Assembly (NCBI GenBank): GCA_026414745.1
Contig: JAOAIK010000001.1
Location: 1-37,038 of the forward strand
Direction of reading: 5' to 3'
Length of the DNA stretch: 37,038 bases
Origin: Roseococcus sp.
GTDB taxonomy: Bacteria > Pseudomonadota > Alphaproteobacteria > Acetobacterales > Acetobacteraceae
Below, one piece after another: positions 1 to 37,038 of the stretch; the stretch's first letter is position 1, and every line of letters starts with the position of its first letter. Made by a program: the position numbers and the translations under genes. A model generated the notes under the pieces. The model saw only the letters and a program-made list of their open reading frames with translations, had not been told where the DNA came from and ran no database searches.

Positions 1-301
1 CCAACACCCACCACAGCCTCATCAGCCACAGCAGCGCCAACCACGCATCCCAACCCAGTCACCACCAGACCAGCACCATCAGTCCAGCACCAGTCATCAA
101 CCCAACACAACACTGCACAACAGATGAAATTGTGAAACAGCGGGCAGGAAAAGCTTTCCTGCATCAGCGACAAGGACGTCTCATCGACCTTGCCGCCTCT
201 CTCGCCGCCGCGCGGGCTTTCGGCGCCGCGGCGTGGGCGCGCCTTCTACGCAGCCGGCGCCCCCCTGTAAAGCCTGGCGACATGCCGGGGCGGCATGGCG
301 G
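1..301. other. Gene-free window edge with A/C-rich tract
   Basis: No convincing gene lies here. By my count, 98 of the first 120 bases are A or C (13 G, 9 T), which is unlike the G/C-balanced DNA of the rest of the window. Frame 1 stays open from base 1 to a TGA at 133-135 and would give a Thr/Pro/Ser/Gln-rich tail, but nothing supports it as a real protein. From about 140 the composition returns to normal. An 8-bp hairpin (144-162, loop AGC) and a second one (281-297) follow. Relative to clpB, which reads leftward, this is downstream 3' flank. Confidence 0.6.
281..297 (-). terminator. Hairpin just after clpB stop (weak terminator)
   Basis: CATGCCG and CGGCATG pair as a 7-bp stem around GGG, starting 5 bases past the clpB stop codon. 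On the minus strand no real U-run follows, only a short CTTTA further on. It may be a 3'-end hairpin that works with Rho. Weak as an intrinsic terminator. Confidence 0.3.
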
Positions 302-2899
<2,598 letters not shown>

Positions 2900-2963
2900 T
2901 CCTGTCCCTCCATGAGGCGACGTGAGAGGCCGCACCCCCGATCGGGCGGGGCGACTTGAGTGG

Positions 2964-2994
2964 AGTGTGGGAAGTCTGCCACAGTCGATTCAAG
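2964..2994 (-). promoter_or_regulatory. Possible RpoH heat-shock promoter of clpB
   Basis: On the minus strand CTTGAA (2989-2994) is followed after 17 bases by CCCACACT (2964-2971), about 65 bases upstream of the clpB start. CTTGAA is the classic sigma-32 -35 element. The -10 part fits the C-rich sigma-32 consensus only loosely and the spacing is longer than usual. clpB is normally RpoH-controlled in proteobacteria, so the place is right and the match is partial. Confidence 0.35.
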
Positions 2995-3013
2995 AGGTTT
3001 CGGGCCGCGAGCC

Positions 3014-3775
3014 ATGCGCGTCGAGCACATCTACCGCTACCCGGTGAAGGGGTTCTCGGCCGAGGCCCTGGAGGAGGTGGTCCTCTCCCCCGGCGAATGC
3101 CTGCCGCATGATCGGCGCTTCGCGCTGGCGCAGGGCGATTCGCCCTTCGATCCGGCCGCGCCGGCCTGGATGCGCAAGACGAACTTCGCCTGCCTGATGG
3201 CGAATGCGCGGCTGGCGCGCATCCACACCGCCTTCGACCCGCACAGCGGCCAGCTCGCGCTCCGCCTGCCGGATGGCCCGCCGCTGGTGGCCGACATCCG
3301 CAGCCCGGCCGGCCGCGCCCTGGTGGAGGATGTGCTCACCGCCTTTCTGGGCGAGGAGGCGCGCGGGCGGCTGCGCTTTGTCGAGGCGCCCGGCCACAAC
3401 TTCACCGACATCCCGCAGAAATCGGTCTCGATCATCTCCCTCGCCAGCCTCGCGGCGCTGGAGCGTGCGCACGGCATGCGCCTTGATCCGCTGCGGTTCC
3501 GGGCGAACATCTACATCTCGGGCGGGCCGGAATGGGGCGATTTCGCGCTCCTCGGCCAGGAGATCCAGCTCGGCACGGCGCGGCTGCGGGTCTGGAAGCG
3601 GATCGTCCGCTGCCCCGCCACCGAGGTGAACCCGGAGACCGGCGAACGCGACGCCCACCCCCCGCGCGTGCTGCGCGAGGCCTTTGGCCATGCCGATCTC
3701 GGCGTGCAGGCCGAGGTGATCGAGGGCGGACGGGTGGCGGTGGGCGATGCCCTGGAGCCGCTGGGTCCGGGCTGA
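3014..3775 (+). CDS. MOSC domain protein (MOSC_N + MOSC)
   Basis: A 253-residue protein with an N-terminal MOSC beta-barrel (IYRYPVKGF, residues 6-14) and a C-terminal MOSC domain. Cys200 in RIVRCPATEVNPETGERD is the likely molybdenum-cofactor ligand. Relatives (YcbX, mARC) use Moco to reduce N-hydroxylated compounds, but those often carry a ferredoxin domain or partner that is not seen here, so the substrate is unknown. I placed the start at ATG 3014 (MRVEHIYRYPVKGF), the usual family start; an ATG at 2960 would add 18 atypical residues and overlap the clpB promoter region. Divergent from clpB and directly followed by the DUF1194 gene. Confidence 0.88.
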   Translation: MRVEHIYRYPVKGFSAEALEEVVLSPGECLPHDRRFALAQGDSPFDPAAPAWMRKTNFACLMANARLARIHTAFDPHSGQLALRLPDGPPLVADIRSPAGRALVEDVLTAFLGEEARGRLRFVEAPGHNFTDIPQKSVSIISLASLAALERAHGMRLDPLRFRANIYISGGPEWGDFALLGQEIQLGTARLRVWKRIVRCPATEVNPETGERDAHPPRVLREAFGHADLGVQAEVIEGGRVAVGDALEPLGPG

Positions 3776-3817
3776 GCCGATGCCCCTGCGCCGCCCGGCG
3801 CGCGCGGGAGGCCGGCG

Positions 3818-4438
3818 CTGAGCGACCTCGACCTCGCCCTGGTGCTGGCCGTGGATGTCTCGGCCAGCGTGGACCGCGCGGAGTTCGAGCTGATGCTGGG
3901 CGGCCTGGCGCTTGCCTGGCGCGACCCGCGCGTGCAGGCGGCCATCGCGGCGCTGCCCAGCGGGGCGCTGGCCGTCTCGGCCCTGTTCTGGTCCGAGGCG
4001 CAGGAGGTGGCCGTGCCCTGGCGGCGCGTGGCGAGCCCTGAGGAGGCAGAGGCGCTGGCCGAGGCGCTGGCCGACGCTCCGCGCCTGCCCGAGGCCCGGG
4101 CCACGGCGCTGGGCGAGGCGCTGGCCGCCTCGCTGCGGCTCCTTGCCGCCTGTCCCTTCCCCGCCCGGCGGGCCACGGTGGATGTCTCGGGCGACGGGCG
4201 CAGCAACCGCGGCCGCCCGCCCGGCCCCTTCCGCGACCTTGCCGCCGCCTCCGGCATCACGGTGAACGCGCTGGCCGTGCTGGACGAGGAGCCCGACCTG
4301 CTCGCCTACTTCGCGCAGGAGGTGATCGCGGGGCCCCGCGCCTTCGCCATGGCCTGCGACGACTACGCCGCCTTCCCCGAGGCCATCCTCCGCAAGCTGC
4401 TGCGCGAAATCCCCGCGGCGCCCGCCGGCCTTGCCTGA
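3818..4438 (+). CDS. DUF1194 / VWA-like protein, probable CTG start
   Basis: DUF1194 proteins carry a von Willebrand A-like fold. Here the MIDAS-type DVSASVD opens the domain and a second conserved stretch DVSGDGRSN lies in the middle. Function is unknown; no enzyme signature is visible. The only ATG/GTG/TTG start in frame is GTG 3842, which would cut into the first beta strand ([10 protein letters not shown]) and has no ribosome site. CTG 3818 sits 6 bases after GGGAGG (3806-3811) and gives [19 protein letters not shown], a complete first strand, so I propose CTG as the start (206 aa). No signal peptide is visible, although many family members have one. Probably co-transcribed with the MOSC gene, 42 bases upstream. 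Confidence 0.8.
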
Positions 4439-4500
4439 AAGCCCCCTGGTCAGAACCGCGCGCGCGCGTATGGTGCCCGGCCTTTCCGGGAGAACCGACC

Positions 4501-5217
4501 ATGCGCCCATCCGGCCGCGCCGCCGACGCGCTGCGCCCCGTCAGCATCGAGACCGGCGTGGCCCGCCACGCCGAGGGCTCCTGCCTCATCCGCATGGGCG
4601 GGACCGAGGTGCTCTGCGCCGCCAGCGTCGAGGGCCGCGTGCCGCCCTTCCTGCGCAACCAGGGAATCGGCTGGGTCACGGCCGAATACGGGATGCTGCC
4701 CCGCGCCACCCACACCCGCGGGGAGCGCGAGGCGGCGCGCGGCAAGCAGTCCGGTCGCACCCAGGAGATCCAGCGCCTCATCGGCCGCGCCCTGCGCGCG
4801 GTGGTGGACCGCAAGGCCATGGGCGAGATGACCATCACCCTCGACTGCGACGTGATCAACGCCGATGGCGGCACGCGCTGCGCCGCCATCACCGGCGCCT
4901 GGGTGGCGCTGCACCTCGCCTTCCAGCACTGCGTGCGCCACAACATCATGAGCGCCGTGCCGCTCGCCGACCATGTGGCCGCCGTCTCCTGCGGCATCAG
5001 CCAGGGCGAGGCGATTCTCGACCTCGACTATGCCGAGGACAGCGCGGCCGAGGCAGACGCCAATTTCGTGCTGACCGGAGGCGGGGCGCTGGTCGAGGTG
5101 CAGGCGACCGCCGAGGGCGCCGTGTTCAGCGAGGCGCAGTTCCTCGCCATGCTCGACCTCGCGCGCGACGGCGTGGCGCAGCTCGTCGCGCGGCAGAAGG
5201 CGGCGGTGGGGTTGTGA
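4501..5217 (+). CDS. rph: Ribonuclease PH
   Basis: Phosphate-dependent 3'-5' exoribonuclease that trims tRNA 3' ends. The 238 residues match the usual length. The phosphate-binding segment [12 protein letters not shown] (85-96) and the catalytic acidic segment [12 protein letters not shown] (115-126) are intact. A GGGAGAA ribosome site lies upstream of ATG 4501. Its stop overlaps the rdgB start (GTGA), so the two are translationally coupled, a pairing common in proteobacteria. Confidence 0.97.
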
Positions 5218-5825
5218 CGCGCCGCCGCCTCGCGCCCGGCCGGCTGGTGCTGGCCAGCCACAATGCCGGCAAGCTGCGGGAGTTCGCCGCGCTGCTCGCG
5301 CCCCATGGGCTCGAGCTCCTCTCGGCGAAGGCGCTCGGCCTGCCCGAGCCGGCCGAGACGGGCGCGACCTTCCTCGAGAACGCCCGCATCAAGGCGCTGG
5401 CCGCCGCGCGCGCCACCGGCCTGCCCGCCCTCGCGGACGACAGCGGCTGCGAGGTGGCCGCCCTCGGCGGCGCGCCGGGTATCCACACGGCGGATTGGGC
5501 CACCCAGCCGGACGGCACGCGCGACTACCGCCCCGCCATGGCGCGCATCGCCCGCGAGGCCGGGGCGAATCCCGACCGCCGCTGCGCCTTCGTCGCCACC
5601 CTCGTCCTCGCCTGGCCGGACGGGCATTGCGAGGGCTTCGAGGGGCGCACCGAGGGCCACTGGGTCTATCCCCCGCGCGGCGAGAACGGCTTCGGCTTCG
5701 ATCCGATCTTCGTGCCCGAGGGCGAGGCCCTCACCTTCGGCGAGATGACGCCGGAGCAGAAGGCGCGCCTGTCCCACCGCGCCCGGGCCTTCGCCGCCCT
5801 GGCGGCGGCCTGCCTGCCGGGATAG
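5214..5825 (+). CDS. rdgB: dITP/XTP pyrophosphatase (RdgB/HAM1)
   Basis: House-cleaning NTPase that converts dITP, ITP and XTP to monophosphates and keeps deaminated purines out of DNA and RNA. The substrate loop SHNAGK (15-20), Glu55 in TFLENA, the DDSG metal/catalytic motif (75-78) and [11 protein letters not shown] are all present in 203 residues. It starts at GTG 5214 in a 4-base overlap with the rph stop. The usual third alphaproteobacterial partner (hemW) does not follow; instead there is a 60-residue membrane peptide. Confidence 0.96.
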
Positions 5826-5835
5826 GAGCCCCGGC

Positions 5836-6018
5836 ATGGACGCGCAGATGCGCCTGCTGCTGCGGCTGGTGCAGTGGCTGCGGCACCCGCCCTCGCGCCG
5901 GACGCTGTGGATCATCGCCGCCGTTCTCGGCTTCTCGCTTCTGTTGGCCGCGCTCGAGCGCGGCCTCGGCTGGCCGGACTGGCTGACGGTGGACCGCGCC
6001 CCGCGCGTGGTCCGGTAG
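5836..6018 (+). CDS. 60-aa single-pass membrane peptide
   Basis: Unrecognised small protein of 60 residues. A basic N-terminal half (RLVQWLRHPPSRR) precedes one hydrophobic segment, about residues 24-41 (LWIIAAVLGFSLLLAALE). The short C-terminal tail WPDWLTVDRAPR probably lies on the other side of the membrane. Eleven bases after rdgB with a GGAG ribosome site ahead of ATG 5836, it looks like the third gene of the rph-rdgB operon. Codon usage matches the neighbours. Function unknown. Confidence 0.72.
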   Translation: MDAQMRLLLRLVQWLRHPPSRRTLWIIAAVLGFSLLLAALERGLGWPDWLTVDRAPRVVR

Positions 6019-6020
6019 GA

Positions 6021-6052
6021 GGCCGCGCCGTTCCCTGCTATCGGGCGCGGCC
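6021..6052 (+). promoter_or_regulatory. 9-bp hairpin abutting the 6053 start codon
   Basis: GGCCGCGCC (6021-6029) and GGCGCGGCC (6044-6052) pair perfectly around a 14-base loop that holds CTATC. The right arm ends at the base before ATG 6053, and no Shine-Dalgarno sequence is visible. It could be the 3' end of the rdgB unit or a structure that limits initiation of the next gene. Confidence 0.35.
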
Positions 6053-7075
6053 ATGCATGCCCTTCGCCTCCTCGCCGACCGCGACCTGCGCCTGACCGAG
6101 ATGCCCGACCCGCCCCCGCCCGCCCCGGGCGAGGCGCAGATCGCCGTGCGCGCCATCGCGCTCAACCACATCGACGTGTGGGGCTGGCGCGGCATGGCCT
6201 TCGCCAAGCGCAGCCTGCCGCTGACCGTGGGCGCCGAGGCGGTGGCGGAGGTGGTGGCCCTGGGCGAAGGGGTGGCCGGGCTGCGCCCCGGCCAGCGCGT
6301 GGTGCCCTATGGCGGCATGACCTGCGGCACCTGCCGCGCCTGCCGCGAAGGGCGGGACAATCTGTGCGAGAACGTCTCGGGGGTGCGCGGCTTCCACGCG
6401 GACGGCTTCGCCCAGGGGCGGCTCAACATGCCCGCCCGGCTGCTGGTGCCCGTGCCCGAGGGCGTGGCGCTGGAGGACGCGGCCTGCGCCTCCATCACCT
6501 TCGGCACGGTGCAGCACATGCTGTTCGACAATGCGCGGCTCGAGCCGGGCGAGACGGTGCTGGTCCATGCCGCGGGCTCGGGCATCGGCACGGCGGCGGT
6601 GCGGATGGCAAAGGCCATCGGCTGCACCGTGATCGGCACGGTGGGCGACGAGCTCAAGGCCGCGAAGGCGCGCGCGCTCGGCGTGGACCATGTGGTGAAC
6701 TACAACACCGACCGCTTCGAGAGCGTCGCCCGCCGCGTCACCGGCAAGCGCGGCGTGGACGTGGTCTTCGAGCATGTGGGCGCGGCCACCTGGCAGGGCT
6801 CGCTGCTGTCGCTGCGCATGGGCGGGCGGCTTGTCACCTGCGGCTCCACCTCCGGCGTCTCGGCCGAGACCAACCTGATGATGCTCTTCCAGCGCCAGCT
6901 CCGCATCACCGGCAGCTTCGGCTGCAGCCTGCGCAACATCGCCGAGAGCCTCGCCAAGATGGCGCAGGGCATCCGCCCGGTGTTGGACACGGTGCTGCCG
7001 CTCGAGCGCTTCGCCGAGGGGCTCGCGCGCCTCGAGTCCCGCAACGTGTTCGGGAAGATCGTCGTCACCCTCTGA
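6053..7075 (+). CDS. Zinc-type alcohol dehydrogenase / quinone oxidoreductase-like
   Basis: Medium-chain dehydrogenase/reductase of 340 residues. A GroES-like N-terminal domain carries the structural zinc cluster Cys91, Cys94, Cys97, Cys105. The Rossmann domain has the nucleotide loop HAAGSGIGTAAV (172-183). The catalytic-zinc GHE motif reads GAE (60-62), so the His ligand is missing and the enzyme is probably not a classical zinc alcohol dehydrogenase; an NADPH quinone/enone reductase role is more likely. Substrate unknown. Its TGA touches the ATG-rich start of the acyltransferase region. Confidence 0.88.
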   Translation: MHALRLLADRDLRLTEMPDPPPPAPGEAQIAVRAIALNHIDVWGWRGMAFAKRSLPLTVGAEAVAEVVALGEGVAGLRPGQRVVPYGGMTCGTCRACREGRDNLCENVSGVRGFHADGFAQGRLNMPARLLVPVPEGVALEDAACASITFGTVQHMLFDNARLEPGETVLVHAAGSGIGTAAVRMAKAIGCTVIGTVGDELKAAKARALGVDHVVNYNTDRFESVARRVTGKRGVDVVFEHVGAATWQGSLLSLRMGGRLVTCGSTSGVSAETNLMMLFQRQLRITGSFGCSLRNIAESLAKMAQGIRPVLDTVLPLERFAEGLARLESRNVFGKIVVTL

Positions 7076-7154
7076 TGCGCCGCGCCTGGATGTGGATGGC
7101 GAAGCCGCCTCGCCGGAGGGCGCCGCCGCCCGGGCGTGGCGGCCGCCCGCGGGC

Positions 7155-8048
7155 ATGGACGTGAAGGCCCGGCTGCATCTTCTGGGCGACTGGCTGCTCG
7201 CGCGGCTCGTGCGCCTCGTCTTCGCGGCCCTGCGCGCGCTGGGGCGCGAGCGCGCCTCCGACCTCGGCGGCTTCCTCGCGCCGCGGCTCGGGCGCTTCAC
7301 CCGCAACCATCGCCACATGATGGAGAATCTCCGCCTCGCCCTGCCGGAGCTGAGCGCCGCGCAGCACGCCGCCATCGCGCGCGAGGCGTGGGAGAATCTC
7401 GGCCGCACCGCCTGCGAATACGTGCATCTCGGCGCGATCTGGGACCATGACGGCGGGCGCGTGTTCAGCGACGAGGCGACGAAGCAGGCCTTCGCGCGGC
7501 TGGCGGCCGAGCGCCGGCCGGTGCTGATCTTCGCCGCGCATCTCGCCAACTGGGAGCTGCCGGCGGTGGTGGCCCGCGCCATGGGCCAGGCCGGCGCCAT
7601 CCTTTACCGCACGCCCAACAACCGCTTCATCGCCGAGGATATCGTGCGCCTGCGCGCGCCCATCATGGGCGAGCTGATCCCGGCGGGCGTCGCGGCGCCG
7701 CTGCGCATGGCGGAGGCGCTGGAGGCCGGCATCTCGGTCGGCATGCTGGTGGACCAGCGCTTCGGCCGCGGGCCCGTGGTGCCCTTCTTCGGCCGGCCCG
7801 CCGCCTCCAACCCGCTGCTCGCCCGGCTGGCGCGCCGCTTCGAGGTGCCGGTCTATGGCATGCGAACCATCCGCGTCCCCGGCCACCGCTTCCGGCTGGA
7901 GCTGGTGGGCCCGCTTGACCTGCCGCGCGATGCCGCCGGCAAGGTGGATGTGGAGGCGACCACGGCGCTGCTCCAGCGCATCGTCGAGGGCTGGGTGCGC
8001 GAGCATCCGGGCCAGTGGCTCTGGATGCACCGGCGCTGGAGGAGTTGA
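7155..8048 (+). CDS. Lysophospholipid/lauroyl acyltransferase (LpxL/HtrB family)
   Basis: Membrane-associated acyltransferase of the family that adds secondary acyl chains to lipid A at the inner membrane. The HX4E catalytic motif is HLANWE (129-134), with a hydrophobic N-terminal helix (about 10-29). NHRHMMENLRLALPE matches the conserved family N-terminus and VDQRFGRGPVVPFFG the conserved acceptor-side stretch. I used ATG 7155 (MDVKARLHLLGDWLLARL); GTG 7092 would add 21 low-complexity residues, and neither has a clear ribosome site. The 297-residue length fits. Lipid A specificity is inferred from the family; no other lipid A gene is nearby. Confidence 0.88.
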   Translation: MDVKARLHLLGDWLLARLVRLVFAALRALGRERASDLGGFLAPRLGRFTRNHRHMMENLRLALPELSAAQHAAIAREAWENLGRTACEYVHLGAIWDHDGGRVFSDEATKQAFARLAAERRPVLIFAAHLANWELPAVVARAMGQAGAILYRTPNNRFIAEDIVRLRAPIMGELIPAGVAAPLRMAEALEAGISVGMLVDQRFGRGPVVPFFGRPAASNPLLARLARRFEVPVYGMRTIRVPGHRFRLELVGPLDLPRDAAGKVDVEATTALLQRIVEGWVREHPGQWLWMHRRWRS

Positions 8049-8057
8049 CGCCCCCGC

Positions 8058-8082
8058 CCGCCCGGACGGGTCTGCCGGGCGG
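8058..8082. terminator. Hairpin between convergent genes
   Basis: CCGCCCGG (8058-8065) and CCGGGCGG (8075-8082) form a perfect 8-bp stem with a 9-base loop, placed between the stops of the acyltransferase (+) and the serine hydrolase (-). No U-run follows on either strand, so it may only mark 3' ends or assist Rho. Confidence 0.4.
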
Positions 8083-8123
8083 CAGCGCCCTCCCGGGGGC
8101 CGGGGGCGGGGCGGCGCGCGGCC

Positions 8124-9200
8124 TCAGCCGCCGGGCAGGGGCGCGCGCTGCGGCGCGGCGGAGGGCTGTCGCAGGGCCTGCCGCACCCGCGCCATGTAGC
8201 CGTCGAGATGCGCAGGATGGAGCCAGCGCGTGACGCTGACCACCCCGTCGGCTGGCTCGATCCAGGTGGTGTTGCCCCCGGCGCCGGAGAAGCACAGGGC
8301 GCCCTCGCTCGCGCTCGGCCATTTGCTCCGCCCCGTGTTGAGCCAGACGAGGAAGCCGTAGTGCGGGTTGAGCGGACAGGGGGTGCGGCACATCGCCAGC
8401 CACGCGGCGGAGAGGAGGCGCCGGCCCTCCCACAGCCCGTCCGCGGCCACGAGCAGCCCGATGCGCGCCTGGTCCTCGGCGGAGATGAAGACGCCCCCGC
8501 CCCAGTGGCCGCCCCCCGAGACGCTCTCGATGACGCGGCCGTCCACCTCCACCCCCGAGGTCGCGTAGCCATGCCAGCGCCAGTCCGCGCTGCAGCCGAT
8601 GGGATCGGCGATGCGCTCGCGGAAGACGTCCGGGAGGGGGCGGCGGAAGAGGAGCAACAGGGCGAGGGCGAGGGCGTTCACCCGCACATCGTTGTATTCC
8701 CAGTAGCTTCCGGGCTCGGCGAGCGGCCGGGCGCTGCGCTTGCGTCCCTGCCCCTCCAGGCCGAGGTCGCGGCCGCGATCGATGAGGTCACTCTTGCCGA
8801 AGAGCGTGCCTTCCCACTCCGAGGTATTGGTGAGCAGCTGCCGCCAGGTGACGCGCCCGTTGCGTGGCCCCGCGAAGGCCTCGTGCGCGACGGAGGCGGA
8901 GACGGGCGCATCGAGGTCGCGCAGCAGGCCGTCGTCGAAGGCGAGGCCGGCGATGAGCGAAAGATAGCTCTTGGCGACGCTGAAGGTCATGTCGGGGCGC
9001 CGCGTGTCGCCCCAGGCGGCGACGCGCCGCCCATGATGGAAGATGATGCCCGCCGGGCCGCCGCGGGGCGCGGTGGGGCCGATCACCGCATTGTCGGGCG
9101 GCGGCTCGAAATGGCCGGACTCGAGATGGGCGCGCAGGTCGCGCGGCCAGGGGGTTTCATGGGCGAGGGCGAACTCCGCCACGGCGGCGAGGGTGGTCAT
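8124..9200 (-). CDS. Serine hydrolase, beta-lactamase / NylB-like fold
   Basis: A 358-residue member of the class C beta-lactamase-like serine hydrolases (esterases, peptidases, 6-aminohexanoate-dimer hydrolases). The nucleophile motif SxxK is S74-V-A-K77, the general-base tyrosine is probably Tyr169 in YWEYND, and GGNTTW stands in the KTG-like position. No signal peptide is visible, so it is likely cytoplasmic and not a resistance enzyme. The start at 9200 (MTTLAAVAEF) follows GAGGGGG closely; ATG 9215 has no ribosome site. It lies 68 bases downstream of minE, separated by a strong inverted repeat. Confidence 0.85.
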   Translation of the reverse strand: MTTLAAVAEFALAHETPWPRDLRAHLESGHFEPPPDNAVIGPTAPRGGPAGIIFHHGRRVAAWGDTRRPDMTFSVAKSYLSLIAGLAFDDGLLRDLDAPVSASVAHEAFAGPRNGRVTWRQLLTNTSEWEGTLFGKSDLIDRGRDLGLEGQGRKRSARPLAEPGSYWEYNDVRVNALALALLLLFRRPLPDVFRERIADPIGCSADWRWHGYATSGVEVDGRVIESVSGGGHWGGGVFISAEDQARIGLLVAADGLWEGRRLLSAAWLAMCRTPCPLNPHYGFLVWLNTGRSKWPSASEGALCFSGAGGNTTWIEPADGVVSVTRWLHPAHLDGYMARVRQALRQPSAAPQRAPLPGG

Positions 9201-9220
9201 GCCCCCTCGTGCCATGGGCG

Positions 9221-9268
9221 GGCGCGCCGCGCCACCTCCCGCCGCAGGCCGGCGGGGGGCGGCGCGCC
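9221..9268 (-). terminator. 10-bp inverted repeat directly after minE
   Basis: GGCGCGCCGC (9221-9230) and GCGGCGCGCC (9259-9268) are perfect inverted repeats, and an inner 6-bp stem (CCGCCG/CGGCGG) lies between them. The outer arm starts at the base next to the minE stop. There is no U-run. It probably marks the end of the min operon or protects its 3' end. Confidence 0.4.
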
Positions 9269-9543
9269 TCACGCCGCCGCGTTCCGCCGCGGCTTGGCGG
9301 GCAGTTCGATCCCGATCGCCAGGGTGCTCATGCCCTCGCCGCGCTCGAGGTTCACCTGCACCTTGTTCGCATCCACCTGGACGTAGCGCGCGACGACGGC
9401 GAGCAGCTCCTGCTGCAGCCGCGGCAGGAAGTCCTCGCCGTCGCGGCTCGCGCGCTCGTGCGCGAGGATGATCTGCAGGCGGTCCTTGGCGAGGGGGGCG
9501 TTGCCCTTCTCGGCCCGCCGGCCGCGGAAGAAGTCGAGCCAGC

Positions 9544-9547
<4 letters not shown>
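9269..9547 (-). CDS. minE: Cell division topological specificity factor MinE
   Basis: MinE stimulates MinD ATPase and drives Min oscillation, keeping the MinCD inhibitor away from midcell. The 92 residues contain an N-terminal membrane-targeting stretch (MSWLDFFRGR), the anti-MinCD segment LAKDRLQIILAHER (19-32), and the dimerisation domain ending GMSTLAIGIELP. The start ATG overlaps the minD stop (ATGA), so translation is coupled. Confidence 0.97.
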
Positions 9548-10365
<818 letters not shown>

Positions 10366-10394
10366 GAAGCCTGTCCCTCCGGGTTGCGTGCGGT

Positions 10395-11174
10395 TCAGCC
10401 GAGTGCGCTGAACCGGAGCTGCTCGCCATCGAGGCGCACCATCACGCTGCGCCCGATGGGGGTGTGCGAGAGCCCGTCGCGCACCGCGTAGAAGCCGGCG
10501 ATGGCGACGAGCTCCGGGTCGAAGTGCTGCGCGAAGATGCGCGCGCCCGCGTCCTCGCTCGCCCCGGCGACGGCGCGGCCGCGCAGCGCGCCATGGACAT
10601 GGATGTGCCCGTCGGCGATCACCTCCGCGCCCGGGTTCACATGGCCCACCACGATGAGGTCGCAGCGCTCGGCATAGACGCGCTGGCCGGCGCGGATGTT
10701 CTGCTCCACCAGCATGGTCCGCGCGGCGGGGGCGGGGCGTGGCTCCTCGACCGGGGCGGGGGCGGACGGTGGCGCCATCGCCACGGGGGCGGCGACGGGG
10801 GCGGGGGCCTCGATCTCCGTCTCCGTCTGCCCGGCGGGTCGCAGGGTGGGCAGGCCCGCGCCGGCCGCCGCCGCGCGCAGCCTCTGCGAGCCGCCGACCA
10901 CCCCGATGGGCAGGATTTCCAGGGCGCGCAGCCCCTGGATCAAGGCGGGGAAGTCCACCGCCTCGTCCAGCAGGTCGTCGAGGCCGATGGCGATGGGCAC
11001 GAAGCGCAGGAACCCGGGCGCCTTGCGGAACTGGTCGCCGAGGGCGGGCAGAACCTCCTCCGCCCGGCCGCTCAGCAGGCGCAGCGTCAGCAGGCTGTAG
11101 TTGGCGGCGCGCAGCCGGAAGGCGTCCTGGGGGGCGGCGGGCCGGGCGGCGGCGGACATGGGCGGAGGGATCAT
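10395..11174 (-). CDS. minC: Septum site-determining protein MinC
   Basis: FtsZ-assembly inhibitor of the Min system. An N-terminal MinC_N domain (about 15-105) is joined by a Pro/Ala-rich linker (about 125-160) to the C-terminal beta-helix domain (VEQNIRAGQRVYA, LIVVGHVNPGAEVIADGHIHVHGALRGRAVAGA), which binds MinD. The start is uncertain: ATG 11174 (MIPPPMSAAAR) and ATG 11159 are both possible and neither has a clear ribosome site. First gene of minCDE, divergent from the thioesterase gene across about 150 bases. Confidence 0.93.
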   Translation of the reverse strand: MIPPPMSAAARPAAPQDAFRLRAANYSLLTLRLLSGRAEEVLPALGDQFRKAPGFLRFVPIAIGLDDLLDEAVDFPALIQGLRALEILPIGVVGGSQRLRAAAAGAGLPTLRPAGQTETEIEAPAPVAAPVAMAPPSAPAPVEEPRPAPAARTMLVEQNIRAGQRVYAERCDLIVVGHVNPGAEVIADGHIHVHGALRGRAVAGASEDAGARIFAQHFDPELVAIAGFYAVRDGLSHTPIGRSVMVRLDGEQLRFSALG

Positions 11175-11324
11175 CCCGGGCGTTGCAAACCCCTTCCATA
11201 CAAGGCCGCCGCCCGCGAGCGAAGCCCCGTCTGCGCGCCGCGGGCGGTGGAAGCGGGCCGCAATCCGCGCCAGGATGCCGCGCATGACCGCCGCCCCGCC
11301 CCTCCGCACCGCCGGAGTGCCCGC

Positions 11325-11762
11325 ATGAGGCCGCCTCCCGGCACCCGCGCCGAGTACCGGTGGTTCCACGCTCTCGGCACGCGCTGGATGGACAACGACA
11401 TCTACGCGCACATGAACAACGTCATCCACTACAGCCTGTTCGACACGCTGGTGGCGCGCTTCCTGCTCGCGCACGGCGTGCTTGACCTGAAGGCGAGCCG
11501 CCATGTCGGCCTCGTGGTGGAGACGGGCTGCCGCTATCACGCGCCGCTCGCCTTCCCCGACGAGGTGACCGGCGGGCTGCGCGTGCGCCGCCTCGGCACC
11601 TCCTCCATCACCTACGAGTTGGCCCTGTTCCGCAACGCGGAGGAGCGCGCCGCCGCCGAGGGCCATTTCACCCATGTCTATGTGGACCGCGCCGAGCAGT
11701 CGCGCACCGTGCCGCTGCCCGAGGCGCTGCGCCGCGCGGGCGAGGCGCATCTCGCGCCGTGA
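11325..11762 (+). CDS. Hotdog-fold acyl-CoA thioesterase (4HBT type)
   Basis: A 145-residue single-hotdog protein. The active-site stretch is DNDIYAHMNNVIHYSLFD (23-40), matching the D-x2-5-H-x-NN-Y pattern of YbgC/4-hydroxybenzoyl-CoA thioesterases, with a late ELALFR strand and FTHVYVD. It hydrolyses an acyl-CoA; the chain is not predictable from sequence. GGAG lies 8 bases before ATG 11325. The stop overlaps the ATPase start (GTGA), so the two are coupled, although the functional link is not obvious. Confidence 0.88.
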   Translation: MRPPPGTRAEYRWFHALGTRWMDNDIYAHMNNVIHYSLFDTLVARFLLAHGVLDLKASRHVGLVVETGCRYHAPLAFPDEVTGGLRVRRLGTSSITYELALFRNAEERAAAEGHFTHVYVDRAEQSRTVPLPEALRRAGEAHLAP

Positions 11763-13549
11763 TCCCCCTTGCGGACCGGCGCCTGCTGCTGGCAGCGCCG
11801 CTGCTCGGGCTGCTCGGCGGGGGGGTGATCTGGCTCGCCGGGCGCGAGGCCGAGGCGGCCTTCGCCATCGGCGCGCTGCCGGTGCTCGCGGTGCTCCTGG
11901 CCGAGATGGCGCGCAGCCTGCGGGAGGGTGCCTTCGGGCTCGACCTCATCGCGGCGCTCGCCATGGGCTTCGGCCTTGCCATGGGCGAGTCGCTCGCGGC
12001 CAATGTCGTCGCGCTGATGTATGCGGGCGGGCAGTTCCTCGACGACCACGCCCGGCGCCGCGCCGGCGCGGCGATGACGGCGCTGCTCGCCCGCCAGCCG
12101 CGCAGCGCGCTGCGCGAGGGGCCGGGCGGGCTGGAGGAGGTGCCCATCGCGGCGCTGCGGCCCGGGGATCGGCTTCTCGTTCCGAAAGGCGCGGTGCTGC
12201 CGGTGGACGGGGTGCTCGATTCGGACCTCGCCCTGCTCGACACCGCCGCCCTGACCGGCGAGCCCCTGCCGCTGCGCGCCGAACGCGGGCAGGCCCTGCT
12301 CTCGGGGATGGGCAATGCGGGCGAGGCCTTCGCGCTGGTCGCGCGCACCGATGCGGAGGCGAGCACCTATGCGGGAATCCTCCGCCTTGTCCGCGCCGCG
12401 CAGGAGAGCCGCGCGCCCATGGCGCGGCTCGCGGATCGCTGGTCCCTCGCCTTCCTGGCCCTCACCCTTGCCCTGGCCGGCGGCGCCTGGGCGGCGAGCG
12501 GCGAGGCGAGCCGCGCGCTGGCCGTGCTGGTGGTGGCCACGCCCTGCCCGCTGATCCTGGCCGTGCCGGTGGCGCTGATGGCCGGGCTCTCCCGTGCCGC
12601 CTCGCTCGGCATGCTCGTGAAATCCGCCGCCGCGCTGGAGGCGATGGCGCGGGTGCGGGCGGTGGTGATGGACAAGACCGGCACCCTCACCCGCGGCCAG
12701 GCGGAGCTGGTGGGGGTGGCGGGGGATGCGCGCGCGCTGCGCGATGCGGCGGCGCTCGACCAGGCCTCGGCGCATCCCATCGCGCGGGCGCTGGTGGCGG
12801 CGGCGCGGGCCCGCGGCCTCTCGCTGCCCACCCCCGAGGCGGTGCGCGAGACCCCGGGCGAAGGGCTCGAGGGGATCGTCGAGGGCCGGCGCGTGGCGGT
12901 GGGCGGGCGGCGCTTCGTGCTCGCCCGCGCCGCGGGGCCGGTGCCCGAGGCCGATCTGCACGCCGATCTCGTGAGCCTTGTGGCCATCGAGGGGCGCATC
13001 GTCGCCGCCCTGCTCTTCGCCGACCCGCTGCGGGCCGAGGCCCCGGGCCTGGTCGCGCGGCTGCGCGCGGGCGGTGTGCGGCGGGTGGTGCTCGCCTCGG
13101 GCGATGGGCCTGCGGCGACAGCACGGGTGGCGGCCGAGGTGGGGGCGGATGCGCACCACGCGCGGCTCGATCCCGCCGGGAAGGTGGCGGTGGTGGCGGC
13201 GGAGCGCGCGCATGGGCCGGTGATGATGCTGGGCGACGGGCTGAACGACGCCCCGGCCCTGGCCGCCGCCGATGTCGGGGTGGCGGTGGGCGCGCGCGGC
13301 GCGGCGGCGGCCGAGGCGGCCGATGCGGTGCTGCTGGGCGAGGGCATCGCCCGCCTCGCCCCGGTGCTCGCCGCGGCGCGCCGGGCGCGCGCCATCGCGG
13401 TGCAGAGCGTGGCGGCGGGCATCGGCCTCTCCACCCTCGGCATGGTGGCGGCCGCGCTCGGCCAGCTCAGCCCGGTGCAGGGCGCCCTGATCCAGGAGGC
13501 CATTGACGTGGCGGTGATTCTGAACGCCCTTCGCGCCCTGAAGTCGTGA
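11759..13549 (+). CDS. P1B-type metal-transporting ATPase with TPC motif
   Basis: Heavy-metal P-type ATPase of 596 residues. It has the TGEP actuator loop (166-169), the transmembrane metal motif TPCPL (261-265), the phosphorylation site DKTGT with Asp305, the P1B-specific HP dipeptide (339-340) and GDGLND (492-497). The intramembrane motif is TPC and not the CPC/CPH of copper pumps or the SPC of cobalt pumps; TPC is reported for a P1B subgroup linked to Ni/Fe (Sinorhizobium Nia). No N-terminal HMA domain or C-terminal hemerythrin domain is present, so the metal is uncertain. GTG start 11759 overlaps the thioesterase stop. Confidence 0.92.
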   Translation: MIPLADRRLLLAAPLLGLLGGGVIWLAGREAEAAFAIGALPVLAVLLAEMARSLREGAFGLDLIAALAMGFGLAMGESLAANVVALMYAGGQFLDDHARRRAGAAMTALLARQPRSALREGPGGLEEVPIAALRPGDRLLVPKGAVLPVDGVLDSDLALLDTAALTGEPLPLRAERGQALLSGMGNAGEAFALVARTDAEASTYAGILRLVRAAQESRAPMARLADRWSLAFLALTLALAGGAWAASGEASRALAVLVVATPCPLILAVPVALMAGLSRAASLGMLVKSAAALEAMARVRAVVMDKTGTLTRGQAELVGVAGDARALRDAAALDQASAHPIARALVAAARARGLSLPTPEAVRETPGEGLEGIVEGRRVAVGGRRFVLARAAGPVPEADLHADLVSLVAIEGRIVAALLFADPLRAEAPGLVARLRAGGVRRVVLASGDGPAATARVAAEVGADAHHARLDPAGKVAVVAAERAHGPVMMLGDGLNDAPALAAADVGVAVGARGAAAAEAADAVLLGEGIARLAPVLAAARRARAIAVQSVAAGIGLSTLGMVAAALGQLSPVQGALIQEAIDVAVILNALRALKS

Positions 13550-13563
13550 AGGGGGAACCGCCC

Positions 13564-14523
13564 ATGCCGCGCCTCGCTCGCCTCGCCATCCTCGACGACT
13601 ACCAGGGGGTCACGCTCCGGCTCGGCCCCTGGGAGCGCGTGTCCCACCTCGACATCACCGTGTTCCGCGACACGCTGGCCGAGCGCGAGGCCCTGGTGGA
13701 ACGCCTCGCGCCCTTCGACGCGATCCTCGCCATGCGCGAGCGCACGCCCTTCCCGCGCGGGCTGATCGAGCGGCTGCCCAACCTCAAGCTCCTCATCACC
13801 ACGGGCGAGCGCAACCGCGGCATCGACGCCGCCGCCTGCGCCGAGCGCGGCGTGGTGTTCTGCGGCACGCCGAGCTTCGGCGCGCCGACGGTGGACCTCA
13901 CCTGGGGGCTGATCCTCGGCCTCGCGCGGCGCATCCCCGAGGAGCAGGCGAGCCTGCGCGCCGGCGCCTGGCAGCAGGGGCTCGGCGTGGGGCTGGAGGG
14001 GCGCACCCTCGGCCTGCTCGGCCTCGGCAAGCTCGGCAGCCGGGTGGCGAGGGTGGGCCAGGCCTTCGGGATGACGGTCATCGCCTGGAGCCAGAACCTG
14101 ACGGCCGAGGCGGCGGCGGCGGTGGGGGTGGAGCGGGTGGGGAAGCGGGAGCTCTTCGCCCGGGCCGACGTGCTCTCCATCCACCTCGTCCTCTCCGAGC
14201 GCTCGCGCGGGCTGGTCGGCGCGGAGGAGCTCGCGGCGATGAAGCCCACGGCCTTCCTGGTGAACACCTCGCGCGGCCCGATCGTGGACCAGGCGGCGCT
14301 GATCGCGGCGCTCGAGGAAGGACGGATCGCCGGGGCGGGCCTTGACGTGTATGACATCGAGCCGCTGCCGCCCGGCCACCCGCTGCTCGCCGCGCCGCGC
14401 ACCCTGCTCACGCCCCATCTCGGCTATGTGACGGAGGAGAACTACCGCGCCTATTTCGCGGGCGCGGTGGAGGCCATCGAGGCCTATGAGGCCGGCGCGC
14501 CCATCCGCGTGATCACCGGATGA
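13564..14523 (+). CDS. D-2-hydroxyacid dehydrogenase family protein
   Basis: NAD(P)-dependent D-isomer-specific 2-hydroxyacid dehydrogenase, 319 residues. The nucleotide motif is GLGKLG (153-158), and the catalytic triad Arg237 (NTSRGP), Glu266 (YDIEPLP) and His285 (TPHLGY) is complete. It interconverts 2-oxoacids and D-2-hydroxyacids; the exact substrate is unknown. ATG 13564 follows AAGGGGG by 9 bases; an in-frame GTG at 13546 overlaps the ATPase stop but has no such site. Confidence 0.92.
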   Translation: MPRLARLAILDDYQGVTLRLGPWERVSHLDITVFRDTLAEREALVERLAPFDAILAMRERTPFPRGLIERLPNLKLLITTGERNRGIDAAACAERGVVFCGTPSFGAPTVDLTWGLILGLARRIPEEQASLRAGAWQQGLGVGLEGRTLGLLGLGKLGSRVARVGQAFGMTVIAWSQNLTAEAAAAVGVERVGKRELFARADVLSIHLVLSERSRGLVGAEELAAMKPTAFLVNTSRGPIVDQAALIAALEEGRIAGAGLDVYDIEPLPPGHPLLAAPRTLLTPHLGYVTEENYRAYFAGAVEAIEAYEAGAPIRVITG

Positions 14524-14592
14524 CCGGCGCAGGGTGATGGACAGCGCGGCGCGGGCGTTGTTCGCTGGGCGCGTGGGCAGGAGGGTGCGGCG

Positions 14593-15414
14593 ATGGATCT
14601 CGACTGGGCCAGGCTGACGCAGCGCGAGCGCGACGCGGCCTACAACAACATGGGCGCGGTGGCCGACGCGGAGGCGCTGATCGCCGCGCGCAACGCCGAT
14701 TCCGAGGCCTTCCGCGCCGCCCATCCGGGCCATCTCGACCTCGCCTACGGCGCCTCCCCGCGCGAGGCCTGGGATCTCTATCCGGGCGGGGATCCTTCGG
14801 CCCCCACCCTGGTCTTCATCCATGGCGGCTACTGGCAGCGCAACCGGCGCGAGGATTTCGCCTGCATGGCGGAGGGCGCGCTGGCCATGGGCTGGAACGC
14901 CGCGCTCTGCGGCTATTCCCTGGCGCCAGAGGTGCGGCTGACGCGCATCGTCTGGCAGATCCACGCCGCGCTGGACTGGCTCTCGGCCCATGGGCCCGAG
15001 CACGGCCTCGCCGGCCCGGTGGTGCTGACGGGCTGGAGCGCCGGCGGGCATCTCGCGGCCCTGGGCGCCGAGCACCCGGTGGTGACGGCGGCCATCGGCA
15101 TCTCGGGCATCTACGACCTCGGGCCGATCCGCGACACCTACCTCAATACCGCGCTGAAGCTGACGGACGAGGAGATCCTCGAGCTCTCGCCCATGCGGCG
15201 GCCGGTGGTGCAGAAGCCCATCGGCATCGCCTATGGCGGCCGCGAGCTGCCCGAACTCTGCCGCCAGTCGCGGGTGTTCCACGCGCTGCGCGCCGAGGCA
15301 CAGGCGCCGGGGCCGCTCTGGCCCGTGCCGGGGGCCGATCACTTCCGCGTGCTGGAGGCGCTGCGCCGCCCCGATGGCGCGCTGCTCCGGCTGGCGGCGG
15401 AACTGCTGCGTTGA
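14593..15414 (+). CDS. Alpha/beta hydrolase, arylformamidase-like
   Basis: A 273-residue alpha/beta hydrolase with the oxyanion motif HGGYW (77-81), nucleophile elbow GWSAGG (Ser149) and catalytic His250 (GADHF). HGGYWQ and GYSLAPE resemble kynurenine formamidase/BD-FAE-type esterases. A GGAGG site precedes ATG 14593. The stop overlaps the TTG start of the allophanate hydrolase gene, so its real substrate may be an amide or ureido compound feeding that enzyme. That link is inference from gene order; no tryptophan-degradation gene is nearby. Confidence 0.86.
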   Translation: MDLDWARLTQRERDAAYNNMGAVADAEALIAARNADSEAFRAAHPGHLDLAYGASPREAWDLYPGGDPSAPTLVFIHGGYWQRNRREDFACMAEGALAMGWNAALCGYSLAPEVRLTRIVWQIHAALDWLSAHGPEHGLAGPVVLTGWSAGGHLAALGAEHPVVTAAIGISGIYDLGPIRDTYLNTALKLTDEEILELSPMRRPVVQKPIGIAYGGRELPELCRQSRVFHALRAEAQAPGPLWPVPGADHFRVLEALRRPDGALLRLAAELLR

Positions 15415-17147
15415 GGCTCACCATCGGCGGGGTCCGCGCCCGCCTCGCCGCCGGGGTCGCGCCGCGCGTCATCGCCGAGGAGGCGCTGGCGCGCATCGCC
15501 GCCTTCGACGATCCGGCGCTGTTCATCACCCTCCGCCCCGCCGCCGAGATCCTCGCCGAGGCCGAGCGCCTGCCCGAGGGCCCGCTGCGCGGCGTGCCCT
15601 TCGTGGTCAAGGACAACATGGACGCCGCGGGGCTGCCCACCACCGCCGCCTGCCCCGCCTTCGCGCGCCGCGCGGCCGAGGACGCGCCGGCGGTGGCGCG
15701 GCTGCGCGCGGCCGGGGCGCTGCTGCTCGGGAAGGTGAACCTCGACCAGTTCGCCACGGGGCTGAACGGCACGCGCAGCCCCTATGGCACGCCGCGCAAC
15801 GCGGTGCGGGCGGAGCTGATCCCGGGCGGATCCTCCTCCGGTTCGGCCACGGCGGTGGCGGCGGGCATCGCGGCCTTCTCGCTGGGCACGGACACGGCGG
15901 GCTCGGGCCGGGTGCCGGCGGCGGCGCAGAACCTCGTGGGCCTGAAGCCGAGCCTCGGCCTGGTGCCGACCCGAGGCGTGGTGCCCGCCTGCCGCTCGCT
16001 CGACTGCGTCTCGGTCTTCGCGCACAGCGTGGCGGAGGCGGCTGAGGTGCTGGCCGTGACCGCCGGGGCCGACCCGGCGGACCCCTACAGTCGCGCGGCA
16101 CCCCCCTTCTGGCGGGCGCTGGAGGCCCCGCCGCCCGCGCCGCGCCTCGCCGTGCCCCGGGACGAGCACCTCGTCTTCGACACGCCCGAGGACGCGGCGC
16201 TGTTCGCGGCCGCCGTGGCGCGGGCCGAGGCCATGGGCGCGGCGATCGCGCGGGTGGACATCGCGCCCTTCCTCGAGCTGGCGCGGCGCCTTTACGACGG
16301 CGCCTGGGTGGCCGAGCGCACATCGGCCCTGCGCGCCTGGGTGACCGAGCGGCCCGAGGCGCTGCACCCCGTCACGCGCGGCATCCTGGAGGGCGGGCTG
16401 CAGCGGCTGACGGTGGACGCCTTCGAGGATTTCCACGCCGCGGCCGAGGCGCGGCTGCTCGCCCGCCGCCTCTTTGCCGGGGCGGATGCGCTGCTGCTGC
16501 CCACCTGCCCCGGCGTGCCGCGGCTGGAGACGGTGCTGGCAGACCCGGTGGGCGCCAACTCCCGGCTCGGCGTCTACACGAATTTCGTGAACCTCTGCGA
16601 CCTCTCGGCGCTGGCCATTCCCGCGGGCTTCCGGGCGGATGGCGCGCCGGCCGGAGTGACGCTGCTGGGGCCCGCCTTCAGCGAGGGGCGGCTCGCGGGC
16701 ATCGGCGCGGCGATGCACCACGCGGCCGGGCTGGGGCCGGCGCCGCCCGCCCCCGCGCCCCTGGCGGCGGGCGAGATCGCGCTCTTCGCCATCGGCGCGC
16801 ACATGTCGGGCCTGCCGCTCAACCCGCAGCTGCGCGGCCATGGCGGGCGCTTCCTGCGCGCGGCGCGCACCGCGCCCTGCTACCGGCTGTTCGACCTCGG
16901 CAACAGGCCGGGCATGCTGCGCGCCGGAACGGGCGGCGCGGCCATTGCGGGCGAGATCTGGGCGCTGCCGGCCGCCGCCATCGGGCCCTTCCTCGAGGAG
17001 ATCCCGCCGCCGCTCGGCTTCGGGCGGGTGACGCTGGAGGATGGGGAGAGCGTGCTCGGCTTCCTCGCGGAGGCCGAAGGTGTCGCGGGCGCGCCCGAGA
17101 TCACCGCGCGCGGCGGCTGGCGCGCGCATCTGGCGGCGCAGGGCTGA
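15411..17147 (+). CDS. atzF: Allophanate hydrolase
   Basis: Amidase-signature enzyme that splits allophanate to CO2 and ammonia, the last step of urea-amidolyase and s-triazine/biuret breakdown. The catalytic elements are Lys67 (VVKDN), the cis-Ser segment GGSSSGS (139-145) and nucleophile Ser165 in DTAGSGRVPA. The extra C-terminal domain (AHMSGLPLNPQLRGHGG) distinguishes AtzF/DUR1,2-type enzymes from ordinary amidases. 578 residues. The start is TTG 15411 (MRLTIGGVRARL) in a 4-base overlap with the hydrolase upstream. No urea carboxylase or cyanuric acid hydrolase gene occurs in the window. Confidence 0.92.
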   Translation: MRLTIGGVRARLAAGVAPRVIAEEALARIAAFDDPALFITLRPAAEILAEAERLPEGPLRGVPFVVKDNMDAAGLPTTAACPAFARRAAEDAPAVARLRAAGALLLGKVNLDQFATGLNGTRSPYGTPRNAVRAELIPGGSSSGSATAVAAGIAAFSLGTDTAGSGRVPAAAQNLVGLKPSLGLVPTRGVVPACRSLDCVSVFAHSVAEAAEVLAVTAGADPADPYSRAAPPFWRALEAPPPAPRLAVPRDEHLVFDTPEDAALFAAAVARAEAMGAAIARVDIAPFLELARRLYDGAWVAERTSALRAWVTERPEALHPVTRGILEGGLQRLTVDAFEDFHAAAEARLLARRLFAGADALLLPTCPGVPRLETVLADPVGANSRLGVYTNFVNLCDLSALAIPAGFRADGAPAGVTLLGPAFSEGRLAGIGAAMHHAAGLGPAPPAPAPLAAGEIALFAIGAHMSGLPLNPQLRGHGGRFLRAARTAPCYRLFDLGNRPGMLRAGTGGAAIAGEIWALPAAAIGPFLEEIPPPLGFGRVTLEDGESVLGFLAEAEGVAGAPEITARGGWRAHLAAQG

Positions 17148-17168
17148 GGGAGCACGCTGTCAGGGGCA

Positions 17169-17243
<75 letters not shown>

Positions 17244-17254
17244 GCCCCGTGCGG

Positions 17255-17283
17255 CGTCTAGGCGCTGGGCGAGCAACTGGCAA
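17255..17283 (-). promoter_or_regulatory. Candidate promoter of tRNA-Thr
   Basis: On the minus strand TTGCCA (17278-17283) and TAGACG (17255-17260) are 17 bases apart, and the -10 ends 11 bases before the mature tRNA 5' end. Spacing and position fit a sigma-70-type tRNA promoter; the hexamers are moderate matches. Confidence 0.5.
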
Positions 17284-17370
17284 GCCCGTTGGCGGGCGTG
17301 GCTGCCCTCTCCGCTGGCGTGGTGCGGGGCGCGCGCAGGCGGGGCATCCTGCCGGAATGGAAGGGGCCGC

Positions 17371-18282
17371 ATGATGCCGCTCTGGGTGGTCGTCACCTGC
17401 ATCGCCGCCCTGTTCCAGACCTGGCGGACGGCGCTGCAGCAGCGGCTGCGCGGGCAGCTTTCGCTGAACGCGGCGGCGGTGGTGCGCTACCTCTACGGCG
17501 TGCCCTTCGGGCTTCTCATCCTCGGCGCCTACTGGCTGGTCTTCGGCGGCTGGTTCGAGGCCCCGGGCGCCTGGTTCCTCGTGCTGTGCGCGCTGGCGGG
17601 GCTCGCGCAGATCTTCGGCACGAACCTCCTCATCGCCTCCTTCGGGCCGCGCGGCTTCGCGGTGGGAACGGCCTATGCCAAGACCGAGGCCGTGCAGGCC
17701 TCGCTCATCGGCGTCATCCTGCTGGGGGAGTTGCTCGGCGCGCTCTCCTGGGCGGGGATCGCGCTCAGCGTGGCGGGGGTGATGTATCTGACGCTGGCCG
17801 GGCGCGGGCTGACGCGCCGGGAGCTTCTCGAGGCCAGCCTGCAGCCGGCGGCCCTGCGCGGCATGGGCGCGGGCTTCTGCTTCGCCCTGACCGCGATCTG
17901 CATCCGCGCCGGCAATGCCGAGCTGGCGGGGCCCGATCCCATCCTCAAGGCCCTCTTCGCCGTGGTGGTGACCAATGCGATGCAGACGGCCATGCAGGGC
18001 GGCTGGCTGCTCTGGCGCGAGCCGGCGCAGATCGGCGCGCTGTTCCGAAGCTGGCGCAGCTCGGCGCAGGTGGGGGCGCTTTCGGCCGCGGGCTCCTGCT
18101 GCTGGTTCGTCGGCTTCGCGCTGGCGCCGGTGGCGCTGGTGCGCGCCGTGGGACAGGTGGAGATCCTGTTCACGCTGCTGTTCAGCCGCTTCTTCCTGGG
18201 CGAGACGCTGCGCGCGAAGGATGTCGCGGGCGCGCTCCTGGTGGTGGGCGGGGTGGTGCTGGTCCTGTTGGGCAGCCACTGA
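17371..18282 (+). CDS. EamA/DMT-family transporter
   Basis: A 303-residue inner-membrane protein with about ten hydrophobic helices in two halves, the drug/metabolite transporter pattern. The second half contains GQVEILFTLLFSRFFLGE, the conserved end of EamA repeats. Substrate unknown. GGAAGGGG precedes ATG 17371 (a second ATG follows at once). It is only about 35% similar in pattern, by eye, to the second EamA protein at 19084, so the two are not a recent duplication. Confidence 0.87.
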   Translation: MMPLWVVVTCIAALFQTWRTALQQRLRGQLSLNAAAVVRYLYGVPFGLLILGAYWLVFGGWFEAPGAWFLVLCALAGLAQIFGTNLLIASFGPRGFAVGTAYAKTEAVQASLIGVILLGELLGALSWAGIALSVAGVMYLTLAGRGLTRRELLEASLQPAALRGMGAGFCFALTAICIRAGNAELAGPDPILKALFAVVVTNAMQTAMQGGWLLWREPAQIGALFRSWRSSAQVGALSAAGSCCWFVGFALAPVALVRAVGQVEILFTLLFSRFFLGETLRAKDVAGALLVVGGVVLVLLGSH

Positions 18283-18357
18283 GCCGCGACGGAACCGTGG
18301 CAAATCAGGGACATGGGCACGGCGAAAGCGGGCCGCGGCAGCGCCCTGGAAAGAGCC

Positions 18358-18471
18358 GAATCAGAATGGGATTCCCCACGCTTCCGAAGTTGCCTGAGAG
18401 GGTTTTTCCACAAGTTTCTCGCGAATCGAGATAATCTATCGCTTGTAGGTCAACCCCCTTCTTGCTACAGG
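18358..18471 (+). promoter_or_regulatory. AT-richer gcrA control region with three GANTC sites
   Basis: This is one of the most AT-rich stretches of the window. It holds three GANTC sites at 18358, 18370 and 18422. GANTC is the CcrM methylation site, and GcrA acts at methylated GANTC promoters in Caulobacter. A possible sigma-70 promoter, TTGTAG (18443-18448), 17 bases, then TACAGG (18466-18471), would start transcription about 26 bases before the gcrA ATG; GATAAT at 18430 is an alternative -10. Autoregulation is inferred. Confidence 0.45.
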
Positions 18472-18503
18472 ATGTGGTGTTCGCGTCGAAGGGGGCATCC
18501 ACA

Positions 18504-19001
18504 ATGGAATGGACGTCGGAAGCGATCGACCGCCTGCGCGCCCTGTGGGCGGAAGGCCACTCGACGGCCGAGATCGGCCGCCGCATGGGGATCTCGAAGA
18601 ACGCCGTGGTGGGCAAGGCGCATCGTCTGCAGCTGCCCGCCCGTCCCAGCCCGATCCGTCGCGATCCGGCGGCGCCGCGCCCCGTGGCCGCCGGTCGCCG
18701 CCCGACCCTGCCGCCGCTCCGCGTGGTGGCCAGCACCCTGCCGTCGCGCCGCGAGGACCCCGCGCCGACCGTGGTTCCAACCGCAGCGGCGCCCGTCACG
18801 CCGCCCGCCGCCAAAGCTGCCGGGGTGGTGCGAGCCTTCCCCCGGATGGGCGCCCGGTCCTGCTGCTGGCCGATCGGCGAGCCGGGCACGCCCGGCTTCA
18901 AGTTCTGCACGGCCGAGGCGCTCCCCGGAAAGCCCTACTGCCCGGAACACGCGGCCGTCGCCTATGTCCGCGTGAAGGACCGCCGCGAAGACGCCGCCTG
19001 A
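18504..19001 (+). CDS. gcrA: GcrA family cell-cycle regulator
   Basis: Alphaproteobacterial cell-cycle transcription factor that binds sigma-70 holoenzyme and CcrM-methylated GANTC promoters. The N-terminal helix-turn-helix (MEWTSEAIDRLRALWAEG, TAEIGRRMGISKNAVVGKAHRL, 1-43) is the family hallmark. A Pro/Ala-rich linker (50-105) leads to the C-terminal domain with SCCWPIGEPG, Cys135, Cys146 and His149 (CPEH), a possible metal site. 165 residues. ATG 18504 follows AAGGGGG by 8 bases; an upstream ATG in frame (18462) lacks family sequence. Single-gene unit with its own control region and a strong downstream hairpin. Confidence 0.96.
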   Translation: MEWTSEAIDRLRALWAEGHSTAEIGRRMGISKNAVVGKAHRLQLPARPSPIRRDPAAPRPVAAGRRPTLPPLRVVASTLPSRREDPAPTVVPTAAAPVTPPAAKAAGVVRAFPRMGARSCCWPIGEPGTPGFKFCTAEALPGKPYCPEHAAVAYVRVKDRREDAA

Positions 19002-19017
19002 TCCAGCGCGGCTGAGT

Positions 19018-19044
19018 GGCCGCGGGGGTGCTTCCCCTGCGGCC
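19018..19044 (+). terminator. 11-bp hairpin after gcrA
   Basis: GGCCGCGGGGG (19018-19028) pairs with CCCCTGCGGCC (19034-19044) through 11 base pairs including one G-U, with a TGCTT loop, 17 bases after the gcrA stop. No U-run follows, so it is a likely 3'-end structure and not a textbook intrinsic terminator. Confidence 0.5.
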
Positions 19045-19083
19045 CGCCGCGGCCCATGCTCATTGTATGCGGCCGCCTTCGCC

Positions 19084-19950
19084 ATGAATCGCCCTCTGCA
19101 CGGGGTCCTGCTGCAGCTGGCCGCGCTGCTGCTCTTCGTGGCGATGGACACGGTGTTCAAGCTGCTGACGGCGGATTTCCCCGTCGCGCAACTGGCCTGG
19201 GCGCGCTTCCTTTTCTCCTTCCTCTGCGTGGCCGTGTTCCTGCGCCTCTCGCTGGGGCGGCTGCCCTGGCGGTCGCGGGCCCCAGGGCTGCAGGCGCTGC
19301 GCTCCCTGCTGCTGTGCGGCTGCACCCTCCTCTTCTCGGCCGCGCTGGCGCGCATCCCGCTGGCGGACGCCACCGCGGTCGGCTTCGCCTCGCCGGTCAT
19401 CACCGTGGCGCTGGCCGCCCTGCTGCTGAAGGAGGAGGTGGGCTGGCGGCGCTGGAGCGGGGTGGTCCTCGGCTTCGCCGGCGTGCTCATCGCGCTGCGC
19501 CCGCCCTTCCTGACGGGCGAGCCGCTGCACTGGGCCTATCTGCTGCCGCTCGGCACCGCCACGCTCTTCGCCTTCTATCAGATCCTCACGCGCCGGCTGG
19601 CGCAGATCGACGATGCGCGGGTGACCATCTTCCACACCGGGCTTGCCGCCGCGCTCGCCACCTCGCTGCTGCAGCCCTTCCTGTTCGTGCCGCCCAGCCT
19701 GCCGCAATGGGGCGCGCTGCTGGTGCTCGGCGTCCTCGGAGCGGTCAGCCACGGGCTGCTGGTGCTGGCCTATGCGCGGGCGCCGGCCAGCCTGCTGGCG
19801 CCGCTCTCCTACACCCAGCTCGTCTGGGCGAGTCTCGCCGGGGTGCTGGTCTTCGCCGACTGGCCGGACGCGATCACCCTGCTCGGCGCGGCGGTGATCG
19901 CGGCGGGCGGGGTGCTGATCGCCCTGCCGCAGCGGCGCGGCGCAGCCTAG
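19084..19950 (+). CDS. EamA/DMT-family transporter
   Basis: A 288-residue integral membrane protein with about ten helices. FPVAQLAWARFLFSFLCV and PLADATAVGFASPVITVALAALLLKE are typical of EamA carriers, and the second repeat ends PLSYTQLVWASLAGVLVFAD. Substrate unknown. I used ATG 19084 (MNRPLHGVLLQL); an in-frame TTG at 19063 is possible. No ribosome site is visible before either. It converges on pheT with only 7 bases between the stops. Confidence 0.88.
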   Translation: MNRPLHGVLLQLAALLLFVAMDTVFKLLTADFPVAQLAWARFLFSFLCVAVFLRLSLGRLPWRSRAPGLQALRSLLLCGCTLLFSAALARIPLADATAVGFASPVITVALAALLLKEEVGWRRWSGVVLGFAGVLIALRPPFLTGEPLHWAYLLPLGTATLFAFYQILTRRLAQIDDARVTIFHTGLAAALATSLLQPFLFVPPSLPQWGALLVLGVLGAVSHGLLVLAYARAPASLLAPLSYTQLVWASLAGVLVFADWPDAITLLGAAVIAAGGVLIALPQRRGAA

Positions 19951-19957
19951 GCGGCAT

Positions 19958-22429
19958 TCAGCCGCGCAGCACCCCGCCCGTCGCCTTCGCCACCGCGGCC
20001 ACGATCTTCTGCGCCACCGCCTCGATCTCGGCGTCGGTCAGCGTGCGCTCGCGCGGCTGCAGCGTCACCTCGATGGCAAGGCTGACCTTGCCTTCGGGCA
20101 GGCGCTCGCCGGCATAGCGGTCGAACAGCGCCACCTCCGCGATCAGCCCGCGCTCGGCGCCCTGGGCGGCGCGCAGCAGCTTCTCGGCCGGCACGGAGGC
20201 GTCCACAAGGAAGGCGAAGTCGCGGCGGATGGGCTGGAAGGGAGGCATCTCCGCCGCGGCCTTCCGGCGGCGCTTGGGCTCGGGGACGGCGTCGAGGAAG
20301 ATCTCGAAGCCGACCGTCTCCTCTGGCAGGTCGAGAACGCGGCAGAGCTGCGGGTGCAACTGCCCGAAGCGCGCCAGCACCGTCTTCGGCCCCTGGCGCA
20401 GCACGCCCGAGCGGCCCGGGTGGTAGTGCGCGGGGGCGTCCGCGGTGACCTGCAGCGCCGCCATGGGCACGCCCAGCGCCTCGAGCACGGCCAGCGCATC
20501 CCCCTTGGCGTCGAAGGCGTCCACCGCGCGGGCGGGCGCGGCCCAGTTGGCGGGCGTGCGCCCGGCCCGCAGCCCGGCGGCGATGGCGAGCTGGCCTGCC
20601 GGGCTCGTGTCGCGGTAGCCGCCGCCGATCTCGCACAGCGCGACGTCGCCCAAGCCGCGCGCGACGTTCCGCGCCGCGGCCAGCGCCAGCGAGGCGAGCG
20701 GCGTGGGCCGCATCTGGTCGAGGTCCGAGGCGATCGGGTTCTCGAGCCGCAGGCCCTCCGGCGTCTCCCCGAAGAGCGCGGCCAGGCGCCGTTCCAGGAA
20801 CCCGTAGCTCACGCATTCCAGGAGGCCGCGCGCCGCCAGCACACGCCGCGCCAGCGCCGCGCGCGCCTGCTTCGCGTCCAAGGCGGGTGGGGGCACCGGT
20901 GCGGCGCGCGGCAGCGAGACGGCGGGCACCGCATCGAGCCCGCCGAGGCGCAGAACCTCCTCCACCAGGTCATGCTCGGCCTCCACCGCCGCGCACCCTT
21001 CGGCAGCGGCGGCGGCGCGCGCAGGGTCGAGCCCGGGGGCCTGGTCGAGGTGGAGGGGCGCGGCGATGTCGTTGCGCCAGGAGGGCACGGCCACCGTCAC
21101 GCGCGCCGCATCCCGGGCCGTGACGGTGAAGCCGAGGCGTTCGAGCCGCGCCACGCAGAGCTCGGGCGAGAGCTCGAGCCCGCCCAGCTCGCGCACCCGC
21201 GCGAAGCGCAGCGTCGCCTCGCGCCGCCAGGCCGGTTCGGCGCCGGCCTCGCTGATGCGGCTGGCCTCGCCGCCGCACAGCTCGACGATCATGGCGGTGG
21301 CGGCCTCCAGCCCCGGGCGGAGCAAGCCCGGGTCGATGCCGCGCTCGAAGCGCGCGCGCGCGTCGGTGACGATGCCGTGGCGGCGGCCGGAGAGGGCGAC
21401 GCGCACCGGGTCGAACAGCGCGCACTCGATGAAGCACTCGGTGGTGGTCTCGTCGCAGCCCGAATGCTCGCCGCCGATAATGCCGCCCAGCGCCTCGGGG
21501 CCGGCGGCGTCGGCAATCACGCCGTCCTCCTCCGTCAGCGCGTAGCTCCGGCCGTTCAGGGCGAGCAGCGATTCGCCCGGCCGCGCCATGCGCATCGTCA
21601 GGGTGTCGCCCGTCACCTTGGCCACGTCGAACACATGCAGCGGCCGGCCCAGCGCGAAGGTGAAGAAGTTGGTCACGTCCACCAGGGCGGAAATGGGCCG
21701 GAGCCCGATGGCCGTCAGCCGGTCCTGCAGCCAGCGCGGCGAGGGGCCGTTGCGCAGGCCGCGCACCGCGCGCCCGAGCACCCAGGTGCAGGCGCGCGGA
21801 TCCTCGATGCGCCAGCGCAGCGGGCTGTCATAGGCGGGGACGATGGCGGGGGCGGACCAGGGCCGCAGCGTGCCGAGCCCGGCGGCCGCGAGGTCGCGCG
21901 CCACGCCGCGCACCGAGAGCGCGTCGCCCCGGTTGGGCGTGACCTTGATCTCGATCACCGGATCGTCGAGCCCGGCCCAGCGCGCGTAGCTCTCGCCCAC
22001 CGGCGCATCGGCGGGCAGCTCCACGATGCCCGAATGGTCCTCGCCGAGCCCCATCTCGCGCGCGGAGAGCATCATCGCCTCGCTCTTCACGCCGCGGATC
22101 TCGCCGGCCTTGAGCGTGATGCCGGTGCCGGGGATGAAGGCGCCGGGCAGGGCGGCCACGCCCAGCATGCCCGTGCGCGCGTTGGGCGCGCCGCAGACGA
22201 CCGAGAGCTCCCGCCCGTCGCCGACATCCACGCGCAGGGCGCGCAGCCGATCCGCGTTGGGATGGGGCACGGCCTCGATGACGCGGGCGATGCGGAAGGG
22301 GGCGAGCGCCGCGGCGCGGTCCTCCACGCCTTCCACCTCGATGCCGATGGCCGAGAGGGTGGTGGTGAGCGCCTCCAGCGAGGCGCTGGTCTCGAGATGC
22401 TCGCGCAGCCAGGAGAGGGTGAACTTCAT
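19958..22429 (-). CDS. pheT: Phenylalanyl-tRNA synthetase beta subunit
   Basis: Beta chain of the alpha2-beta2 enzyme that charges tRNA-Phe; it binds tRNA and edits misacylated Tyr-tRNA-Phe. In order: N-terminal segment (MKFTLSWLREHLET), tRNA-binding domain (about 40-150), B3/B4 editing domain (about 205-370), B5 domain (about 400-495), catalytic-like core, and a C-terminal ferredoxin-fold anticodon-binding domain (about 730-823). 823 residues against 795 in E. coli; the excess is largely a roughly 29-residue insert in B5 (about 458-486) before DLVEEV. GAGGGGG ribosome site. One base separates it from pheS. Confidence 0.97.
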   Translation of the reverse strand: MKFTLSWLREHLETSASLEALTTTLSAIGIEVEGVEDRAAALAPFRIARVIEAVPHPNADRLRALRVDVGDGRELSVVCGAPNARTGMLGVAALPGAFIPGTGITLKAGEIRGVKSEAMMLSAREMGLGEDHSGIVELPADAPVGESYARWAGLDDPVIEIKVTPNRGDALSVRGVARDLAAAGLGTLRPWSAPAIVPAYDSPLRWRIEDPRACTWVLGRAVRGLRNGPSPRWLQDRLTAIGLRPISALVDVTNFFTFALGRPLHVFDVAKVTGDTLTMRMARPGESLLALNGRSYALTEEDGVIADAAGPEALGGIIGGEHSGCDETTTECFIECALFDPVRVALSGRRHGIVTDARARFERGIDPGLLRPGLEAATAMIVELCGGEASRISEAGAEPAWRREATLRFARVRELGGLELSPELCVARLERLGFTVTARDAARVTVAVPSWRNDIAAPLHLDQAPGLDPARAAAAAEGCAAVEAEHDLVEEVLRLGGLDAVPAVSLPRAAPVPPPALDAKQARAALARRVLAARGLLECVSYGFLERRLAALFGETPEGLRLENPIASDLDQMRPTPLASLALAAARNVARGLGDVALCEIGGGYRDTSPAGQLAIAAGLRAGRTPANWAAPARAVDAFDAKGDALAVLEALGVPMAALQVTADAPAHYHPGRSGVLRQGPKTVLARFGQLHPQLCRVLDLPEETVGFEIFLDAVPEPKRRRKAAAEMPPFQPIRRDFAFLVDASVPAEKLLRAAQGAERGLIAEVALFDRYAGERLPEGKVSLAIEVTLQPRERTLTDAEIEAVAQKIVAAVAKATGGVLRG

Positions 22430-22430
22430 C

Positions 22431-23507
22431 TCACACCCCCTCGTGCAGGCTGGCCGGGGCGAGGGGGCTCGCGGCGTAGTGCGACAGCCAGCGCAGATCG
22501 CCCTCGAAGAAGGGGCGCAGATCGGCCATGCCGTGCTTGAGCATGGTGATCCGCTCGATGCCCATGCCGAAGGCGAAGCCCTGCCAGACGCGCGGATCGA
22601 GGCCGCAATTGGCCAGCACCCGCGGATGCACCATGCCGCTGCCGAGGATCTCGAGCCAGTCGCTGCCCGCGCCGAGCTCGCCCGTCCTGCGGTTCCAGCC
22701 GATGTCCACCTCCATCGAGGGCTCGGTGAAGGGGAAATAGCTGCTGCGGAAGCGCACCGGCAGATCGGCGATGCCGAAGAAGGCGCGCAGGAAGTCGGTC
22801 AGGCAGCCCTTGAGGTGGCCGAGCGTGATTCCCTGCTCGATCACCAGCCCCTCCACCTGGTGGAACATCGGCGAGTGGGTGGCGTCATGGTCGGCACGGT
22901 AGGTGCGGCCGGGGGCGATGATGCGCAGCGGCGGCGAGGCGGCCAGCATGGTGCGGATCTGAAGCGGGCTCGTCTGGGTGCGCAGAACGGCGCGATGCCC
23001 CTCGATCTCGCCCGGCAGGTAGAAGGTGTCCTGGTCCTGCCGCGCCGGATGGTGGTCGGGGATGTTGAGGGCGGCGAAATTGTACCAGTCGCTCTCGACA
23101 TCCGGCCCCTCGACCACGCGGAAGCCCATGGCGCCGAAGATCGCCGTCAGCTCCTCCATGGTGCGCGAGATGGGGTGGATTCCCCCCTTGCCGCCGGGGG
23201 CGAAGGGGCGCGGGGGCAGGGTCATGTCGGCACGCTCGGCGGCGAGGCGGGCCTCCAGCGCCGCCGCCTCCAGCACCGCGCGACGCGCCTCGATCGCGGC
23301 CTCGAGCTCCGCCTTGAGCGCGTTGAGGGCGGCGCCGCGCGCCTTGCGCTCCTCCGCCGGCAGGGCGCCGAGCCCCTTGAGCAGCCCGGTCAGCGCGCCG
23401 GACTTGCCGAGCACGGCCACGCGCACCGCCTCCAGCGCGCGCAGATCGGCGGCGGCGGCGAGGTCGGCCTCGGTGCGTGCGGCGAGGGCGGCGAGGTCAT
23501 CGCTCAT
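22431..23507 (-). CDS. pheS: Phenylalanyl-tRNA synthetase alpha subunit
   Basis: Catalytic class II subunit that activates Phe and transfers it to tRNA-Phe. An N-terminal coiled-coil (residues 1-95) precedes the catalytic domain with PGGKGGIHPISRTMEEL, motif 2 (FRSSYFPFTEPSMEVDI) and motif 3 (GFAFGMGIERITML). 358 residues. The start at ATG 23507 (MSDDLAALAART) has no strong ribosome site; a TTG 7 codons upstream is possible. Between rplT and pheS lies a strong hairpin that could attenuate pheST. Confidence 0.97.
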   Translation of the reverse strand: MSDDLAALAARTEADLAAAADLRALEAVRVAVLGKSGALTGLLKGLGALPAEERKARGAALNALKAELEAAIEARRAVLEAAALEARLAAERADMTLPPRPFAPGGKGGIHPISRTMEELTAIFGAMGFRVVEGPDVESDWYNFAALNIPDHHPARQDQDTFYLPGEIEGHRAVLRTQTSPLQIRTMLAASPPLRIIAPGRTYRADHDATHSPMFHQVEGLVIEQGITLGHLKGCLTDFLRAFFGIADLPVRFRSSYFPFTEPSMEVDIGWNRRTGELGAGSDWLEILGSGMVHPRVLANCGLDPRVWQGFAFGMGIERITMLKHGMADLRPFFEGDLRWLSHYAASPLAPASLHEGV

Positions 23508-23523
23508 CGTCGGGAACCCATGC

Positions 23524-23565
23524 GACAAGGAAAGGGGCCGCTCACGCGCCCGCGTGACGGCCCCC
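23524..23565 (-). terminator. Terminator/attenuator hairpin between rplT and pheS
   Basis: On the minus strand GGGGCCG and CGGCCCC (outer, 7 bp) enclose TCACGC/GCGTGA (inner, 6 bp, loop GGGC), with one bulged G between the stems. TTTCCTTGT follows directly. This is a stable hairpin with a short pyrimidine/U tail, placed after rplT and 27 bases before the pheS start. It could partly end rpmI-rplT transcripts and set pheST expression, as attenuators do in other bacteria. Leader codons show no Phe-rich stretch. Confidence 0.6.
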
Positions 23566-23577
23566 TGTGAGGATCAT
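23542..23577 (-). CDS. Possible 11-codon leader ORF before pheS
   Basis: ATG at 23577 opens an 11-residue frame (MILTGGRHAGA) that stops at 23542 and covers the 5' arm and loop of the hairpin. No ribosome site is clear and no Phe codon is present, so it does not fit a classical pheM-type leader peptide. Its placement inside the hairpin is the only reason to list it. Confidence 0.18.
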   Translation of the reverse strand: MILTGGRHAGA

Positions 23578-23590
23578 CGGCGCCTGGTGC

Positions 23591-23953
23591 TCAGGCCGGG
23601 ACGCGGGCCGCCTTCGCCTTCTCGACGATGGCGGCGAAGGCCGCGGGCTCGTCGAAGGCGAGCGCGGCCAGGATCTTGCGGTCCATCTCGATGCCGGCCG
23701 CCTTCACGCCTGCGATGAACTGGGAATAGGTCATTCCGTGCTCGCGCACCGCGGCGTTGATGCGCTGGATCCACAGGCCGCGGAACTCGCGCTTCTTGGC
23801 GCGGCGGTCGCGGTAGGCATACTGCAGCGCCTTCTCGACGCGCTGCAGCGCCGCGCGATAGGTGGTGGAGCTGCGCCCCACATAGCCCTTGGCCTGGGCC
23901 AGGACCTTCTTGTGGCGGGCATGGGCGGCGACGCCGCGCTTCACTCGGGCCAT
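23591..23953 (-). CDS. rplT: 50S ribosomal protein L20
   Basis: Primary rRNA-binding protein needed early in 50S assembly; in E. coli it also represses its own operon. The 120 residues contain the basic N-terminal arm ([24 protein letters not shown]) and the conserved core ([32 protein letters not shown]). It lies 25 bases after rpmI, with a GGAGAAAG ribosome site. Confidence 0.98.
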
Positions 23954-23978
23954 CGGTCTTTCTCCTCTGCGCGCGCGC

Positions 23979-24185
23979 TCAGCGGGGCAGCCCGTAGGGC
24001 AGCCAGTGCTTCACCGTCTTGGCGTCCTGCGGCTGCAGCACCTGCATGCGGCGGTTCTGGCGCTTGGACTTCTGGCTGCGCGCCGAGAGGTTGTGCCGCT
24101 TGTTGCCCGGCCCGGCCTTCACCTTGCCGGTCGCGGTGATCTTGAAGCGCTTCTTGGCGCTCGAGGTGGTCTTCATCTTGGACAT
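23979..24185 (-). CDS. rpmI: 50S ribosomal protein L35
   Basis: Small basic 50S protein of 68 residues. The family core [20 protein letters not shown] is followed by a basic region ending in [23 protein letters not shown] strong GGAGGG ribosome site lies 5 bases before ATG 24185. It opens the rpmI-rplT-pheS-pheT series. infC, which usually precedes rpmI, is absent; a lipoprotein gene and a good promoter lie there. Confidence 0.97.
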
Positions 24186-24290
24186 TGGGCCCTCCTTCGT
24201 CGGTGGGATGGCGGCCCCGGAACGACCGCACGATGCGGCGGGGGCGCGGCCCGGCCGGGCTGTCCAAAGGCCTCGGCGCGGGAGGCCGGC

Positions 24291-24319
24291 GCTATAGCGG
24301 CGGGCAGGCGGGAAGTCCA
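24291..24319 (-). promoter_or_regulatory. Candidate sigma-70 promoter of rpmI-rplT-pheST
   Basis: On the minus strand TGGACT (24314-24319) and TATAGC (24291-24296) are exactly 17 bases apart, each matching four of six consensus positions. Transcription would start near 24284, leaving a leader of about 100 nt before rpmI, which is room for L20 autoregulation. No L20-binding pseudoknot could be confirmed by eye. Confidence 0.5.
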
Positions 24320-24365
24320 CCCCGGCACGCGCGCGCCGGCCGTGCGGTGGGCGCGGGGCGCCGCG

Positions 24366-25016
24366 CTATCCGCGTATCCCCGAGATGGAGGGCAGCTCGT
24401 CGGCCGGCCGGGGCGGAGCGGGCACCACGGGCGGCGGCGGCACCGCTCCGGGCGGCCGGGCAGCCGCGGGGGCCGCCTCGCCTCCGGTGGCCAGGGCGGA
24501 GGGAACGGATGGCGGCGGCGCGGCCGCTGCGGGGGCGGCGCCGCCGGGAGGGACAGCCGCATCGGCCGCGGTGTAGTCCACCACGATGCGCGCCTGGCTG
24601 CCCGTGATCACCAGCACGCGGGTGCCGACGGGGATGGGGGTCGCGTCGCGCTGCGTCACGCTCACGAGCTCGCCATTGGTGCGGCGGACGACGTACTCGA
24701 TGGCGTCCGTGTTGGCCGTGGCGCGCTCGGCCGCCGAGCCGAGAAGGCCGCCGACCAGCGCGCCCCCCACCGCGCCCAGCGCCCCGGTTACGCGGTTGCC
24801 GCCGGCGGCGCCACCGACCACGCCGCCGGCCGCGGCGCCGGCGGCCGCGCCCGCCGCGCCATCCGGGGTGATGGCGACGCGGCGGAAGCCCGCGACCACG
24901 CCCTGCTGGACAGGGTTGGCCTGCTGCACGGCCCGGGTGGCGTATTCGTCGGCGGAGAAGCGCTCGGCGCAGGCGGCAAGCGCCAGCACCGCGCACAACG
25001 CAAGAAGGCGTCTCAT
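24366..25016 (-). CDS. Glycine-zipper outer-membrane lipoprotein
   Basis: A 216-residue lipoprotein. The signal peptide [16 protein letters not shown] ends in a lipobox with Cys16. Residues about 54-95 form a glycine-zipper segment ([21 protein letters not shown], then [19 protein letters not shown]), as in SlyB/Rickettsia 17-kDa antigen proteins, which insert in or stiffen the outer membrane. A small beta-rich region (about 105-150, [33 protein letters not shown]) matches the family's C-terminal part. The last 65 residues are a Pro/Ala-rich tail. Divergent from dapF. Exact role unknown. Confidence 0.88.
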
Positions 25017-25080
25017 CGCCGCAGCACATAGGCGGCCGCGCCCCGTCGCGCCAGCGCGCGCCCTGGCCTATATGCGCCGC

Positions 25081-25890
25081 ATGCGCGTCCCCTTTCGCAA
25101 GATGCATGGCCTCGGCAACGACTTCGTCGTGCTCGACGCGCGCGCCCGCCCGCTCGCCCTCCCGCCCGAGATCATCCGGCGCATCGGCGACCGGCACCGC
25201 GGCGTGGGCTTCGACCAACTCGTGACGCTCGAGACCGCGCCGGACGCCGACCTCTTCCTGCGCTTCCACAACAGCGACGGCAGCGAGGCGGGGGCCTGCG
25301 GCAACGGCACGCGCTGCGCCGCCGCCCTGGTGCTGGCCGAGACGGGCCGGCCGCGCCTCGCCATCCGCACCCGGGGCGGCATGCTCGCGGCCGAGCGGCT
25401 GGCGGACGGAACCGTGCGGGTGGACATGGGCCCGCCCCGGCTCGGCTGGGCCGAGGTGCCGCTGGTGCGCGCCATGGACACGCTGCATGTGCCGCTGGGC
25501 GGCTTCGACGCCGCCTGCTGCTCCATGGGCAACCCGCACGCGACCATCTTCGTCCCCGACCTCGCGGCGCTCGACATTCCCGCCCTCGGGCCCGCGCTCG
25601 AGCACGATCCGCTCTTCCCGGAGCGCGCCAACATCGGCTTCGCGCAGATCCTCGCGCCGGACCGGATGCGCCTCACGGTCTGGGAGCGCGGGGCGGGGCT
25701 GACCCTCGCCTGCGGCTCGGGCGCCTGCGCGGCGATGGTGAACGCGGTGCGCCGGGGCCTTGCGGCGCGGGCGGCACGCATCGCCATGCCGGGGGGCGAG
25801 CTCGCCCTCGAGTGGCGCGAGGCGGACGGCCATGTGCTGATGGCGGGCCCCGTGGAGACGGCCTTCACCGGCGAGATCGAGCTTGGTTGA
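25081..25890 (+). CDS. dapF: Diaminopimelate epimerase
   Basis: Cofactor-independent epimerase that turns LL-DAP into meso-DAP for lysine and peptidoglycan. The two catalytic cysteines are Cys73 in ACGNGTRC and Cys211 in ACGSGAC; [13 protein letters not shown] opens the protein. 269 residues. ATG 25081 or ATG 25072 (three residues longer) could be used; neither has a Shine-Dalgarno sequence, and TATATG lies just upstream, so a leaderless or near-leaderless mRNA is possible. The last codons overlap the TTG start of mtaB by 8 bases. Confidence 0.97.
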
Positions 25891-27067
25891 GACGCTGACC
25901 TTCGGCTGCCGGCTGAACATCGCCGAGAGCGAGACGATGCGCGCGCTCGCCGCCCGCGCCGGCCTCGCGGGGGCGCTGATCGTCAACACCTGCGCCGTCA
26001 CCGCCGAGGCGGAGGCGCAGGCGCGCCAGGCCATCCGCCGCGCGCACCGCGAGAACCCCGACCGGCCCATCCTCGTCACCGGCTGCGCGGCGCAGATCGC
26101 GCCCGAGCGCTGGGCCGCGCTGCCCGGCGTGGCGCGCGTGATCGGCAACGGCGCCAAGCTGCGCCCCGAGGCCTGGGGCGAGCCCCCCGCCCCCATCCCC
26201 CGCGAGGCGCCGGTCGGCGTGGCGGCCGGGGGCGGGACCCGCGCCTTCCTCGCCGTGCAGCAGGGCTGCGACCATGCCTGCACCTTCTGCATCATTCCGC
26301 AGGGGCGCGGCCCGGCCCGCGCCCTGCCGGTGGCCGAGGCCGTGGCCGCCGCCCGCCGCCTCGCCCGCCGCCACGCCGAGATCGTGCTGACCGGGGTGGA
26401 CCTCGCCTCGCACCCCGACCTGCCCGGGCTGATCCGCGCGGTGCTGCGCGAGGTGCCGGAACTGCCGCGGCTGCGCCTCTCCTCGCTCGACCCGGCGGCG
26501 CTGGACGACCGCTTCTGGGCGGTCTTCGCGGAGGAGGCGCGGCTCGCGCCGCAGATCCATCTCTCGGCGCAGCACGGGCATGACCTGATTCTCAAGCGCA
26601 TGCGCCGCCGCCACCGCCGCGCCGACCTCCTGGCGATCGCCCGCCGGGCCCGGGCGCTGCGGCCCGATGCGGCGCTGGGCGCAGACCTGATCGCGGGCTT
26701 CCCCACCGAGGAGGAGGAGCACGCCCGCGCGAGCGAGGCGCTGGTGGAGGAGGCGGGAATCGCCTTCCTGCATGTCTTTCCCTTCTCGCCGCGCCCCGGC
26801 ACGCCGGCGGCGCGCATGCCGCAGCTCCCCCCGGCGCTGCGGCGCGCCCGCGCAGCCCGGCTGCGCGCCGCGGGCGCGGCGGTGCGGGCGCGTTTCCTGG
26901 CCGGGCGGGTCGGGGCGGTGGAGACGGTGCTGGTCGAGGCCGACGGCCGGGGCCTCACCGCCCAGGGCGCGCCGCTGCGCCTTGCGGATCCGCCGCCGGC
27001 GGGCGCGCTCCGCCGGGTCCGCGTCACCGGCCATGACGGCACCACCCTGCACGGCGAGGCGATCTGA
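25883..27067 (+). CDS. mtaB: tRNA t6A37 methylthiotransferase MtaB
   Basis: Radical-SAM enzyme that makes ms2t6A at position 37 of ANN-decoding tRNAs. The N-terminal UPF0004 domain carries cluster cysteines Cys9 (FGCRLN), Cys37 (NTCAVT) and Cys68 (TGCAAQ). The radical-SAM cluster is C129-x3-C133-x2-C136 (CDHACTFC). The C-terminal TRAM-like part is short. 394 residues. The start is TTG 25883 ([12 protein letters not shown]) inside the end of dapF; the stop overlaps the ftsY ATG (TGATG). CRLN and the gene order favour MtaB over MiaB or RimO. Confidence 0.95.
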
Positions 27068-28116
27068 TGGCGCTGCGCGACCTCTGGGCGAAGATGCGGG
27101 GAAAGGAGGCGGCGGCCGAGTCACCGCCGCCCGTGCCGGAGCCGCCCCCTCCGGCGGAGGCCGCGCCCCCGCCCGAGGCCGCCACGGAAGAGGCCCGGCC
27201 GGGCTTCCTGGCGCGGCTCAAGGCCGGGCTCGCGCGCTCCACCGCACGCCTGACGGATTCCCTCGCCGCCGTCTTCACGAAGCGCCGGCTGGACGAGGCG
27301 GCGCTCGAGGAGCTGGAGGAGACGCTGATCGCCGCCGACCTCGGCGTCGCGGCGGCGCAGCGCATCGTGGCCGGCTTCCGCCGCACGCGCTTCGGCAAGG
27401 AGGTGACGGAGGAGGAGGTGAAGGCGGCCCTGGCCGAGGAGATCTCCGCCATCCTCGCCCCCGTCGCGCGGCCGCTCGTCATCGAGCCGGCGCATGCGCC
27501 GCATGTGGTGCTGGTGGTGGGGGTGAACGGCACGGGCAAGACCACCACCATTGCCAAGCTCGCCGCGCAGTATCGCGCCGAGGGGCTCGCCGCCTGGATG
27601 GTGGCGGGCGACACCTTCCGCGCCGCGGCGGTGGAGCAGCTCCAGATCTGGGGTGAGCGGACGGGCGCGCGGGTCGTCGCCCCGGAGAAGCCCGGGGCGG
27701 ATGCCGCGGCCCTTGCCTTCGAGGCGCTGCGCGAGGCGCGCGAGGCGCGCGCCGATGTGCTGCTGGTGGACACGGCCGGGCGCCTGCACAACAAGTCCGC
27801 GCTGATGGAGGAGCTGCGCAAGGTGGCGCGTGTGCTCAAGCGCCAGGATGCGGCCGCCCCCCATTCCGTGCTGCTGGTGCTGGACGCGACCACGGGCCAG
27901 AACGCGGTGAACCAGGTGCGCGTGTTCAAGGAGATGGTGGAGGTCACGGGCCTCGTCGTCACCAAGCTGGACGGAAGTGCGAAAGGCGGCGTGGTGGTGG
28001 CGCTGGCGCAGGAGTTCGGCCTGCCCGTGCATGCGGTGGGAGTGGGCGAGAAGGCCGAGGATCTGCGCCCCTTCGACCCTCAGGAGTTCGCCCGCAGCCT
28101 GGTCGGGCTCGCCTAG
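27067..28116 (+). CDS. ftsY: Signal recognition particle receptor FtsY
   Basis: SRP-GTPase receptor that docks ribosome-nascent chain complexes at the membrane translocon. A short Pro/Glu/Ala-rich A domain (1-45) leads to the basic N helix bundle and the G domain: G1 GVNGTGKT (152-159), DTAGR (235-239), DATTGQNA and TKLDGSAKGG (299-308). 349 residues. Translationally coupled to mtaB, as in many alphaproteobacteria. Confidence 0.98.
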   Translation: MALRDLWAKMRGKEAAAESPPPVPEPPPPAEAAPPPEAATEEARPGFLARLKAGLARSTARLTDSLAAVFTKRRLDEAALEELEETLIAADLGVAAAQRIVAGFRRTRFGKEVTEEEVKAALAEEISAILAPVARPLVIEPAHAPHVVLVVGVNGTGKTTTIAKLAAQYRAEGLAAWMVAGDTFRAAAVEQLQIWGERTGARVVAPEKPGADAAALAFEALREAREARADVLLVDTAGRLHNKSALMEELRKVARVLKRQDAAAPHSVLLVLDATTGQNAVNQVRVFKEMVEVTGLVVTKLDGSAKGGVVVALAQEFGLPVHAVGVGEKAEDLRPFDPQEFARSLVGLA

Positions 28117-28146
28117 CGCCGCCGGGCCCGCCCTTGTCGCCGCGCG

Positions 28147-29379
28147 CTACCCGGCAAAGCCGAGGCCCATGGCCTGGCGGGCGAAGGCGCGCTTGAGCGG
28201 GCCGATGCGGTCCACCGCCGCGATCCCCAGGCGCCGTGCCAGGCGCAGCAGCCCGATGTCGTTGCCGAACAACCGCTCCAGCGCGTGGGTAGCGCCGATC
28301 ATCAAGAGCGCGTCCGGCCGCCGCTCGGCCTGATAGGCGCGCAGCAGCGCGGGCGCGCCCACATCGCCGCCGGCCGCATGCGCCTCGCCCACCAGCCGCG
28401 CCAGGGCCGCCACGTCGCGGAAACCGATGTTGAGCCCCTGCCCCGCGATGGGGTGCATGCCGTGCGCTGCGTCGCCCACCAGGGCCATGCGGTGCGCCAC
28501 ATAGCGCGTGGCGTGCAGGGCCGTCAGCGGATAGGACCAGCGGCGGCCGATGGGTTCCACCTCGCCCAGCCAGTCGCCCAGGCGGCGGCGCAACTCTCGA
28601 GCGAAGGCGGCCTCCTCCAGGGCCAGCAAGCGCTGTGCCACCGCCCGGCTCTCGGTCCAGACGAAGGCGCTGGCGTGCGGCAGGCGGCTTTCGCCGAACT
28701 CCGCGATGTCGCTCAGCGGCAGCTGCGCGAAGGGGCCGGCGGGCAGGAACAGCTCCAGCGCCCGGTTCCGGTGCGGGCGCGCATGGGCGAAGGCGCCCAC
28801 CAGCCCGATCTGCCCGTAATCGTGCCGCGCCGTGCCGATGCCGGCCGCCTCACGCAGCGGCGAGTTGCGACCTTCCGCGCCCACCACCAGCCGTGCGCGG
28901 ACGCGCGTGCCGTCGCGGAGCGTCAGCGTGGCGCCCGCCTCGTCGCGCGCCACCTCGGCCGTCATCGGCGCGAAGACGCGCACCCCGGGCAGGTCGGGCA
29001 GCCGTGCGTTGAGCGCGACGCGCAGGGCGCGCGCCTCCACCATCCAGCCGAAGGGCGCCTCGCCCAGCTCGGCGGCCCGGAAGTCAAGGTCGAGGGCCGA
29101 GGGCGCCTCGCCCACCCGGCCATCGGCCACCTTGATCGCCTCTATCGGGCAGGGGGTGGTGGGCAGGCGTTCCCAGACGCCCGCCTCGGCCAGCAGGCGT
29201 TGCGAGGCGAGCGCGATGGCATAGGCGCGCCCGTCGAAGCCCTGCAGCTCCATGGGCGGCAGGGGCTGCGCATCCAGGATCACGCAGGGCACGCCCCGCG
29301 CCGCCAGCGCCGCGGCGAGCGTGGCCCCGACCGGCCCCGCGCCCAGGATGGCGACCTCGGTGTCGATCACATCGCTCAT
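28147..29379 (-). CDS. FAD monooxygenase, UbiH/UbiF/COQ6 family
   Basis: Flavoprotein hydroxylase of ubiquinone biosynthesis, 410 residues. It has the FAD Rossmann motif GAGPVG (13-18), the middle GAEGRNS motif (168-174) and the ribityl-binding GDAAHGMHPIAGQGLN (302-317). The position hydroxylated (UbiH, UbiF, UbiI, UbiL or UbiM type) cannot be decided by eye, so no symbol is given. The start at ATG 29379 (MSDVIDTEVAILGAG) has no clear ribosome site. It converges with ftsY and diverges from glnK. Confidence 0.88.
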   Translation of the reverse strand: MSDVIDTEVAILGAGPVGATLAAALAARGVPCVILDAQPLPPMELQGFDGRAYAIALASQRLLAEAGVWERLPTTPCPIEAIKVADGRVGEAPSALDLDFRAAELGEAPFGWMVEARALRVALNARLPDLPGVRVFAPMTAEVARDEAGATLTLRDGTRVRARLVVGAEGRNSPLREAAGIGTARHDYGQIGLVGAFAHARPHRNRALELFLPAGPFAQLPLSDIAEFGESRLPHASAFVWTESRAVAQRLLALEEAAFARELRRRLGDWLGEVEPIGRRWSYPLTALHATRYVAHRMALVGDAAHGMHPIAGQGLNIGFRDVAALARLVGEAHAAGGDVGAPALLRAYQAERRPDALLMIGATHALERLFGNDIGLLRLARRLGIAAVDRIGPLKRAFARQAMGLGFAG

Positions 29380-29457
29380 GGTCTTCAGCTTAGGCCAATC
29401 GGGCCGCGCGCAAGAGTCGGGCGGACGGCCCATCATCGGGCGAGCAGATCTGCCTAA

Positions 29458-29919
<462 letters not shown>

Positions 29920-29962
29920 GGCTCCGCCCCCGCCCATGACCTTCACCAAAGGAACCCCGACC

Positions 29963-31297
29963 ATGATGTCCTGGATGCGGCGCGCGCTGGCGGCCGCCCC
30001 CCTGCTCGCGCTTTCCGCGCTGCCCGCCGTCGCGGGCGACGAGGCGAAGATCGATGCCGGCAACACCGCCTGGATGCTCGTCTCCACCGCCATCGTCCTG
30101 ATGATGACCATCCCCGGCGTGGCGCTGTTCTACGCGGGCATGGTGCGCAAGAAGAACGTGCTCTCCACCCTCGCGCAGTCCTTCGTCATCTGCGCTCTCG
30201 TGTCGGTGATGTGGGTGGTGATCGGCTACAGCATCGCCTTCGGCGAGGGTGGCCCCTATTTCGGCGACCTCTCGAAGTTCCTGCTCTCGGGCATTTCCGA
30301 GGCGTGGGACAAGCCCTTCACCCTTGGCTCCGGCGACAGCGCGGTGGCGCTGACCATCCCCGAGAGCGTCTTCATCGCCTTCCAGATGACCTTCGCCGTC
30401 ATCACCGCGGCGCTGATCACCGGCGCGCTGGCGGACCGCATCAAGTTCTCCGCCCTGCTGGTGTTCACTGCGCTCTGGACGGTGCTGGTCTATGCCCCGG
30501 TGGCGCACTGGGTGTGGCACCCGAATGGCTGGATCTTCGCCCTCGGCGCGCTCGACTTCGCGGGCGGCACGGTGGTGCACATCAACGCCGGCGTGGCGGG
30601 CCTCGTGGGCGCGCTCGTGGTCGGCAAGCGCATGGGCTACGGGACGGAGAACCTCGCCCCCTACAACCTTGCCTACGCGGTGATCGGCGCGGCGCTGCTG
30701 TGGGTGGGCTGGTTCGGTTTCAACGCCGGCTCGGCCGTCGCGGCGGACGGGCGCGCGGGCATGGCGCTGCTGGTCACCAACACCGCCGCGGCGGCCGCGA
30801 CTCTCTCCTGGCTCTTCGCCGAGTGGATGATCAAGGGCAAGCCCAGCGTGCTCGGCGCCATCTCGGGGGCGGTGGCGGGGCTCGTCGCCATCACCCCGGC
30901 GGCGGGCTTCGTGCTGCCGGGCTCGGCCCTGATCATCGGCGTGGTGGGCGGGCTCGCCGGCTTCTGGGGCGCCACCGCGCTGAAGAAGTGGTTCGGCTAC
31001 GACGACAGCCTCGACGCCTTCGGCGTGCATGGCGTCTGCGGCATCGTGGGCGCGCTGCTGACCGGCGTGCTGGCCTATGGCGCGCTCTCGGCCAGCGCCT
31101 CGACGCCCGAGGGCTACTCCGGCTCCATGGAGCAGCTGGTCATCCAGTTCTATGCGGTGGCGGCCACCTTCGTCTTCACCGCGGTGGCGAGCTTCATCCT
31201 CTTCAAGATCGTGGACGCCATCATCGGCCTGCGCGTCAGCGAGGAGGAGGAGCGCGAAGGCCTCGACGTCACCCAGCACGGCGAGCGGCTGGGCTGA
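29963..31297 (+). CDS. amtB: Ammonium transporter AmtB
   Basis: Trimeric ammonium channel of the inner membrane. A cleavable signal peptide (1-24, ending PAVA) is followed by eleven helices. The conserved pore twin histidines are His206 (GGTVVHINAG) and His356 (FGVHGVCG). 444 residues. I placed the start at ATG 29963 because AAAGGAA lies 8 bases upstream; an ATG at 29936 would swallow that ribosome site. Partner GlnK is immediately upstream and a strong terminator follows. Confidence 0.96.
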   Translation: MMSWMRRALAAAPLLALSALPAVAGDEAKIDAGNTAWMLVSTAIVLMMTIPGVALFYAGMVRKKNVLSTLAQSFVICALVSVMWVVIGYSIAFGEGGPYFGDLSKFLLSGISEAWDKPFTLGSGDSAVALTIPESVFIAFQMTFAVITAALITGALADRIKFSALLVFTALWTVLVYAPVAHWVWHPNGWIFALGALDFAGGTVVHINAGVAGLVGALVVGKRMGYGTENLAPYNLAYAVIGAALLWVGWFGFNAGSAVAADGRAGMALLVTNTAAAAATLSWLFAEWMIKGKPSVLGAISGAVAGLVAITPAAGFVLPGSALIIGVVGGLAGFWGATALKKWFGYDDSLDAFGVHGVCGIVGALLTGVLAYGALSASASTPEGYSGSMEQLVIQFYAVAATFVFTAVASFILFKIVDAIIGLRVSEEEEREGLDVTQHGERLG

Positions 31298-31325
31298 GAC
31301 GGCCGGGCCTTCGCCCGGGGCGGCA

Positions 31326-31354
31326 GGGGGCGGCCTTCCGGCCGCCCCCTTTTT
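31326..31354 (+). terminator. Intrinsic terminator of glnK-amtB
   Basis: A perfect 10-bp stem, GGGGGCGGCC/GGCCGCCCCC, with a TTCC tetraloop is followed by five T (31350-31354), starting 29 bases after the amtB stop. This is the clearest intrinsic terminator of the window. Confidence 0.95.
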
Positions 31355-31406
31355 CACCGCCGGCGCTCCGGGCCGCTTGACCCGGCGCGGTTTCCTTCCC
31401 TTCTCT

Positions 31407-31697
31407 ATGGACATGCGCGATCTGGCGGCGCTGCCACGCACCGACGAGGACACGCTCTGGGCCGTGATCGCCACGGTGGGCCGGAAGAACCGCGTGGCCG
31501 AGGTCTATCGCTCCCGCGCCGCCGCGCTGGAGGACCGCGCCTGGCGGGCCCAGCAGGTGCGCGCCTACGAGGATTTCCTGCGCCGGTCGCGCCAGCCCGT
31601 CCCGCACTATTCGGTCACGCCGATCCGGCGGTCGGAGCTGCCGCGCAAATGGGCGCCGCTGCCCGCGCTCGGCTTCCTGCGCGGCGAGTTCGTCTGA
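31407..31697 (+). CDS. Hypothetical 96-aa protein
   Basis: Not recognised. A 96-residue soluble, charged protein, starting MDMRDLAALPRTDEDTLWAV. The middle (KNRVAEVYRSRAAALEDRAWRAQQVRAYEDFLRRS) should form a long helix, and the C-terminal half (PVPHYSVTPIRRSELPRKW) looks structured and ends in FLRGEFV. No signal peptide, membrane segment or metal motif is present. It stands after the amtB terminator with its own possible -35 (TTGACC at 31377) and lies 52 bases before the CCG protein gene. Codon usage is native. Confidence 0.7.
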   Translation: MDMRDLAALPRTDEDTLWAVIATVGRKNRVAEVYRSRAAALEDRAWRAQQVRAYEDFLRRSRQPVPHYSVTPIRRSELPRKWAPLPALGFLRGEFV

Positions 31698-31714
31698 CCC
31701 GCGCGCCCGCGCCA

Positions 31715-31743
31715 TTCACGCCGCGCCGCTTCGCCCCTAGTTT
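31715..31743 (+). promoter_or_regulatory. Possible promoter giving a leaderless lutA-like mRNA
   Basis: TTCACG (31715-31720), 17 bases, then TAGTTT (31738-31743). Transcription would begin about 7 bases later, at the A of ATG 31750. The gene has no Shine-Dalgarno sequence, which fits a leaderless start. Both hexamers are weak. Confidence 0.3.
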
Positions 31744-31749
31744 CCCGCC

Positions 31750-32514
31750 ATGGCCCATCCGCGCGTCGCCCTCTTCGTCACCTGCCTCGTGGACATCCAC
31801 CGGCCCGCCGTCGGCTTCGCCGCCATCAGGCTGCTGGAGGAGGCGGGCTGCCGGGTCGAGGTTCCCCCCAGCCAGACCTGCTGCGGCCAGCCCGCCTACA
31901 ACGCAGGCGACCGCGGCACCGCCCAGGACATCGCCCGCCGGGTGATAGACGCCTTCCTGGGCTATGACTTCGTGGTGGCGCCCTCGGGCTCCTGCGCGGC
32001 GATGATCGCGCACCATTACCCTGCCCTGTTCGCCGGGGTGGACCCGGACTACCGCGCCCGTGCCGAGCGCCTCGCGGCCAAGACCCATGAGCTGACCTCC
32101 TTCCTCGCGGATGTGCTGGGGGTACGCGCTGTCTCCGCACGGCTGGAGGCGCGCGCCACCTATCACGATTCCTGCTCGGGCCTGCGCGAGCTCGGCGTGA
32201 AGGCGCAGCCGCGCGCCCTGCTGGCGAGCGTCGCCGGTCTCACCCTGACCGAGATGAAGGAGCCCGAAATCTGCTGCGGCTTCGGCGGCACCTTCTGCGT
32301 GAAATACGCCGACATCTCCACCCGCATGGTCGGCGACAAGACGGCCGACATCGCCGCCACGGGCGCGGAGCTGGTTCTGGCAGGCGACATGGGCTGCCTG
32401 CTCAACATCGCCGGGCGCCTGAAGCGCGAGGGCAGCCCCGTGCAGGTGCGCCATGTGGCCGAGGTACTGGCGGGGATGACGCGTGAGGTCCCGCCGATCG
32501 GGGAGGCGCGATGA
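31750..32514 (+). CDS. LutA/YkgE-like CCG-domain Fe-S protein
   Basis: A 254-residue protein with two cysteine-rich (CCG) domains: CLVDIHRP/CCGQPAYN (about 12-50) and YHDSCSGLRELGV/CCGFGGTFCVKY (about 138-183). It is the LutA/YkgE type, which with LutB and LutC oxidises L-lactate, and also resembles heterodisulfide-reductase and glycolate oxidase GlpC/GlcF subunits that bind Fe-S clusters. No lutB or lutC follows; the stop instead overlaps the dioxygenase gene (ATGA). Its partner is therefore unknown. Confidence 0.88.
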   Translation: MAHPRVALFVTCLVDIHRPAVGFAAIRLLEEAGCRVEVPPSQTCCGQPAYNAGDRGTAQDIARRVIDAFLGYDFVVAPSGSCAAMIAHHYPALFAGVDPDYRARAERLAAKTHELTSFLADVLGVRAVSARLEARATYHDSCSGLRELGVKAQPRALLASVAGLTLTEMKEPEICCGFGGTFCVKYADISTRMVGDKTADIAATGAELVLAGDMGCLLNIAGRLKREGSPVQVRHVAEVLAGMTREVPPIGEAR

Positions 32515-33218
32515 CCCTGGCAGAGCGGGTGCGCGACAAGGGCTTCGCGCGGCTGCCCCCTGCGGCCACCGCCGCGCGGCTCGGCCTCGCCCCCGCCAGC
32601 CTCGCCGATTTCGCCGCGAGCTGGGAGCGGCTGGAGCCGGACACCTTCATGGCCGATGGGGGGCGCTACCGCCGCCGACGCCACGCGAATTTCCTCGCCC
32701 TGCCGGGCGAGGCCGAGCACCGCCGCGGCCTGCACCGCCCGCATTTCCAGGCCGTTGTCCACAACCGTTTGAACGGGGGGGTGGACCGCTGGTTCGCGCC
32801 GGTCGAGGACGTGGTGGCGCGGCACCCTGCCTGCGAGGGCCTCCTCGCCCTTGGACGCGCGGTCGCCGATGCGCTGCATCCGCACACGGCCTGGTTCGTG
32901 GAGATGCACCAGTTCCGCATCGAGGCCCGCCCCGGCGCGCCCGGCCTGCCCACCCCCGAGGGCGTGCACCATGACGGGGTGGCGGTGGTGCTGATCGCCA
33001 TGATCGCGCGCACCAACCTGCGCGGCGGCGAGACGCTCGTGACCGACCCCGAGGGCCGGGAACTGGCCCGCTTCACCCTCGATGGGCTGCTCGACCTCGC
33101 GGTGCTGGACGACCGGCGGGTGATGCATGGCGTGACGCCCGTGGAGCCTGCGGACCCCGCCCTGCCCTCCTGTCGCGACGTGCTGGTGCTGACCTGGCAG
33201 CCCGCGGCGGGGCGCTGA
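32511..33218 (+). CDS. 2-oxoglutarate/Fe(II) dioxygenase family protein
   Basis: A 235-residue protein of the 2OG-Fe dioxygenase family that includes L-isoleucine 4-hydroxylase (PF10014 type). The iron triad is His153-x-Asp155 (VHHDG) with distal His206 (VMHGVTPV); Arg222 is the likely 2-oxoglutarate ligand. GGYRRRRHANF matches the family N-terminal part. It probably hydroxylates a free amino acid or similar small molecule; substrate unknown. Overlaps the CCG protein gene by 4 bases and lies 9 bases before the exonuclease gene. Confidence 0.85.
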   Translation: MTLAERVRDKGFARLPPAATAARLGLAPASLADFAASWERLEPDTFMADGGRYRRRRHANFLALPGEAEHRRGLHRPHFQAVVHNRLNGGVDRWFAPVEDVVARHPACEGLLALGRAVADALHPHTAWFVEMHQFRIEARPGAPGLPTPEGVHHDGVAVVLIAMIARTNLRGGETLVTDPEGRELARFTLDGLLDLAVLDDRRVMHGVTPVEPADPALPSCRDVLVLTWQPAAGR

Positions 33219-33227
33219 GCCGCCCGC

Positions 33228-34358
33228 GTGCAGCGCGTCCTCGTCCTCGACATCGAGACCCTGCCCGACCTCGCGGCGGGCCGCGCGCTGCTGGACATGC
33301 CCGAAGCCGACGAGGCGGCAGTGCGCGCCGCGCTCGGAATCCGCTCCGCGCGCCCGGGCGAGGCGCCGGAGCGCGCCTTCCTCAAGCCACCGCTGCACCG
33401 GCTCTGCTGCCTCGGCCTTCTGGTCGCCGGGCGCGCCGCCCCCGACGAGCCCTGGCAGGTGGAGCGCATCCGCACCCCGACCGTGGCGGAGCAGCCGGAG
33501 GCCGTGCTGCTCGCGCGCTTCGACGCGGCGCTGCGCGGCGGGCCGGGGCTGATCGGCTTCAACTCGGGCGGCTTCGACCTGCCCGTACTGCGCTATCGCG
33601 CCCTGGCACTGGGCGTGCCCATGCCCCACCTGCACGCACCCGGCTTCGGCTATCTGCACCGCTACGGCGAGCGCCACCTCGACCTGATGGACCGGCTCTC
33701 GGGCTATCGCGCCTCGCCGGCACCCAGCCTCGGCGAATGCGCGGCGCTGCTTGGCCTCGCCCTGAAGGCGGAGATGGACGGCGAGGGGGTGGAGGCGCTC
33801 TGGGCCGCCGGGGAGGCGGCGCGAATCGCCGCCTATTGCCGCACCGACCTCGCCGCCACATGGCTGCTCGCGCTGCGCTGGTGGCTGGTCACGGGGGCGC
33901 TCACGGAGGAGTTGGCCCGGGAGAGCCTGCACGGCTTCGCCGAGGCCATCGAGTCGGGGGCGCTGGGCGAGGGGCTGGGGGCCATCGCCGCGGCGGCGCG
34001 GCGGGCGGCGGGGGGACTGATACCACACGCACGAAGGTGTCACCTTCGCGCCCCTCGGTCGGGCGCCCATGGCGGCACGCCGCCATGGGTCCCGTTGCCG
34101 GGCGGCGGCCCTCCGGCCGCCTTGGCGTCGCGGCACAGGCCGCGGGCCGCCTCCGCGGCCTCGGCCCTCCGGGCCGCAGGGTTCGGACTTCCTCCCCTTG
34201 GTATCACCCCGCGCCCAGCACCTGCGCCAGCGCCGCGCGCAGGGGCTTGGGGCGCAGCGCCTCGTCATAGGGCAGGCCGCGGGTGGTGGCGCCGTCCGCC
34301 CGGGCCACGGCAGGCTCCTTCACCAGCCAGGAATCGCGGTCGGTCAGGCCCCAGGTGA
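33228..34358 (+). CDS. Predicted 3'-5' exonuclease, PolB-like, with atypical tail
   Basis: DnaQ-fold exonuclease related to the proofreading domain of family B polymerases (PF10108 type). The metal residues appear in order: D8-I-E10 (LDIETLP), the Asp of FNSGGFDLPVL, HLDLMDRLSGY and the Asp of YCRTDLAATW. The start is GTG 33228 (MQRVLVLDIETLP). The domain is finished by about residue 263 (34015). The open frame then runs 113 residues further through the hairpin element and into the antisense of the xylanase gene as Arg/Pro/Ala low-complexity sequence. One base fewer in the G6 run at 34010-34015 would stop it at TGA 34018, so the natural protein is probably about 263 residues. Confidence 0.8.
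   Translation: MQRVLVLDIETLPDLAAGRALLDMPEADEAAVRAALGIRSARPGEAPERAFLKPPLHRLCCLGLLVAGRAAPDEPWQVERIRTPTVAEQPEAVLLARFDAALRGGPGLIGFNSGGFDLPVLRYRALALGVPMPHLHAPGFGYLHRYGERHLDLMDRLSGYRASPAPSLGECAALLGLALKAEMDGEGVEALWAAGEAARIAAYCRTDLAATWLLALRWWLVTGALTEELARESLHGFAEAIESGALGEGLGAIAAAARRAAGGLIPHARRCHLRAPRSGAHGGTPPWVPLPGGGPPAALASRHRPRAASAASALRAAGFGLPPLGITPRPAPAPAPRAGAWGAAPRHRAGRGWWRRPPGPRQAPSPARNRGRSGPR
34018..34206. repeat. Hairpin-dense element with TGATACCA terminal inverted repeats
   Basis: A 189-bp element lies between two convergent genes and begins with TGATACCA (34018-34025) and ends with its exact complement TGGTATCA (34199-34206). Inside are five stems: CGAAGG/CCTTCG (34032-34048); CCCATGGCGGC/GCCGCCATGGG (34066-34089); GGCGGCC/GGCCGCC with loop CTCC (34104-34121); GGCCGC/GCGGCC with loop CTCC (34145-34160); CGGCCC/GGGCCG with loop TCC (34162-34176). 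On the minus strand, which is the xylanase 3' UTR, the loops read GGAG/GGAG/GGA. The xylanase TGA stop is the outer end of one terminal repeat. No protein is encoded. It may be a REP/MITE-like repeat or an RNA element. Confidence 0.7.
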
Positions 34359-35307
34359 GCACGTTGCGCACCCCGCCCTCGATGGCGGCGGCGAGGAAGC
34401 GTCCGGCATAGTCGGCCACCGCCGCATCCCGATCGGCAAGGCTGGGCGCGAGGCTGTCGGGCTCGCGGACGTCGAGTTCGGTCACCAGCACCGCGAGGCC
34501 GAGGTCGCGCAGCGCCCGCAGGAAGGCGATGAGGGGTTCGGGGCGGAAGGGATCGCGCATCTGCAGATGCGCCTGCACCCCCACGGCATCGAGCGGCACG
34601 CCGCGCTCGACAAGGCCGCGCGCCACGCGCAGCAGACGCTGGCGCTTGGCCCCGGCGTGCGGGGTATCCGCCTCCACCCCGTAGTCATTGAGGGTGAGGC
34701 GCAGCGTGGGGTCGAGCTGCCGGGCGAGGCGCAGGGCGCGTTCGAGGTAGCCGGGGCCGAGGGCGGCCAGCCAGGGGGTGGGGCGCAGGTCGCCCTCGGT
34801 CGCGCTCGGGTTGTCGCTGCCAGGGGGGTTCGCGATCACCTCGTTCAGCACGTCCCAGTCGCGGATCGCCTCGCGCGTCTCGCGCAGCACGGCGGTGAAG
34901 TGGGTCTCCATGAGGGCGGCGGCGCGGCGCGGACCCTCAGCGAGCGCGGCCGTGAGCCACCCCGGCATGGCGGCGTGCCAGATCAGCGCATGGCCCCGCA
35001 CCCGCTGGTGATGCCGCTGCGCGAAGCCGAGAATGGCGCGCAGCGGGGCAAACTCGAAGCGCCCCTCCTCCGGCTGCAGCGCATCCCACTTCGCCTCCCA
35101 TTCGGGCACGAGCAGCTCGGCCTCGCGCGCCACCAGCGCGGCAAGCTCCGGATCCGTGGCGAGGAGATCGGCCCGCACGGCGGTCCCGAAAACGAGGCCG
35201 CGCGCGCGGGCGACCTGGCGCAGCGGGGCCTCCTGGGCCGCAAGCGGCGGCGCGGCGCAGGCCGGGAGCGCGCCCAGCGCCGCCAGCACCCGCCGGCGCC
35301 GGATCAC
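34204..35307 (-). CDS. GH10 endo-1,4-beta-xylanase
   Basis: Glycoside hydrolase family 10 enzyme of 367 residues that cleaves internal beta-1,4-xylosidic bonds with retention. Acid/base Glu156 lies in WDVLNE and nucleophile Glu277 in VTELDV; GHALIWHAAMPGW (105-117) and LNDYG (206-210) are further family signatures. The N-terminus MIRRRRVLAALGALPACAAPPLAAQ is a signal peptide with an Arg-rich Tat-like start; LPAC (14-17) could be a lipobox, otherwise cleavage would follow AAQ. So it acts outside the cytoplasm. The start is GTG 35307, overlapping the stop of the ferritin-like gene; no carbohydrate-uptake genes are nearby. Confidence 0.88.
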   Translation of the reverse strand: MIRRRRVLAALGALPACAAPPLAAQEAPLRQVARARGLVFGTAVRADLLATDPELAALVAREAELLVPEWEAKWDALQPEEGRFEFAPLRAILGFAQRHHQRVRGHALIWHAAMPGWLTAALAEGPRRAAALMETHFTAVLRETREAIRDWDVLNEVIANPPGSDNPSATEGDLRPTPWLAALGPGYLERALRLARQLDPTLRLTLNDYGVEADTPHAGAKRQRLLRVARGLVERGVPLDAVGVQAHLQMRDPFRPEPLIAFLRALRDLGLAVLVTELDVREPDSLAPSLADRDAAVADYAGRFLAAAIEGGVRNVLTWGLTDRDSWLVKEPAVARADGATTRGLPYDEALRPKPLRAALAQVLGAG

Positions 35308-36170
35308 GCCGCCCGCGCGAGGCCGGGAGAGTCGCTGTTGGCCGCGAGCTGCCGGGCCAGGGCGTGGCGGTAGCGGTCCCGCCGCCAGCAGAGCAGGCGC
35401 CATGCACCCTTGGCCGCGATGTCCGCCATCCGGCCGCGCGGCTCCAGCCCGATCGCCTTGAAGATCATGCCCATCCCGCGCTCGATGTGACGGAATCGGT
35501 AGAAGCTCATGGCGCGGCCCATGTAGCCTGCCAGGCAGCGGTCATGGTCGTAGACGAGGCCCGGTGGGTCGTTGCTGCAGTGGAAGGCGAAGGCCAGCTC
35601 GTCATCCTCCGTCTCGCCGATGCGGCCGAGGGCAACGCGCAGCCGCTTCGTGAAGGAGAGGTTCTCCCGCGCCAGGTAGCGCTTCATGTGGTCGTAGAAG
35701 AGCTTGAAGTGCCGGTATTCGTCCGCCGCGATGAGGCGGCAGATCTCCTTCAGCACCGGCTCCTCCGACGCCTCGCCGAGCGCGGTGTAGTAGCTGGAGG
35801 TGCCCGTTTCCACCATGCAGCGGGCGATGAGCTCCCCTGTGCGGGAGCCGCGGATGGAGGCGTCCGCCTTCACGTCGATCTTGAAGCCGGCGCGGTACTT
35901 CTCGAAGGCGGCGGGGTAGTCGAAGGAGGGATCGGCGAGAGTGGCCCATTTGCCGAGCGCGTCGCCGTGCTGCACCTCCTCGACGGCCCAGTTCTCGGCG
36001 GCCTGCTGGAAATCGGGATCGTCCCGGAAGACCGACTTGAGATAGAGCGCGTAGTCGTCGCCGTTGCGCTCCACCATGGCGGCCGCCTTGACCAGCGGCA
36101 CCACCTCCGGGTCGACCTTCGCGGGGTCGAACCTGTCCCAGGCCACCTGCTCGATCGTCCAGTGCTTCAT
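35304..36170 (-). CDS. Ferritin-like di-iron protein
   Basis: A 288-residue, mostly helical protein of the ferritin-like superfamily. The di-iron ligands fit Glu34 (MVERNGDDY), Glu65-x2-His68 (EEVQHGD), Glu121 (MVETGTSSYY) and Glu151-x2-His154 (DEYRHFKLFYDH), the two ExxH motifs of di-iron carboxylate proteins such as rubrerythrin, AurF or acyl-ACP desaturase relatives. It could be an oxygenase/desaturase or an iron/peroxide protein; the sequence does not decide. A GGGGAGTGGGGTGG purine-rich site precedes ATG 36170. Translationally coupled to the xylanase gene (GTGA overlap). Confidence 0.83.
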   Translation of the reverse strand: MKHWTIEQVAWDRFDPAKVDPEVVPLVKAAAMVERNGDDYALYLKSVFRDDPDFQQAAENWAVEEVQHGDALGKWATLADPSFDYPAAFEKYRAGFKIDVKADASIRGSRTGELIARCMVETGTSSYYTALGEASEEPVLKEICRLIAADEYRHFKLFYDHMKRYLARENLSFTKRLRVALGRIGETEDDELAFAFHCSNDPPGLVYDHDRCLAGYMGRAMSFYRFRHIERGMGMIFKAIGLEPRGRMADIAAKGAWRLLCWRRDRYRHALARQLAANSDSPGLARAA

Positions 36171-36216
36171 GCCACCCCACTCCCCGCGCTGGACATGCGG
36201 CGCGCGGCGGCGGAAT

Positions 36217-36627
36217 TCAACCCGCCTGGGCGGCCTCGCGCATGGCCCGCATGGCGAGCAGGCGGTTCATCGCCGCCTCGCGCTTCTCCGGGCTCTCGGC
36301 CGCGGCGGCGAGGTAGTCCTGCTCGGCCGCGGCGATGCGCGACTCGGCCTCGGCCCGGGACAGTTCCGCCACCGGGGTCGCCTCGTCGGCGAGGATGGTG
36401 ACGCGCTCCGGCCCGATCTCGGCGAAGCCGCCGGCGACGAACAGGCGCTCCGTCTCCTGCCCGCCCTCGCGCACCGAGATCACGCCGCCGCGCAGCGCCA
36501 CGATCATCGGGGCATGGCCCGGCAGCACCCCCATCTCGCCCTCGGCGGCGGGGATGACGACCATCTCGACCGGCCGCGAGAGCAGGAGCCTTTCCGGCGA
36601 GACGAGTTCGAGCTGAAAAGTGGCCAT
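36217..36627 (-). CDS. atpC: ATP synthase F1 epsilon subunit
   Basis: Central-stalk epsilon subunit of F1Fo ATP synthase, 136 residues. The N-terminal beta-sandwich (FQLELVSPERLLLSRPVEMVVIPAAEGEMGVLPGHAPMIVALRGG) is followed by a C-terminal helical hairpin (ELSRAEAESRIAAAEQDYLAAAAESPEKREAAMNRLLAMRAM) that can inhibit ATPase activity. A GGGGGCGCAG site precedes ATG 36627. Last gene of the atp operon, but set 171 bases from atpD, unusually far. Confidence 0.96.
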   Translation of the reverse strand: MATFQLELVSPERLLLSRPVEMVVIPAAEGEMGVLPGHAPMIVALRGGVISVREGGQETERLFVAGGFAEIGPERVTILADEATPVAELSRAEAESRIAAAEQDYLAAAAESPEKREAAMNRLLAMRAMREAAQAG

Positions 36628-36657
36628 CTGCGCCCCCGGTCCATTACACCGCGCGAT

Positions 36658-36724
36658 GCCCGATCGGGCGCCGCGCCCCCTCCGGACAGCCGGCCGAAGG
36701 CCGGCCGGCGCTGCCCGATCGATC
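36658..36724. repeat. Inverted-repeat structure in the atpD-atpC gap
   Basis: The 12-bp palindrome GCCCGATCGGGC (36658-36669) shares TGCCCGATCG with a second copy at 36712-36721, 55 bases away. Its CGATCGGGC half pairs with GCCCGATCG there as a 9-bp outer stem. Between them GCCGGCC/GGCCGGC (36689-36705) forms a 7-bp hairpin with a GAA loop. The whole looks like a small cruciform or multi-hairpin insert in an otherwise compact operon. The remaining bases of the 36628-36798 gap show nothing clear. Confidence 0.55.
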
Positions 36725-36798
36725 CTCCCCCAGGCGCTCTGGCGGCGCGGTGCAGGCCAGCACCGCGGATGCGACCGCCCGGCGCCTGGCCGCGAACA

Positions 36799-37038
36799 TC
36801 ACGCCGCCTGCTTGAGCGTCTCGGCCTTCTTCACCGCGTCCTCGATGGTGCCGACCATGTAGAAGGCGGCCTCCGGCAGGTGGTCGTATTCCCCGGCGCA
36901 GATGGCGGCGAAGCTGCGGATCGTGTCCTCGAGCTTCACGAAGACGCCCGGCGTGCCGGTGAACACCTCCGCCACATGGAAGGGCTGGCTGAGGAAGCGC
37001 TGGATCTTGCGCGCGCGCGCCACGATCAGCTTGTCCTC
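36799..37038 (-). CDS. atpD: ATP synthase F1 beta subunit (C-terminal part)
   Basis: Partial gene; the 5' part lies beyond the window edge. The visible 79 residues ([31 protein letters not shown] to AETLKQAA) are the C-terminal helical domain of the catalytic beta subunit, including the DELSEED-adjacent helices' usual continuation [12 protein letters not shown]. Transcribed towards atpC. Confidence 0.96.

Follow-up and report, generated by a model that had tools for sequence, protein, structure and literature searches.

The insertion between the exonuclease and GH10 genes

The window, by which we mean the whole stretch of 37,038 nucleotides analysed here, comes from a Roseococcus sp. genome of 3.2 Mb in 63 contigs, 91.5% complete (G000 hereafter). 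It carries a gene of the PolB-type 3'-5' exonuclease family (PF10108) at 33228-34358 on the forward strand and a GH10 gene (PF00331, xylanase family) at 34204-35403 on the reverse strand. An insertion of 189 bp, including both of its flanking triplets, occupies 34018-34206; its limits were taken from the alignment of near-complete copies, among which it belongs to the long form. A sequence-only reading of this DNA had placed the element between two convergent genes, and convergent they are, but the frame of the left gene runs through the element: the exonuclease gene has lost its own stop and is extended by about 113 codons to 34358. The right-hand triplet of the insertion (TCA at 34204-34206, TGA on the reverse strand) is the stop codon of the GH10 gene, which has thereby been retained and is now formed by the element's end; the GH10 mRNA would therefore bear the element directly after its TGA. 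Since the exonuclease gene was left without its stop, the window copy is not harmless on both sides. The exonuclease-like frame (33228-34358) stays open across the element and then continues antisense to the GH10 gene.

The left triplet of the insertion (34018-34020, forward strand) is TGA, which differs from the right one; most other copies have TCA or TGA at this place. It is followed by the left element end TACCA (34021-34025, forward strand), which opens a longer imperfect inverted repeat TACCACACGCACGAAGG, and the right element end is TGGTA (34199-34203, reverse strand). The sequence-only reading had described exact 8-bp terminal inverted repeats. Both matches are present, TGATACCA at 34018-34025 and its reverse complement at 34199-34206, with no other match in 37 kb (0.04 expected from shuffles), but the repeat is partly accidental, because the outer TGA and TCA are discordant target triplets and the 8 bp consist of five true end bases plus chance triplets.

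Internally the element is a succession of hairpins. A subterminal hairpin GCACGAAGGTG/CACCTTCGCGC lies at 34029-34051 and is followed by an optional hairpin module GGGCGCCCATGGCGGC..GCCGCCATGGGTCCC at 34061-34093 (stem at 34066-34089), which is flanked by GTC/GTT 3-bp repeats and is missing from the short form of the element. Four core hairpins come next: H2 (34104-34121, loop CTCC, that is GGAG on the reverse strand), whose stems show compensatory changes in relatives, H3 (34129-34144, loop ACAG), H4 (34145-34160, loop CTCC) and H5 (34163-34175, loop TCC). Folding of 34018-34206 gave -119.7 and -125.6 kcal/mol, one value per strand, and on both strands, which the earlier reading had proposed to fold, the element was more stable than its dinucleotide shuffles (z about -5.8; none of 200 shuffles as good). 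The stems claimed earlier were thus borne out, as were three loops reading GGA(G) on the xylanase strand, while the ACAG loop is not a GGA loop. Such GGA loops were the ground for suspecting a CsrA-binding or anti-Shine-Dalgarno small RNA, a reading that we now find hardly credible. The check for CsrA in the genome itself returned no match to PF02599 in G000 (at 91.5% completeness), nor was there one in the 20 other genomes of the genus, and the loops of the later stems often differ in relatives, where they read ATTC, GTTC or AGAA. As for a small RNA of the cuckoo type, the one test made was a search of Rfam, which had no match above threshold.

Dispersed copies and empty orthologous sites

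A search of the window's own genome at E values up to 10 returned 64 pieces, and those to which loci were assigned (to L030) were resolved into 20 near-complete copies, one left-truncated copy (L021) and two core fragments (L022 and L025). The fragments are excluded from the count of 21 copies used below. The aligned pieces are 80-94% identical to the window copy. Near-complete copies span 152-191 bp and fall into two forms, a long one (about 187-191 bp) and a short one (152-155 bp); the latter, represented by seven copies in the alignment, lacks a 36-bp hairpin module, and two copies (L011, L012) bear internal deletions. On both sides the copies end in TACCAMRCGCACGA-like sequence, which gives them similar terminal inverted repeats, and both orientations occur. 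A scan of G000 with the end pattern TSATACCAMRCGCACGA at up to 3 mismatches gave 46 matches, of which 39 are the ends of the 21 copies, paired at element length, and 7 are solitary, one of them with a single mismatch (C9:43627). The scan is noisy, as the reversed control gave 32 matches at the same threshold. It contained no pair of ends spaced at insertion-sequence length, and by end pattern no autonomous element was found. The element is short, multicopy and non-coding, its coding capacity being judged by length and variable stems only, and it had no match in the plasmid collection searched. A single copy without conservation, the outcome that the sequence-only reading had named as contrary to it, is not what was found.

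The optional hairpin resembles a nested mini-element, a palindrome of 33-34 bp (GGG..CCCAT..ATGGG..CCC) between 3-bp repeats, which are GTC in most G000 copies and GCC in copies of the second family described below; it is present or absent in both families.

We examined the same loci in the closest relative found, a genome of the same genus with about 88% identity at the window locus (G010). The same two genes are present there, the element is absent, and six bases lie between the aligned parts (GGC TAG CTA CCC). The exonuclease orthologue ends in TAG just before the insertion point, and CTA is the TAG stop aligned with the GH10 stop. When the flanks of 19 further G000 copies were searched in G010 with one joined query, 16 of the 21 copies could be paired with G010 sites, and none of the 16 sites bears this element; one of the pairs (L019) may be a paralogue, as it sits in a transposase-like gene whose G010 counterpart is a PF01609 match (C31:1124-1639), and for another (L014) the right flank was taken only from about 100 bases off the element. 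Short partial matches were noticed at three paired loci, two of them far from the site and the third (L009) within a different G010 element which occupies the same stop codon. The cleanest empty site is that of L008, where a single TCA stands between the aligned flanks in G010; at L006 a single TGA is found on the left side. Some other sites have another palindrome in G010. Orthologous sites are thus occupied in one species and empty in its sister, and because the element is absent at the paired sites the copies are recent insertions. To judge from these sequence comparisons, 34018-34206 is a copy, inserted recently, of a small mobile element that has no coding function, and the suggestion of a mobile or dispersed repeat made from the window alone has held. 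Two copies, L019 (C48) and L018 (C7), lie in or beside transposase-like genes, and the G010 counterparts of their flanks are PF01609 loci (C31 and C30).

A second family in the sister species

G010 has its own amplified family, different in sequence, whose members measure about 129 and 166 bp and run from TACCAGCGGCCGC to the TACGGTCGGCATG hairpin at the opposite end. Matches to its left end with at most 1 mismatch number 209 in G010 vs 3 in G000. The two ends of this family are not inverted repeats of each other, so terminal inverted repeats are a property of the G000 family and not of this one. A hairpin like the optional module of G000 is present or absent among the copies. Our sample consisted of 60 of the 80 listed exact end matches; 5 of the 60 had no recognised right end, and 2 of the remaining 55 had no gene call. 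On the left, 79 of the 80 listed exact end matches have TCA or TTA as their triplet and none has TGA; all 55 copies in which both ends were recognised likewise show one of these two triplets, even where no stop was called.

In about a fifth of the G010 insertions TAC, mostly TACGG, follows directly past the far triplet (L147, L165, L170, L181, L195, L197, L199), so that elements seem to stack at the same stop codon in this genome. Also in G010, locus L125 (C5:17481-17513) carries a solo 33-bp palindrome TGATACGGTCGGCATGACATGCCGACCGTATGA under the same triplet rule, the smallest such element that we observed.

Duplication of the target triplet

The outer triplets of the G000 copies are TCA/TCA in 10 of 21 and TGA/TGA in 5, and they are discordant or degraded in the other 6, including the window copy (TGA/TCA). 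Among the G010 copies with both ends, 50 of 55 have TCA/TCA and 2 have TTA/TTA; two of the four copies with TTA on the left carry TCA on the right. Eleven TACCA-ended elements in five other genera have concordant triplets in 8 cases, of the kinds TCA, TGA, TAA and TTA. By this concordance the outer triplets are, as far as it can be read from the copies, a 3-bp target duplication of TNA. Duplications of this kind are known from some groups of the IS5 family.

The terminal TGA could instead be the cleavage site of an IS200/IS605 or REP/RAYT element, moved as single-stranded DNA by a Y1 transposase, and the hairpins at both ends, the strict orientation to the target in G010 and the lack of inverted repetition between the two G010 ends would suit such an element. 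We think this very unlikely: the triplets change in concert on both sides and are of four kinds in the other genera, which fits duplication, and PF01797, the Y1 transposase family of IS200/IS605 and RAYT, had no match in either G000 or G010 and was found in only 1 of the 21 genomes of the genus.

Insertion at stop codons

From the window copy, one of whose outer triplets is the xylanase stop, it had been suggested that such elements sit at stop codons, and the other copies uphold this. Gene ends were called by a simple rule of GC content by codon position, without annotation. In G000, 15 of 21 copies have as their triplet the exact stop of a neighbouring gene, which lies to the right in 13 and to the left in 2 (the stop at L007 is TAG), and a stricter rule of coding signal gave 15 of 21 again, all 15 clear. 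Eleven of the right-hand cases have a paired G010 site, and in every one a stop codon stands at the corresponding position there (TGA in 8, TAG in 2 and TAA in 1). Among the callable G010 copies the end triplet was exactly the stop of the right-hand gene in 45 of 53, whereas the left-hand gene stopped there in none of 51; under the stricter rule these counts become 39 of 39 and 0 of 12, with 14 weak and 2 without a call, and all 8 misses were weak calls. In the five other genera a stop codon coincides with the triplet in 8 of 11 elements, on one side in five of them and on the opposite side in three, and TAA is among these stops. Under the stricter rule four of the eight have a clear coding signal and four a weak one.

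These counts have to be read against chance. Since the terminal triplet already reads TGA, a random frame would stop there one third of the time, and against this expectation the observed fractions are improbable (45/53, P 1e-14; 15/21, P 4e-4; 8/11, P 0.009). A model built on the window also gives about one third of harmless TNA sites as stops, since its 37 gene calls end in 30 TGA and 7 TAG, to be set against about 60 further TNA triplets in sequence not assigned to genes, a figure that is too high because the exonuclease gene had been left uncalled. A local control, in which any TNA up to 60 nt downstream is taken as equal to the stop, expects 62%, and 60 of 74 were observed (P 3e-4). Much of the excess at stop codons thus needs no special mechanism, and most of it can be survivorship, with a modest remainder.

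We consider it probable that both families are non-autonomous, MITE-like elements which target TRA and find safe harbours in stop codons. The element would be inserted at TRA (TGA or TAA) by an enzyme supplied in trans, with duplication of the triplet; copies at stop codons would persist, and those inside needed genes would be lost. The stop codon would be a safe harbour since a gene that is hit there still ends in a stop once its TGA or TAA has been duplicated. In G010 the target would be read directionally, so that the same end always abuts the gene, and recognition of TRA in one direction by the enzyme is the best reading of the orientation seen there. The enzyme, its one-way recognition of the target and the view that survivorship is what mainly produces the stop excess are inferred from these patterns together. 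Counting against the reading are the lack of a transposase with matching ends in the two families searched and the triplets that disagree or are degraded in 6 of the 21 G000 copies. Two copies speak against harmlessness: that of the window, which did not spare the left gene, and L019, which is inside a transposase-like gene.

The machinery might on the other hand be led to stop codons as such, by termination of translation or transcription or by structure at gene ends. Exact placement at a stop in 60 of 74 copies of two genomes, as against about one third of TNA outside genes, is what such active targeting would produce, and so is the persistence of the excess under the local control (P 3e-4 at 0.62), the position of all 39 G010 copies with a clear right-flanking gene at its stop, and the lack of an upstream motif: in G010 we saw none beyond codon structure before the triplet, and past it weak base preferences, which come in part from stacked elements. 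Nevertheless we regard active targeting as unlikely. Survivorship accounts for most of the excess, and the reading of TRA also holds at the 8 G010 copies for which no stop was called, an indication that the triplet is the target, not the codon. The weak downstream preferences and the copy in the transposase-like gene (L019) likewise favour a sequence target.

A target duplication that rebuilds the stop codon it hits would explain, simply and in general terms, how small elements spread harmlessly in gene-dense genomes. Furthermore, two sister species follow the same rule with different element sequences, which suggests that the rule belongs to the enzyme.

Candidate enzymes and relation to known elements

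Transposases were sought in two families, PF01609 (DDE_Tnp_1) and PF01797, in assemblies that are fragmented. PF01609 had no match in G000, and none of its 15 matches in G010 had the ends of the G010 element nearby. A pair of ends 1212 bp apart at L136 encloses open frames, among which no transposase was seen by eye, and it was set aside. The search for near-perfect ends gave six pairs and is not a census.

The elements resemble MITEs in being short, non-coding and multicopy, in their inverted-repeat ends (G000), in the 3-bp TNA duplication and in their presence or absence between sister species. They differ in that the TACCA ends are unlike IS5-type ends, with no partner found, in that the G010 ends are not inverted repeats, and in that the insertions concentrate on stop codons, in one orientation in G010. 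With the REP elements of the GTAG and CGTC classes, as far as these are set out in the relevant parts of PMC3733652, they share a palindromic make-up, dispersal and a place outside genes; here, unlike in those classes, there is no visible tag layout, no RAYT was found, and the elements are longer and composite and have a duplicated triplet. The same parts of that paper describe tagged REPs of alphaproteobacteria and give CGTC repeats as missing from Acetobacteraceae. The inverted-repeat-replacing transposition of IS1272, from what is excerpted of PMC5678879, is alike in that insertion is linked to palindromes, whereas the present elements make a 3-bp duplication and show no replacement. In one open-access collection, searched by titles and opening abstract lines, we found no report of stop-codon-anchored elements or of the core described below.

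The hairpin core and the ends of transcripts

The part of the element at about 34097-34180 is one instance of a structured repeat with a wider distribution, made up of CCCTCARNCGCCGGGC-hairpin-TTGGC and, after it, additional hairpins. Of 249 genomes of the family, 37 contain the exact core pattern, with as many as 50 occurrences in a single genome, and the reversed control had one match. A full stem is formed by 32 of 39 distinct hairpin inserts, and some of the 7 others may have been split by the non-greedy match. In the variable stems a change on one side is matched by a change on the other, so that pairing is maintained (for example at 12-13 of 13 positions vs 6-8 in shuffles), and the loop is TCC or NTCC in 25 of the 39. 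Among the matches listed, a stricter core pattern was found in Roseomonas, Falsiroseomonas, Neoroseomonas, Roseicella, Plastoroseomonas and Roseococcus and also in Qipengyuania, Porphyrobacter, Blastomonas and Altererythrobacter, and the core is present in 64 stretches of viral contigs. Several relatives have it without TACCA ends, by eye a few bases past a stop codon or a T-rich tract. As the core is found elsewhere without these ends, the window element is a composite of a TACCA-ended mobile frame and a widespread hairpin core. Neither frame nor core scored above threshold in Rfam. A weak full-length covariance match of the Burkholderia small RNA ncS011 (RF02867) to the region of a Qipengyuania core copy, at 30 bits vs a gathering score of 48, was dismissed; its fit depends on a terminator-like hairpin that lies beyond the core, and the window element has no such match. 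This conserved core occurs in at least two alphaproteobacterial orders as well as in viral contigs, and neither Rfam nor the literature searched offered a name for it.

A terminating or protective action on transcripts, or a slowing of termination near the stop codon, may be why the hairpins have been retained, which would make the element a functional 3'-UTR element or terminator. Its strong fold on both strands, the compensatory changes in the core stems, the place of the core, judged by eye, close past gene ends in several relatives and after T-rich tracts in several Sphingomonadales and viral contigs all agree with this. REPs in E. coli offer a parallel: according to the passages of PMC12306157 that deal with them, those close to stop codons affect translation and, at less than 16 nt, can lower it. 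We consider such a function as the reason for the element's position possible but rather improbable, since none of the 16 paired G010 sites has this element and, where one is present, it is of another family, and since exact adjacency to the stop together with triplet duplication are signs of insertion. Under the preferred reading, insertion at TRA with survival at stop codons, many genes in one species, and others in its sister, would have recently gained structured 3' UTRs, and because these gains differ between the sisters, the effect of structure at a stop codon can be tested by comparing orthologues.

In a still wider picture, which we offer tentatively and would not ourselves bet on, a transposition system spread through the Acetobacteraceae lands at stop codons: one type of enzyme would read TRA directionally, duplicate the stop and so furnish genes with new 3' UTRs in the form of exchangeable structured cassettes, almost irrespective of cassette sequence, and the core, often part of what it carries and circulating in viruses and Sphingomonadales, may act on transcript ends.

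Some arrangements of the core are worth recording. In Qipengyuania and other Sphingomonadales (L303, L256, L273, L277) it lies after T-rich tracts, once (L303) with a terminator-like hairpin immediately before it, as though it targeted terminators or was partnered with them. In a genome of another genus (G031; L040, L054, L059) cores stand head to tail at a spacing of about 98-99 bp. The viral contig IMGVR_UViG_2708742415_000004 has 5, 9 and 4 core matches in L353, L392 and L394, stretches which possibly overlap, and several of its cores form tandem arrays with a period of 108 bp.
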